A stretch of 64,000 nucleotides of DNA from Aromatoleum aromaticum EbN1 (GTDB taxonomy: Bacteria > Pseudomonadota > Gammaproteobacteria > Burkholderiales > Rhodocyclaceae): the NCBI RefSeq assembly GCF_000025965.1, contig NC_006513.1, forward strand, positions 806,001 to 870,000, given 5' to 3'. Position 1 is the first letter of the stretch; each line of letters begins with the position of its first letter. The notes beneath the pieces are model-generated. The model saw only the letters and a list, made by a program, of their open reading frames with translations, was not told the origin of the DNA and searched no databases. The position numbers and the translations under genes are program-made. This document shows positions 1-64,000 of the stretch, in pieces.

Positions 1-805
1 ATTCGGGCAGCGGGAAAGGCACCGGGTACACGCGCAGCCGCTCCTCGTCGGCGAGCAGTTCGCCCAGGCGCTGGGGGATCGTCACGAGCAGCGCGGTGCG
101 CTCGACGACGTAGGCGATGCCGACGAAGCTCGGGATGCGCAGCACGACGCGGCGTTTGATGTCCTGGCGCGCGATCTCGCGGTCGATGATCAGGTGGCCG
201 GTGCCGGAAGTGCTGACGACGGCGTGCTCTTCGGCTTCGAACTGCGCAAGCGTCAAGCCGCGGCGAATGCGCGGGTGCGTCGCGCTCGCCATGCAGACGT
301 AATGCTGGCGGAACAGCGCCTGCTGGTAGAAGCCGGCCTCGAGCTGCGGCATGAAGCCGAGCGCGACGTCGACCTCGCCCGATTCGAGCATGCCGGCGGT
401 GTTCGCCGAGAGATTCGCGATGTCGATATGGATGCCCGGTGCGACAGTACGCAGCCGTTCCCACAGCCGGGGCAGCAGCACGAGCTGGCTGATGTCGGTC
501 ATCGCGATGCGGAACGTGCGGCGAGCCCGCGTCGGATCGAACTCGGCACGGTGGCCGGAGGCAGCGGAGACCGCCGCCACGGCCACCCGAATCGGCTCGG
601 CCAGTTCCTCGCCGAGCGGCGTCGGTTCCATGCCCGCCGACGTGCGCACGAACAGCGGGTCGCCGAAATGCTCGCGCAGCTTGCCGAGCGCGATGCTCAC
701 TGCCGGCTGGCCGAGCCCGAGATTCTCGGCCGCGCGGCTGACGCTGCGCGTCTTGTAAATTTCGTCGAAGACGCTCAACTGGCGGATTTCGAGAGTTTCC
801 ATCAT
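1..805 (-). CDS. LysR-family regulator, partial (C-terminus outside window)
   Basis: The reverse strand reads open from an ATG at 805 to the window edge, giving about 268 residues. The start is M-M-E-T-L-E-I-R-Q-L, followed by a winged HTH (about residues 18-37, with SVSRAAENLGLGQPAVS) and then the effector-binding domain. An ATG at 802 is equally possible. The gene is divergent from the gentisate operon, the usual position for its regulator, so it probably controls that operon. The effector is likely a pathway aromatic, but this is inference. The C-terminus is cut off by the window. Confidence 0.9.
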   Translation of the reverse strand, partial: MMETLEIRQLSVFDEIYKTRSVSRAAENLGLGQPAVSIALGKLREHFGDPLFVRTSAGMEPTPLGEELAEPIRVAVAAVSAASGHRAEFDPTRARRTFRIAMTDISQLVLLPRLWERLRTVAPGIHIDIANLSANTAGMLESGEVDVALGFMPQLEAGFYQQALFRQHYVCMASATHPRIRRGLTLAQFEAEEHAVVSTSGTGHLIIDREIARQDIKRRVVLRIPSFVGIAYVVERTALLVTIPQRLGELLADEERLRVYPVPFPLPE

Positions 806-823
806 TTCACTCTATTCCATTTT

Positions 824-852
824 CGAATGAATGGCATTCGATACAACGAATG
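824..852. promoter_or_regulatory. Three-half-site inverted repeat, putative LysR operator
   Basis: CGAATG (824-829), CATTCG (835-840) and CGAATG (847-852) form two overlapping palindromes with 5- and 6-base spacers. They lie between the divergent LysR gene and the gentisate dioxygenase gene. Position and symmetry fit a LysR-type recognition and activation site. Binding is inferred. Confidence 0.55.
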
Positions 853-901
853 GATTGAATGTCTGCTGTTCAGTACATTTCGCCCACCGATAACAATTTT
901 G

Positions 902-915
902 TTGATCCAGATCAA
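902..915. promoter_or_regulatory. FNR/ANR-type palindrome TTGAT-N4-ATCAA
   Basis: TTGATCCAGATCAA matches the FNR consensus in both half-sites. Its centre is about 50 bases upstream of the gentisate dioxygenase ATG. An activator site at -41.5 would put transcription start at about 950, inside or past the Shine-Dalgarno at 942-948. Repression under low oxygen therefore fits better than activation. It sits just ahead of oxygen-dependent enzymes. Confidence 0.5.
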
Positions 916-957
916 AATAACTGATCGAAAATCGATATCCAAAGGAGGAATGCAGTC

Positions 958-1995
958 ATGTCGGAACTCGGAACCCTTGAAGATCTGCCGGCCGATTACC
1001 GGCAGGCGCTGGCCGCGCAGAACCTCGTGCCGCTGTGGCCGAGCCTGCGTGCGGTGCTGCCGCATGGCCAGCCCGGCCCGCGCACCCACGCGACGATGTG
1101 GTCGTACGAGAGCCTGCGGCCGCTGCTGATGCAGGCCGGCGAGCTGACGCCGATCGAGAAGGCCGAACGCCGCGTCCTCGTGCTCGCGAACCCCGGCCAC
1201 GGCCTCGAGAAGATGCAGGCGAGTTCAAGCATGTACCTTGGCATGCAGTTGCTGCTGCCGGGCGAATGGGCGCCCGCGCATCGCCATACGCCGAACGCGG
1301 TGCGCATGATCGTCGAAGGGACCGGCGCCTACACGACGGTCAATGGCGAAAAATGCCCGATGCAGCGCGGCGACCTGATCCTGACCCCGACCGGGCTGTG
1401 GCACGAGCACGGCCATGACGGCGACGAAGCGGTCGTGTGGCTCGACGTGCTCGACCTGCCGCTGGTCTACTACATGGAAACGTCGTACGCCGTCGAAGGC
1501 GAGAAACAGGACGTCGTCCCGCGCCGCGGCGACCGCGAATACCTGCGCGGCGGCGTCGTGCCGAGCCCGGTGTTCACCCGCGACACGTCAGCCTATCCGA
1601 TGCTGCGCTACCCGTGGGTCGACGTGCGCGCGGCGCTCGAAGCGCTCGCCGCCGAGCGTCCCGGCGGCGACGCGGTGCAGGTCGCGTACGTGAATCCCGA
1701 AGACGGCAGCGACTGCCAGAACATCCTCGGTTTCTCGGCGCTGATGCTGCGGCCGGGCGAGACGCTCGCGCTGCCGGCGCGCTCGCCGGCGATGGTGTTC
1801 CACGTCATCGAAGGTGGTGCGCTCGTTTCCGCCGACGACACCGCGTTCACGCTCGCCGAGGCCGACACGTGCTGCGTCCCCGGCTTTGCGCGCGTAACGT
1901 TGAAGAACCGCTCGACGAGCGAACCGGCGTTCGTCTTCATCGCCGACGAGTCTCCGCTGCACCGCAAGCTGGGACTCTACGAAGTCCGCGCCTGA
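958..1995 (+). CDS. nagI: Gentisate 1,2-dioxygenase
   Basis: A 345-aa bicupin protein that opens the ring of gentisate with O2 to give maleylpyruvate, in the cytoplasm. The first cupin contains PAHRHTPNAVRMIVEG, with His108 and His110 plus His149 in GLWHEHGH as the expected Fe(II) ligands. The length is normal for the family. The start is set by AAGGAGG at 942-948, nine bases before the ATG. It is the first gene of a four-gene set (dioxygenase, hydrolase, hydroxylase, isomerase) that converts 3-hydroxybenzoate to fumarate and pyruvate. An FNR-type palindrome and an inverted repeat lie upstream. Confidence 0.95.
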   Translation: MSELGTLEDLPADYRQALAAQNLVPLWPSLRAVLPHGQPGPRTHATMWSYESLRPLLMQAGELTPIEKAERRVLVLANPGHGLEKMQASSSMYLGMQLLLPGEWAPAHRHTPNAVRMIVEGTGAYTTVNGEKCPMQRGDLILTPTGLWHEHGHDGDEAVVWLDVLDLPLVYYMETSYAVEGEKQDVVPRRGDREYLRGGVVPSPVFTRDTSAYPMLRYPWVDVRAALEALAAERPGGDAVQVAYVNPEDGSDCQNILGFSALMLRPGETLALPARSPAMVFHVIEGGALVSADDTAFTLAEADTCCVPGFARVTLKNRSTSEPAFVFIADESPLHRKLGLYEVRA

Positions 1996-2020
1996 CCGCC
2001 CTTTTCCTGGAGAGATCACG

Positions 2021-2731
2021 ATGAGCCAAGCAAAATACGCATTCACCCCGCCGCCGGTCCAGTCGCTGCCGATTCGCGGCACTGACGCCCGCTTTCCGAT
2101 CAACCGCCTGTTCTTCGTCGGCCGCAACTATTACGCGCACTCGGTCGAGATGGGGAACCCGGTCGACAAGGCGACCTCCCGACCGTTCTACTTCACCAAG
2201 GCACCTTCGACGCTGACCGAATCCGGCGCGACCGTCGCGTATCCCCCCGGGACGAAGAACTTCCACTATGAGATGGAGCTCGTCGTCGCGATCGGCGCGC
2301 CCGGTTTTCGCGTTGCCGAAGCCGATGCGGAAAAGCTCATCTACGGCTACGCCTGCGGCCTCGACATGACGCGCCGCGACCTGCAGCTCGTCGCGCGCGA
2401 AGCCGGCCGGCCCTGGGATCTGGGCAAGGACGTCGAGCAGTCTTCGGTCGCGTCCGAAATCGTGCCGAAAGGCGAACTCGGCGTCGTATCGCAGGGTGCG
2501 CTGACTCTCGTCGTCAACGGCCAGACGAAGCAGTCGTCGGACGTGTCGCTGCTGATCTGGAGCATCCCCGAGATCATCGCCGACCTGTCGCAGTTCTATC
2601 ACCTGCAGCCGGGCGACCTGATCTACACCGGCACGCCCGAAGGCGTCGGCGCCGTCAATCCGGGCGACCGGCTCAGCGGGCGGATCGAGGGCATCGGCGA
2701 GATCAGCTTGCTGATCGGCCAGCCGGAATAA
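2021..2731 (+). CDS. nagK: Fumarylpyruvate hydrolase (FAH family)
   Basis: A 236-aa protein of the fumarylacetoacetase fold that hydrolyses fumarylpyruvate to fumarate and pyruvate, the last step of the gentisate pathway. Metal-binding acidic residues appear in FHYEMELVVAIG (Glu84, Glu86) and in GLDMTRRD. The typical FAH end region LIYTGTPEGVGAVNPGD is present. It begins 25 bases after the dioxygenase stop, with GGAGA just upstream. Context between the dioxygenase and the maleylpyruvate isomerase points to fumarylpyruvate rather than another FAH substrate. Confidence 0.93.
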   Translation: MSQAKYAFTPPPVQSLPIRGTDARFPINRLFFVGRNYYAHSVEMGNPVDKATSRPFYFTKAPSTLTESGATVAYPPGTKNFHYEMELVVAIGAPGFRVAEADAEKLIYGYACGLDMTRRDLQLVAREAGRPWDLGKDVEQSSVASEIVPKGELGVVSQGALTLVVNGQTKQSSDVSLLIWSIPEIIADLSQFYHLQPGDLIYTGTPEGVGAVNPGDRLSGRIEGIGEISLLIGQPE

Positions 2732-2838
2732 GAAAAAGAGAGCAAGACAACCGAGAACCACTTCCGGACCGGGAACAGTCGGGCCAGAACCTGCGGACCG
2801 CAGAGAACGGCCCGCGCATCGACACAGAGGAGACGAAC

Positions 2839-4035
2839 ATGAGCGAGACACTTCCCGTAATCGTCGCCGGCGGCGGCATCGGCGGCCTGGCCGCGGCACT
2901 GGCGCTGGTGCGCCAGGGGTTTTCGGTCAAGGTGCTGGAGCAGGCGGCGGAGATCGGCGAGATCGGCGCCGGCATCCAGCTCGGCCCCAACGCCTTCCAC
3001 GCGTTCGACGCGCTGGGCGTCGGCGACAAGGCGCGCGCCCGCGCGGTCTATACGGACGAGATGGTGATGCACGACGCGCTCGACGAGAGCCTCGTCGGGC
3101 GCATCCCGACCGAGGAAGCGTTCCGCAAGCGCTTCGGCAATCCCTACGCCGTGATCCATCGCGTCGATGTGCACCTGTCGCTGCTCGAAGGCGCGCAGGA
3201 GACCGGCCGCGTCGAATTTCTGACGTCGACCCGCGCCGAGCGCGTCGAGCAGAACGAGCACGGCGTCACGGTGTTCGACCAGCATGGCAATGCGCACCGC
3301 GGCATCGCGCTGATCGGCGCCGACGGCGTGAAGTCGGCAGTGCGCGCGCAGTACGTCAATGACCCGCCGCGCGTCACCGGCCACGTCGTCTATCGCGCGG
3401 TGATCGACAAGAAGGATTTCCCGGAAAACCTGCAGTGGAACGCCGCGAGCATCTGGGTCGGCCCGAACTGCCACCTCGTGCATTACCCGCTGCGCGGCGG
3501 CGAGCAGTACAACGTCGTCGTGACTTTCCACAGCCGCCAGCAGGAAGAGTGGGGCGTCACCGAAGGCAGCCGCGAGGAGGTGCAGAGCTACTTCCAGGGC
3601 ATCTGCCCGAAAGCGCGCCAGCTGATCGACCTGCCGAAGAGCTGGAAGCGCTGGGCGACTGCCGACCGCGAGCCGATCGGCCAGTGGTCGTTCGGCCGCG
3701 TGACGCTGCTCGGCGATGCGGCGCACCCGACGACCCAATACATGGCGCAGGGCGCGTGCATGGCGCTTGAAGACGCCGTGACGCTCGGCGAAGCGCTGCG
3801 CGTCCATGACAACGACTTCGTCCGGGCTTTCGAGCTGTACCAGCGTTCGCGCGTCGCCCGCACCGCGCGCATCGTGCTGTCGTCGCGCGAGATGGGTCGC
3901 ATCTACCACGCCAAGGGCGTCGAGCGTCTCGTCAGGAACGACCTGTGGAAAGGCCGCACGCCGGAGCGCTTCTACGACGCAATGGAGTGGCTGTACGGCT
4001 GGAACGTCGATAACTGCCTCGCCGCGGCGGCATGA
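2839..4035 (+). CDS. FAD-dependent 3-hydroxybenzoate 6-monooxygenase (salicylate hydroxylase family)
   Basis: A 398-aa flavoprotein monooxygenase of the PHBH group. The N-terminal dinucleotide-binding GGGIGG (residues 11-16), the middle DG motif in IGADGVKSAVR, and the GD motif RVTLLGDAAHPTTQYMAQG near residue 290 are all present. Its neighbours make gentisate the product, so 3-hydroxybenzoate is the likeliest substrate. One-component salicylate 1-hydroxylase has the same fold but makes catechol, and no catechol genes are seen. A 107-base spacer with no gene precedes it. A good ribosome site (AGAGGAGA) is just upstream of the ATG. Confidence 0.85.
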   Translation: MSETLPVIVAGGGIGGLAAALALVRQGFSVKVLEQAAEIGEIGAGIQLGPNAFHAFDALGVGDKARARAVYTDEMVMHDALDESLVGRIPTEEAFRKRFGNPYAVIHRVDVHLSLLEGAQETGRVEFLTSTRAERVEQNEHGVTVFDQHGNAHRGIALIGADGVKSAVRAQYVNDPPRVTGHVVYRAVIDKKDFPENLQWNAASIWVGPNCHLVHYPLRGGEQYNVVVTFHSRQQEEWGVTEGSREEVQSYFQGICPKARQLIDLPKSWKRWATADREPIGQWSFGRVTLLGDAAHPTTQYMAQGACMALEDAVTLGEALRVHDNDFVRAFELYQRSRVARTARIVLSSREMGRIYHAKGVERLVRNDLWKGRTPERFYDAMEWLYGWNVDNCLAAAA

Positions 4036-4046
4036 GGGAACGAGCG

Positions 4047-4709
4047 ATGCAGCTCTACAACTTCTTCCGCAGCGGAACGTCGCATCGTCTGCGCATCGCG
4101 CTGAACCTCAAAGGGCTCGACTACGAGTACGTCGCGGTCGACCTGCGCAGCGAGGAACACCTTGACGCCGCCTTCAGGGCGGTGAATCCGCAGGCGCTGG
4201 TGCCGGCGCTCGTGTCGGAGTCCACTGAGGGCGACCTGACGCTGATCCAGTCGCCGGCGATCATCGAGTGGCTCGAGGAACGCTACCCAACGCCGGCGCT
4301 GCTGCCCGCCAGCGCCGAGGATCGCGCCCGCGTGCGCGCGCTCGCCGCGATCGTCGGCTGCGACATCCACCCGATCAACAACCGCCGCATCCTGGAATAC
4401 CTGCGGAAGACCCTCGGCTGCGACGAGGCGGCAGTGCTCGCGTGGTGCGGCACGTGGATCAAAGCCGGTTTCGACGCGCTCGAAGCGCTGCTCGCGGCCG
4501 ACAAGTCGCGCGGCCAGTTCTGCTTCGGCAACACGCCGACGATCGCCGACGTCTATCTGATCCCGCAGGTGGAGAGCGCACGGCGCTTCAACGTCGATTT
4601 GTCACCGTACCCGAACATTCTCGCGGTCGACGCGGCGTGCGGGCAGCTCGACGCCTTTTGCCGCGCAGCACCGGCCATGCAGCCCGACGCCCCGCCGCCG
4701 ACGGTCTGA
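4047..4709 (+). CDS. nagL: Maleylpyruvate isomerase (zeta-class GST)
   Basis: A 220-aa glutathione-dependent isomerase that converts maleylpyruvate to fumarylpyruvate. MQLYNFFRSGTSHRLRIALN is the standard zeta-GST start with the catalytic S-T/G-S-H-R region. The thioredoxin-like half is followed by a helical C-terminal half. An in-frame ATG at 4032 overlaps the upstream stop as ATGA. The ATG at 4047 is preferred because GAGGGA sits 7 bases upstream and the protein then begins at the family position. It closes the gentisate operon. Confidence 0.92.
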   Translation: MQLYNFFRSGTSHRLRIALNLKGLDYEYVAVDLRSEEHLDAAFRAVNPQALVPALVSESTEGDLTLIQSPAIIEWLEERYPTPALLPASAEDRARVRALAAIVGCDIHPINNRRILEYLRKTLGCDEAAVLAWCGTWIKAGFDALEALLAADKSRGQFCFGNTPTIADVYLIPQVESARRFNVDLSPYPNILAVDAACGQLDAFCRAAPAMQPDAPPPTV

Positions 4710-4803
4710 ACACCGGCGCCGTACAGGCCTGGAGATGCGCACGTGCCGCTCCCGGCGCCTGACTCGCCGCCTCCCGGTGCCTCGCCGGACCCGGCGGCGC
4801 TCG

Positions 4804-5638
4804 TCACGCGCTGTTCGTCACCGCGTCGGCAAGCGTCTTCAATGCTGCCAGCGGTCGCGCGTCGCGCAGGCGAACCATCCCGGTCGGCACGCGGCCGACC
4901 TCCGCCGGCAACGCCTCGATGACGAGTTCGGCGGCAAGCGGCGAGCGTTCGACGACGCGCCGCGGCATCAGCGTCCAGCCCAGCCCGACCGACACGCAGC
5001 CGAGGATTCCTTCGAGCGTGCCGAATTCCATCACGTCGGCGCACGCCTGCCCGCTCGCACGCTGCCAGGCAAGCGCCCGAGCGCGGTATGCACAGCCTGA
5101 TCAACGGCAGCGCCTGCGGGCCCGCGCCGTCGGCGCACACTTGCACGAGTTCCTCGACGACAAGCTCGTCGAACTGAAGATCGGGGTGCTTCACCGGACC
5201 GGCAACGAACGCGCAGTCGAGCTTGTGGTCGAGCACCTTCTCGGTCAGCGCGGCACTGGTGTCCGCCTGCACCCGCAGTTCCAGCGCCGGATGTGCGGCG
5301 CGCACGGCCTTCAGCGCTGCGGGCAGGTGCAGCGCGGCGAAAGTCTCCATCGTGCCGATCCGCAATTCCCCTGCGCTCTCGCCGACCTGCCGCATCGCTG
5401 CGGTCGTCTGGCGTTCGAGCAGCAGCATCCGGCGCGCGTATTCGAGCAGCACCCGCCCGGACGGCGCGAGCTCGATCCCGCGCCCCTTGCGGAAAAAGAG
5501 TTCCGTTCCCAGCTCTTCCTCGAGCCGGCGGATGCGGCTCGTGACATTCGACTGTACGGTGTTGAGCTTGCGCGACGCAGCGAGGATGCCGCCCTCTTCG
5601 ACGACGGCCTGGAAAGTCCGCAGCGCGACAAGTTCCAT
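4804..5638 (-). pseudogene. LysR-family regulator broken by a frameshift
   Basis: The reading frame from the ATG at 5638 (MELVALRTFQAVVEEGG) gives a normal LysR HTH and the first half of the effector domain up to ALPLI near 5103. The sequence then turns to nonsense in that frame. A second frame resumes with GCAYRARALAWQRASGQ and runs to a stop at 4804, giving the rest of the domain. Aligning by eye to the family pattern PLIVFRxGCAYR suggests about 11 bases were lost near 5095-5103. The effector-binding half would be lost, so the product is probably inactive. It is divergent from the MFS gene. Confidence 0.8.
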
Positions 5639-5670
5639 CACCCATCTCCAAAACAGAATTTTTCGTTCAG

Positions 5671-5708
5671 AACAAATCGTTTGTTTCGATAGATTATCCT
5701 GTCTATCG
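5671..5708. promoter_or_regulatory. Two palindromes in the LysR/MFS divergent spacer
   Basis: AACAAA-TCG-TTTGTT (5671-5685) is followed by CGATAGA-N8-TCTATCG (5687-5693 and 5702-5708). They fill most of the 100-base spacer between the broken LysR gene and the transporter. They probably mark the operator of that regulator. The call rests only on symmetry and position. Confidence 0.45.
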
Positions 5709-5738
5709 TGTCCGGTCGGAAGAACTGACGAGCCTCTG

Positions 5739-6935
5739 ATGAACGAACAGAAAGAACGCATCAGGATTTTGTGCGCAGGCATCTTCAGCCTGATTCTCGT
5801 GCTCGGCGTCGCGCGCTTCGCGTATACCCCGCTGCTGCCGCTGATGCAGCAGCAGGCGGGGCTCGGGATCGCCGAAGCCGGCTGGCTGGCGGCCGTCAAC
5901 TACGCCGGCTATCTCTCCGGCGCGGTGCTCGCGGCGATGATCAGCGACCTCGTGCTCAAGGACCGCCTGTACCGGATCGGGATGGTCGTCGCGGTCCTGA
6001 GCACCGCGATGATGGGCGTGACGACCGACTCCACCGTCTGGGCGGTGTCGCGCTTCGTCGCCGGGCTGAGCAGTGCCGCGGGCATGCTGTTCGGCACCGG
6101 GCTGATCCTCAACTGGCTGATCCGTCACAACCATCGCAGCGAACTCGGCATCCACTTCGCCGGAATCGGCCTCGGCATTGCCGGCTGCGCGGCAGCGGTC
6201 GCGCTGATGAGTTCGTGGCTCGACTGGCGCGAGCAGTGGTTCGCGTTCACCGCGTTCGGCTGCGTGCTCCTGGTGCCGGCGCTGCGCTGGCTGCCGCCGC
6301 CCGATCGCAGCGCGGTGACGAAAACCGGCGAAGTCATGGCCGACCGGCCGCCGACGGCGCTGTTCATGCGCCTTTTCATGATCGCGTACTTCTGTGCTGG
6401 GATCGGCTACGTCGTCAGCGCAACCTTCATCGTCGCGATCGTCGACCAGTTGCCGGGACTCGCCGGTCGCGGCACGCTGGTGTTCCTCGCGATCGGCGTC
6501 GCCGCGGCGCCGGCCTGCATCGTCTGGGACTTCGTCGCGCGCCGCACCGGCGACCTCAATGCGCTGATCCTCGCGGCAGCGCTGCAGATCGGCGGCATCC
6601 TGCTGCCGCTCGCCGGCGGCCTTCCGGCGGCGCTCGCCGGCGCGCTGCTGTTCGGCGGCACGTTCATCGGCATGGTCAGCCTCGTGCTGACGATGGCCGG
6701 CCGCTACTACCCGACGCGACCGGCGAAAATGATGGGCAAGATGACGGTCTCGTACGGCATCGCGCAGATCGCGGCCCCCGCGCTGACCGGCTGGCTCGCC
6801 GCGTCCCTCGGCGGTTACGCGGCCGGCCTGTATCTCGCCGCCGCAGCGATGGTCGTCGGCGTCGTGCTGCTGCTGGTGCTGAAAGCCGTCGACAGGCGCG
6901 AAGCCGCGGGGGCCGTGCCGGCATTCGAAGCCTGA
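5739..6935 (+). CDS. YbfB/YjiJ-type MFS transporter
   Basis: A 398-aa inner-membrane protein with about 12 hydrophobic segments. The start MNEQKERIRILCAGIFSLIL is followed by VARFAYTPLLPLMQQQ, a pattern typical of the YbfB/YjiJ branch of the major facilitator superfamily. The substrate is unknown. Its position next to the gentisate operon suggests an aromatic acid or related compound, but nothing in the sequence proves it. The frame is open far upstream, but the hydrophobic protein starts at 5739, after the divergent spacer. It is convergent with ftsX, 40 bases away. Confidence 0.85.
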   Translation: MNEQKERIRILCAGIFSLILVLGVARFAYTPLLPLMQQQAGLGIAEAGWLAAVNYAGYLSGAVLAAMISDLVLKDRLYRIGMVVAVLSTAMMGVTTDSTVWAVSRFVAGLSSAAGMLFGTGLILNWLIRHNHRSELGIHFAGIGLGIAGCAAAVALMSSWLDWREQWFAFTAFGCVLLVPALRWLPPPDRSAVTKTGEVMADRPPTALFMRLFMIAYFCAGIGYVVSATFIVAIVDQLPGLAGRGTLVFLAIGVAAAPACIVWDFVARRTGDLNALILAAALQIGGILLPLAGGLPAALAGALLFGGTFIGMVSLVLTMAGRYYPTRPAKMMGKMTVSYGIAQIAAPALTGWLAASLGGYAAGLYLAAAAMVVGVVLLLVLKAVDRREAAGAVPAFEA

Positions 6936-6975
6936 CCCGGACCGGACCATTCCGTCTCCGCAGTCCCCCGGAGCC

Positions 6976-7878
6976 TTACGTCAGGCGTTCGGCGAGATGA
7001 CGGCGTACCGAGATCGCGCTGCCGAGCCAGCCGAGGAACGCGGCGAAGCCGAGGATCGCCGCACTCTCCTGGAGGCCGGGCCCGCTCAGCGTGAACAACG
7101 CGCCGTAAGTTTCGGCAAGGCTCGCGACCGGCCCGCGCAGCGCCTGCACCGTTGCCCACACCGTCGCCAGCGCGACACCGCCGCCGAGCAGGCCCTGCAG
7201 AGTGCCGAACCAGTAGAACGGGCGGCGAATGAACGGATCGGTCGCGCCAAGCAGGCGGCTGACGTCGATCTCGTGGCGCTGCGTGAGGATCTGCAGCCGG
7301 ATCGTGTTGAACGTGACGATGGCGAGCGCGAAGCCGAGCAGCCCGGCGAGCAGCAGCACTGCGGACTGCCCGAGCCCGAGCAGCGCATGCAGGCGCTTGA
7401 CCCACGCCGAATCGAGCTGCACGTGGGCGACTTCCGGCCATGCGGCAAAGCGCGCGTGCAGCGCCTCGTACGCAGCCGGATCGTCGCTGCCAGGCGTGAC
7501 GATGAACGCGTCGGGCAGGGGGTTCGACGTCAGGCCGCCGAGCACGTCGCCCAAGCCGCTGTGCTCGAGTTGCCGCAGCGCTTCGTCCTTGGGCACATGG
7601 CGGTGGCCGGCGAGTTCGCCGTCGGCCCGCAGCCGCGTCTCGATCGCGGCGATGTCGGCGTCGGACGCATCCTGCGCCATGAACACGCTGATCTCGGGCG
7701 TCCCGGAGACGCCGCGTGCGAGCGACGCGACGTTGTCGAGGAGCAGGTAGCCGGCCGCCGGCAGCGACAGCGCGATGCCGACGACGAGCGCCGACAGCAG
7801 CGTTCCGAGCGGTTGCGCGACGAGGCGCCGCAGCGCCAGCGCGAACGCGCGCAGATGCAGCGAGAACCAGTTGATCAT
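6976..7878 (-). CDS. ftsX: Cell division protein FtsX
   Basis: A 300-aa permease-like partner of FtsE that links the divisome to periplasmic peptidoglycan hydrolases. It has a cytoplasmic N-terminus, one membrane segment near residue 35, a periplasmic domain (about residues 60-165), then three more membrane segments. The start ATG overlaps the ftsE stop as ATGA (7875-7878). It is the last gene of the ftsY-ftsE-ftsX operon. Confidence 0.95.
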   Translation of the reverse strand: MINWFSLHLRAFALALRRLVAQPLGTLLSALVVGIALSLPAAGYLLLDNVASLARGVSGTPEISVFMAQDASDADIAAIETRLRADGELAGHRHVPKDEALRQLEHSGLGDVLGGLTSNPLPDAFIVTPGSDDPAAYEALHARFAAWPEVAHVQLDSAWVKRLHALLGLGQSAVLLLAGLLGFALAIVTFNTIRLQILTQRHEIDVSRLLGATDPFIRRPFYWFGTLQGLLGGGVALATVWATVQALRGPVASLAETYGALFTLSGPGLQESAAILGFAAFLGWLGSAISVRRHLAERLT

Positions 7879-8537
7879 GCAGCGGCCTCGATCAGCAGGC
7901 CTTTGCCGAGCACGATCCGGCGCGGCTGGTGCCTGGCGAACAGGCGGTCGTCATGGGTCGACACCAGCACCGTGACGCCCGCCGCGTTGAAGGACTTGAA
8001 AAGGGTCGCGATCTCGGCGGCGTAGGCGGTGTCGAGGTGCGCGGTCGGCTCGTCGGCGATCAGGATCGAAGGCCGGTTGACGATCGCCCGCGCGATCGCG
8101 ACCCGCTGCTGCTCGCCGCCGGACAGCCCGGCCGGCATTTCGCGCTCGCGCCCTGCGAGGCCGACGCGGTCGAGCGCAGCGGCAACGCGCTTTGCGGCAT
8201 CACGCGGCGGGTGGCCGGTGATCACCAGCGGCAGCATCACGTTGTCGAACACGTTGCGGTCGTACAGCAGCCGGCTTTCCTGCAGCACCAGCCCGAGACT
8301 GCGGCGCAGGTACGGAATCGCGCGCCGCCGCAGGCCGGACACGTCCTGGCCGCTGATGCGCACCGTACCCGAAGTCGGGCGCTCGATCGCGGCGATCAGT
8401 TTCAGCAGCGTGCTCTTGCCCGCACCGGAGTGGCCGGACAGCACCGTGAGTTCGCCGGCAGGGATCTCGAAGCTCACGCCGGCGAGTGCGGTGTAGCCGC
8501 CGGGATAACGCTTCACGACCTCTTCGAAGACGATCAT
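7875..8537 (-). CDS. ftsE: Cell division ATP-binding protein FtsE
   Basis: A 220-aa ABC ATPase. Walker A is GHSGAGKST (residues 35-43), the signature is [14 protein letters not shown], and Walker B with the D-loop is [13 protein letters not shown] His switch is present in STHDD. The open frame continues upstream through ftsY in another phase, but [14 protein letters not shown] is the true start and overlaps the ftsY stop as ATGA (8534-8537). It works with FtsX at the septum. Confidence 0.96.
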
Positions 8538-9694
8538 GCCGCGCTGCCGGCTCCATTCGTGTCGAACAGCGCGTCGACGAACTCGCGCGCCTTGAACGGC
8601 TGCAGGTCGTCGATTCCTTCGCCGACGCCGATGAAGCGCAGCGGCCGCGGGTACTGGCGTGCGATCGCCGCGACGACACCGCCTTTCGCAGTGCCGTCGA
8701 GCTTCGTGACGACGAGGCCGGTGACGCCGATCGCGCTGTCGAAAGCCTTCACCTGCGCCAGCGCGTTCTGGCCGATGTTGGCGTCGAGAACGAGCAGCAC
8801 TTCGTGCGGCCCGCTCGGGGAAGCTTTCGCGATGACCCGTTTGACTTTCGCGATCTCGTCCATCAGGTGCAGCTGCGTCGGCAGCCGGCCCGCAGTATCG
8901 GCGAGCACGACATCGATGCGGCGTGCCTTGGCCGCGTTGATCGCGTCGAAGATCACCGCCGCCGAGTCGCCCCCGTCCTGCGCGATGACCGTGACGTTGT
9001 TGCGCTCGCCCCACGTCATCAGCTGTTCGCGCGCCGCGGCGCGGAACGTGTCGCCGGCGGCGAGCAGCACGCTCCTGCCCTGCGCCTGGAAATATTTCGC
9101 GAGCTTGCCGATCGAAGTCGTCTTGCCCGAGCCGTTCACGCCGGCGATCATGATGATGTAGGGGCTGTGGCCGGACACGTCGAGCGGTTCCTCGAGCGGC
9201 AGCAGGATCGCGTGCAGCTCGTCGGCGAGCGCCTTCTGCAGCTGGTCGGCAGTCTCGAGCCGGTCGCGCTTCCAGCGCTTGCGCAGTTCGCCGAGCAGGT
9301 GCTGCGTCGCCTCGACGCCGCAGTCGGCCATCAGCAGCGTCGCTTCGAGCTCCTCGAGCAGTTCCTCGTCGATCTTGCGCCGGCCGAAAAGGCTCGCGAG
9401 CCCCCCGCCAAGCTGCTGACGGGTGCGGCTGAGTCCCGCCTTGAGCCGCTCGGACCACGAACGTTTCGCGCCCGGCTTCGCGATCTCCGCGCCGAGCGGA
9501 ACGGGAGTTTCAAAAGGAGCTTCGAGGGAAGCTTCAAGATCGGGACCGACCTCGGCAGGAGGTGCCGGCTGCACCGCTTCGGCGACCGGTTCGGCCTGAT
9601 CGAGCGCAGGCTCCGCGGCCGGGATCTCGTCCGGCTGCGCCTTGTCTTCCACTGCATCGGGCTTCGCGGGCTTTTTTCTCAGGAAACCAAACAT
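8534..9694 (-). CDS. ftsY: Signal recognition particle receptor FtsY
   Basis: A 386-aa SRP GTPase that docks ribosome-SRP complexes at the membrane. An acidic N-terminal A domain (about residues 10-75) precedes the NG domain. The P-loop is GVNGSGKTTSIGKLAKYF, with DTAGRLPTQ and TKLDGTAKGG downstream. The start MFGFLRKKP places a basic amphipathic segment first. It is the first gene of the operon with ftsE and ftsX and is divergent from the M16 peptidase pair. Confidence 0.96.
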   Translation of the reverse strand: MFGFLRKKPAKPDAVEDKAQPDEIPAAEPALDQAEPVAEAVQPAPPAEVGPDLEASLEAPFETPVPLGAEIAKPGAKRSWSERLKAGLSRTRQQLGGGLASLFGRRKIDEELLEELEATLLMADCGVEATQHLLGELRKRWKRDRLETADQLQKALADELHAILLPLEEPLDVSGHSPYIIMIAGVNGSGKTTSIGKLAKYFQAQGRSVLLAAGDTFRAAAREQLMTWGERNNVTVIAQDGGDSAAVIFDAINAAKARRIDVVLADTAGRLPTQLHLMDEIAKVKRVIAKASPSGPHEVLLVLDANIGQNALAQVKAFDSAIGVTGLVVTKLDGTAKGGVVAAIARQYPRPLRFIGVGEGIDDLQPFKAREFVDALFDTNGAGSAA

Positions 9695-9722
9695 GGGTAT
9701 TCGGGTCTGTTGTGACGTTTGA

Positions 9723-9741
9723 ACTTCGGCGGCGCCGAAGT
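9723..9741. promoter_or_regulatory. 8-bp inverted repeat in the ftsY/M16 spacer
   Basis: ACTTCGGC-GGC-GCCGAAGT lies in the 140-base divergent spacer between ftsY and the first M16 gene. It could be an operator or a short hairpin. No clear -35/-10 pair was found with it. Confidence 0.3.
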
Positions 9742-9834
9742 CCCAATAACGCTAAGATGCGGCTGCACGTTCGAGCGGCGCCGGGTTTCGCCCGGGCCGC
9801 GAGCCGCGAATTCTACCAGATGCAGGACATCTCC

Positions 9835-11208
9835 ATGTTTCGCCAGAACTTTCCCCGCATCGCCCTGCTTGCCGCCGCGCTGTTCGCCACAGCGGGGCCG
9901 CTCCATGCTAATCCGTTCGAGACGACTCTCGACAACGGCATGCAAGTCATCGTCAAGGAAGACCGCCGCGCTCCGTCGGTGGTTCATATGGTGTGGTACG
10001 ACGTCGGCGCGATGGACGAACCGGCAGGCGTCTCCGGCATCGCGCACCTGCTCGAACACATGATGTTCAAAGGCACGGAGAAAGTCGGCCCGGGCGAGTT
10101 CAACAAGCGCGTCGCCGCGGTCGGCGGGCGCGACAACGCGTTCACGTCGCGCGATTACACGGCCTATTTCCAGCAGATCCCGCCGGCCGAGCTGGACGAC
10201 ATGATGATGCTCGAAGCCGACCGGATGGCGAACCTGAAGATCACGCCTTCGCTGTTCGCACCGGAGCTCGACGTCGTGCGGGAGGAACGGCGCCTGCGCA
10301 CCGAAGACGAGCCGCGCGCGCTGGTGCATGAACAGCTGATGGCCACGACGTTCCAGGCCCACCCGTATGGCCGTCCGGTGATCGGCTGGATGACCGACCT
10401 CGCCTCGATGACGGCCGAGGACGCGCGCACCTGGCACCGGAACTGGTACGCGCCGAACAACGCGCGCCTCGTCGTCGTCGGCGACGTCGACCACCAGGCG
10501 GTGTTCGACCTCGCCCGCCGCCACTACGGCGCGGTGGCCGCGCGCGACCTGCCGAAGCGCCGCGTCACGCCCGAACCGGAGCAGCTCGGCCCGCGCCAGA
10601 GCGTCGTCAGGGCGCCTGCCGAACTGCCGTACGTCGCGCTGGCATGGCGTGCGCCGACGCTGCGCGATCCGGCGAACGACCGTGACGTGTATGCGCTGCA
10701 GGTGCTCGCGGCGGTGCTCGACGGCTATGACGGCGCGCGCCTGCCACGCCGGCTGGTGCGCGAGACGCGCGTCGCGGTGTCGGTCGGCGCCGGCTACGAC
10801 GGCACGGCACGCGGCCCGTCGCTGTTCACGCTCGACGCCGCTCCCGCAGTGGGTAAGACCGTGGCCGACGTCGCCGCGGCGCTGCGCGACGAGATCGCGC
10901 GCATCCAGAAGGAAGGGATCGCCGAGGACGAGCTCGAGCGGGTGAAGACGCAGACCATCGCCGGCGAAGTCTACAAGCGCGATTCCTTGATGGGGCAGGC
11001 GATGGAGATCGGCTTCCTCGAGGCGAGCGGCCTGTCGTGGCGCGACGAGGCGGCGCTGCTCGAAGGCGTTCGGCGCGTCACCGCCGCGGAGGTCCAGGCG
11101 GTCGCGCGCAAATATTTCACCGACACCACGCTGACCCGGGCACAGCTCGACCCGCTGCCCGTTCCTGCCGGACAGCCTCGCCCCGCGGCGCCGGCGACGA
11201 GGCACTAG
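9835..11208 (+). CDS. M16 zinc metallopeptidase, catalytic member
   Basis: A 457-aa exported peptidase of the insulinase/pitrilysin family. A 24-residue signal peptide ends in GPLHA. The inverted zinc motif HLLEH is intact, with a downstream Glu supplied by the ELDVVREERR region. The frame is open well upstream, but AGGA at 9824-9827 sits 7 bases before the ATG at 9835 and the signal peptide begins there. A second M16 gene follows after one base. The pair probably forms one active and one non-catalytic subunit in the periplasm. The substrate is unknown. Confidence 0.88.
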   Translation: MFRQNFPRIALLAAALFATAGPLHANPFETTLDNGMQVIVKEDRRAPSVVHMVWYDVGAMDEPAGVSGIAHLLEHMMFKGTEKVGPGEFNKRVAAVGGRDNAFTSRDYTAYFQQIPPAELDDMMMLEADRMANLKITPSLFAPELDVVREERRLRTEDEPRALVHEQLMATTFQAHPYGRPVIGWMTDLASMTAEDARTWHRNWYAPNNARLVVVGDVDHQAVFDLARRHYGAVAARDLPKRRVTPEPEQLGPRQSVVRAPAELPYVALAWRAPTLRDPANDRDVYALQVLAAVLDGYDGARLPRRLVRETRVAVSVGAGYDGTARGPSLFTLDAAPAVGKTVADVAAALRDEIARIQKEGIAEDELERVKTQTIAGEVYKRDSLMGQAMEIGFLEASGLSWRDEAALLEGVRRVTAAEVQAVARKYFTDTTLTRAQLDPLPVPAGQPRPAAPATRH

Positions 11209-11209
11209 C

Positions 11210-12588
11210 ATGAACCCCACCGCCCTGATCCGGAAGATCGCCCCTGCCCGCGCGACGCTGCTCGCACTGGTGGCCTTCGCAAGCGTCGGCACGGCGATCG
11301 CCGGCCCGGACATCCAGCACTGGACCGCCCCGACCGGCGCCCGCGTGTTTTTCGTCGAAAGCCACGCGCTGCCGCTTGTCGACTTGCAGGTCACGTTCGC
11401 TGCCGGCGGCGCGCTCGACCCGGCAGGCGCGGCCGGCGTCGCGAGCCTGACGCGCAGCCTGCTCGACGCCGGCACGGAAAACCTGAACGAACAGCAGATC
11501 GCCGAACGGATCGCCGACACGGGCGCGCGCATCGGCGGCGGCACCGACAAGGACATGGCGACGCTGTCGGTACGCACCCTGTCGAGCGAAGCCGAGCGCG
11601 AAGCGGCGATCGGGCTCGCCGCGCGGCTGCTCGCGAAGCCGACATTCCCGGCGGAGATCCTAGAACGCGAGCGCGCGCGCAGCATCGCCGGCCTGCGCGA
11701 CGCGCTGACGCGCCCGGACACGCTCGCCGCGCGCAGCTTCACCCGCGCGATCTACGGCGATCACCCCTATGGCCGGCTCGTCACCGTCGAATCGCTGCAG
11801 CGGATCACGCGCGACCAGATCGAAGCGTTTCACCAGGCGCACTACACCGCGCTCGCGGCCAGTGTCGCCATCGTCGGCGACGTCAGCCGCGAGCAGGCCG
11901 AACGGATCGCGGTCCGCCTCACCGAGGCCCTGCCCGCCGGGACGCCGCCCGCCCCGCTGCCCCCGCCGCAGCTTCCGCCCCGACTGATCGAACATATCGA
12001 ACATCCGTCCGCACAGGCCCACATCCTCATGGGGATGCCGGGAATCTCGCGCGACGACCCGGATTACTTCCCGCTGGTCGTCGGCAACTACGTCCTCGGC
12101 GGAGGCGGCTTTGTGTCTCGGCTGACGAAGGAAGTGCGCGAAAAACGCGGCTTCGCGTACAGCGTCTTCAGCTCGTTCCAGCCGCTGCGCGTCGCCGGGC
12201 CGTTCGAAATCGGACTGCAGACGCGCGGCAGCCAGGCCAGGGAAGCGCGGCAGGTGACGCAGTCGGTGCTCGACGAATTCGTCGCCGCCGGCCCGAGCGC
12301 CGACGAACTGCAGGCGGCCAAGGACAACTTCATCAACGGCTTCGGGCTGCGGCTCGACTCGAACCGCAAGATCCTCGACTACGTGTCGATGATCGGCTTC
12401 TACGGCCTGCCGCTGGACTGGCTCGACACCTATCCGGAGCGCGCCGCCGAAGTCACCGTCGAGGCCGTGCGCGACGCTTTCTCGCGCCGCATTCGCGATG
12501 AACACCTGGTGACGGTGGTCGCTGGCGGCGACGGCGACGTGGTCGCGAACGGCGAACGTGTGCCGGCGGCCAGGGCGGAACCTTCCAA

Positions 12589-12592
<4 letters not shown>
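11210..12592 (+). CDS. M16 peptidase-like protein, non-catalytic partner
   Basis: A 460-aa exported M16-family protein with a signal peptide (MNPTALIRKIAPARATLLAL, ending near GTAIA). At the place of HxxEH it reads GVASLTRSLLDAG, so the zinc ligands are missing. The second-half R/Y substrate-binding element REKRGFAYSVFSSF is present. This fits a two-subunit M16 enzyme in which this chain supplies the R/Y half. It starts one base after the catalytic gene, and its stop overlaps the rsmD start. Confidence 0.87.
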
Positions 12593-13616
<1,024 letters not shown>

Positions 13617-13627
13617 CGAGGAAGTGA

Positions 13628-13885
<258 letters not shown>

Positions 13886-13918
13886 GCAGGCGCTTCGCAC
13901 TGCGAGGATCGGGCAGGC

Positions 13919-13949
13919 AAAGCGCACCGCAAGGTGCGCTTTCTTTTTT
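13919..13949 (+). terminator. Intrinsic terminator after the ferredoxin gene
   Basis: AAAGCGCACC-GCAA-GGTGCGCTTT is followed by CTTTTTT. It has a 10-bp stem with a GCAA tetraloop and a T-run on the plus strand. It ends the M16-rsmD-coaD-fdx unit. The opposite strand could serve weakly for the converging GTPase gene. Confidence 0.9.
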
Positions 13950-13963
13950 CCGGGCTGCGATGT

Positions 13964-15940
13964 TCAGGCGGCGCAGGGAACCGGCCCCCCGGACTGGGCA
14001 GACACCGGCAACACCGGCGCGCCGAGTATCGTCCGGATCGTTGCCTCGAGCCCCGCCAGTTCATCGAGCTGCGCAAGCATCGCGACTTCGGCCTGTTCGA
14101 GTTCGGCGATCCGCTCTTCGAGCGTGTCGGTCGCCTGGTGGATGCGCTTGACGCTTTCGAGCCGGCGCTTGAGCTGGAGTTGGTATTCCCGCACCTGCGT
14201 CTCGAGCGGCGACATCACTGCGCGCAGCCAGCGCTCGACGTCCCGGTTGGCGACTTCGAACGTGCGCCGCGCCTCGACTGCGACCGTTTCGAAGAATCGC
14301 TGCGTCAAGGTGTGCTTTTCGGTCGTCACGAGCGTGAGCGCCGTGTTGATCTGGCGATTGAAAGCCGCTTCGAGCCGTTCGAGTTCGCGCTCGTAACGCA
14401 ATGTCGAAAACGCTTCGGGCGCGGCCAGCTTGAGTCCGTGCTCGACGCTGAAACGCTTGTACATGCTGTCGAGCATGCGCGTGATCTCGGCGATCTCGCC
14501 CGCCGATCGCGCCAGGCTGCCGCGCAGGTTTTCGAAGAAACCTTCCATCGCCGCGCTCAGGCCTTTCGAGAACGTGGATTCCAGCATGGCTTCGCGGGTG
14601 CGGCGCGTCTCGTCGCGCAACATGTCCATGCCCAGGTGGGCGAGCAGGTTGTTCGTCAGGTTCGAGAACACGCTGCGCACTGCGTAGTACTTCTGCAGCC
14701 CTTCCTCGAACTCGGTTTTTTCCGTGCGGATCTTGCGCATCATGTATTCGATGACGCTCTGGTTCTTGCCCCGCAGATCGGTGAGCTCGTGCAATTGCTC
14801 GCGCAGCCCGGAAAGCCGCGCGCCGAGGAGTTCGCGCGCCTGCAGGATCAGGTCGTCGGTTTCGCCGAGCGCACCATCGCGGACGATTTCCTGCTTCGTC
14901 GGCAGCAGCTCCTCGCCGAGCGCGCGCTCCAGCGCGCCGAGGCGACTGCGTTCGAGCAGCGCTTCGTCATCGTGGATCCGCGCGACCAGCCCTTTCTGTG
15001 CCGACACCGGGAAGACACTTTCCGCAGGCACTCCCAGCGCGCCCGCGACCGAGCGCAGTTGCCGGTCGATTTCCTCGTCGATGCGGGCCTCGTCGCGCAG
15101 ACCGTCCCACAGACCATCGATCTTGTTCAGCACGACGAGTCCTCCCCTCCTCCCTCCGCCCGGGCCGCCGCGCACGTATTCGCGCCACACCGCGAGGTCG
15201 CTGTGCGTGACGCCGGTATCGGCTGCGAGGATGAACAGCACCGCGTGCGCATTCGGCAGCAGCGACAGCGTGAGCTCGGGCTCCGCACCGATCGCGTTGA
15301 GGCCCGGCGTGTCGAGCACGACCAGCCCCTGTTCGAGCAGCGGGTGCGGAAACTGGACCACGACGTGCCGCCAGCTCGGGATTTCGACGAGGCCGTCGAG
15401 GCCGGCCTTGAGCCCGTCCGCGCTGGCCGGATCGACTTCGAAGCCCAGCTGCCGTGCCTCGGTGGGCGACACCCGCTCGGTGTCGCCGACCCGCGAGAAT
15501 CCCTGCTGCAGACTGCCGACCGAGCCGACGTCGAGCGGCAGCACGAGCCATTCCTGCGGGAACCGCTTGAGCTCGCTGACGTTCGCGTGCGTCGCCCGGG
15601 TACGGATCGGCAGCAGACGGATCTCGGGGCATGCATCCGCGCTCCATTGCAGTTCGGTCGGGCACATCGTCGTGCGGCCGGCGCTCGACGGCAGCACGCG
15701 GTCGCCATAGCCGGAGAAAAAAAGCGCGTTGATCAGTTCCGACTTGCCCCGCGAGAACTCGGCGACGAAAGCGACGGTGAGCTTGTCGTCGCGCAGGCGT
15801 TCGAGCACACACTGCAGCCGCAGGTCGCCCTGCGCATCGCCGATCTCGCTGTGCGACAGCCATTGGCGCAAGCGGCCGACAGCAGACGAGGCTGCGGCCC
15901 GCCACTGGCTGTAAGCCGAGAATTGGTCAACCAGGGTCAT
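13964..15940 (-). CDS. Dynamin-family GTPase
   Basis: A 658-aa protein with an N-terminal dynamin-type GTPase domain and long helical C-terminal regions. The P-loop reads AEFSRGKSELINALFF, so the first Gly of the usual GxFSxGKS is Ala. G3 is LDTPGLNAIGAEPE and G4 is NKIDGLWDG. The C-terminal third has heptad-like coiled-coil stretches. No transmembrane segment is obvious. Bacterial dynamin-like proteins act on membranes, but the role here is unknown. The frame is open to a TTG at 15976. The ATG at 15940 (MTLVDQFSAYSQWR) fits better. Confidence 0.85.
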   Translation of the reverse strand: MTLVDQFSAYSQWRAAASSAVGRLRQWLSHSEIGDAQGDLRLQCVLERLRDDKLTVAFVAEFSRGKSELINALFFSGYGDRVLPSSAGRTTMCPTELQWSADACPEIRLLPIRTRATHANVSELKRFPQEWLVLPLDVGSVGSLQQGFSRVGDTERVSPTEARQLGFEVDPASADGLKAGLDGLVEIPSWRHVVVQFPHPLLEQGLVVLDTPGLNAIGAEPELTLSLLPNAHAVLFILAADTGVTHSDLAVWREYVRGGPGGGRRGGLVVLNKIDGLWDGLRDEARIDEEIDRQLRSVAGALGVPAESVFPVSAQKGLVARIHDDEALLERSRLGALERALGEELLPTKQEIVRDGALGETDDLILQARELLGARLSGLREQLHELTDLRGKNQSVIEYMMRKIRTEKTEFEEGLQKYYAVRSVFSNLTNNLLAHLGMDMLRDETRRTREAMLESTFSKGLSAAMEGFFENLRGSLARSAGEIAEITRMLDSMYKRFSVEHGLKLAAPEAFSTLRYERELERLEAAFNRQINTALTLVTTEKHTLTQRFFETVAVEARRTFEVANRDVERWLRAVMSPLETQVREYQLQLKRRLESVKRIHQATDTLEERIAELEQAEVAMLAQLDELAGLEATIRTILGAPVLPVSAQSGGPVPCAA

Positions 15941-16096
15941 GTCGGTCTCGCTCGCACGCGGAGGTTCACCGCGCAAATATTACACACGGCGCCAGCATAA
16001 CCCCGATTCCGGCACCATCCAATTTGGGACTGGCGCCAGGTAACGGGTGCATCCCGCCGGTATCGCTCCAGCGGGGAAAGGGTTTCCCGGAACCGC

Positions 16097-16912
16097 TCAG
16101 CGCCGCTGGCAGCGCGGGCAGAAAAAAGTCGAGCGCTGGCCGATCACGACACGACGAACGGGCGTTGCGCATACCCGGCACGCCAGGCCTTCACGCCCGT
16201 ACACGAAGTACTGCTGCTGGAAATACCCGGCGCGCCCGTCCCCACCGACGAAGTCCCGCAACGTGCTGCCCCCGGCGTCGATCGCCGCGAGCAGCGTTTC
16301 GCGCACCGACGCGACAAGGCGCGCAAGGCGCTGCGGCCCGATCGCGCCGGCCGGTGCGAGCGGATGGATGCGGGCGCGGAACAGGCTCTCGGACGCGTAG
16401 ATGTTGCCGACTCCGACGACACGGTGCGCATCCATCAGCGTCTGCTTGATCGAGAGCCGCACTCCACGCGTCGCTTCATGCAGCCAGGCGCCGGTAAAAC
16501 CGCGCTCGAGCGGCTCGCGCCCGAGCGCCGCGAGCAGCGGGTGGGACAAGCCGTCGCCCGCATGCCACAGCACGAGGCCGAACCGGCGCGGATCGCGCAG
16601 CCGCAGCGCCTCGGCACCGAACACCAGGTCGACGTGATCGTGCACGCCCGCGGGCTCGTCGGCCGACACCACCCTGAGGCTGCCGGACATGCCAAGATGC
16701 ACGAGGACGCTGCCGTGCGGAAAATCCAGCAGAAGGTATTTCGCACGGCGCCGCACGCCCTGCAGTCGCTCGCCGACGAGCGTCTGCGCGAGATCCGCGG
16801 GCACTGGCTGGCGCAACCGCGGATTGCGCACTTCGAGCGCAGTCAGGGTCCGCCCGGCGACGAGCGGGCGAATGCCGCGGCACGTGATTTCCACCTCCGG
16901 CAATTCCGGCAT
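16097..16912 (-). CDS. mutM: Formamidopyrimidine-DNA glycosylase (Fpg/MutM)
   Basis: A 271-aa base-excision enzyme that removes 8-oxoguanine and nicks the abasic site. The start MPELPEVEIT gives the catalytic Pro2 and Glu3, and Lys58 is in RRAKYLLL. A helix-two-turn-helix region and a C-terminal zinc finger (CRVC and CPRC) are present. The frame extends ten codons further upstream, but Pro2 must be exposed, so 16912 is the start. It is divergent from the TPR-lolB-ispE unit. Confidence 0.96.
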   Translation of the reverse strand: MPELPEVEITCRGIRPLVAGRTLTALEVRNPRLRQPVPADLAQTLVGERLQGVRRRAKYLLLDFPHGSVLVHLGMSGSLRVVSADEPAGVHDHVDLVFGAEALRLRDPRRFGLVLWHAGDGLSHPLLAALGREPLERGFTGAWLHEATRGVRLSIKQTLMDAHRVVGVGNIYASESLFRARIHPLAPAGAIGPQRLARLVASVRETLLAAIDAGGSTLRDFVGGDGRAGYFQQQYFVYGREGLACRVCATPVRRVVIGQRSTFFCPRCQRR

Positions 16913-17106
16913 CGGCAATCCTTCTTCGAATTCCTCGCGCAAGCGCGTGCTTGCTCATGCGACGTGAAACTGCATAACATGGGGCGAACGGAATCGCCTC
17001 CGGCCCTTCTAATCCACCACCACCTCGTTGGCGGACCCCAGCATACAGCCGGATACGGCGGCTTGCTGCGTCCGCAGCTTCACGGAATCCCCCTCGGGCA
17101 TCAACC

Positions 17107-18828
17107 ATGAATCGCACTCTTTCCCTGCTCACTGCCGGCCTCGGGCTGGCGATCGCGTTTGCGTTCCCGGCATTCGCCCAGACGGCCGACGCCGAAGCTG
17201 ATGCCCCCTCGGCGGAGTCGACCGGCATTCCCGGGCAGACACTGACTGCGCAGATGCTGTACACATTCCTGCTGGCCGAGATTGCCGGGGCCCGCGGCGA
17301 AATCGGCATCTCGGTGCAAGCCTACCTCGATCTGGCGCAACGCACGCGCGACCCGCGCATCGCGCGGCGCGCAGTCGAAATCGCGCTGTTCGCGCGCAAC
17401 CTGTCCGCCGCCACCGAAGCTGCCAGGATCTGGATCGACGTCGAGCCCGAGTCCGCCGAAGCCCGGCGCGTGATGGCCGGAATTCTCTCCGGCGGCAGCG
17501 GGCAGCTCGAGCAGGTGCAGATCCAGCTCGCGCGCCTGCTGGCAGAGTCGCCGGACCAGATCGAAAACCACCTGATGGGGCTCAACCGCGCATTCGCGCG
17601 CATCGACGACAAGCAGGCGGTGAAAGGCATCATCGACCGCCTGACCGAACCGTACCTCGACCTCCCCGAGGCGCAATTCGCCCGCGCCCAAGCCGCGATC
17701 GCCGCCGACGACGCGATCGCATCGCTCGCCGCGATCGACCTCGCGCTCGGGCTTCGCCCGGATTGGGAGCTTGCGATCCTGTTCAAGGCGCAGCTGCTGG
17801 CGCAGTCCGATTCGCCCGACGCGGCGCTGCAGCTCATCAAGGAGCATATCGACCGTCACCCCGAGAGCCAGAACGCGCGCGTTGCCTACGCGCGGGGCCT
17901 TGTTTCGGCACGCCGCTTCGAGGCGGCACGCGACGAGTTCCGCAAGCTCCTCGACAACGCGCCAAACGATCGCGACCTGATGTACGCGGTCGGCCTTCTG
18001 TCGGCCCAGCTCGACGATTTCGACGCCGCCGCGCCACTGCTCGAGCAGGCGCTGAACGCCGGCCATCCGGAAGCGGACGGTATCCGCCTCAACCTCGGCC
18101 AGATCGCCGAACGCCGCGACGACAGCGAAGGCGCGCTGCGCTGGTACCGCACAGTCGAGCACGGACGCCACCACACCGACGCCCAGATCCGCATCGCGGC
18201 GCTGCTCGCGCAACAGGGGAAACTGCAGCAGGCGCGCGAACATCTGCAGTCGGTGCAGGCCGGACCCGACACGATCAAGCGGCTGCGGCTCGCCGAAGCG
18301 CAACTGCTGCGGGCCGAAGGGCGCGAAGCCGAAGCGCTCGAACTCATCGACGGCGAACTGCGCAAGGCGCCTGAAGACCCGGACCTGCTCTACGAGTCGT
18401 CGATGCTCGCCGAACAGCTCGGGCAGCTCGACGTCATGGAAGGGCGCCTGCGCAAGCTCATCTCCCTGCAGCCCGACCACGCCCACGCCTACAACGCGCT
18501 CGGGTATTCGCTGGCCGACCGCGGACTGCGCCTCGACGAAGCCGAAGCGCTGATCGGCCGCGCGCTGGAACTGACGCCCGGCGATCCCTTCATCCTCGAC
18601 AGCATGGGCTGGGTCAACTTCCGGCAGGGCGACGCGGCCACGGCGCTCGCACATCTCGAAAAAGCCTACAGCCTGCATCCCGACCCCGAAATCGCCGCCC
18701 ACTTGGGCGAGGTATTGTGGAGCCTGAACCGCCAGGCCGACGCCACGCGGATCTGGAACGAAGCCTTGCAGGCTCACCCCGACAGCACGGTGTTGAAGAA
18801 CATCATGCAGCGTTTCGGCCAGCGATGA
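17107..18828 (+). CDS. Exported tetratricopeptide-repeat protein
   Basis: A 573-aa protein with a signal peptide (MNRTLSLLTAGLGLAIAFAF, cut near AFA-QT) followed almost entirely by helical TPR units. The clearest units are in the C-terminal half, for example AHAYNALGYSLADRGLRLDEA and PFILDSMGWVNFRQGDAATA. It is a likely periplasmic or membrane-attached scaffold. The binding partner is unknown. Its stop overlaps the lolB start as ATGA, so it is translated with the outer-membrane lipoprotein receptor gene, which hints at a role in envelope assembly. Confidence 0.85.
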   Translation: MNRTLSLLTAGLGLAIAFAFPAFAQTADAEADAPSAESTGIPGQTLTAQMLYTFLLAEIAGARGEIGISVQAYLDLAQRTRDPRIARRAVEIALFARNLSAATEAARIWIDVEPESAEARRVMAGILSGGSGQLEQVQIQLARLLAESPDQIENHLMGLNRAFARIDDKQAVKGIIDRLTEPYLDLPEAQFARAQAAIAADDAIASLAAIDLALGLRPDWELAILFKAQLLAQSDSPDAALQLIKEHIDRHPESQNARVAYARGLVSARRFEAARDEFRKLLDNAPNDRDLMYAVGLLSAQLDDFDAAAPLLEQALNAGHPEADGIRLNLGQIAERRDDSEGALRWYRTVEHGRHHTDAQIRIAALLAQQGKLQQAREHLQSVQAGPDTIKRLRLAEAQLLRAEGREAEALELIDGELRKAPEDPDLLYESSMLAEQLGQLDVMEGRLRKLISLQPDHAHAYNALGYSLADRGLRLDEAEALIGRALELTPGDPFILDSMGWVNFRQGDAATALAHLEKAYSLHPDPEIAAHLGEVLWSLNRQADATRIWNEALQAHPDSTVLKNIMQRFGQR

Positions 18829-19409
18829 ACCGGCCTCTTGCAGGGTTTGTGGCGATCGCGGCGCTCACGACCGTCGCGCTGACCGGCTGCGCGATCCAGC
18901 CCGCCCCGCCGGCGGCGACAGTCGCGCCGCGGCCGATCGCCTCCGCGTTCGAACTCGAAGGCCGCATTTCGGCGACCGATGGCGAGCGCGCTGCGAACGG
19001 CGGGTTGCAGTGGTTTCATTCGCCGGCCGTGGACGAATGGACCGTCCTGAGCCCGCTCGGCCAGATCGTCGGCCAACTCGTCACGTCCGCGGAAAGCGCC
19101 CGACTACGCACCGCTGACGGGCGCGTCGAGCACAGCGACGACGCCGCTGGCATGCTGCACCGGTTGCTCGGTGTCGCCGCACCGCTCGACGGGCTTGCCT
19201 ACTGGGTGCAGGCGGCGGCACGCCCTGACGCCCGCGTGCTCGGCACAGATGAGCGGGGCCGTCCGGCGCGCATCACCGACGCCGGCTGGACGATCGACTA
19301 CGTCGAATATGCCGGCGCTGCGGTCGACGCGGTGCCACGCCGGATCGATGCCCACTGGGGCGACGCCCGTATCCGGCTTATCATCGATCAATGGACACCG
19401 CTGAACTGA
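18825..19409 (+). CDS. lolB: Outer-membrane lipoprotein insertion protein LolB
   Basis: A 194-aa lipoprotein that receives lipoproteins from LolA and inserts them in the outer membrane. The lipobox is LTGC, with Cys22 as the lipidation site. The following FELEGRISATDGERAANGGLQW is typical of LolB. The start ATG overlaps the TPR gene stop. Its last 19 bases overlap ispE in another frame, a common arrangement in this group. Confidence 0.9.
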   Translation: MNRPLAGFVAIAALTTVALTGCAIQPAPPAATVAPRPIASAFELEGRISATDGERAANGGLQWFHSPAVDEWTVLSPLGQIVGQLVTSAESARLRTADGRVEHSDDAAGMLHRLLGVAAPLDGLAYWVQAAARPDARVLGTDERGRPARITDAGWTIDYVEYAGAAVDAVPRRIDAHWGDARIRLIIDQWTPLN

Positions 19410-20245
19410 CCCGTCTCGCCGATTGCCCGGCGCCGGCGAAGCTGAACCTCTTCCTGCATGTCATCGGGCGCCGTCCGGATGGCTACCACCTGCTGCAAAC
19501 GGCGTTTCGCCTGCTCGACTGGGGCGACGCGCTGTCGTTCGAGCTGCGCCATGACGGCGTCGTCGCACGCGCCACCGATCTTCCCGGCGTTTCTGCCGAG
19601 CATGACCTCGTCGTGCGCGCCGCGCGGCTGCTGCAGTCATACACCGGCTGCCGCCTCGGCGCCGACATCCGCGTCGACAAGCGACTGCCGATGGGTGGCG
19701 GTCTCGGCGGCGGCAGTTCGGACGCCGCGACGACGCTGATCGCGCTGAACCGTCTGTGGCGCACCGGCGTCCGCGGTGAAGAGCTCACCGCGCTCGGGCT
19801 GCGGCTCGGCGCCGACGTCCCGTTTTTCATCTTCGGCCGCGACGCGTTCGCCGAAGGCGTCGGCGACGAACTGCGCCCGCTCGACCTCCCGCCAGCCTGG
19901 TACGTCGTCGTCGCGCCGCCGGTCACGGTACCCACCGTGGAAATTTTTGCAGCAGGGGAGTTGACGCGGGATACCGAACCCATCAAAATTACGGACTTCG
20001 CAGCGAGCACCACTCGTAACGATCTGCAAGCAGTTGCCTGCAGCCGTTATCCCGAGATCGGTGCAGCAATCGACTGGCTGGCGCAGTTTGCGCCGGCGCG
20101 AATGACCGGTTCGGGCGCCTGCGTATTTGCGCAGGTGGCAAGCGAGGACGACGCCGAACGCATCGTCGCAAGCTGCCCGGGGTCGTACCGGGCATGGAAA
20201 GCGCGCAGCGTGATGCAGCATCCGCTTCGTGGCTGGGTCGGTTGA
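19391..20245 (+). CDS. ispE: 4-diphosphocytidyl-2-C-methyl-D-erythritol kinase
   Basis: A 284-aa GHMP kinase of the non-mevalonate isoprenoid pathway that phosphorylates CDP-methylerythritol. The N-terminal CPAPAKLNLFLHVIGRRPDG contains the catalytic Lys region. The ATP-binding PMGGGLGGGSSDAATTL and the C-terminal MTGSGACVFA glycine motif are intact. It overlaps lolB by 19 bases and is followed at once by tRNA-Gln. Confidence 0.95.
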   Translation: MDTAELTRLADCPAPAKLNLFLHVIGRRPDGYHLLQTAFRLLDWGDALSFELRHDGVVARATDLPGVSAEHDLVVRAARLLQSYTGCRLGADIRVDKRLPMGGGLGGGSSDAATTLIALNRLWRTGVRGEELTALGLRLGADVPFFIFGRDAFAEGVGDELRPLDLPPAWYVVVAPPVTVPTVEIFAAGELTRDTEPIKITDFAASTTRNDLQAVACSRYPEIGAAIDWLAQFAPARMTGSGACVFAQVASEDDAERIVASCPGSYRAWKARSVMQHPLRGWVG

Positions 20246-20264
20246 GCGGGCGAAAAGGTTTTAC

Positions 20265-20341
20265 TGGGGAGTCGCCAAGTTGGTCAAGGCACCGGATTTT
20301 GATTCCGGCATTCGAAGGTTCGAATCCTTCTTCCCCAGCCA
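20265..20341 (+). tRNA. tRNA-Gln (anticodon TTG)
   Basis: A 77-base gene with acceptor stem TGGGGAG paired to TTCCCCA, discriminator G20338 and encoded CCA at 20339-20341. The anticodon stem CCGGA/TCCGG encloses TTTTGAT with anticodon TTG at 20299-20301. The T-arm is GAAGG-TTCGAAT-CCTTC. Confidence 0.96.
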
Positions 20342-20349
20342 GTAAATTA

Positions 20350-20376
20350 CGGGCAGGCCGCGCGCCTGCCCGTATC
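20350..20376 (+). terminator. Putative terminator after tRNA-Gln
   Basis: CGGGCAGGC-N5-GCCTGCCCG (20350-20372) forms a 9-bp stem with a 5-base loop, followed by TATCGTTTC. The T-tract is poor, so termination may be partial. It lies between the tRNA and prs. Confidence 0.5.
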
Positions 20377-20416
20377 GTTTCATCCTCGCCATCCTATCGG
20401 CATCGGAGTTTCGGAC

Positions 20417-21367
20417 ATGGCCTACGGCAGCCTGATGGTCTTCACCGGCAACGCCAACCCCAAGCTTGCCGCGGACGTCGTTCGCAGACTGGGCATTTCG
20501 ATCGGGGCGGCCACGGTGGGCCGGTTCTCCGACGGTGAAGTCAATATCGAACTGCTCGAAAACGTCCGCGGCAAGGACATCTTCGTGCTGCAGCCGACCT
20601 GCTCGCCGACGAACGAGAACCTGATGGAACTGCTGGTCCTCGTCGATGCGCTCAAGCGCGCGTCCGCAGGCCGCATCACCGCCGCGATCCCGTACTTCGG
20701 CTACGCCCGCCAGGATCGCCGCCCGCGCTCGGCGCGCGTGCCGATCACCGCGAAAGTCGTCGCCAACATGCTGCAGGCCGTCGGGGTGCAGCGCCTCCTG
20801 ACGATGGACCTGCACGCCGACCAGATCCAGGGCTTTTTCGACATCGCGGTCGACAACGTCTATGCCGCACCGGTACTGCTCGCCGACCTCGACAAGCAGA
20901 AATACGACGACCTCCTGGTCGTGTCGCCCGACGTCGGCGGCGTCGTGCGCGCCCGCGCATTCGCGAAGCGCATGGAATGCGATCTGGCGATCATCGACAA
21001 GCGCCGCCCGAAGGCGAACGTGTCCGAAGTGATGAACATCATCGGCGAGGTCAAGGATCGCACCTGTGTGATCATGGACGACATCGTCGACACCGCCGGC
21101 ACGCTGTGCAAGGCTGCGACCGCGCTGAAGGCAAACGGCGCCCGCCGCGTCCTGTCGTACTGCACCCACGCGGTGCTGTCGGGGTCGGCAGCGGCGCGTA
21201 TCGCCGATTCCGATCTCGACGAGCTGGTCGTCACGGACACCATCCCGCTGCGCGACGACGCCAAAGCCTGTCCGCGCATCCGCCAGGTCTCGGTCGCCTC
21301 GCTGCTCGCCGACACCGTGCTGCGGATCAGCAACGAGGAATCGGTCAGCTCGCTGTTCATGGAATGA
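20417..21367 (+). CDS. prs: Ribose-phosphate pyrophosphokinase
   Basis: A 316-aa enzyme that makes PRPP from ribose 5-phosphate and ATP for nucleotide, His and Trp synthesis. The flexible-loop region [29 protein letters not shown] and the PRPP-binding [14 protein letters not shown] are all present. The length matches the class I enzyme. The prs-rplY-pth order behind a tRNA is typical of betaproteobacteria. Confidence 0.97.
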
Positions 21368-21446
21368 ATCTTCGCTGCCGGCACGAGCCGGCGGCCCAAC
21401 CCATCCGCCTGGTCGCGGGCGGATCGTTTCAACCAGGAGTCACACA

Positions 21447-22052
21447 ATGCAAATCGTATTCAAGGCCACCCAGCGCGTGGAACAGGGCACGGGTGCGAGC
21501 CGCCGCCTGCGTCGCGCCGGCCAGATCCCCGGCATCATCTACGGTGCCGACACCGACGCCCAAGCGATCACTGTCGACCACAACGAGCTCTACCACCTGC
21601 TGAAGAAGGAAACTTTCCACGCTTCGGTGCTGATGATCGAGCTCGAAGGGGCAAAGCACACCGTCGTGCTGCGCGACGTCCAGTGGCATCCGTACAAGCA
21701 GCAAGTGCTGCACCTCGACTTCCAGCGCATCGATGCAGGCCACCAGCTCCACCTGAAGGTGCCGCTGCACTTCATCAACAACGACACCAACCCTGCGGTC
21801 AAGCTCGGCGGCTGCATGATCTCGCACACGATGACCGAACTCGACATCGCGTGCCTGCCGGCGAACCTGCCTGAATTCATCGAAGTCGACCTGCAGAGTC
21901 TCGAAGCCGGCCAGTCGATCCACGTCTCGCAACTCAAGCTGCCCGAAGGCGTCGAGGCCGTCCACCACGGCGAAGGCGACCCGGTCGTCGCGACCGCGCT
22001 GACCGTCAAGGGCGGTGCAGCCGAAGCCACGGAAGGCGAAGTCGCGGCCTGA
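21447..22052 (+). CDS. rplY: 50S ribosomal protein L25, long (Ctc) form
   Basis: A 201-aa protein with the L25 5S-rRNA-binding domain (about residues 1-95, with GASRRLRRAGQIPGIIYG) and the extra C-terminal Ctc beta domain. CAGGAG lies upstream of the ATG. The 79-base spacer after prs has two GC-rich hairpins (GCCGGC-ACGA-GCCGGC at 21377-21392 and ATCCGCC/GGCGGAT at 21403-21424), which may attenuate or process the message. Confidence 0.95.
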   Translation: MQIVFKATQRVEQGTGASRRLRRAGQIPGIIYGADTDAQAITVDHNELYHLLKKETFHASVLMIELEGAKHTVVLRDVQWHPYKQQVLHLDFQRIDAGHQLHLKVPLHFINNDTNPAVKLGGCMISHTMTELDIACLPANLPEFIEVDLQSLEAGQSIHVSQLKLPEGVEAVHHGEGDPVVATALTVKGGAAEATEGEVAA

Positions 22053-22102
22053 AGCTGCGATTTCTCGCTCGCCGCCCGCCAGGACACGGGGACACCGATC
22101 CG

Positions 22103-22693
22103 ATGAGCGCCGCAGCTCCGCGCCTTGTCGTCGGCCTCGGCAATCCCGGTGCCGAATACACCGAAACCCGGCACAACGCCGGGTTTCGGTTTTGTGAGCG
22201 GCTCGCCGACAAGCTCGGAGTGCGCTTCAGCCACGAGTCGCGTTTTCATGGCTTCGTCGCCAATGCACGCGACGCCGGCGTGTGGCTGCTGATGCCGCAG
22301 ACCTACATGAACCGCTCGGGCCAGGCGGTCGGGGCGTTGGCGCGCTTCTACCGCATCGCACCAGCCGAGATTCTCGTCGTGCATGACGAGCTCGACATTC
22401 CTCCGGGCCAGTTGCGCCTGAAATTCGGCGGCGGACTCGGGGGCCACAACGGACTCAAGGACACGTCTGCCCACCTCGCCACCAACGATTACTGGCGGCT
22501 GCGCATCGGTATCGGCCATCCCGGCGACCGCAACGAAGTCGTGAATTACGTGCTGAAACCCGCGCGCCGCGAAGAACAGGGGCAGATCGACGAAGCGCTC
22601 GACCGCGCGCTCGCCGCATGGCCGATGATCGCGCGCGGCGAATGGAACGCTGCCACCACCCGCCTCAACGCCCGCCCGGCGGCACTGAAGTAG
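22103..22693 (+). CDS. pth: Peptidyl-tRNA hydrolase
   Basis: A 196-aa enzyme that frees tRNA from stalled peptidyl-tRNA. The start VVGLGNPGAEYTETRHNAGF contains the catalytic His. MPQTYMNRSGQAV, HDELDIPPGQLRLKFGG and GHNGLKD are all family motifs. It lies 50 bases after rplY and was probably cotranscribed with it. Confidence 0.96.
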   Translation: MSAAAPRLVVGLGNPGAEYTETRHNAGFRFCERLADKLGVRFSHESRFHGFVANARDAGVWLLMPQTYMNRSGQAVGALARFYRIAPAEILVVHDELDIPPGQLRLKFGGGLGGHNGLKDTSAHLATNDYWRLRIGIGHPGDRNEVVNYVLKPARREEQGQIDEALDRALAAWPMIARGEWNAATTRLNARPAALK

Positions 22694-22826
22694 GCGGAAA
22701 AATGGCGTCCGACGTTTCGCCCCCTGCCGACGGCCGTTCGCATGGCGAGTTACCGCGAAATTGCCGCCGCCCACAGGCCACTTCAATTGCAAGCCATTGA
22801 TTCTACAATTAGAATCATGCCTTGAC

Positions 22827-22913
22827 TGGTGCCGGGAGAGGGACTCGAACCCTCACAGTGTTACCACCGGCGGATTTTGAATCCGCTGCGTCTACCGATT
22901 CCGCCATCCCGGC
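22827..22913 (-). tRNA. tRNA-Leu (anticodon CAA)
   Basis: An 87-base class II tRNA on the reverse strand. It starts GCCGGGATGGCGGAATCGG and ends CCCGGCA plus encoded CCA (22829-22827). The anticodon stem GCGGA/TCCGC encloses TTCAAAA, with anticodon CAA (reverse of 22877-22879). It has a long variable arm and a T-arm GAGGG-TTCGAGT-CCCTC. Confidence 0.95.
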
Positions 22914-22960
22914 AGGGAAGCGCCGCATTATCCATGAAACTGCCCGCGAGCAGCAAGCGC

Positions 22961-25100
<2,140 letters not shown>

Positions 25101-25157
25101 CAAACGAACGGCTGCGGCACCCGCCGCGCCGTCGCGACGGGTCGCGACTTATCCTGC

Positions 25158-25166
25158 TGCTATAAT
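25158..25166 (+). promoter_or_regulatory. Extended -10 element upstream of yajC
   Basis: TGC-TATAAT is a perfect extended -10 (TGnTATAAT), 32 bases before the yajC GTG. No good -35 lies at the usual distance, which is common with extended -10 promoters. It would give yajC-secD-secF its own start apart from queA-tgt. Confidence 0.55.
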
Positions 25167-25198
25167 CGGCCGCTTTACGCAACCATCCGGAGTCCCAC

Positions 25199-25525
25199 GT
25201 GTTCATTTCCAACGCTTACGCCCAGGCCGCACCTGCGGGCGATCCGACCGGCGGCCTGATGGGCATGCTGCCGCTGATCCTGATGTTCATCGTGCTGTGG
25301 TTCCTGATGATCCGCCCGCAGATGAAGCGCGCGAAGGAACACAAGGCGATGGTCGCTGCGATCGCGAAAGGCGACGAAATCGTCACCCAGGGTGGCATTG
25401 CCGGTCGCGTGACCCAGGTGGGCGAAAATTTCCTGCACGTCGAAGTGGCCGACAACGTCAATGTCGTCGTCCAGGCCCAGTCGGTCACCAACGTGCTGCC
25501 GAAAGGCACGCTGAAGACCCTGTAA
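25199..25525 (+). CDS. yajC: Preprotein translocase subunit YajC
   Basis: A 108-aa protein with one transmembrane segment (about residues 18-40, LMGMLPLILMFIVLWFLMI) followed by the conserved RPQMKRAKEHKAMVAAIAKG. It associates with SecDF-YidC. The start codon is GTG, after CCGGAG. It lies upstream of secD and secF as usual. Confidence 0.95.
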   Translation: MFISNAYAQAAPAGDPTGGLMGMLPLILMFIVLWFLMIRPQMKRAKEHKAMVAAIAKGDEIVTQGGIAGRVTQVGENFLHVEVADNVNVVVQAQSVTNVLPKGTLKTL

Positions 25526-25604
25526 GGCCCGCGCGGCGGCGCGAGCGTGCCGCTCCGCCGTCGTGCCCGCGCCCGGCGCCTCCCCACCCCATTTCATTCA
25601 AGTC

Positions 25605-27470
25605 ATGAACCGCTACCCGCTCTGGAAGAACATCCTCATTGGTCTGGTCCTGTTCTTCGGCCTGATCTACACCCTTCCCAACTTCTACGGTGAAGTCCCC
25701 GCAGTTCAGGTCTCCAGCGGCAAAGCCACGCTCAAGCTCGACCCCGCGCTGGTCGCCCCGATCGAACAGACGCTGCGCGACGCGGAAGTTCCCTACGACG
25801 GCCTGTTCGTCGACGGCAACAGCATCCGCGTGCGGCTCGGGAGCACCGAAGATCAGCTGCGCGCGAAGGACTCGATCGAGAAGCGGCTCAATCCCGACCC
25901 CAGCGATCCTTCCTATATCGTCGCGCTGAACCTGCTGTCGGCTTCGCCGACCTGGCTCACCGCGATCCACGCGCTGCCGATGTACCTCGGCCTCGACCTG
26001 CGCGGCGGCGTGCATTTCCTGCTCGAAGTGGACATGCCGGGCGCGATCACGAAGCGTCTCGACGCGACCGCCGGCGACCTGCGCACGCTGCTGCGCGACA
26101 AGGACGTGCGCCACGCCGGCATCGTGCGGGAAGGCAATACCGTTCAGCTGCGCTTTCGCGACGCCGCACAGCGCGAGGCGGCTCGCAACGCGATCCTCAA
26201 CAGCACGCGCGACCTCCAGCTCGTCGACCGCGACGATGGCTCGACCGACCTGAAGCTGATCGCGACGCTGACACCGGTCGCCCAGCAGACGATCCGCGAC
26301 TTCGCGATCAAGCAGAACATCACGACGCTGCACAACCGCATCAACGAGCTCGGCGTCGCCGAACCGGTGATCCAGCAACAGGGCGCCAACCGTATCGTGG
26401 TGCAGCTACCGGGCGTGCAGGACGTCGCGAAGGCGAAAGACATCCTCGGGCGTACCGCGACGCTCGAAGTGCGCATGGTCGACGACAGCCCGGGCGCACT
26501 CGAAGCCGCACTCGCCGGCAACGTGCCGTTCGGCACCGAGCTCTACACCGAGCGCGGCGGCTCGCCGCTGCTGGTGCGCTCGCAGGTCGTGCTGACCGGC
26601 GACCGCCTCACCGATGCGCAGCCCGGCTTCGACGGACAGACCAACGAACCGGCCGTGCACCTGACGCTCGACGCCGCCGGCAGCCGCATCTTCCGCGACG
26701 TCACGCGCGAGAACGTCGGCAAGCGCATGGCGATCCTGCTGATCGAAAAAGGCAAGGGCGAAGTCGTCACCGCACCGGTGATCCGCAGCGAGATCGGCGG
26801 CGGCCGCGTGCAGATCTCCGGCAGCATGACGACGACCGAAGCGAACGACGTCGCGCTGCTGCTGCGCGCTGGCAGCCTCGCCGCGCCGATGGAGATCATC
26901 GAGGAACGCACCGTCGGCCCGAGCTTGGGCGCCGACAACATCGCCAAGGGGTTCAATTCGACGCTGTGGGGTTTCATCGCGATCGCAGTGTTCATGATCG
27001 CCTACTACATGCTGTTCGGCCTGATCTCGGCGATCGCGCTGGCAGCGAACCTGCTGCTGCTGGTCGCGCTGCTGTCGCTGCTGCAGGCGACGCTGACCCT
27101 GCCCGGCATCGCGGCGATGGCGCTGACGCTGGGCATGGCGATCGACGCGAACGTGCTGATCAACGAACGGATTCGCGAGGAACTGCGCAACGGCGTGTCG
27201 CCGCAGGCGGCGATCCACACCGGCTACGATCGCGCGTTCGACACCATCCTCGACTCGAACATCACGACGCTGATCGCCGGCATCGCGCTGCTGGTGTTCG
27301 GCTCCGGCCCGGTGCGCGGCTTCGCGGTCGTGCACTGCCTCGGCATCCTGACGTCGATGTTCAGCGCGATCCTGATCTCGCGCATGCTCGTGAACCTGAT
27401 CTACGGGCGGCGCCGCAAAGTCGAGAGCCTGTCGATCGGCCAGATCTGGAAACCCGGCAAAGCCGGCTGA
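25605..27470 (+). CDS. secD: Protein translocase subunit SecD
   Basis: A 621-aa inner-membrane RND-type protein that uses the proton gradient to help complete export through SecYEG. The N-terminal membrane helix is followed by the large periplasmic P1 domain, including YLGLDLRGGVHFLLEVD. A C-terminal bundle of five helices contains LTLGMAIDANVLINERIREE. The start at 25605 (MNRYPLWKNILIG) puts the first helix at the N-terminus. Confidence 0.97.
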   Translation: MNRYPLWKNILIGLVLFFGLIYTLPNFYGEVPAVQVSSGKATLKLDPALVAPIEQTLRDAEVPYDGLFVDGNSIRVRLGSTEDQLRAKDSIEKRLNPDPSDPSYIVALNLLSASPTWLTAIHALPMYLGLDLRGGVHFLLEVDMPGAITKRLDATAGDLRTLLRDKDVRHAGIVREGNTVQLRFRDAAQREAARNAILNSTRDLQLVDRDDGSTDLKLIATLTPVAQQTIRDFAIKQNITTLHNRINELGVAEPVIQQQGANRIVVQLPGVQDVAKAKDILGRTATLEVRMVDDSPGALEAALAGNVPFGTELYTERGGSPLLVRSQVVLTGDRLTDAQPGFDGQTNEPAVHLTLDAAGSRIFRDVTRENVGKRMAILLIEKGKGEVVTAPVIRSEIGGGRVQISGSMTTTEANDVALLLRAGSLAAPMEIIEERTVGPSLGADNIAKGFNSTLWGFIAIAVFMIAYYMLFGLISAIALAANLLLLVALLSLLQATLTLPGIAAMALTLGMAIDANVLINERIREELRNGVSPQAAIHTGYDRAFDTILDSNITTLIAGIALLVFGSGPVRGFAVVHCLGILTSMFSAILISRMLVNLIYGRRRKVESLSIGQIWKPGKAG

Positions 27471-27542
27471 ACGAGCACCGGACGAACACGCAAGGAACGC
27501 GGCGCCCGGCCGCCGCCCCTGACGCAACCAAAGGCTTGAGAA

Positions 27543-28475
27543 ATGGAATTCTTCCGCATCAAGAAAGATATCCCGTTCATGCGCCATGCGCTGACGTTCA
27601 ATATCATCTCACTCATCACTTTCCTGCTCGCAGTGTTCTTCCTCGCGACCAGCGGCCTGCACCTGTCGGTCGAATTCACCGGCGGCACGCTGGTCGAAGT
27701 CACCTACCCCGAGGCGCCCGAACTGGAACCGATCCGCGAGGCGCTCGGCGATGCCGGCTACCCTGACGCCCAGGTGCAGAATTTCGGCAGCGCCCGTGAC
27801 GTGCTGATCCGTCTGCCGAACCGCGACGATCTGGACACCGCGCGGGTTTCCGAGCTGACCCTAGCGACGTTGCAGTCGGTCGCCGGCCCCACGCCGGAGC
27901 TGCGGCGCGTCGAGTTCGTCGGCCCGCAGGTCGGCAAGGAACTCGCAACCGACGGCGCAATGGCGCTGCTGCTGGTGATCTTCGGCATCGTCGTGTACCT
28001 GGCGATCCGCTTCGAATGGCGCTTCGCGGTGTCCGCGATCATCGCCAACCTCCACGACGTCATCATCATCCTGGGCTTCTTCGCGTTCTTCCAGTGGGAA
28101 TTCTCGCTGCCGGTGCTCGCTGCCGTGCTGGCAGTGCTCGGCTACTCGGTGAACGAGTCGGTCGTCGTGTTCGACCGCGTGCGCGAAACCTTCAAGAAGC
28201 GCCGCAACCTCTCGACGCCCCAGGTGCTCGACCACGCGATCACTTCGACGATCTCGCGCACGGTGATCACCCACGGCAGCACGCAGATAATGGTGCTGTC
28301 GATGCTGCTGTTCGGCGGCGCGACGCTGCACTACTTCGCGATGGCGCTGACGATCGGCATCCTGTTCGGCATTTACTCATCCGTGCTCGTCGCGAGCCCG
28401 CTCGTGATGTGGCTCGGCGTATCGCGCGAGCAGTTCGTCAAGCCGAAGCGGGAAAAGGAAGAAGCGGTCGTGTGA
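27543..28475 (+). CDS. secF: Protein translocase subunit SecF
   Basis: A 310-aa partner of SecD with six membrane helices. The first periplasmic segment contains SVEFTGGTLVEVTYPE, and the motif GYSVNESVVVFDRVRE is conserved in SecF. It follows secD after 72 bases. The C-terminus is a short charged tail. The gene converges with the DUF2322 gene. Confidence 0.97.
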   Translation: MEFFRIKKDIPFMRHALTFNIISLITFLLAVFFLATSGLHLSVEFTGGTLVEVTYPEAPELEPIREALGDAGYPDAQVQNFGSARDVLIRLPNRDDLDTARVSELTLATLQSVAGPTPELRRVEFVGPQVGKELATDGAMALLLVIFGIVVYLAIRFEWRFAVSAIIANLHDVIIILGFFAFFQWEFSLPVLAAVLAVLGYSVNESVVVFDRVRETFKKRRNLSTPQVLDHAITSTISRTVITHGSTQIMVLSMLLFGGATLHYFAMALTIGILFGIYSSVLVASPLVMWLGVSREQFVKPKREKEEAVV

Positions 28476-28521
28476 TCGCCACGCGAGGCGATGCCGGTCC
28501 CTCGCAACGCAATACCACTCC

Positions 28522-28543
28522 GGGGGCGCCTCGACGCGCCCCC
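28522..28543. terminator. GC-rich hairpin between converging secF and DUF2322 genes
   Basis: GGGGGCGC-N6-GCGCCCCC is an 8-bp stem in the 95-base convergent spacer. It has no T-run on either side, so it may act as a 3' end stabiliser or weak terminator. Confidence 0.4.
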
Positions 28544-28570
28544 GCCCGGAGCACTTTCAACGCGCGAGCG

Positions 28571-28888
28571 TCATACCGCGAAAACCTGCTTCACGCGCAG
28601 CGTTTCGCCGCGCTCGATCAGGCCGATCAGGCGGTCGATGTTCGGATGCTTGCCGGGATTCGCGCGGGCGTCCTCGCTGTGCTCGGCGTACAGCTCGAGC
28701 CCTTTCCGCGCCGCTTCGACACCGATCGCGCCGTAAAGCTGCGCGAGGTGGTTATAGACTGCCAGCGAGCCGGCCTGCCCGGCCTTGTTCTCGATTGTGG
28801 CGACGATCGAATCGTCCACGTCGATGAGGTTCAGCGCGGCCAGGTGCGAGATTTTCGGCAACTGCTTGAGGTTGTCGGCAAAAGCCAT
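28571..28888 (-). CDS. DUF2322 family protein
   Basis: A 105-aa soluble protein of unknown function. It reads MAFADNLKQLPKISHLAALN, then IVATIENKAGQAGSLAVYNH and the strongly conserved-looking HSEDARANPGKHPNIDRL. This pattern matches the DUF2322 family known from betaproteobacteria. No catalytic motif or signal peptide is seen. It lies 78 bases downstream of purB on the same strand and may be cotranscribed with it. Confidence 0.8.
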   Translation of the reverse strand: MAFADNLKQLPKISHLAALNLIDVDDSIVATIENKAGQAGSLAVYNHLAQLYGAIGVEAARKGLELYAEHSEDARANPGKHPNIDRLIGLIERGETLRVKQVFAV

Positions 28889-28966
28889 TGGAACTCCAGT
28901 CGATTGCGATGGCGGCAGAACGCCGCCCGCAGGCGGCGCTCGTCAGTGCCCGTTGCGTGAGAACGG

Positions 28967-30436
<1,470 letters not shown>

Positions 30437-30466
30437 TCAAACCCGCCCCAGCCGAGAGACCAGACT

Positions 30467-30850
30467 ATGAGCGAATCCGAAAAATATCGCATCGAGGTGG
30501 AAGCCATCGCCGAGTTCGTACCGGGACAATCCGACCCGGACGAAAACCGCTACGTTTTTGCATACCACATCACGCTGACGAACACCGGCGAAGTGCCCGC
30601 CCAGTTGATCAGCCGGCACTGGGTCATCACCGACGGCGCGGGCAAGGTCCAGGAAGTTCGCGGCCTCGGAGTGATCGGCGAACAGCCGATGCTCGCGCCG
30701 GGACAGCAGTTCAGCTATTCGAGCGGGTCTGTCCTCGAAACCCCGGTCGGCACGATGCAGGGCAGCTACCAGATGGCGGCCGAGGACGGCCACCGTTTCG
30801 ACGCCGAAATCCCGGCCTTCATGCTGGCGATGCCGCGCGTGCTGCACTGA
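30467..30850 (+). CDS. apaG: ApaG protein
   Basis: A 127-aa protein with a single fibronectin type III-like beta fold. Conserved blocks are YHITLTNTGEVPAQLISRHW and GLGVIGEQPMLAPGQQFSYS, and the C-terminal IPAFMLAMP. Its biochemical role is unsettled, with links to Ap4A and divalent metal resistance in enteric bacteria. Here it stands alone between divergent purB and a converging sensor gene. The long open frame upstream is an antisense shadow of purB. Confidence 0.92.
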   Translation: MSESEKYRIEVEAIAEFVPGQSDPDENRYVFAYHITLTNTGEVPAQLISRHWVITDGAGKVQEVRGLGVIGEQPMLAPGQQFSYSSGSVLETPVGTMQGSYQMAAEDGHRFDAEIPAFMLAMPRVLH

Positions 30851-30881
30851 GCGAAGCCTCCGGCTACCCGCGACGGGAGGA

Positions 30882-30900
30882 AATTCGGGGATTCCGAATT
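30882..30900. terminator. Short hairpin at the apaG/sensor convergence
   Basis: AATTCGG-GGATT-CCGAATT is a 7-bp stem in the 49-base convergent spacer and touches the stop codon of the sensor gene. No T-run follows, so termination is uncertain. Confidence 0.3.
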
Positions 30901-33900
30901 CATTTCGCCGCCAGTTCCGGACGCCACGCCCGCAGCCACACAGCCAGTTCGTCGGGCGGCAGCGGCCGGCTGAACAGGTAGCCCTGTACCTCCTGGCAGC
31001 CGCTCGCGCGCAGAAAGGCGAGCTGTTCCGGTTTTTCCACGCCTTCCGCGATCGTGCGGAACCTCAGCGTGCGGGCGAGGCTGACGATCGCCTCGACGAT
31101 GGCTTCGCCTTCGGGGTCCTGAGTCAGGTCGCGCACGAACGACTGGTCGATCTTGAGCTTGTCGATGCGGAAGCGCTTGAGGTAGTTGAGCGACGAATAC
31201 CCGGTGCCGAAATCATCGATCGACATGCGCACGCCATCCCGGTGCAGCGCGTCCATCATCGCCACCGCCGCGACAGGATCGTCCATCATCGCGCTTTCGG
31301 TCAGCTCGAGTTCCAGGCAACTGGCGGGCAGGCCGGCTTCGGCGAGAATGCGTGCCACGGTGGCGGGCAGGTTCTGCTGGCGGAACTGGTGCGCCGACAG
31401 GTTGACCCCCACCTGGCCCAGCTGCAGCCCGGCGAGCTGCCACGCCTTGAGTTGCAAGAGCGCAGTCTGCATGACCCACTCCCCGATCGGCAGGATCAGC
31501 CCCGTGCTCTCCGCAATCGGAATGAACTCCGCCGGCGACACCAGCCCGAACTCCGGATGTTGCCAGCGGATCAGCGCCTCGACGCCGGCCACCCGCCCGA
31601 AGTCGACGAGATCTATCTGCGGCTGATAGTGCAGCACCAGTTCATTGCGCTCCAGCGCGCGCCGCAGCGCGGTCTCGAGCCGCAGCGTGTGCGCCGAACG
31701 CAGCTGCATCTCCGGGGCAAAGAACCGGTAAGTGTTGCGCCCGTCGCTCTTCGCCCGGTTCGTCGCGGTATCCGCCCTTTGCAGCAGCGTCTCGAAGTCC
31801 TCGCCATCAGCCGGATACATCGCGATGCCGATCGACGGCGTCACCAGCATCTCGTGATCTTCGATGAGCATCGGATCGGCGGCTGCGACGATCAGCTTCT
31901 CGGCCACATGGGCGGCGCACTCGACCTGCGCATGCGGCAGCAGGATCAGGAACTCGTCTCCGCCGAGACGTGCCAGCGTGTTTTCCGCGCACAGCGCGTT
32001 GCGGAAACGCCCAGCGATCTCGACCAGCAGCCTGTCGCCGATGCGATGGCCGAGCGTGTCGTTGATATGCTGGAAGTGATCGATGTCGATATACATCACG
32101 CTCAGCGACTCGCCGCTGCGCTGCGCGTTCCCGATCGCCTGGCGCAACAGGTCCGCGAACAGGCTGCTGTTGGGCAGCCCGGTGAGGGTGTCGAAATGGG
32201 ACAGGCGCCGGATATGCTCCTGCGCCTCGTCACGGCGCGACAGGTCGCGCACGAACAGCGAAAAACAGGCTGCGCGCCCGGCATCGAACGTGACGCTGAC
32301 TTCGACCGGCTTGAGTTCGCCCGACTTCGTGCGGTGCCGGGTCTCGAACGTGGCGTTGCCGTCCTCGACGGCGGATGCGATATGCCGCGCCATTTCCGAA
32401 GCGTCGGAGGCATCGAGCTGCGTGACGTGCATGCCGACCAGCTCTTCGCGGCGATAGCCCGAAAACTCGATGTAGGCGTCGTTGACTTCGGTCAGCAGCC
32501 AGTCGCGGTTGAGCAACCAGAACCCGTCCTGCGACGTTTCGAGCACTTTGCGGTATTTCACTTCGCTCTCGCGCAGCGCCGCGCTCGTGCGCGCCTGCTC
32601 GGCGACCAGGTCGATGCGGTCGAGCGCGTAGCCGATGTCGGCCACCATCTCGGTGATCAGATCCCGCATCTTCACATCGAACCCCTGGACGTTCGTGTCG
32701 TAGAGGTTGAGCACCAGATGCACCTGCCCGCCGCGCAGGATCGGAAACGCTGCGGCCGAGCGCCATCCGAATTTGCGCGCCCCCGCATGCCAGGGACGTG
32801 TCGTACTCTCGGCGAGATAATCCTCGACGATCACGGGCTGGTTGCTGCGCCACGCAGTGGCAGTCGGTCCGGCTGACTCGGGGCCGCACGGCTCGAGCGG
32901 AATCACCAACCCATCGACATACCCGCCACCCTCGCCAAAACGCGCCACCGGGACGAGGTTGCCGCTATCCGGATCGCGACGTCCGATCCATGCCATCGCC
33001 ACCCCGCCAAGTTCCACCGCGATTTGACAAGTGCGCCGCAGCAACTCGGGTTCGCTGTCGACGCGCACGATCATCTGGTTCGTCGCCGAGAGCGCCGCGT
33101 AGATCCGGTTCAGCCGGGCGTATTGCGCGTCGTGGCATGCGAGCGCTGCCGCCATGTCGTTGAAACTGGTCGCCAGTTCGGCGACCTCGTCGCGCCCGGA
33201 TACGACGGCGCGGACCGACAGCTCACCCTGCGCGACTTGCTGCGTCACGGTGCGCAACTCGCGCAACGGCCGCACGACGAGCCGCTGCAGCAGCGCGCCG
33301 AGCAGGACCAGGAGCAGCGCATAGCCTCCGCTGCGCAGGCCGAATTGTTGCCACCAGATCTCCGCCGCGCGAACCCGCACCTCGTCCATCGGCAGCTTGA
33401 TGCTCATGAGGCCACGCAGGTCGCCGACCTTGTAACCGTAGGCCTCCTCATAGGTGTCGCGAATCGTCGCGGGCGCGGTGTCGCGCTCGCCGTGGCAGCG
33501 CAGGCAATAGGGTTCGAGCCAGATCGGCGCGCTGAAGTGATAGACATCCCGCCCGCCCTCGTCGCGGATTTCGGCAATGCGTTCGCTGACCGCCGGATGC
33601 TGACGAAACCAGTCCATCGCCGCCATTTCGTGCGCGTCAGCCCGGTTATCGGGATTGCGTGGACGGTCGGAGACGTTGTTGAACCACAAGCCGGTGCTGA
33701 TCCACCGGGGAAATTCGCCCGAGATGCACGACAGCGCATGCGCCGGCAGAAAGCCGAGGGTTCTTTCGTCAACGGGCAGGCCGCTGGCGAGGAACTGCTG
33801 CTGATAGACCCGCCGCGTCGCCATCAGCAGCGCCCGCACGACGCGCGCGTGCTCGTCGAGCCCGGCGCGCACCTGCGTTTCGATGCCGCGATAGCCGAGG

Positions 33901-33971
33901 TACAGATCGGCGCTCATGATCGTGAGGATCACGGCAGCGACGCCCAGCCAGATTTTCAGTTGCAGGTTCAT
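30900..33971 (-). CDS. Membrane GGDEF-EAL protein with Tll0287-like haem-type sensor domain
   Basis: A 1023-aa c-di-GMP enzyme. TM1 (about 7-25) and TM2 (about 212-232) flank a periplasmic DUF3365/Tll0287-like domain with CLRCH (156-160), a c-type haem motif. HAMP, GAF (about 300-460), PAS (about 470-590), GGDEF and EAL follow. GGDEF is intact (LARLGGDEFLILL), but the RxxD inhibitory site is absent. EAL is intact (GVEALIRWQHP, ELTES, DDFGTGYSS, KLKID, AEGVE). Both cyclase and phosphodiesterase activities are therefore possible. A second start at 34031 would add 20 residues but abuts a perfect hairpin. Probable role: redox or gas sensing. Confidence 0.85.
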   Translation of the reverse strand: MNLQLKIWLGVAAVILTIMSADLYLGYRGIETQVRAGLDEHARVVRALLMATRRVYQQQFLASGLPVDERTLGFLPAHALSCISGEFPRWISTGLWFNNVSDRPRNPDNRADAHEMAAMDWFRQHPAVSERIAEIRDEGGRDVYHFSAPIWLEPYCLRCHGERDTAPATIRDTYEEAYGYKVGDLRGLMSIKLPMDEVRVRAAEIWWQQFGLRSGGYALLLVLLGALLQRLVVRPLRELRTVTQQVAQGELSVRAVVSGRDEVAELATSFNDMAAALACHDAQYARLNRIYAALSATNQMIVRVDSEPELLRRTCQIAVELGGVAMAWIGRRDPDSGNLVPVARFGEGGGYVDGLVIPLEPCGPESAGPTATAWRSNQPVIVEDYLAESTTRPWHAGARKFGWRSAAAFPILRGGQVHLVLNLYDTNVQGFDVKMRDLITEMVADIGYALDRIDLVAEQARTSAALRESEVKYRKVLETSQDGFWLLNRDWLLTEVNDAYIEFSGYRREELVGMHVTQLDASDASEMARHIASAVEDGNATFETRHRTKSGELKPVEVSVTFDAGRAACFSLFVRDLSRRDEAQEHIRRLSHFDTLTGLPNSSLFADLLRQAIGNAQRSGESLSVMYIDIDHFQHINDTLGHRIGDRLLVEIAGRFRNALCAENTLARLGGDEFLILLPHAQVECAAHVAEKLIVAAADPMLIEDHEMLVTPSIGIAMYPADGEDFETLLQRADTATNRAKSDGRNTYRFFAPEMQLRSAHTLRLETALRRALERNELVLHYQPQIDLVDFGRVAGVEALIRWQHPEFGLVSPAEFIPIAESTGLILPIGEWVMQTALLQLKAWQLAGLQLGQVGVNLSAHQFRQQNLPATVARILAEAGLPASCLELELTESAMMDDPVAAVAMMDALHRDGVRMSIDDFGTGYSSLNYLKRFRIDKLKIDQSFVRDLTQDPEGEAIVEAIVSLARTLRFRTIAEGVEKPEQLAFLRASGCQEVQGYLFSRPLPPDELAVWLRAWRPELAAK

Positions 33972-34030
33972 GCGATCATCTAAGCCATTCGAGCTCCCGG
34001 ACCGCGACGTGGTCCGAGGGGCATCCGTCA

Positions 34031-34069
34031 TTTATCATGCCATCAGCATCACGCCGATGGCATGATAAA
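34031..34069. repeat. Perfect 14-bp inverted repeat upstream of the GGDEF-EAL gene
   Basis: TTTATCATGCCATC (34031-34044) and GATGGCATGATAAA (34056-34069) are exact reverse complements with an 11-base spacer. The arm ends on the first base of the possible ATG at 34031. It could be an operator or an mRNA hairpin controlling translation. Apart from this and the border repeats, the gap 33972-34359 holds no convincing gene. Confidence 0.6.
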
Positions 34070-34176
34070 CGTCATTATGGCTTCGCCGCTGGCTGAAACA
34101 CGTGCACAAATCAACAGGCGAGGGATGATTTGCCGAGCACAGCGAGGCGCCGCGAGCGCGGCCAGCGGTTCTCGTC

Positions 34177-34217
34177 TGTGACCGCCCCGAGCAGCGGGGC
34201 GGGCTACGGTAGTCACA
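34177..34217. repeat. Nested inverted repeats around the left 12-bp border copy
   Basis: TGTGAC (34177-34182) pairs with GTCACA (34212-34217), and inside it CCGCCCC (34182-34188) pairs with GGGGCGG (34196-34202). The outer arm includes the end of the 12-bp border repeat. This may be an attachment-site structure or a leftover terminator. Confidence 0.45.
34203..34214 (-). repeat. Left border copy of the argJ-end 12-mer (attL candidate)
   Basis: GCTACGGTAGTC is identical to the argJ 3' end at 37828-37839. The reverse strand reads GAC TAC CGT AGC, as in argJ codons D-Y-R-S, but no stop follows. The frame runs on to 34035. This does not look like a normal pre-insertion argJ end, so the site may have been rearranged or be a nested remnant. 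Confidence 0.5.
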
Positions 34218-34273
34218 CAACAGATATGCAACCCGATGACGACGCTACGTTTTCAGCCAGGCTAAACCGCCTT

Positions 34274-34294
34274 GTTACTCTCAACCTTACTCAC
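34274..34294. repeat. Left-end integrase-type repeat
   Basis: GTTACTC-TCA-ACCTTACTCAC contains two TTACTC units. It matches the right-end copy at 37696-37716 at 19 of 21 positions in the same orientation. It is either an arm-type recombinase site or part of the attachment core. Confidence 0.55.
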
Positions 34295-34359
34295 ATTCGC
34301 CATCGCTGCCTTCAAAAACCCCCTCACCCGCTCTATACCTCCGCCCGATCACAAAAGAG

Positions 34360-34668
34360 CTAAGGCGCGCCGTCGATTTCCTTGTGCGTGCCGATCCGGC
34401 GGAGAATTGCAGTACCCCCGTCGATTTCGAACGAGAGCTTGTGCGAATGATTCGGGGTGACGTGGACCGTGTGGATGCTCGGCCTTCGATACCCACCCAA
34501 CTTCTCAAAGCGAAGCATGGGAGACCGGGGATTCTTAGTGAGGTTGAGGAGCACAGTATCAACCTTCCCCTGGAGGCCGTGATCGAGGCGCTTATAGTCA
34601 CGCTCAAATCGCCCGGTCATGGCAAGGCGGCGGATGACGACTCCGCCGTTTTGGTGCTCCTGCCTCAT
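34360..34668 (-). CDS. RelE/ParE-like toxin
   Basis: A 102-aa basic protein with the RelE/ParE layout. Two N-terminal helices (about 18-45, GRFERDYKRLDHGLQGKVD) are followed by a beta sheet with KLGGYRRPSIHTVHV, HKLSFEIDGGTAILRRIG and a terminal THKEID. The late HKLSF and RRIGTH strands are where mRNA-cleaving toxins carry basic and His residues. The start overlaps the upstream gene stop as ATGA (34665-34668), giving tight coupling. It is the last gene of the island. The activity (ribosome-dependent mRNA cleavage) is inferred from fold class only. Confidence 0.7.
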   Translation of the reverse strand: MRQEHQNGGVVIRRLAMTGRFERDYKRLDHGLQGKVDTVLLNLTKNPRSPMLRFEKLGGYRRPSIHTVHVTPNHSHKLSFEIDGGTAILRRIGTHKEIDGAP

Positions 34669-35165
34669 CCCGCTTTTAGCAGGGAGAGCATTTGTTCAAC
34701 TGAACTGAACGGTCCGCTAACTGGTGACAAGTCGGCGTCGTGCTCCATGATCGCCCAGCGAAGCGCGGTCATGGCGGAGTGGAGATGTTGAAATGCCTCG
34801 ATGGTCTCGTCGTAAGCGCTAAGGACGCAGGCCTCGTGCTCACCCCCGAGTTCGCGATCTTTGACCCCTGATTGTCGCCGAATACGAAATTGCTCGATCA
34901 GACGCTCGATGGCATTTTCGGCGTTGTGAATGGTATCGGCCGTAATGTCATCGGGGTCAATCTCGTCTTGTGGCTCTGCCTTGCAGATCAGGTCGGCAAA
35001 ACGCTCAGCCTTTGCTGCAGCAGTTTGAGCCTCATCGGAAAGAGTGGTGAGCCAGTCGACGACGCCATCGACGGCGCGCAGCAGTGTGAGGTTCGCAGTG
35101 CAACTATCTGACACCACGTCGCAAAACTGGTGCACAGCCTCCGGACCTCTTAGCTTAATGTTCAT
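34665..35165 (-). CDS. Putative antitoxin with unusual long helical N-terminal part
   Basis: A 166-aa acidic, mostly helical protein just upstream of the RelE/ParE-like gene and overlapping it by 4 bases. Residues about 1-138 match nothing I recognise. The final segment (140-166, EHDADLSPVSGPFSSVEQML plus SLLKAG) resembles the toxin-wrapping tail of RelB/Phd-type antitoxins. No HTH, ribbon-helix-helix or AbrB domain is visible. The ATG at 35165 is preferred over 35171 because GGAG then lies 9 bases upstream. If it is an antitoxin, this is a non-standard architecture. Confidence 0.6.
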   Translation of the reverse strand: MNIKLRGPEAVHQFCDVVSDSCTANLTLLRAVDGVVDWLTTLSDEAQTAAAKAERFADLICKAEPQDEIDPDDITADTIHNAENAIERLIEQFRIRRQSGVKDRELGGEHEACVLSAYDETIEAFQHLHSAMTALRWAIMEHDADLSPVSGPFSSVEQMLSLLKAG

Positions 35166-35248
35166 TCGCATTCACTCCATATCACCGTCCTACACGGGCG
35201 GTTCCGCTTTCGATTGAGCGGATTTGGTCACTACTCATCCCACAACAA

Positions 35249-35267
35249 GGCCCGCAAAGCGCGGGCC
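35249..35267 (-). terminator. Putative terminator between island genes
   Basis: GGCCCGC-AAAGC-GCGGGCC forms a 7-bp stem. On the minus strand it is followed by TTGTTGT. It lies downstream of the 35437-35844 gene and upstream of the antitoxin-like gene, so the pair probably has its own promoter in 35166-35248. That stretch and 35268-35436 show no other gene. Confidence 0.5.
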
Positions 35268-35436
35268 AATCGGGAAGGTCTTGCCATACTTGAGAGTATA
35301 GCCACCGACTCCGATGACGTCAGCTCAGTGTTGCGGATGGACAACGGAAGCGACGGCCAGTTCTGGAATGTTGAAACGTCTTAAGCCGAACCATACGTAG
35401 TTCTTTCTGGAGAAAAACGTGGCGCTCTTTCTACCC

Positions 35437-35844
35437 TCACCCACCCCACGACGCCCGGCCGCTCACCCGTCGCGCTACACCCCGCGGCGGCACATGCACG
35501 GCCGGCAGCAGCGGGTTGCGGCTCGTCACCTCGCCGAAGCGATAGCGCCGCGTCTCCTCTTTCGTGCGCGCGGTACCGCGATAGGTGACGATTTCCTCCT
35601 GCACGATGCCGCGTGCGACCATGCGGCGAAAGGCGAAGGCAAGGGGGCGCCACTTTACCCGCAGCGCCTCGGCCGCAGCGACGGCGCCGACCCATTCCCC
35701 CTCATGCGCGACCAGCACCGCCAGTGCCGCGATCTCGACTTGACGGCGGTTCTGCTGGGTGCGACGACTGCGCGGCGCGCCGCCGGGTTCCGTCGTTGCA
35801 GTCGTCGGCGCGGCCGACTGGCGAAGGTGGGCGGCTAAGGACAC
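35437..35844 (-). CDS. Island protein of unknown function, winged-helix-like
   Basis: A 135-aa protein starting at a GTG preceded by AGGAGG with a 6-base spacing (35851-35856). The open frame continues upstream to 35976, but without a ribosome site. Residues 1-33 are low-complexity and basic. Residues about 36-105 (QVEIAALAVLVAHEGEWVG, then RPLAFAFRRMVARGIVQEEI) look like a winged-helix domain with a basic wing (TRRYRFGE). The C-terminus is rich in Arg and Pro. It may be a DNA-binding regulator of the element. I do not recognise a family. Confidence 0.55.
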   Translation of the reverse strand: MSLAAHLRQSAAPTTATTEPGGAPRSRRTQQNRRQVEIAALAVLVAHEGEWVGAVAAAEALRVKWRPLAFAFRRMVARGIVQEEIVTYRGTARTKEETRRYRFGEVTSRNPLLPAVHVPPRGVARRVSGRASWGG

Positions 35845-35966
35845 GGGAAACCTCCTGCTCGATCCCGGACGCGCGCCGGCGGACATAGCGGATTTTCCGG
35901 ACGATGGGAGTGAGGGGGGCCCTTGCCTGACATGCTGTTTAGGCGGCAAGCGTGAGATACCCTCAA

Positions 35967-36422
35967 CTAGAGCCAATCGGGATACAGCGCCTTCGGCATC
36001 GCGTGGAAGGCGTCGGGGCCTTTCCCGTCTCGCCTGAGCTTCTCGAGCTCATCCTTCCCGTCTTGAATCGCAGCGTCGACGGCGCGCTTGGACCGGCCCG
36101 ACGCGGAGGCTAGCTCCTTCGAAATCGACGTAGCGGAACCGACCCTCAGCGAGGCCGCGAGCGCGTGGCCAACCGGGCTGCCGATGCCGCGGCGGTTGCC
36201 GGCTTTCAGGCTGAGGAACTCGCCCAGGGTGCTGGTACGAGGGTGCTTCTTGTCCGAGTTGCGCGGCTGCCCCGCGGCTGCCCGGAACGCGGTGGCGAAA
36301 TGCAGCGCGAGCGCCCCGGGCAACGCTTCGCCCCGCTCGAGAAATCCAGCCGCGTGCACGAGCAATCGCCCCGCGGCGTCCTCATCGTATGGCGCCTGTG
36401 CAAGATCTGTCTCCCAGCTCAT
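35967..36422 (-). CDS. Island protein of unknown function with HTH-like segment
   Basis: A 151-aa protein. The start MSWETDLAQAPYDEDAAGRL lies inside the 3' end of the integrase gene (40-base overlap), so the two are probably translated together. The segment about 97-121 (ATSISKELASASGRSKRAVD) resembles a helix-turn-helix, followed by a charged helix. It could regulate integration or excision, but no family is recognised. The 122-base gap to the next island gene holds no other gene. Confidence 0.6.
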   Translation of the reverse strand: MSWETDLAQAPYDEDAAGRLLVHAAGFLERGEALPGALALHFATAFRAAAGQPRNSDKKHPRTSTLGEFLSLKAGNRRGIGSPVGHALAASLRVGSATSISKELASASGRSKRAVDAAIQDGKDELEKLRRDGKGPDAFHAMPKALYPDWL

Positions 36423-37629
36423 GCGGCCACCCGCTTGAACGCCACCACCGTCCCGCCCCGCCCCGCTTCGCCTGGTCTGACAGATCACCCCACCACTGCA
36501 GGAGCTCGCGCCGCTCGTCGAGCAGCTGCGCGTGGTTGTACGCGCGGCGGATCTGGTTGCGTTCCTGGTGCGCGAGACACAGCTCGATGACATCGGCTCG
36601 CCACCCGGCGCCGTTGGCGATGGTCGAGAACGTGCCGCGCACCCCGTGCGGCGTGAACTTCCCCGCGTAGCCGGCGCGCCGGAAAAGATCGCGAACCGCC
36701 TCCCCGCTCATCGGGCGCTTCCGGTCGGAGCGGTGGGGGAATACGTGCTCGAGCGTGCCGGTATGAACCTGCACCCGGCGCAGGATCTCGACGGCTTGCC
36801 GGGTGAGCGTAACCACGTGCTCCTGTTTCGCCTTCATGCGCCCGGGCGGGATCGTCCAGAGCCCCGCGTCAAGATCGATTCCCGCCCAGCGTGCGCCCGT
36901 CACCTCATTGATGCGGCAGGCCGTCGCCCACATCAGACCGACAGCCTCTTTCACGGTCACTTCCCCGGGGGCGGCCGCGATCGCCCGCAAGAAGGCGCCG
37001 ATCTCGTCGTTGCGCAGGATCGCGTGATGATTCACCTGAGTGGGTTTCACAGCGCGACGGAGCGGAAACGTCGGATCGTCCTCGCGCAGCTGCTCGACCA
37101 CGGCGAAGCGGAACACCCCGCCCACCCATGTCTTGACTAGCGCGGCCTGTGTGGGCGAGCGCTTCTCCACCTTGCGCAGCATCGCCAGAACGTGCGCCGC
37201 TTTGAGGTCGGCGATCGGGTACTGCCCGATCTCTGGAAACACGTCACCGGCCATTCGGGCGCGAACCTGCCGAATGTAGTTTGCCGACCAGTCCGGGCGG
37301 TTGCGCTCGATCCATTCCGCCGTCACCGTCTCGAACGTTGAGCCCAGCGCGAGGATGCGCTCGGCCTTTTCCAGCCCGCGATGGTGTGACGGGTTGATGC
37401 CCTTGCGCACGAGCTCTCGTGCCTCATCGCGCGCCCGCCTCGCATCCTGCAGCCCCATTGCCGGGTATTCGCCCAAGGCGTGCATGTTCTGCTTGTCGGC
37501 CAGGCGGAAGCGATAGCGCCAGAACTTCGCCCCGGAAGGCCTTACCTCGAGGCACAACCCATGCGAGTCGGCCACGCGATATGTCTTGTCCGTGGCTTTG
37601 ACAGCCCGGCATTTGGCATCGGTGAGCAT
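36382..37629 (-). CDS. P4-type tyrosine recombinase (integrase)
   Basis: A 415-aa integrase. The N-terminal arm-binding (DUF4102-like) domain is MLTDAKCRAVKATDKTYRVA, then a SAM-like core-binding domain (about 95-185) and the catalytic domain. Catalytic residues are Arg239 (TACRINEVTG), His328 and Arg331 (PHGVRGTF), His354 (LAHQ) and Tyr364 (RRAYNHAQ), so it should be active. The frame extends 29 codons upstream through the repeat array. The ATG at 37629 is the family start. The repeat array directly upstream suggests it controls its own promoter. Confidence 0.92.
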   Translation of the reverse strand: MLTDAKCRAVKATDKTYRVADSHGLCLEVRPSGAKFWRYRFRLADKQNMHALGEYPAMGLQDARRARDEARELVRKGINPSHHRGLEKAERILALGSTFETVTAEWIERNRPDWSANYIRQVRARMAGDVFPEIGQYPIADLKAAHVLAMLRKVEKRSPTQAALVKTWVGGVFRFAVVEQLREDDPTFPLRRAVKPTQVNHHAILRNDEIGAFLRAIAAAPGEVTVKEAVGLMWATACRINEVTGARWAGIDLDAGLWTIPPGRMKAKQEHVVTLTRQAVEILRRVQVHTGTLEHVFPHRSDRKRPMSGEAVRDLFRRAGYAGKFTPHGVRGTFSTIANGAGWRADVIELCLAHQERNQIRRAYNHAQLLDERRELLQWWGDLSDQAKRGGAGRWWRSSGWPHELGDRSCTGAIR

Positions 37630-37642
37630 GACGTATCCGTCC

Positions 37643-37721
37643 AAAAAGTGAGTAATCCGGGCGTTACTCACACCCGAACGAGAGTAACGCTGCTCGTTAC
37701 TCGCTACCTTACTCACTTTTT
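37643..37721. repeat. Nested TTACTC/GAGTAA repeat array upstream of the integrase gene
   Basis: Five TTACTC-type units lie in 79 bases. AAAAAGTGAGTAA (37643-37655) is the exact inverse of TTACTCACTTTTT (37709-37721). GCGTTACTC (37661-37669) is the inverse of GAGTAACGC (37682-37690), and GTTACTC recurs at 37696. The array starts 14 bases before the integrase ATG. It probably binds integrase or an excision factor and covers the int promoter. Related units occur at the left end. Confidence 0.65.
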
Positions 37722-37762
37722 AGTCGGAAGCACACGGAATAAATCGGAAGGGCATGGAACGA

Positions 37763-37787
37763 AAAAGCCCGGCAGTACCGGGCTTTT
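37763..37787. terminator. Bidirectional intrinsic terminator after argJ
   Basis: AAAAGCCCGG-CAGTA-CCGGGCTTTT has a 10-bp stem with a T-run on both strands. It ends argJ transcription on the minus strand, 38 bases past its stop, and lies inside the proposed element border. It insulates the integrase promoter from argJ. Confidence 0.85.
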
Positions 37788-37824
37788 GTTCTTACGCTGC
37801 ATTCCGCAGCATTACGTAACCGGG

Positions 37825-39063
37825 CTAGCTACGGTAGTCGGCGTTGATCTTCACGTAGTCGTACGAAAAATCGCATGTCCATACGGTTGCCCGTGCACGG
37901 CCCCGTCCGAGATCGACACGCACGGTGATCTCGGCTTCCTTCATCACCCGGACGCCGTCCTCCTCGCGGTAGGTCGGGGCGCGGCCGCCGAGTTCGGCGA
38001 CAAGTACCTCTTCGGCGGCGGTTCCAAGCCACACCCGTAGGCCTCCGACGTCCAGGTCCTGGATGCCGGCATAGCCGATCGCGGCGAGAATGCGGCCGAG
38101 GTTCGGGTCCGAGGCGAAGAACGCGGTCTTGACGAGCGGCGACTGGCCGATCGCGTACGCCACTTTGCGGCATTCAACGACGTCGAGACCGCCTTCGACA
38201 GCGATCGTCATGAATTTGGTCGCGCCTTCGCCGTCGCGGACGATCGCCTGCGCGAGCCGGATCGACACGTCGATGACTGCGTCGCGCAGCGCGTGGAAAT
38301 CCGACCCGAGCGGGTCGGCGATCTCGGCGTTGCCGGCCTGGCCGGTGGCGACGACGATGAACGAGTCGTTGGTCGAGGTGTCGCCATCGACCGTGATGCT
38401 GTTGAACGACAGATCCGCGGCCTCCTTCGTCAGCGCATCGAGCAAGGCCTGGGAGACGGCGGCGTCGCAGGCGAGAAAGCCGAGCATCGTCGCCATGTTC
38501 GGCTTGATCATGCCGGCGCCCTTGCTGATGCCGGTCAAGGTGACGGTGCGACCGCCGATCTCGACCTGCCGCGACACCGCTTTCGCCAGCGTGTCGGTCG
38601 TCATGATGGCGTGCGCCGCGTCGAACCAGCCGTCCTCGCGCAAATCCGCGTGCGCCGCGGGCAGCCCGGCGATCAGGCGGTCGACAGGCAGCGCTTCGAG
38701 GATCACGCCGGTCGAGAACGGCAGCACCTGCTCGGGCGCGACGCCCAGGGTGCGGCCGACCGCGACGCAGGTCGCGTGGGCGTCCGCCAACCCCTGTTCG
38801 CCGGTGCCCGCGTTCGCAACGCCGGTATTGATAACCAGCGCGCGCACGTCGCCGCCGGCGATGTGCTGCTTGCACAGCTGCACCGGCGCCGCGCAGAAGC
38901 GGTTGAGGGTGAACACACCGGCGACGCGGCTGCCGGCGGCAAGTTCGATCAGCGTCAGGTCACGCCGGTTGGCCTTGCGGATCCCGGCCTCCGCGACCCC
39001 GACGCGAACGCCGGGCACCGGAAGGAGATCGGACGGCTGCACAGCGATCAGATTCACAGGCAT
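37825..39063 (-). CDS. argJ: Glutamate N-acetyltransferase/amino-acid acetyltransferase ArgJ
   Basis: A 412-aa bifunctional arginine-pathway enzyme that moves acetyl from N-acetylornithine to glutamate and can acetylate glutamate from acetyl-CoA. It is made as a precursor that self-cleaves at Ala-Thr in [14 protein letters not shown]. The N-terminal chain and Thr-starting beta chain are both complete. The last codons D-Y-R-S plus TAG coincide with the proposed attachment core of the island, but the protein end (VKINADYRS) is intact. Confidence 0.95.
37828..37839 (-). repeat. Right border copy of the argJ-end 12-mer (attR candidate)
   Basis: GCTACGGTAGTC encodes the last four sense codons of argJ in reverse. 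The same 12 bases occur at 34203-34214 in the same orientation, at the far side of the integrase element. Confidence 0.5.
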
Positions 39064-39218
39064 GGTTTTCTCCGTGGAACAGGATACGAGGTGGAAGGCC
39101 GCCCGTGGCCACGGTCAAAACGATCGGCCATGCCCGGAATAACCGGAATCCGGGTCGTGGCACGCGATTGCGCGAGCGCTCCGGGGGCGAATCCCGGCAA
39201 CTCCTCGCGCATCGCATC

Positions 39219-41942
<2,724 letters not shown>

Positions 41943-42113
41943 GGATGGTGGGGTCGGACGATTCGGCAAAGGCGCAAGTTTAGCATGTGGGTGGAATCGA
42001 TCCGTATTGCAAGTCACGCTGCGCCGCAAGGGCGTGACCACGTCCCGCCCTTGCGGCGCTTGCAGGCGCAGGGCGTGAAACCTACCATGGGGAATGATCG
42101 CGAGCGCACTTCC

Positions 42114-42548
42114 ATGACCCAGCTTATCCAGCGATTTCTCGGCAGCGGCGACGCGCTCGCACGTTTGCGCGACCACGCTGCGCGCCTGCGCAAACTTCAG
42201 GCGGTGCTGGAACAGCATCTTCCCCCGGCCCTGGCGTCCGCGTGCGCAGTCGCCAATGTCAAGAACGACACTCTCGTGCTCTTGGCCCATGGCGGAGCGG
42301 TCGCCGTGCGGCTCAAGCAGATCGCACCGACTCTCGCGGAACAGTTCGGTGCGGCCGGCATGCCGATCCGGACGATCCAGGTCAAGGTCCAGGTGATCGA
42401 GGAGCGCGAAGCGCCGCGCCCTGCCCCGGACCGGACGCTGTCGGACGCGGGGCGGCGCAGCCTCGCCGATTTTTCATCGAGCCTGCCGGCCGATTCGCCG
42501 CTGCGCGAATCGCTGGAGCGACTGATAGATCGCAGCCGGGCCGGCTGA
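42114..42548 (+). CDS. DUF721 (DciA-like) protein
   Basis: A 144-aa protein with the DUF721 fold. The segment [20 protein letters not shown] is followed by [20 protein letters not shown] and an amphipathic helix. DciA-type proteins with this domain help load the replicative helicase where DnaC is absent, so that role is possible. The C-terminal 40 residues are Arg/Pro-rich and probably disordered. An upstream ATG at 42087 would add 9 residues. Location beside secA is usual for proteobacteria. Confidence 0.8.
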
Positions 42549-42630
42549 AGCGCTCGTTAGAGCACCCTCGCGCTACGCGCGGTCCCGCCATGCGGGACTG
42601 AGCGCTTCTTGGGACGGCCCGGCGAAGCGC

Positions 42631-42819
42631 TCACGCGAGCGGCAGGAACACCCGCTCGAGCGCGAGCAGCGCGAGGAATACGAAGACGACGACGAGGCCG
42701 GCGCGAAGGAAATTCCACGCCCAGCGGCGATAACGAGGATTGCCGGTCAGCATCCATGCGATCAGCGAGGCGCCGATGCCGATCGCCGCAAGGACTGCGA
42801 GAAGACGAATGGCCAGCAT
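42631..42819 (-). CDS. Small two-helix membrane protein downstream of lpxC
   Basis: A 62-aa protein with two hydrophobic helices (about 5-24 and 37-55) and a basic loop between them (NPRYRRWAWN). The ATG lies 8 bases after the lpxC stop, so it is probably translated by reinitiation. No family or function is recognised. Its place suggests an envelope role. Confidence 0.65.
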   Translation of the reverse strand: MLAIRLLAVLAAIGIGASLIAWMLTGNPRYRRWAWNFLRAGLVVVFVFLALLALERVFLPLA

Positions 42820-42827
42820 CGTCGTGA

Positions 42828-43748
42828 TCAGGTCGCCGGCGCGAGCTCGAACTGATGACTCACCGCGGCGGGAGTCATTCCCGGCTGCTCGAACGTGGCG
42901 ATTTCCCACGCCGAGCGGTCCTCGAGCAGGACGCGCAGGATCTGGTTGTTCAGCGCGTGCCCCGCCTTGTGCGCGCTGTAGGCCGCGAGCAGCGGGTGGC
43001 CGCACAGATACAGGTCGCCGATCGCGTCGAGCACCTTGTGCTTGACGAACTCATCGACGTAGCGCAAGCCGTCGGAATTGAGCACGCGGTATTCGTCCAT
43101 GACGATCGCGTTATCGAGGCTGCCACCGAGGGCCAGTCCGTGGGCGCGCATCGAATCGACATCCTGCATGAAACCGAAAGTACGGGCGCGGGCGACGTCG
43201 CGCACGTACGAATGTTCGGCAAAATCGACGGTCACGCTGGTCGAGGTCTTGTCGATCGCCGGGTGGTTGAAAACGATCGAGAATGTCAGCCGGAAGCCGT
43301 CGTGCGGCTCGAGCCGCACCCATTTGTCGTCCTCGCGGTACTCGACCGCCTTTTTCACGCGCAGGAAGCGCTTCGGCGCCTTCTGCTCCTCGATGCCTGC
43401 CGACTGCAGCAGAAACACGAACGGGCCGGCGCTGCCGTCGAGGATCGGGAGCTCGGGCGCATCGACGTCGACGTGAAGATTGTCCACGCCCAGGCCGGCC
43501 ACCGCAGACATCAGGTGCTCTACGGTGCCGACTTTCGCCCCGTTGCGCTCCAGTCCGGAGCACATGCGCGTGTCGCACACGGAATACGGATCGGCAGGCA
43601 GGTCGCACGGCGGATCGAGATCGACGCGGTGAAAGACGACCCCCGTGTCGGGCGCTGCCGGCCGCAGCACGAGCTGGACCTTGCGTCCCCCGTGCAGCCC
43701 TACCCCGGTGGCCTTGACGATCGATTTGAGGGTGCGCTGCCTGATCAT
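42828..43748 (-). CDS. lpxC: UDP-3-O-acyl-N-acetylglucosamine deacetylase
   Basis: A 306-aa zinc deacetylase, the committed step of lipid A synthesis. His78 (GTVEHLMSA) and the [10 protein letters not shown] segment give the zinc and catalytic residues. The start [20 protein letters not shown] is the family one. It follows ftsZ across a 237-base structured spacer, the usual end of a dcw cluster in proteobacteria. Confidence 0.97.
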
Positions 43749-43913
43749 TTTTGAATTATTCCTGTTTCCGGCCAGCAGTTTAACACGGCAACCGGCGCCT
43801 TCCGGGACCCTGCGCGCCGGGCGGGTCCACGGGCGGCACTGCCTGCAACGGTTCATTGGACCGCGGCAGGAGCGTTTCGCTCCGGCGGAAATCTGGGGCG
43901 GGAGCGCGAGGCC

Positions 43914-43961
43914 ACAGGCGCCCTGACGCCGACCGGAGGCAGCGGTCTACGGGGCGCCTGT
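43914..43961 (-). terminator. Compound hairpin between ftsZ and lpxC
   Basis: ACAGGCGCCC (43914-43923) pairs with GGGCGCCTGT (43952-43961), and the 28-base loop holds GACCG/CGGTC. A second hairpin GGAGCG-TTT-CGCTCC is at 43869-43883. No T-run follows. It may weaken read-through from ftsZ to lpxC or protect the ftsZ message end. Confidence 0.4.
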
Positions 43962-43985
43962 CGAACGGGACGAAACGCCGGTGCG

Positions 43986-45125
43986 TCAGTCGGCCTGCTT
44001 GCGCAGGAAAGCCGGGATGTCGTAAGTTCCCATGCCGTTTGCACTCATCGCTTCGACGGTGGTGCGCCGGGTGTGGCGGATCACCGCCGGGACGTCGAGA
44101 TTGGCCATGTTGACGTTGCCGCCGAGCGCGCCGTAAGTGCCCGTACCCTGCACGACCTGCATCACTGGCTGGCGTCCGGTGCGTGGCGCGCCGAGGCCGG
44201 TCGCGACGACGGTCACGCGCACGCGGTCTTCCATCGCCTCGTCGAACACGGTGCCGTATTTCACGAAGGCTTCGGGGGCAGCGAACGCCTGCACCGTTTT
44301 CACTGCATCGCGCACTTCCGACATCTTCAGCGAGCGGCTGGCGGTGATGTTGATCAGCACGCAGCGCGCGCCCGACAGTTCCGTACCTTCGAGCAGCGGG
44401 CTGACCGCGGCCTGCTCGGCAGCGATGCGCGCCCGATCGAGGCCATCGGCTTCCGCCGAGCCCATCATCGCCCGACCCATCTCGCCCATCGCGGTGCGCA
44501 CGTCCTGGAAGTCGACGTTGACGAGGCCGGGAACATTGATGATCTCGGCAATGCCGCCGACCGCACTGCGCAGCACGTTGTCCGCCGAGCGGAAGCAGTC
44601 CTCGAAGCCGGCGTCGTCGCCATACACTTCGAGCAGCTTGTCGTTGAGCACGATGATCAGGGAATCGACGTAGCGCGTCAGTTCCTCGATACCGCTCTCG
44701 GCCACCCGCAGGCGGTTTTCGAAGTCGAACGGCTTGGTGACGACCGCGACGGTCAGGATACCCATCTCCTTCGCGATCTCGGCGACCACCGGGCCGGCAC
44801 CGGTGCCGGTGCCGCCGCCCATGCCGCCGGTGATGAAGCACATGTGCGCGCCGTCGAGCGCCGCCGCGATGGCATCGCGCGAATCCTGCGCGGCAGCCCG
44901 GCCGGCTTCGGGTTTCGATCCCGCGCCGAGCCCGGAGCTGCCGAGCTGGATCTTGTTCGGCGCGAGGCAGCGGCTCAACGCCTGGGCGTCGGTGTTGGCA
45001 ACGATGAACTCCACGCCCTGCACATTCTCGCGGATCATGTGGTCGACAGCGTTACCGCCGGCCCCGCCGACACCGATCACCTTGATCACCGTGCCGGTCT
45101 GTTCCTTCTCAACGATTTCGATCAT
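43986..45125 (-). CDS. ftsZ: Cell division protein FtsZ
   Basis: A 379-aa tubulin-like GTPase that builds the Z ring. The GTP-binding loop GGMGGGTGTGAGPVVAE and the T7 region NVDFQDVRTAM are intact. The C-terminal peptide IPAFLRKQAD binds FtsA and ZipA. The start MIEIVEKEQTG is preferred over an open frame reaching 45197. The 139-base spacer from ftsA has an AT-rich stretch with TTATAAAAT, so a private ftsZ promoter is likely. Confidence 0.97.
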   Translation of the reverse strand: MIEIVEKEQTGTVIKVIGVGGAGGNAVDHMIRENVQGVEFIVANTDAQALSRCLAPNKIQLGSSGLGAGSKPEAGRAAAQDSRDAIAAALDGAHMCFITGGMGGGTGTGAGPVVAEIAKEMGILTVAVVTKPFDFENRLRVAESGIEELTRYVDSLIIVLNDKLLEVYGDDAGFEDCFRSADNVLRSAVGGIAEIINVPGLVNVDFQDVRTAMGEMGRAMMGSAEADGLDRARIAAEQAAVSPLLEGTELSGARCVLINITASRSLKMSEVRDAVKTVQAFAAPEAFVKYGTVFDEAMEDRVRVTVVATGLGAPRTGRQPVMQVVQGTGTYGALGGNVNMANLDVPAVIRHTRRTTVEAMSANGMGTYDIPAFLRKQAD

Positions 45126-45264
45126 TTGCCTCGTCTCCTGAATATCAACCGTTTTGCGCACTGCGTTCCCGGCCACTGCATTTAGTGTCAAACGCAAATT
45201 TTATAACTAAATAGCAGGTTAACGCGGGCGCACCTTCAAATTCGACGGATGACTCCCCATCCGC

Positions 45265-46494
45265 TCAGAAATTCTTCTCGAACCATGACTTCATCCGCCC
45301 GAACACCTGGCGGACACTGCGCGTTTCACGTGCCAGCATGCCCCGCCGGCGCTGCGCGGACCCTTCCATCACCAGCCCCATCGCGTTCGCGTAGCGCGGC
45401 TGGCACACGACGTCGGCAAGCCCTCCTGCATACTGCGGCGAGCCGATGCGCACCGGCATGTGGAACACTTCCTCGCCGAGCTCCACCATGCCCAGCATCA
45501 TGGAGGAACCGCCGGTCAGCACGACCCCCGACGACAGCAGCTCCTCGTAGCCGCTGCGGCGCAATTCGGCCTGCACCAGCTCGAACAGTTCGGAGACCCG
45601 CGGCTCGATGACGTCGGCGAGACGCTGGCGCGACAGCGGCCGCGGCGGCCGGTCGCCGACGCCGGGCACTTCGATCATCTCCTCGGGATCGGCGAGTGTG
45701 TGCAGCGCGACGCCGTGGCGGATCTTGATCTCCTCGGCTTCGGAGGTCGGCGTGCGCAGTGCCATCGCGATGTCGTTGGTGACCTGGTCACCGGCGATCG
45801 GGAGCACCGCAGTGTGGCGGATCGCGCCATGAGTGAAGACGGCGATGTCGGTCGTACCGCCGCCGATATCGACGAGGCACACACCGAGGTCCTTCTCGTC
45901 CTCGGTCAGCACCGCGTAGCTCGACGCGAGCGGCTGCAGGATCAGGTCCATGACCTCCAGGCCGCAGCGGCGCACGCACTTGATGACGTTCTGTGCCGCC
46001 GACACCGCGCCGGTGACGATATGCACCTTGACCTCGAGCTTGACGCCGCTCATGCCGATCGGCTCGCGCACGCCGCCCTGGCCGTCGATGATGAACTCCT
46101 GCGTCAGGATGTGCAGGATCTGCTGTTCGGCCGGGATCGGCATCGCGCGCGCGACCTCGATCACGCGCTCGACGTCCAGCGGCGTGACCTCCTTGTCCTT
46201 GATCGCGACCATCCCGTTGGAATTGAAGCTCTTGATGTGGCTGCCGGCGATCCCGGTATAGACGTCGCGGATCTTGCACTCGGCCATCTGCTCGACTTCC
46301 TGGATCACGCGCGCGATCGCATCGACGGTGGCCTCGATATTCACAACCACGCCGCGTTTGAGACCGCTGGTCGGCTGCGTCGCGAGCCCGATGACATTGA
46401 GGCGCCCGTCCGGACGCGACTCGGCCACCATGCAGGTGACCTTGGCGGTACCGATATCGAGACCGACGACCAAGTCCTTGTATTCCTTGCTCAT
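45265..46494 (-). CDS. ftsA: Cell division protein FtsA
   Basis: A 409-aa actin-like ATPase that anchors FtsZ to the membrane. Phosphate-binding motifs are LVVGLDIGTAKVTCMV and LVDIGGGTTDIAVF, with the adenosine motif VLTGGSSMMLGM. The C-terminal amphipathic anchor is RQVFGRMKSWFEKNF. The start overlaps the ftsQ stop as ATGA. Confidence 0.97.
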   Translation of the reverse strand: MSKEYKDLVVGLDIGTAKVTCMVAESRPDGRLNVIGLATQPTSGLKRGVVVNIEATVDAIARVIQEVEQMAECKIRDVYTGIAGSHIKSFNSNGMVAIKDKEVTPLDVERVIEVARAMPIPAEQQILHILTQEFIIDGQGGVREPIGMSGVKLEVKVHIVTGAVSAAQNVIKCVRRCGLEVMDLILQPLASSYAVLTEDEKDLGVCLVDIGGGTTDIAVFTHGAIRHTAVLPIAGDQVTNDIAMALRTPTSEAEEIKIRHGVALHTLADPEEMIEVPGVGDRPPRPLSRQRLADVIEPRVSELFELVQAELRRSGYEELLSSGVVLTGGSSMMLGMVELGEEVFHMPVRIGSPQYAGGLADVVCQPRYANAMGLVMEGSAQRRRGMLARETRSVRQVFGRMKSWFEKNF

Positions 46495-47327
46495 TGCTTG
46501 CCTTTCGTTGCTTTCAAGTCGCCCACCGGAGTGAGCGCGAATCCGCTCGGATAGCGGAGATCCGCTACCGCAACCTGTACTCCGACGCTGTCGCGCGCGT
46601 TCGGCCACGCATGAACGAAGCGCGCCAGCCGCTGATCAGTCGGGGCCTTTTCATGGTCCCGGCCGAGCACGATGACCAGGCCGTCGTCGAGGCGCAACTG
46701 CCACGCCTGGCGCGCCGACAGCGCCAGGCTGACGAGACGGCGACCGAGCGGCTCGAGCACGCGCTCGAACTCGCGATGCCGCGACTGGATGTATGCCGCC
46801 GAGCCCTGCGGGCCCGAGAAAGCCGGGATGTCGGCGTTGCTGGCGGCGATGAACACTTCGCCGTAGCGATTCACGAGCTGCGATTCGCCGCTCTCCGAAA
46901 CCGTCCAGTACGCCGCCGCCTGGTGCTCCTCGAGCCGCAGTTCGAGGACGTCCGGCCAGCGCCGCCGTACTTCCGCACGGCGTACCCACGGCAGCTTCTC
47001 GAACACCCCCCGCACCTGCTCGAGGTCGACCGAGAAAAAATTGCCGCGGATCGCGGTGCGCGCGACGTATTCGAGTTGCGCTGTCGTGACCTGTGCCGGC
47101 GGCGTCAGCACGACGACTTCGCGCAGCGGAAAAAGCGGCCGCGACAGGAACCACACCACGAGCGCGTAGCCGAGCGCGACCGCCGCGAACAGCATCAGCA
47201 CCTCCGAAATCAGGTTCAGCGTCGCCGGCCTGTCCCACAATCCTTCCTTTTCGCGGGCGCGTGCCGGCGCCCGGTTGCCGCCGAGGCCGCCGTGACGCAA
47301 CGCGGTGCCGGGACGGAAGTCAGCCAA
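46491..47327 (-). CDS. ftsQ: Cell division protein FtsQ
   Basis: A 278-aa bitopic protein. A basic cytoplasmic tail and one membrane helix (about 40-62) precede the periplasmic POTRA domain ([20 protein letters not shown]) and the beta domain. It links early and late divisome proteins with FtsB and FtsL. It overlaps ddlB by 8 bases and ftsA by 4. Confidence 0.94.
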
Positions 47328-48245
47328 GACGCGCGTCCTCGAGGATCGCCAGGCACAGCGCGGTGAAGTCCAGCCCGACGGCTTTGGCCGCCATCGGCAC
47401 CAGCGAATGGCCGGTCATGCCGGGCGAAGTGTTCATCTCGAGCAGGTACGGCCGGCCGTCCCCGGTCAGCATCAGATCGGCGCGACCCCAGCCGCGGCAG
47501 CCAAGCGCGCGCGCGCTCTTCATCACCAGCGCCTGCAGCGCCTGCTCCTGTTCGGCGGGCAGGCCGCTTGGGCACAGGTAGCGGGTTTCATCGGTGAAAT
47601 ACTTGTTCTGATAGTCATATTTCCCGCCCGGCGCCTCGATGCGGATCACCGGCAGCGCACGCTCGGCGAGGAAAGGCACCGTCAGCTCGGCGCCGACGAT
47701 GAATTCCTCGGCCAGCACGAGGTCATCGAAGCGCGCCGCGCGCTCCCACGCCGCCTTGAGCTGGCTCGCCGCGGTGACTTTCGTCGCGCCCATGCTCGAG
47801 CCTTCATGCACCGGCTTGACGAAGATCGGCAGCCCCAACTCGGCGACGACGGCCTCCCAGTCGGTATCCCCGGCGAGGATCGCGTAGCGCGGTGTCGGCA
47901 GGCCGCATGCGGCCCACACCATTTTCGTGCGCCATTTGTCCATGGCCAGCGCGGAGGCCATCACGCCGCTGCCGGTGTAAGGGATCTTCAGCAGTTCCAG
48001 CAGCCCCTGCACCGTGCCGTCCTCGCCGCCGCGGCCATGCAGCGCGATGAACGCCCGGTCGAAGCCCTGCTCCTTGAGGATGTGCAGGTCCTGCTGCGCC
48101 GGGTCGAAGCCATGTGCGTCGACCCCAGCTGCCTGCAACGCTGCCAGCACCGCACCGCCGGACATCAGCGAGACTTCCCGCTCCGCGGACGTGCCGCCGA
48201 GCAGCACTGCGACTTTCCCGAATTTTGCCCCCACGCCGTTGCCCC

Positions 48246-48249
<4 letters not shown>
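47320..48249 (-). CDS. ddlB: D-alanine--D-alanine ligase
   Basis: A 309-aa ATP-grasp enzyme that makes the D-Ala-D-Ala dipeptide for the murein precursor. [30 protein letters not shown] and the metal-binding [12 protein letters not shown] are present. The start is a GTG overlapping the murC stop as GTGA. A second GTG five codons on is also possible. Confidence 0.95.
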
Positions 48250-49657
<1,408 letters not shown>

Positions 49658-49661
<4 letters not shown>

Positions 49662-50731
49662 TTCTTTTTTCTCCCTGCGGCGAGTTCCTCGCAGACCTGT
49701 GCAACCGCTTCGGCGGCGCGCGGCTTCGCCAGCGCCCGCGCCTTCGTCGCCATGTCGAGCAGGTGGTCGCGGGCGAGGCTCTCGATAATGCCTGCCAGCC
49801 GTTCCGCATCGAGCTGCGGCTGCGGCAGCAGGTAGGCGGCGCCACGATCGGCGAGAAACTGCGCGTTTCCGGTCTGGTGATCGTCGACGGCGTGCGGGAA
49901 CGGCACCAGCAGGCTCGCCGCGCCGACCGCCGCGAGTTCTGCGACCGTCAGCGCTCCGGCACGGCAGACGACGAGATCGGCCTCGGCATATCTGGACGCC
50001 ATGTCGTCGATGAACGGCAGCAGTTCGCCCTCGACGCCGGCTTCCGCGTACGCCGCGCGCAGCGCTTCGAGCTGCTTCGCGCCGGCCTGGTGCGTGACGA
50101 TCGGCCGCTGCGCCTTGTCAATCCGCGCGAGCGCTTTCGGCACGGTGTCGTTCAGCACCGCGGCCCCGAGGCTGCCGCCAACGACGAGCAGCTTCAGCGG
50201 CCCGCTGCGCCCGGCAAAACGTGCGTCGGGCGGCGCCACGGCGGCGATGTCGGCGCGCACGGGATTGCCGACCCAGCCGGCTTTCTTCAGCGTATGCGGA
50301 AAACCCGACAGCACGCGGTCGGCGACGCCGGCGAGCACGCGGTTGGCGAGGCCGGCGACCGAATTCTGTTCGTGCACCACCAGCGGGCGGCCGAGCAGCG
50401 CTGCCATCATGCCGCCGGGGAACGTGACGTAACCGCCCATGCCGAGCACGACATCGGGGCGGATGCGCCGCAGTTCGCCGAGCGCCTGCCAGAAGCCGCG
50501 CAGCAGGTTCAACGGCAGCAGCAGCTTGCGCAGCAGGCCCTTGCCGCGCAAGGCGCCAAAGTGCACCCACGCAGTCTCGTAGCCGTGCTGCGGCACGATC
50601 CGCGCTTCCATGCCGTCCGGGTTGCCCATCCACACGATGCGCCAGCCGCGCCCGCGCAATTGCTCGGCGACGGCAACGCCGGGGAAGATGTGGCCGCCGG
50701 TGCCGCCCGCCATCACAAGCAACGTCTTCAT
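49658..50731 (-). CDS. murG: Lipid II synthase MurG
   Basis: A 357-aa GT-B glycosyltransferase that adds GlcNAc to lipid I at the inner face of the membrane. [31 protein letters not shown] and [11 protein letters not shown] are family motifs. The start [14 protein letters not shown] overlaps the ftsW stop as ATGA. The 60-codon open frame upstream is a shadow of ftsW. Confidence 0.97.
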
Positions 50732-51960
50732 GCTCCGCACCCCCGCTTCAACTGGCGCACTTCCCAGTCGACGCGCAGCAGAATCGCCAGCGCGAGGCAG
50801 TTCGCGACGATGCCCGAGCCGCCGAAACTCATCAGCGGCAGCGTCAGACCCTTGGTCGGCAGCAAACCCATGTTGACGCCCATGTTGATGAACGACTGGA
50901 CACCGAGCCACAGCCCGATGCCCATCGCGACGAGGCCGGAAAAATAGCGTTCCAGCTTGACCGCCTCGCGCCCCAGGACGAGCGCGCGATGAATCAGGAT
51001 CGCGAACAGCGCGATCACCGTCAGCACTCCGGCGAAGCCGAGCTCCTCGGCGATCACCGCGAGGAGGAAATCCGTGTGCGCCTCAGGCAGATAGAACAGC
51101 TTCTCGACGCTCGCGCCGAGCCCCACGCCGAACCATTCCCCGCGGCCGAACGCGATCAGCGCGTGCGACAGCTGATAGCCTTTGCCGAACGCGTCCTGCC
51201 ACGGGTCCATGAAGCCGAAGATGCGGTCGCGGCGATACGGCGACAGCCAGATCAGGAGCATGAAGCCGATCACCGCGACGAGCGCGAGCAGCGCGAACAC
51301 CCGCACGTTGATGCCACCGAGGAACAGCACGCCGAACGCGATCGCGGTGATGACGACGAAAGCGCCGAAATCAGGCTCGCCGAGCAGCAGGAAGCCGACC
51401 AGCAGAATCATCGCCGCCATCGGCAGGAAGCCGCGCCGAAAACTGCCCATGTCGGGCAACTTGCGCACCGTGTAGTCGGCGGCATACAGCGCGACGAACA
51501 GCTTCATCAGCTCCGACGGCTGCAGGTTCAGCGGACCGAGCGGCAGCCAGCGCTGCGCGCCGTTGACCTCGCGGCCGACGCCCGGGATCAGCACGACGAC
51601 GAGGAGCATGACGCCAATGAGGAACAGCCACGGCGCGAAGCGCTGCCACTGGCGCATCGACAGCTGGAACGCGGCGAGGCCGGCCCCGATTCCGACCGCC
51701 AGGAACATCGCGTGCCGCAGCAGGAAGTAATGCGACTGGTGGCCGGTGAAGCGGCTGCCTTCGGCAGTGGCGATCGACGACGAATAAACCATCACCAGCC
51801 CGATCAGCAGGAGCCCGGTCGCCGACCAGATCAGCAACGGATCGAGTTCACGCAGCGAATCGGCCGGGCGCATCAGGCGGTCGACGGCGCGGCTCGTCTG
51901 CGTGCCGCCGTTTTCGCGGCGCGTGGCAAAGAAACCGGCGAAGGTGCTGGCGAACTTCAT
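50728..51960 (-). CDS. ftsW: Peptidoglycan polymerase FtsW (SEDS family)
   Basis: A 410-aa membrane protein with about ten helices. [20 protein letters not shown] and [14 protein letters not shown] are SEDS motifs. It polymerises septal glycan with FtsI. The cytoplasmic N-terminus of about 40 residues is slightly longer than usual. It overlaps murD and murG by 4 bases each. Confidence 0.96.
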
Positions 51961-53357
51961 GACGCGCGCACCTCCGGCAGCCGCCGTGCCGCGGCGATGA
52001 ACACTTCGGCGCGATGCGCGTAGTTGCGGAACATGTCGAGGCTCGCGCAGGCGGGCGACAGCAGCACCGCGTCGCCGGGCTGCGCCTGCTCGCTGGCGCG
52101 AACGACGGCGGCATCGAGATCGGGTGCATGTTCGAGCGCGACGGCCGACCCTTGCAGCGCGGACTCGATGCGCGGGGCATCCCGCCCGATCAGCACCACC
52201 GCCCGCGCACGGCGCACAACGGCTTCGCGCAGCGGCGAAAAATCCTGCCCCTTGCCGTCGCCGCCGGCGATCAGCACGACCGGGCAGTCCATCCCGTCGA
52301 GCGCAGCCACGGTAGCGCCGACGTTGGTACCTTTGGAGTCGTCATAGAAGCGCACGCCGTCGCTGCGCTCGGCGACCAGCTCGACCCGGTGCGGCAGGCC
52401 GCGAAACGCGACGACAGCGCCTGTCAGGCGTTGCGGCGCGATGCCCAGGCCGCCTTCGCACAAGGCCAGCGCGGCCAGCGTATTGGCGGCGTTGTGCCTG
52501 CCGGCAAGAGGCAGGTCGGCCAGCGCGAGCAGGCGCTCCCGGCCGCGCACCAGCCACGCTGCGCCGGCGACCTCCACGAGCCCGTAGTCGTCCGTCGCCG
52601 CCGGCGCCGAAGCGCCGAACCGGATCAGCGAGCGTCCGGGCAAGGCCATCGCCGCCACCCGTGCGTCGTCGCGGTTGAGCACCTGCACGCCGCGGCCCTC
52701 GAAGATCGCGGCCTTGGTGGCAGCGTATTCGTCGAGGCCGGCATAGCGATCGAGATGGTCATCGGTGACGTTGAGCACTGTCGCGGCTTCGGGATCGAGC
52801 GCATGCATCGTCTCGATCTGGAAGCTCGACAGCTCGAGCACCCAGCATTCGGGCAGCGGTGCGCCCTGTGCCAGCCTGTCCATCAGCACGTCGAGAGCGG
52901 CCGGGCTGATGTTGCCCGCCGCCACCGCGTCCAGCCCTGCCGCTTGCGCGAGAGCCGCGGTGAGCGCGGTAGTGGTGGTCTTGCCGTTCGTGCCGGTGAT
53001 CGCAAGGATGCGAGTCTGCGCACGCACCCCGAGTTCGTCGAGCGCCTGGGCGAGCAGGCTCATTTCGCCGGTGAGCGGCAATCCGCGGTGGCGCGCTTCG
53101 GCGGCGATGCCGATACGCGGGTCGACCCCCGGACTGAGCGCGACCAGGTCGATACCGCTCAGCACCTCGGCGCCAAAGTTGCCGACGACGATCTCGGCCA
53201 GCGGGGCATCGGCACGCAGCGTGTCGAGGCCGGGAGGTGTCTGCCGGCTGTCGGCAACCCGCAGGCGCGCGCCGCGCAGCGCGCACCAGCGTGCCATCGC
53301 CAGCCCGGACTCGCCCAGCCCGAGAACCAGAACGTGTTTTCCGGTCAGTGCGCTCAT
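51957..53357 (-). CDS. murD: UDP-MurNAc-L-alanine--D-glutamate ligase
   Basis: A 466-aa Mur ligase that adds D-Glu. [17 protein letters not shown], the ATP loop [17 protein letters not shown] and [17 protein letters not shown] are present. The frame extends far upstream across mraY, but [13 protein letters not shown] overlaps the mraY stop as ATGA and is the real start. Confidence 0.96.
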
Positions 53358-54442
53358 CGCAGCTTCAGCGTCGACAGGCCGAACAGCACCAGCATGATCG
53401 TGATGATCCAGAAGCGGACCACGACCTGGGTTTCCTTCCAGCCGCCCAGCTCGTAGTGGTGATGAAGCGGCGCCATGCGGAAAATGCGCTTGCCGCCGCT
53501 GGCCTTGAAATACAGCACCTGGACCATCACCGACAGTGTCTCGGCGACGAACAGCCCGCCCATAATGAACAGCACGATCTCCTGCCGCACGACGACCGCG
53601 ACCGTGCCGAGCGCCGCGCCGAGCGCGAGCGCGCCGACGTCGCCCATGAACACTTCGGCCGGATACGCGTTGAACCACAGGAAGCCGAGCCCGGCGCCGG
53701 CCAGCGCGCCGCAGAACACCGCGAGTTCGCCGGCGCCGGCGATGTACGGCACGCCGAGGTATTTCGAGAACCCGGCATGGCCGGCGACATAGGCGAAGAT
53801 CGCCAGAGCGCCGGCGACCATCACCGTCGGCATGATCGCGAGGCCGTCGAGGCCGTCGGTGAGGTTCACCGAGTGGCTCGTGCCGTTGATGACGAAATAC
53901 GACAGCGCGACGAAGCCCAGCATCCCGAGCGGGTACGACACGGCCTTGAAGAACGGCACGATCAGCTCGGTCTGCGCCGGTTCGTTGGCCGTCAGGCCGA
54001 GGAACAGCGCCGCGGCGAGCGCGATCAGCGAGGTCCACAGATATTTCCAGCGGCTCGCGAGCCCTTTCGGATCGCGATGCACGACCTTGCGCCAGTCATC
54101 GACCCAGCCCACCGCGCCGAAACCGAGCGTCACCAGCAGCGTCACCCACACGTACTGGTTGCGCAGGTCGCCCCACAACAGTGTCGTGACGGCGATCGCG
54201 ATGATGATCAGCGCACCGCCCATCGTCGGCGTGCCGGCCTTCGTCAGGTGGGATTTGGGCCCGTCGTCGCGTACCGCCTGGCCGATCTTCTTCGCCGCGA
54301 GCCAGCGGATCACCGCCGGACCGCACGCGAACGAGATCAGCAGCGCGGTCATCGCGGCCATGACCGTGCGCAACGTGATGTAGCCGAACACATTGAAGGC
54401 GCGGATGTCCTGGCCCAGCCAGAGGGCGAATTCGAGCAGCAT
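53354..54442 (-). CDS. mraY: Phospho-MurNAc-pentapeptide transferase MraY
   Basis: A 362-aa membrane enzyme with ten helices that makes lipid I from UDP-MurNAc-pentapeptide and undecaprenyl phosphate. [12 protein letters not shown], the catalytic Asp regions VDDWRKV and [10 protein letters not shown], and [13 protein letters not shown] are intact. It lies 3 bases after murF. Confidence 0.97.
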
Positions 54443-54445
54443 CGA

Positions 54446-55849
54446 TTACTTTGTTTCCGTTGAGGGGGCGCCATTGTGCACCGCCGCAAGGGCGTCCGCC
54501 ACCCGTTCCATGCGCATGAAGCGCGAGCCTTTGACGAGCACCACGGTGTCACCATCGAGCTTTCTCGTCAGCGCCGCGACCAGCGCTTCGACGCTCGCGA
54601 AATGATGCCCGCCGCCGCCGAAGTTGCTCGCCGCCACCGCGCTCATTTCGCCGAGCGCGAACAGCGCGTCCACGCCCTTGCTTTTGGCATAGCCGCCGAT
54701 CTCGTCGTGCACCTGCGCACTGGTCCAGCCGATTTCGCCCATGTCGCCAAGGACCAGGATCTTCTGCCCCGGAGTGGCCGCGAGCACGTCGATCCCGGCG
54801 CGCAGCGAATCGGGATTCGCGTTGTAGCTGTCGTCGAGGACCACCGCGCCGTTCGGCCCGGCCCGCCGCTGCAGCCGTCCCCGTGTGCCCGTGTAGGCCG
54901 CGAGTCCTTCAGCGACCGCTTCGGGACTCGCTCCCGCGGCGAGGCACGCCGCAGCGGCCCCGGTCGCGTTCCTGGCGTTGTGTTCGCCCGGCACCTGCAG
55001 GTCGACGGCGATGCGCCCCGCCGGAGTCGTCATGACGAGGTGGGAGCCCAGGCCGCGCAGCGTGCATTCGCCGGCAACATCGGCGCGGGGCGTGAGCGAA
55101 AAGACCAGCGTGCGCCGCGCCGCGTTGAGCTCCCGCCAGTACCCCGCCTGCGTATCGTCGGCGTTGATGACTGCGACACCGTCCGGCCCGAGCGCCTCGT
55201 AGATCGCGCCCTTTTCGCGGGCGATCCCGATCACCGTGCCCATCCCCTGCAGATGCGCGCGCTGCGCATTCGTCACGACCGCGACGGTGGGCCGCGCGAG
55301 GCCGGCGAGGTAGGCGATTTCACCGGGGCGGTTCATGCCCATCTCGACGATCGCCGCACGGTGACTGCTGCGCAGTTCGAGCAGCGTCAGCGGCAGGCCG
55401 ATGTCGTTGTTCAGGTTGCCGGCCGTCGCCAGTACCGCTTCCGCGCCGTGGCCGTCGCGCCGGGCCTGCGCGCGCAGGACCGCGGTGCACATTTCCTTGA
55501 CCGTGGTCTTGCCGTTGCTGCCGGTGACCCCGATCACGGGCAGTTCGAAGCGCGCCCGCCAGTGTGCGGCGAGCCGTCCGAGGGCCAGCCGCGTATCCTC
55601 GACGACGAGCAGCGGCAACGGCGACGGCACGGGTTGCGTGCCGGCCCATCGCGCATCGACGAGCGCCGCTGCGGCCCCGTCGGCCGCCGCCTGAACGACG
55701 AATTCATGCCCGTCGAAGCGTTCGCCGCGCAGCGCAACGAAAAGCTGCCCGGCTTTGATCTTCCGGCTGTCGGTTCCCACCGAGCTGAAATTACCCGGCA
55801 TCGTCGCGACGACACCCAGAGCTTGCGCCGCTTCGTGCAGCGTCATCAT
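54446..55849 (-). CDS. murF: UDP-MurNAc-tripeptide--D-Ala-D-Ala ligase
   Basis: A 467-aa Mur ligase that finishes the pentapeptide precursor. The ATP loop is GVTGSNGKTTVKEMCTAVL, with HNARNATGAAAACL and LDDSYNANPDSLRAGID. There are two adjacent ATGs (55849 and 55846). The first overlaps the murE stop as ATGA. Confidence 0.96.
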   Translation of the reverse strand: MMTLHEAAQALGVVATMPGNFSSVGTDSRKIKAGQLFVALRGERFDGHEFVVQAAADGAAAALVDARWAGTQPVPSPLPLLVVEDTRLALGRLAAHWRARFELPVIGVTGSNGKTTVKEMCTAVLRAQARRDGHGAEAVLATAGNLNNDIGLPLTLLELRSSHRAAIVEMGMNRPGEIAYLAGLARPTVAVVTNAQRAHLQGMGTVIGIAREKGAIYEALGPDGVAVINADDTQAGYWRELNAARRTLVFSLTPRADVAGECTLRGLGSHLVMTTPAGRIAVDLQVPGEHNARNATGAAAACLAAGASPEAVAEGLAAYTGTRGRLQRRAGPNGAVVLDDSYNANPDSLRAGIDVLAATPGQKILVLGDMGEIGWTSAQVHDEIGGYAKSKGVDALFALGEMSAVAASNFGGGGHHFASVEALVAALTRKLDGDTVVLVKGSRFMRMERVADALAAVHNGAPSTETK

Positions 55850-57354
55850 TGGTCTGCTCCCTGGCTTCGATTCCATGCATGCACCGCAAGTCGCGCCTGC
55901 TCGACGTCGGAGAACGGCAAGCGCACGCCCAGCACCTCCTGGTAAGGCTCATGCCCCTTGCCGGCGAGCACGATCACGTCGTTGGCTCCCGCTTCGCCGA
56001 CCGCGATGCGGATCGCCTGGGCGCGATCGACGATCCGTTCGGCGTTGGGACCAGCGCCCCGCACGATCGCGTCGATGATCTTCAGCGGATCCTCGCTGCG
56101 CGGGTTGTCGCTGGTGACGATGACGCGGTCGGCAAGCGCGCGCGCGACATCTCCCATCATCGGCCGCTTGCCCGCGTCGCGGTCACCCCCGCAGCCGAAC
56201 ACGCACACCAGGCGCCCGCCCCGCCCCTGCGCCGTGCTGCGCACCGCTTCGAGCACCTGGGCGAGCGCGTCGGGCGAGTGCGCGTAGTCGATGACCACCA
56301 GCGGCTCGCCGACGCCGCCCACCAGCTGCATGCGCCCGGCAGGCGGCGTCAGCCGCGACACGCTCCGCACGATATCGTCCATCGGCACATCGCGAACCAG
56401 CAGCGATCCGATCACCGCCATCAGGTTCGAGACATTGAATGGTGCGACCATGCGCACCTGCACTGTGTGGTGCCCGCCGTCCCAGCCAAGCACGAAGCGC
56501 AGGCCCGACGGAACGTTCTGCTCACTCGCGGCGACCAGCACGCGCGCGCCCGGCACCGCGTCGGCACGCTCGACGAAGCGCGTATAGCCGATCACCGGCA
56601 TGCCGCTCGCCGCGAGCCGCCGCGCCTGGGCGAGGCCGAAGTCGTCGTCGAAATTGATCACCGCAGCACCGATGCCCGGCAGGTCGAACAGCCGCGCCTT
56701 GGCAACGGCATAGCTTTCCATGCTGCTGTGGTAATCGAGATGATCGCGGGTCAGGTTCGTAAACACCGCGACGTCGAACTCGACGCCATTGACGCGCTCC
56801 TGGTCGAGCCCGATCGAGGACACTTCCATCGCTGCCGCGCCGGCACTCTCCGCGACGAACGCGGCGAGCATGCGGTGCACTTCGAGCGCGTCGGGCGTCG
56901 TGTTGCCGCTATCGACGAGCTCGCCGGGGAAACCGCAGCCCAGCGTGCCGATGACGCCGCAGCGCAGGCCGAGCCCGGCGAGCGCGGCGGCGAGCCACTG
57001 GCTCACTGTCGTCTTGCCGTTGGTCCCCGTCACCCCGGCGACCCACAGCTTGCTCGACGGACAGCCGTGGATCTCGTGCGCGAGGAAGCCGCCGAGGCTG
57101 CGCAGGCCCGACACCGGCAGGGCCGGCACCGACAGCGCTTCGAGCCGCATGCCGTCGCTGTCGTCCCACAGCACCGCGGCAGCGCCGCGCTCGATCGCGG
57201 CGGCAACGTAGCGCCGGCCGTCAGCTGCGAATCCGGGCCACGCGGCAAACAGCTCGCCGGGTTGCAGGCGACGCGAGTCGGCGGTGATGCCGTGCGCGAC
57301 GACACCGGACAGCCGCAGCCGTTCGAGGATTTCACGGGCGCGGGCGGCGCTCAC
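55846..57354 (-). CDS. murE: UDP-MurNAc-dipeptide--meso-DAP ligase
   Basis: A 502-aa Mur ligase that adds the third residue. The ATP loop is [19 protein letters not shown]. The DNPRSEDP motif specifies meso-diaminopimelate, as in Gram-negative murein. The start is a GTG overlapping the ftsI stop as GTGA. Confidence 0.97.
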   Translation of the reverse strand: MSAARAREILERLRLSGVVAHGITADSRRLQPGELFAAWPGFAADGRRYVAAAIERGAAAVLWDDSDGMRLEALSVPALPVSGLRSLGGFLAHEIHGCPSSKLWVAGVTGTNGKTTVSQWLAAALAGLGLRCGVIGTLGCGFPGELVDSGNTTPDALEVHRMLAAFVAESAGAAAMEVSSIGLDQERVNGVEFDVAVFTNLTRDHLDYHSSMESYAVAKARLFDLPGIGAAVINFDDDFGLAQARRLAASGMPVIGYTRFVERADAVPGARVLVAASEQNVPSGLRFVLGWDGGHHTVQVRMVAPFNVSNLMAVIGSLLVRDVPMDDIVRSVSRLTPPAGRMQLVGGVGEPLVVIDYAHSPDALAQVLEAVRSTAQGRGGRLVCVFGCGGDRDAGKRPMMGDVARALADRVIVTSDNPRSEDPLKIIDAIVRGAGPNAERIVDRAQAIRIAVGEAGANDVIVLAGKGHEPYQEVLGVRLPFSDVEQARLAVHAWNRSQGADQ

Positions 57355-59105
57355 ATGCCCCCCCGTGCAGTTCGTGCCTGTTCCGCCTTGCCGGCGACCT
57401 GCAGCGGAACGAGCGGCGCATCCGGCGCCACGCCCAGAACTCGCAACGCCCCTTCGGTGATCTGCGCGAAAATCGGCGCCGCGACCGTCCCGCCAAAATA
57501 TTGACCGGCAGAAGGTTCATCGATCATCACCGCTACGATAATTCGCGGATCGGACGCCGGGGCGAAGCCGACAAAGGACGATACATATTTGTTCGCGTAT
57601 CGCCCGCCTTCGAGCTTGTGCGCCGTGCCGGTCTTGCCGGCCACGCGGTAGCCGCGGATCTGCGCGCGCGGCGCGGTGCCTCCGGGGCCAGCCGCGAGTT
57701 CGAGCATGTAACGCATCTCGCGCGCCGTGTCGACCGAATACACGCGTTTGCCGGCAGCCAGAGGGGTGTCGACGCGCGTCAGCGAAAGCGGCAGCAGTTC
57801 GCCGTCGCGCGCGAACGCGAGATAGGCATGCGCCATCTGGATGAGGCTGACGGATATCCCGTGGCCGAACGACATCGTCGCCTGCTCGATCGGCTTCCAC
57901 GTCTTCACCGGACGCAGCCGTCCGCTCGCTTCGCCGGGAAACCCGAGATCGAGCGGAGCGCCGAAACCGAGCTCGTTGAACATGCGCCACATTTCCTCCG
58001 GCGCGAGGTTCATCGCCATTTTGACGGTGCCGACGTTCGACGATTTCTGGATCACTTCCGCGACGGTCAGCGGGCCGTGCCGGTGCGAGTCGGAAATCGT
58101 CGACCGCCCGATCGACACTCGCCCCGGCGTGGTGTCGATGACGGTGGTCGGCTCGACCTTGCCGCGATCGAGTGCGAGTCCGACGATGAAAGGCTTCATC
58201 GTCGAGCCGGGCTCGTATGTGTCCGTGAACACGCGGTTGCGCAATTGCGCACCGCTGAGGTTGGTACGGTTGTTCGGGTTGTAGGTCGGCGCATTGACCA
58301 GCGCCAGCACTTCGCCGGTGCGCACGTCGAGCACCACCGCGGCGCCCGCCTTGGCCTTGTGCGTCTGCATCGCCTGGTTCAGCGCAGAGTGGGCGAGATA
58401 CTGGATCTTGGCGTCCATCGCCAGCACGAGGTCCTGGCCGTCGTGCGGCGGACGGATCGCCTCGACATCCTCGACGACCTGGCCGCGCCGGTCGCGGATG
58501 ACCCGCCGCGCTCCCGGCGTGCCGGTCAGCAGCTTGTCGAACGCGAGCTCGACGCCTTCCTGGCCCTTGTCGTCGACACCGGTGAAACCGAGCACATGCG
58601 CCATCACTTCGCCGCCCGGGTAGTAGCGTCGGTATTCCTGCTGCTGGTGGATGCCGGGAAGCTTCAGCGCGGCCACTTCCTGCGCCAGTTCGGGCGGCAA
58701 CTGGCGCTTCAGGTAGACGAAGTCGTGACTGGTCGCGAGCCGTCCGTTCAGCTCATCCACACTCGTCTCGAGCAGCTCGGCGAGCTTGCGCGCGTCGGCC
58801 GGCGACAGCCGCGCATCCGACGGAATCGCCCAGATCGAGCGCACCGGCGTGCTGATCGCCAGCACGTCGCCATGGCGGTCGATGACGCGGCCCCGCGTCG
58901 CCGGCACCTCGATCGCGCGGGCGTAGCGCGATTCACCCTTCGCCTGCAGGAACTCGTTGTTGAACCCCTGCAGATACAGCGCACGCCCGACCAGCGCCAA
59001 CAGGCAGGCGAGAAGGCAGGACATCACCAGCCGCGAACGCCAGGCCGGAAGGCCATTCTTCAGCAGCGGATTGTGGTTGAAGGGCAACGGACGCTGTTTC
59101 CTCAT
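57351..59105 (-). CDS. ftsI: Septal transpeptidase FtsI (PBP3)
   Basis: A 584-aa class B penicillin-binding protein. After a basic tail there is one membrane helix (about 28-48), then the pedestal domain (EVPATRGRVIDRHGDVLAIS) and the transpeptidase domain. Active-site motifs are EPGSTMKPF with Ser301, SSN, and KTGT near residue 492. The 65-codon open frame upstream has no coding character. It lies 10 bases after ftsL. Confidence 0.97.
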   Translation of the reverse strand: MRKQRPLPFNHNPLLKNGLPAWRSRLVMSCLLACLLALVGRALYLQGFNNEFLQAKGESRYARAIEVPATRGRVIDRHGDVLAISTPVRSIWAIPSDARLSPADARKLAELLETSVDELNGRLATSHDFVYLKRQLPPELAQEVAALKLPGIHQQQEYRRYYPGGEVMAHVLGFTGVDDKGQEGVELAFDKLLTGTPGARRVIRDRRGQVVEDVEAIRPPHDGQDLVLAMDAKIQYLAHSALNQAMQTHKAKAGAAVVLDVRTGEVLALVNAPTYNPNNRTNLSGAQLRNRVFTDTYEPGSTMKPFIVGLALDRGKVEPTTVIDTTPGRVSIGRSTISDSHRHGPLTVAEVIQKSSNVGTVKMAMNLAPEEMWRMFNELGFGAPLDLGFPGEASGRLRPVKTWKPIEQATMSFGHGISVSLIQMAHAYLAFARDGELLPLSLTRVDTPLAAGKRVYSVDTAREMRYMLELAAGPGGTAPRAQIRGYRVAGKTGTAHKLEGGRYANKYVSSFVGFAPASDPRIIVAVMIDEPSAGQYFGGTVAAPIFAQITEGALRVLGVAPDAPLVPLQVAGKAEQARTARGGM

Positions 59106-59115
59106 GCGTACGTCC

Positions 59116-59409
59116 TCACTTCGGCAGCCCTGGGTCGGCGGACTCGTGCCCTCCCCCCACCGTGAGCACCTGTCCCGGTGCAGGAGGACGCATGCCGATC
59201 CGTTCGCGCGCGATCTTCTCGACCCGCGCGTGCGCGGCCCAAGTGCTTTGTTCGAGCTGCAGTTGCCCCCACTCGACTTCCAGGCCCTGGGCGCGCGCAT
59301 GTTCCCGCTCGAGCTCCGAGAACAGCTTGCGCGCCTGATGCTGGGATGCGACCACCCCGAGCGCGCTGCTCACGACGAGCGCGACCAGAAAGGCGTCCAC
59401 GCGAATCAT
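59116..59409 (-). CDS. ftsL: Cell division protein FtsL
   Basis: A 97-aa bitopic protein. One N-terminal membrane helix (about 5-22) is followed by a leucine-zipper-like coiled coil ([20 protein letters not shown]) and the conserved [10 protein letters not shown]. It forms the FtsQLB complex. Its start overlaps the rsmH stop as ATGA. Confidence 0.93.
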
Positions 59410-60344
59410 GCCGCGCCCCCGGTCCGCTCGGCGACGCGCATCACTGCGCTGCGCGAGCGCGGGTTGGCCGCGACTTCGCCCGGCCCCGGCCGCTGGCTCT
59501 TGCCGACGAGCCGCAGGCGCGGCTGCGGCAGCTCGGCCGCTCGCAGCGGCAGACGCGACGGCAGCTGCGGCGGACGCGATTCATCCCGCATGAAGCGCTT
59601 GACGATGCGGTCTTCGAGCGAGTGGAAACTGATCGCCACCAGCCGGCCGCCGGGCTTGAGCCGCTCGACCGCAGCCGGCAGCACTAGCGACAGCTCTTCG
59701 AGCTCCTGATTGATGAAAATCCGTAGAGCTTGAAAGCTGCGCGTCGCCGGGTGCTGCCCCGGCTCGCGTGTACGGACCGCTTTTTCCACGATCTCGGCAA
59801 GCTGTCGAGTGCTTGCGACAGCCCCCCCTGCCCGAGCAGCTGCAATCGCCTTTGCAATCGCATAAGCAAACCGTTCTTCCCCATAATCCCTCAGCACCTC
59901 GGTGATTTGCGCGACCGATGCATCGGCCAGCCATTGCGCCACGGTCTGCCCGCGGCTCGTATCCATCCGCATGTCCAGCGGCGCGTCGAAACGAAAACTC
60001 ATGCCCCGCGCCGCCTCGTCGAGCTGCGGCGACGACACGCCCAGATCGAGCAATACACCGTCGACGTGTTCCAGCCCGAGCCGGTCAAGCTCCTCGGCGA
60101 ACGCGCTGAACGGCGCGTGGACGGCGGTCAGTCGCGGATCGGGCAACGCGCGGGCGACCTCGATCGCGCGCGGATCGCGATCGAACGCGATCAGCCGTCC
60201 GTCGGCATCGAGCTTCGCAAGAATTGCCCTGCTGTGGCCGCCCCGGCCGAACGTGCCATCGACATAGACGCCGCCCGGCCTGATCGCCAACGCCTCGACG
60301 GCCTCCGCGAGCAGCACGGTGACATGTTGCGGAGCGGCACTCAC
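59406..60344 (-). CDS. rsmH: 16S rRNA (cytosine1402-N4)-methyltransferase
   Basis: A 312-aa SAM-dependent methyltransferase (formerly MraW). The start [20 protein letters not shown], the SAM motif [34 protein letters not shown] and the C-terminal [15 protein letters not shown] are typical. The GTG start overlaps the mraZ stop as GTGA. The frame continues upstream to 60662, but that is a shadow of mraZ. Confidence 0.96.
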
Positions 60345-60784
60345 AGCGCCAGGCTCTCGAATCCGGGGGGTAGCGCGTCGCCCGTCAGCGCCAGCATCGC
60401 CTCCTGCTGCGCCTGCCAGCCCGCATCGGACCAAAGCTCGAAATGCGCTCCCTGACCGACCAGCCAGACCTGCTTTTCGAGTTGCGCCCATTGCCGCAGC
60501 GATCCGGCGAGCAGCACCCGCCCGGCGGCATCGAGGCCTTCCTCCTGGGCAAAACCGACCAGCAAGCGCTTGAATGCAGAGGTGCGCGGATCGAAGCCGG
60601 GCATCGCCGCAATCCGGTCGCGAATCGGTTCCCATGCCGACAGCGGATAAACGAGCAGGCACTTGTGGGGGTGGGCGGTGATCACCAGGGGCGCGCCGTC
60701 AGGGACGAGTGCGTCACGGTGCCGAGCCGGAATCGCGAGGCGACCCTTCGCATCGAGACTGAGCGCAATGGCTCCCTGGAACAT
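60341..60784 (-). CDS. mraZ: Transcriptional regulator MraZ
   Basis: A 147-aa protein with two SpoVT-AbrB-type halves ([18 protein letters not shown] and [18 protein letters not shown]). It heads the dcw cluster and in enteric bacteria represses it by binding spaced TGGGN repeats. Exactly such repeats lie just upstream at 60832-60856. GGGGGA precedes the ATG. Confidence 0.95.
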
Positions 60785-60831
60785 TCATCCCCCGCAATTC
60801 TTCTTCGAGTGAAACGTCGTATGACACTTTG

Positions 60832-60856
60832 ACCCACCAATCCCCACCGGTTCCCA
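60832..60856 (-). promoter_or_regulatory. MraZ operator: three TGGGN repeats with 5-base spacers
   Basis: On the minus strand TGGGA-N5-TGGGG-N5-TGGGT occupies 60856 to 60832. The spacing and sequence match the MraZ recognition pattern described in E. coli. The first repeat touches the -10 box, which fits autorepression. Confidence 0.8.
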
Positions 60857-60884
60857 CTCTAGAGGAAAGGTAAACCCCGGTCAA
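60856..60884 (-). promoter_or_regulatory. Sigma-70 promoter of mraZ and the dcw cluster
   Basis: The minus strand has TTGACC (60884-60879), a 17-base spacer and TAGAGT (60861-60856). It is followed by the MraZ repeats and lies 72 bases upstream of the mraZ ATG. It is the best promoter seen for the 15-gene division and murein cluster. Confidence 0.7.
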
Positions 60885-61029
60885 GCCGCGAGAACGGACT
60901 TTTCCGTTGCGACACAATGACTTATGGAAAATATGAAGACTCCGTATAAACCCTGAAAAATCAAGGCCTATAACGGATTTCAATGAATAATGGATAAAAT
61001 GCAGGTAGGAATTACCCGATGTAGGGCTA

Positions 61030-61042
61030 CCCCTTAACGGGG
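61030..61042 (-). terminator. Weak hairpin downstream of rnpB
   Basis: CCCC-TTAAC-GGGG is a 4-bp stem about 27 bases past the RNase P RNA end, without a T-run. The rest of 60885-61068 is AT-rich and shows no gene. Confidence 0.25.
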
Positions 61043-61068
61043 ATGACAAGGTACTTGCCCGAAGGGAT

Positions 61069-61496
61069 GGGAAGTTCGCCGATAAGCCGGGTTCTGTCGA
61101 GCGCCTGCGACTCGCATCACAGGCACCGGGCAGTCATTCCTCTGGGCGCCGCGTTGCCGCGGCGCTCAAGCAGCCTACCCGGGAACAGCGCGAGCCACGC
61201 CATTGCTCCCCTATTTGGCCTTGCCCCGGATGGGGTTTGCCGTGCCAGTCCTGTCGCCAGTCCTGCGGTGGGCTCTTACCCGACGAGGCTTGCACCCCGT
61301 CCGCAACGACGCTCGACGCGCGCTGCGCACCATTTCACCCTTGCCTGATCTCCTCGCGGAGCCATCGGCGGTTTGCTTTCTGTTGCACTTTCCGTCGCCT
61401 CACGACGCCCGGCCGTTAGCCGGCATCCTGCTCTGCGGGGCCCGGACTTTCCTCCACGCACACAAGTGCACGCAGCGACTGCCTGGCGAACTTCCC
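61069..61496 (-). ncRNA. rnpB: RNase P RNA, bacterial type A
   Basis: The reverse strand shows the conserved pieces in order: GGGAAGTTCGCC at the 5' end, GAGGAAAGTCCGGGC, GTGCAACAGAAAGCAAACCG, the region GGCAAACCCC, and ACAGAACCCGGCTTATCGG near the 3' end. The ends GGGAAGTTCGCC and GGCGAACTTCCC pair as P1. About 428 nt is longer than the E. coli RNA (377), mostly in the P12 region. It is the catalytic part of the tRNA 5'-maturation enzyme. Confidence 0.95.
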
Positions 61497-61502
61497 GCGG
61501 CG

Positions 61503-61508
61503 ATTATA
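61503..61508 (-). promoter_or_regulatory. rnpB -10 box
   Basis: A perfect TATAAT on the minus strand lies 6 bases before the predicted 5' end of the RNase P RNA (61496). No recognisable -35 is found at 16-18 bases. Confidence 0.65.
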
Positions 61509-61517
61509 CGCGCGCGC

Positions 61518-61634
61518 TCACTGCACCGCGGGGATAAAAGCGGCAGCGCCTTCCTGCAGTTCGAACGTGCCGGCAAGCGGCCCCGGCAGCGTACCGGCGG
61601 CGACAAGGGCTCGCAGCACGACGGACGGGCTCAT
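61518..61634 (-). CDS. Possible 38-aa ORF between pyrC and rnpB
   Basis: The frame reads MSPSVVLRALVAAGTLPGPL and ends AAAFIPAVQ. It starts 13 bases after the pyrC stop with AGGA 7 bases before the ATG. It stops just before the rnpB -10 box. Codons have high third-position GC like the real genes here. It may be a small protein or the remnant of a longer gene. No family is recognised. Confidence 0.4.
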   Translation of the reverse strand: MSPSVVLRALVAAGTLPGPLAGTFELQEGAAAFIPAVQ

Positions 61635-61646
61635 CGCGAGGTCCTG

Positions 61647-62681
61647 TCAGAGCACGCGCCAAGCGACTGTTTCGCCGGCACGCAGCGGCACCAGCGGGTC
61701 GTCGTGCAGGTATTCGTATTCGCCCGGCACTTCCCACGCGTCTTTCGCCAGCGTGATCCGCTCGGCGTTCGGCGCAAGGCCGTAGAACGCCGGCCCGTTC
61801 AGGCTCGCGAAAGCCTCGAGCCGGTCGAGCGCTCCGGCCTGCTCGAAGGCCTCGGCGTACAGCTCGATCGCGGCGTGCGCGGTGTAGCAGCCTGCGCAGC
61901 CGCAGGCGGTCTCTTTCGCGGCGCGCGAATGCGGCGCGGAGTCGGTGCCGAGGAAGAATTTCGCGTTGCCCGACGTCGCCGCTTCAACCAGCGCGCGGCG
62001 GTGGGTTTCGCGCTTGAGCACCGGCAGGCAGTAATGATGCGGGCGGATGCCGCCAGCGAAAATCGCGTTGCGGTTGAGCAGCAGGTGATGTGCCGTCACG
62101 GTCGCCGCGACGTTCGGTCCGGCGTCCTGCACGAAGCGCGCTGCCTCGGCGGTCGTGATGTGCTCGAAGACGACGCGCAGAGCGGGAAAGCGCGCCACCA
62201 GCGGCGCCAGGACCTGCTCGATGAACACCTGCTCGCGGTCGAACACATCCACGTCGCCGTGTGTGACTTCGCCATGCACGCACAGCACCATGCCGAGCTT
62301 TTCCATGCGCTCGAGCACGGCGTGGACTTTTTCGATGGCGGTCACGCCCGCGTCGGAGTTCGTCGTCGCACCGGCCGGATACAGCTTGACGGCGACGACC
62401 GCGCCGCTCGCCTTCGCGCGGTCGATTTCATCGGGCGAGGTGTTGTCGGTGAGGTACAGGCTCATCAGCGGCTCGAAGTGCTGGCCGGGCGGCACCGCGG
62501 CGAGGATGCGGGCGCGGTATTCGAGTGCCTGCGCGGCAGTCGTCACCGGCGGGCGCAGGTTCGGCATGATCAGCGCGCGACCGAAACGGCGAGCGGTGTG
62601 CGGCACGACGGTCGCCAGCGCTGCGCCGTCGCGCACGTGCAGATGCCAGTCGTCGGGGCGGATCAGGGAAATCGTCTGCAT
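61647..62681 (-). CDS. pyrC: Dihydroorotase, class II
   Basis: A 344-aa zinc enzyme that closes dihydroorotate in pyrimidine synthesis. His13 and His15 are in [10 protein letters not shown], the carboxylated Lys in [15 protein letters not shown], and the catalytic Asp in [10 protein letters not shown]. The start [15 protein letters not shown] is the family one. The 49-codon upstream extension is rejected. Confidence 0.96.
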
Positions 62682-62775
62682 GATCGTCGATTCGAAAGAG
62701 AAGCCCGGATAGGGAAATTCGGAGTCTGGAAACCGGAACGGTTCGGGATGCGGCGCCGGCAAGTATAGGCGCGGC

Positions 62776-63636
62776 TCAGCCTCCCCTGAGTTCCAGCGCC
62801 CGCGCATAGAGCGCATTCTTCGACGCACCGGTGATGTCCGCTGCGAGCCGTGCGGCAGTCTTCACCGGCAGCTCCGCGATCAGCAGCGCCAGCACGCGCT
62901 CGGCCTGCAGGTCCAGCCCTTCGCGCACGGGCGCGCCGGACACCACCAGCACGAATTCGCCGCGCACCCGGTTCGGGTCCTCGGCAAGCCATGCCGCCGC
63001 GTCGCCGAGCGGCACCCGCACGATCTGCTCGAACAGCTTCGTCAGTTCGCGCGCAATCACGATCTCGCGCTCCGCTTCGAGCACTGCCGCGAGGTCCGCG
63101 ACGCACTCGGCGATGCGGTGTGGCGACTCGTAGAACACCAGCGGCACCGCGACGGCGCGCAGCGCGTCGATGTCAGCGCGGCGCGCGGCGGACTTCGGCG
63201 GCAGGAAGCCGACGAAATGGAAGCCGTTATCGACAAAGCCGGCTGCCGACAGCGCGGCGATCGCGGCGCACGGGCCGGGAATGGGCACCACCGGGAAGCC
63301 CGCCTCGCGCACTCGCGCGACCGCGCGCGCCCCGGGGTCGGAGATCGCGGGCGTGCCGGCGTCGCTGATCAACGCGACGTGCTGCCCCGCCTGCAGCATG
63401 CGGATCACCTGCCCGGCGGCCGCCTGCTCGTTATGCTCGTGCAGCGCGACGAGCCGCGTTGCGATGCCGAGCGCATCGAGCAGGCGCTGGCTGTGGCGCG
63501 TGTCCTCGGCCGCGATGACCCCCACGCCCGCCAGCACCGCTTGCGCACGCGCGCTGATGTCCTGCAGGTTCCCGAGCGGCGTCGCCACCACATACAATGA
63601 CGGCGTACTGGAAAGGGGCGAGGAGCCGTGAGCCAT
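62776..63636 (-). CDS. rsmI: 16S rRNA (cytidine1402-2'-O)-methyltransferase
   Basis: A 286-aa tetrapyrrole-methylase-fold enzyme. [50 protein letters not shown] and [14 protein letters not shown] are family motifs. It modifies the same nucleotide as RsmH. The ATG at 63636 overlaps the divergent yraN ATG within CATG. A TTG 13 codons on is another possible start. Confidence 0.94.
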
Positions 63637-64000
63637 GAAGGGTGACCGGAATGTGAAGGAAGGCGCCATTGTCGGCGCCTCCACGACCCGGAAGCAAGCG
63701 TCGGGAGCGGCGGCCGAAGCGCTCGCCGAACGCTTCCTCGCGCGTCGGGGGCTCATCGTGCTGGCGCGCAACGTGCGCTGCCGGGGCGGCGAGATCGATC
63801 TCGTGTGCCTCGACCATGGCATCGTCGTGTTCGTCGAAGTGCGGCTGCGCACGAACGCTCGCTTTGGCGGCGCCGCAGCCAGCATCACGCCGGCCAAGCA
63901 GCGACGCGTCATCCTCGCCGCGCGGTGGTGGCTGGCCGGCGCCGGCCGTCGTCATGCCGGACGGCCATGCCGTTTCGACGCGGCGCTGCTCGCCGACCTC
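63635..64000 (+). CDS. yraN: YraN/UPF0102 nuclease-fold protein, partial
   Basis: The first 122 codons are in the window and the 3' end is cut off. After a non-conserved N-terminus ([20 protein letters not shown]) the UPF0102 core follows: [37 protein letters not shown] and VFVEVRLR. The GEIDL and EVR elements are the D-ExK-like site of this restriction-endonuclease-like fold. AGGAG lies 9 bases before the ATG. It is divergent from rsmI with overlapping start codons. Confidence 0.88.

Follow-up and report, generated by a model that had tools for sequence, protein, structure and literature searches.

The 64-kb window, a stretch of 64,000 nucleotides from Aromatoleum aromaticum EbN1, carries on its minus strand the two overlapping open reading frames that a sequence-only reading had picked out. 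The upstream frame encodes an acidic helical protein of 166 aa (positions 34665–35165), a putative antitoxin, which we call the partner. It is followed by a frame for a RelE-superfamily toxin-like protein of 102 aa (34360–34668), hereafter the toxin, and the stop codon of the former and the start codon of the latter share an ATGA on the minus strand (34665–34668). The partner frame has an alternative start two codons earlier, at 35171; the copy in Aromatoleum toluvorans lacks this ATG, which favours the 166-aa start. The net charges are −16 for the partner and +8 for the toxin. The A. toluvorans proteins are 79% (partner) and 83% (toxin) identical to those of the window, and the nucleotide changes are mostly silent in both genes (pN 0.138 and pS 0.762 for the partner; 0.108 and 0.752 for the toxin). 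The low pN relative to pS indicates that both genes are coding and under purifying selection. A. buckelii, whose partner is 99% identical to that of the window, and A. toluvorans hold the nearest named relatives. The EbN1 genome contains a single copy of the partner; it is rich in ordinary toxin-antitoxin genes, with 16 Phd/YefM (12 above the cut-off), 1 RelB, and 8 ParE.

Upstream of the pair, a promoter-like site (CTGACG-17-TATACT; 35295–35323, minus strand) retains both hexamers in the diverged A. toluvorans copy. The leader that follows (35198–35267, minus strand) includes a GC hairpin (35267–35249) and a 29-nt block (35198–35226) identical in A. toluvorans. An RNA of 141 nt from this region (35290–35150) folds better than its shuffles, with a z of −2.36 and one of 200 shuffles as good. 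By eye, the upstream regions of six groups of relatives share no block common to all. The conserved leader is limited to the window, A. buckelii, and A. toluvorans, and therefore we do not claim a riboregulator. A transposase gene that is IS256-like by its sequence (L002:3430–4755) lies in A. buckelii approximately 245 nt upstream of the partner and interrupts what is an unbroken region in the window.

A tyrosine integrase gene (36382–37716, minus strand; PF00589, PF22022, and PF13356) abuts the 3′ end of argJ, at a distance of 1.2 kb from the pair. A 12-nt exact direct repeat, GCTACGGTAGTC, occurs at 34203–34214 and, at the argJ 3′ end (stop codon 37825–37827), at 37828–37839, both on the plus strand, and these copies are candidate attachment sites. 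They are the only matches with at most one mismatch in the 64 kb, where 0.06 are expected; the 12-mer is absent from locus L003 and has one mismatch in L002. The 3.6 kb between the repeats holds the integrase gene, the pair, and two ORFs without a Pfam match at E ≤ 0.001. Judged from these sequence features, positions 34197–37839 are probably a 3.6-kb mini-island at the argJ 3′ end, with the integrase probably serving as the vehicle of the pair. Three genomes of the same genus have argJ followed by no GGDEF-EAL match in the approximately 1.5 kb examined; because no empty site was found, the case for an insertion at argJ consists of the integrase position and the direct repeats. A second direct repeat of 27 nt (85%) occupies 34271–34297 and 37693–37719. 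The interval separating the toxin gene from the GGDEF-EAL gene also contains, where the latter ORF starts, an inverted repeat of 17 nt (94%) around a 5-nt loop (34031–34069).

Structure prediction gives the toxin a RelE/YoeB/YafQ fold, in which two helices precede an antiparallel sheet. The model matches 29 PDB chains at E ≤ 0.001, including RelE, YafQ, and YoeB toxin entries and the H. pylori toxin/HP0892/HP0894 entries, and a profile of 26 toxin sequences matches MjRelE (3bpq_B) at an E-value of 8.3e-5. In Pfam, the window toxin scored 15.6 bits with ParE (cut-off 23), 15 with YafQ (30), and 14.1 with ParE-like (28), so that none passed (E-values 0.024–0.048). Among 21 toxins including that of the window, four matched ParE, six YafQ, and seven ParE-like at E ≤ 0.1 (best 4.1e-5). 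Because the window toxin lies below the Pfam cut-offs, it is placed by its relatives and its predicted fold. Eight residues are invariant in the 26 aligned sequences, including the window (Phe21, Leu43, Pro47, Asn73, Ala87, Arg90, His95, and Asp99), and the C-terminal consensus is LRRxxTHKxIDRxP. The conserved Arg and His may correspond to Arg83 and His87 of YafQ. From the fold, the basic charge, and the conserved C-terminal Arg and His, the activity would most likely be ribosome-dependent mRNA cleavage. The mean pairwise identity is 0.45 for the toxin versus 0.26–0.32 for the partner.

The partner model is a long three-helix bundle (predicted helices 8–62, 74–102, and 108–146) with a short C-terminal helix (156–165), a pLDDT of 86.7, and no strand, which bears out the description of the protein as helical. 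Searches of Pfam, NCBIfam, PHROGs, and PADLOC gave no significant match for the partner, and no Pfam family matches it at E ≤ 1. Among 23 homologues compared with Pfam, NCBIfam, and PHROGs at E ≤ 0.1, no antitoxin family appeared, and every match was confined to a single member. None of the Phd, RHH, HTH, and AbrB families was recognised. Within these three profile libraries, the proposal that the long N-terminal part lacks any known DNA-binding domain of antitoxins is thus borne out. The Panacea family, which is in Pfam, is not among the Pfam matches of the window partner or its homologues. The strand-free model speaks against RHH, Phd, and AbrB folds, and the bundle might still bind DNA. Structural look-alikes include BAG and prefoldin entries, for which Z may reflect only a common arrangement. 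Conservation peaks at residues 21–40, 111–120, and 131–160, and the 25 most conserved positions include 24, 26, 28, 29, 32, 35, 106, and 118 of the bundle. According to the helix register, positions 24–35 together with Leu106 and Tyr118 would sit at the end of the bundle far from the tail, and this conserved end may be a dimer or sensing surface.

We examined the association of the two genes from both sides. A genome scan with the partner identified five loci with relatives, the best segments being 99 to 27% identical: two from Aromatoleum and one each from Desulfobacterales, gammaproteobacterial, and Alcaligenaceae MAGs. All five have a RelE-like ORF of 96–102 aa directly downstream of the partner. 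In draws of genomes, the partner matched only the window's own genome at the phylum level (398 genomes), 4 of 199 genomes in the family, and 6 of 399 in the order (own included in each); the three other family genomes and the five other order genomes have an adjoining toxin. The refuting case named in the sequence-only reading, partner homologues mostly lacking a toxin gene, therefore did not arise: a toxin-like ORF adjoins the partner in 13 of 13 loci beyond the window (5 + 3 + 5). A viral scan with the partner alignment A1 gave no relative, though later toxin-based viral scans found some.

Those three scans of viral contigs with toxin alignments yielded 19 distinct loci. We compared the partner profile A1, which derives from the window and the five loci of the partner scan, with every ORF of 60 aa or more (989) in the 19 loci. 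Its top 17 matches (E 4.3e-37 to 3e-5) were the ORFs directly upstream of the toxin in 17 different loci; co-occurrence, which the sequence-only reading had suggested checking, is thus borne out in 17 of 19 loci found by the toxin alone. The eighteenth match (E 0.071) was the ORF directly upstream of the L042 toxin, and the remaining locus, L035, has a toxin remnant with the last residues only. In the order draw, the toxin profile matched 12 genomes at E ≤ 1e-5, and the six matches below 1e-27 were the same six genomes that hold the partner. Two intermediate matches, L055 (1.8e-13) and L056 (1.0e-12), have diverged upstream ORFs of 175 aa ending LRWAVLEHDAEV and 187 aa ending AQWKITEHDANL, respectively. 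These ORFs were unlisted at E ≤ 1e-5 in the order-draw partner search, and within their loci they were the best ORFs for the profiles A1 (1.4e-5 and 1.1e-6) and A7. They keep an EHDA motif and form a bridge to a wider superfamily.

The weaker toxin matches of the order draw lead to other partners. Those of L057, L059, and L061 are 82–91 aa long, with Pfam Phd/YefM matches that stay below the cut-off (E 2.4e-4 to 1.7e-6); L058 and L060 have no helical-type partner. Another six weak toxin matches have upstream ORFs of 57–95 aa, of which five were scanned: three are Phd-like, one is ParD-like, and that of L019, which lies at a contig end, has no match. In contrast to the helical partner, then, the small partners of six weak toxin matches are recognised by Pfam Phd (5e-4 to 1.7e-6) and that of another as ParD_like (4e-15). 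In the class draw (369 genomes), L037 has a helical partner (A1 E 3e-8) and an altered toxin end, and L038 matches the toxin profile (4.9e-9) without a helical-type partner. In L010 (4986–6155), the C-terminal motif of the toxin is lost and its frame runs into unrelated sequence; the partner frame is open. The suggestion of a new antitoxin family is well supported by these comparisons, in which one RelE-fold toxin group pairs with the partner homologues and the four libraries contain no family for them.

A tree of 38 toxins, comprising 32 with a helical or diverged helical partner and six with other partners (small Phd-like, ParD-like, or unclassified), separates the two sets by a branch with 100/100 support, which is itself long (4.7); L020 is on a very long branch and its placement is unsure. 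Partner and toxin distances are correlated over 24 pairs (r 0.67, Mantel p 0.0002), with A. buckelii excluded as a near copy, and this correlation partly reflects shared descent. The N-terminal part of the partner (r 0.62) and its tail (r 0.60) both track the toxin. Net charges are opposite in all 24 pairs, from −7 to −24 for the partners and from +2 to +12 for the toxins. An exact 4-nt overlap is present in 17 of 34 pairs, spacings from a 9-nt gap to a 4-nt overlap cover 33, and the remaining pair overlaps by 20 nt; the table leaves out L035, L037, and L038. The genes thus have the type II layout of adjacent, co-directional, often overlapping genes with the antitoxin first.

Integrases accompany several other copies. 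A PF00589 integrase was found in 11 of the 18 viral records searched (19 in total), and the integrase domain and the pair are separated by approximately 0.4 kb (L028), 2 kb (L042), or 2.4 kb (G520) in some copies and by at least 10 kb in others, among them L009, L025, and L034. By tblastn, neither the window partner nor the window toxin nor the toxins of three relatives matched any of 72,556 plasmids. The plasmid search works, because an ordinary RelE toxin (L021) used as a control matched three plasmids. Likewise, 50,697 phage records gave no match for the window toxin or two relatives' toxins, and the DNA of the L041 pair had none in E. coli genomes.

The C-terminal segment of the partner (residues 133–166; 34668–34769, minus strand), which contains TALRWAIMEHDAD and GPFSSVEQMLSLL, is the proposed toxin-binding tail. 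In 27 aligned partners, Tyr118 is kept in 23, Trp137 in 22, and Glu141 in 24. His142 is kept in 19, Asp143 in 15, and Asp145 in 23, and the EHDAD motif is not universal; L008 and L032 have lost it and still pair with a toxin. A profile of the tail was scored against the last 45 residues of each of 24 antitoxin-like and 399 long ORFs; seven of the latter belong to the partner family itself, leaving a background of 392 unrelated tails. The best outside matches were the Phd-like partner of L061 (14.8 bits) and the RelB of the genome (L078; 7.7 bits), and the best unrelated tail reached 5.0 bits. The other 22 antitoxin-like ORFs, a small set in which some are probably miscalled, scored at most 1.6 bits. 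The earlier idea of a toxin-wrapping tail is therefore sustained by one Phd and one RelB, which outscore all 392 background tails, and it does not extend to 22 of the 24 antitoxin-like ORFs. From these scores, the tail appears to resemble Phd/RelB toxin-binding tails modestly. A rank test of the tail scores (p 5e-7) was discarded because unscored tails had received an arbitrary low value and because the background consisted partly of ORFs that are possibly not genes.

Taken together, the conserved pairing, the predicted toxin fold, the partner without a known family, and the selection on both genes lead us to read the locus, with a probability of about 0.77, as a type II toxin-antitoxin pair; the antitoxin would combine a neutralising tail of the ordinary type with a new helical domain. 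The downstream gene would encode a RelE/YoeB/YafQ-type toxin that cleaves mRNA on the ribosome. Translation would begin with the upstream gene, to which the overlap couples the toxin gene, and yield the acidic 166-aa antitoxin; position, charge, and gene coupling make the partner probably the antitoxin. Neutralisation by binding would be consistent with the opposite charges of the two proteins and the conservation of the tail. Its C-terminal 33 or so residues (the end of helix 3, the EHDAD loop, and the last helix) would bind and block the toxin in the manner of Phd/RelB tails, and the elongated three-helix bundle, from a family absent from the searched libraries, would replace the usual DNA-binding and dimerisation domain. 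Antitoxin-driven autoregulation may then be lost; no DNA-binding domain was recognised, and the partner is strongly acidic.

It is also conceivable, at rather long odds, that the bundle itself neutralises the toxin as a folded inhibitor, with the tail as an accessory or a degradation signal: the N-terminal part is conserved too, its distances track the toxin as well as those of the tail, and the pairings of L008 and L032 persist without the EHDAD motif. Against it stand the partial likeness of the tail to known antitoxin tails and the EHDA kept by the diverged partners of L055 and L056. A further reading, in which the RelE-fold protein has ceased to be a toxin and the pair serves prophages in regulation or RNA processing, would suit the nineteen loci on viral contigs and the several copies beside integrases, and a RelE fold alone is no proof of toxicity. 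We consider it improbable, as Arg90, His95, and Asp99 are invariant in 26 sequences and the toxin is more conserved than the partner; moreover, L010, and perhaps L037, has an open partner frame beside a toxin that has lost its end, which would be expected if the protein were toxic. Three-part toxin-antitoxin systems with a chaperone exist (HigBAC), and a partner acting as a chaperone or third component, with the true antitoxin elsewhere, would agree with the BAG and prefoldin look-alikes and with the frequency of long helical proteins among chaperones. However, the loci inspected have no recurring third gene: the next downstream gene encodes an M78 peptidase in L004, has no Pfam match in L005, and is a DUF4145 gene approximately 600 nt further in L009, which makes this the most remote of the readings considered.

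A fused sensor domain, the other suggestion of the sequence-only reading, is conceivable. Within the preferred reading of a tail fused to a new domain, we suggest tentatively, as a somewhat doubtful extension, that the bundle senses a phage or stress product and releases the tail, whereupon the RelE-type toxin would stop translation in the infected cell. On prophages and mini-islands the pair might then act as a switch that triggers abortive infection, not as an addiction module that regulates itself, a reading to which we give the same guarded standing.

Few bacterial toxins have been studied as thoroughly as those of the RelE type, whose partners are usually pictured as small proteins that bind DNA and regulate their own operon. 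A group of RelE-type toxins with a long helical partner that has no recognised DNA-binding domain raises the questions of operon control and of the role of the extra domain. The recurrence of the pairing in other bacteria and in prophages points, at the level of sequence comparison, to an uncatalogued toxin-antitoxin family, and profiles of the pair could let databases name both proteins, which the searched libraries do not. In the open-access literature we found no helical-bundle partner of RelE, which is weak evidence of absence, and the table of putative new antitoxin groups of TASmania, judged by its descriptions, gives no such family (PMC6504116).

In fold, size, basic charge, C-terminal Arg and His, and gene position downstream of its partner, the toxin resembles YafQ, YoeB, and RelE, and its group is separate in the tree from the six other RelE/ParE toxins. 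The partner resembles Phd/YefM and RelB/DinJ antitoxins in its upstream position and helical C-terminal tail; by eye, the Phd-like partner of L061 and the window partner share F-S-S-x-E-x-(L/M)-L-x-x-L. Unlike these antitoxins, it has 166 aa, versus 82–95 aa for the Phd-like partners found here, and its N-terminal 130 or so residues are a predicted three-helix bundle. RHH, Phd, and HTH antitoxins are described as typically repressing their own promoter (PMC4803016). A new RelE partner has been predicted from gene neighbourhood before, for the MJ1172-type (COG7997) antitoxins of Makarova et al. 2009; these are described as strand-helix-helix RHH proteins of methanogens (PMC2701414), whereas the window partner has no predicted strand. 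The netFlax paper discusses the fusion of neutralising segments with other domains and inclines to a sensor role for Panacea (PMC10440598). The window partner would be like the Panacea-containing antitoxins of that account in combining a neutralising segment with another, possibly sensing, domain, and differs from them in that one toxin group here goes with one partner family.
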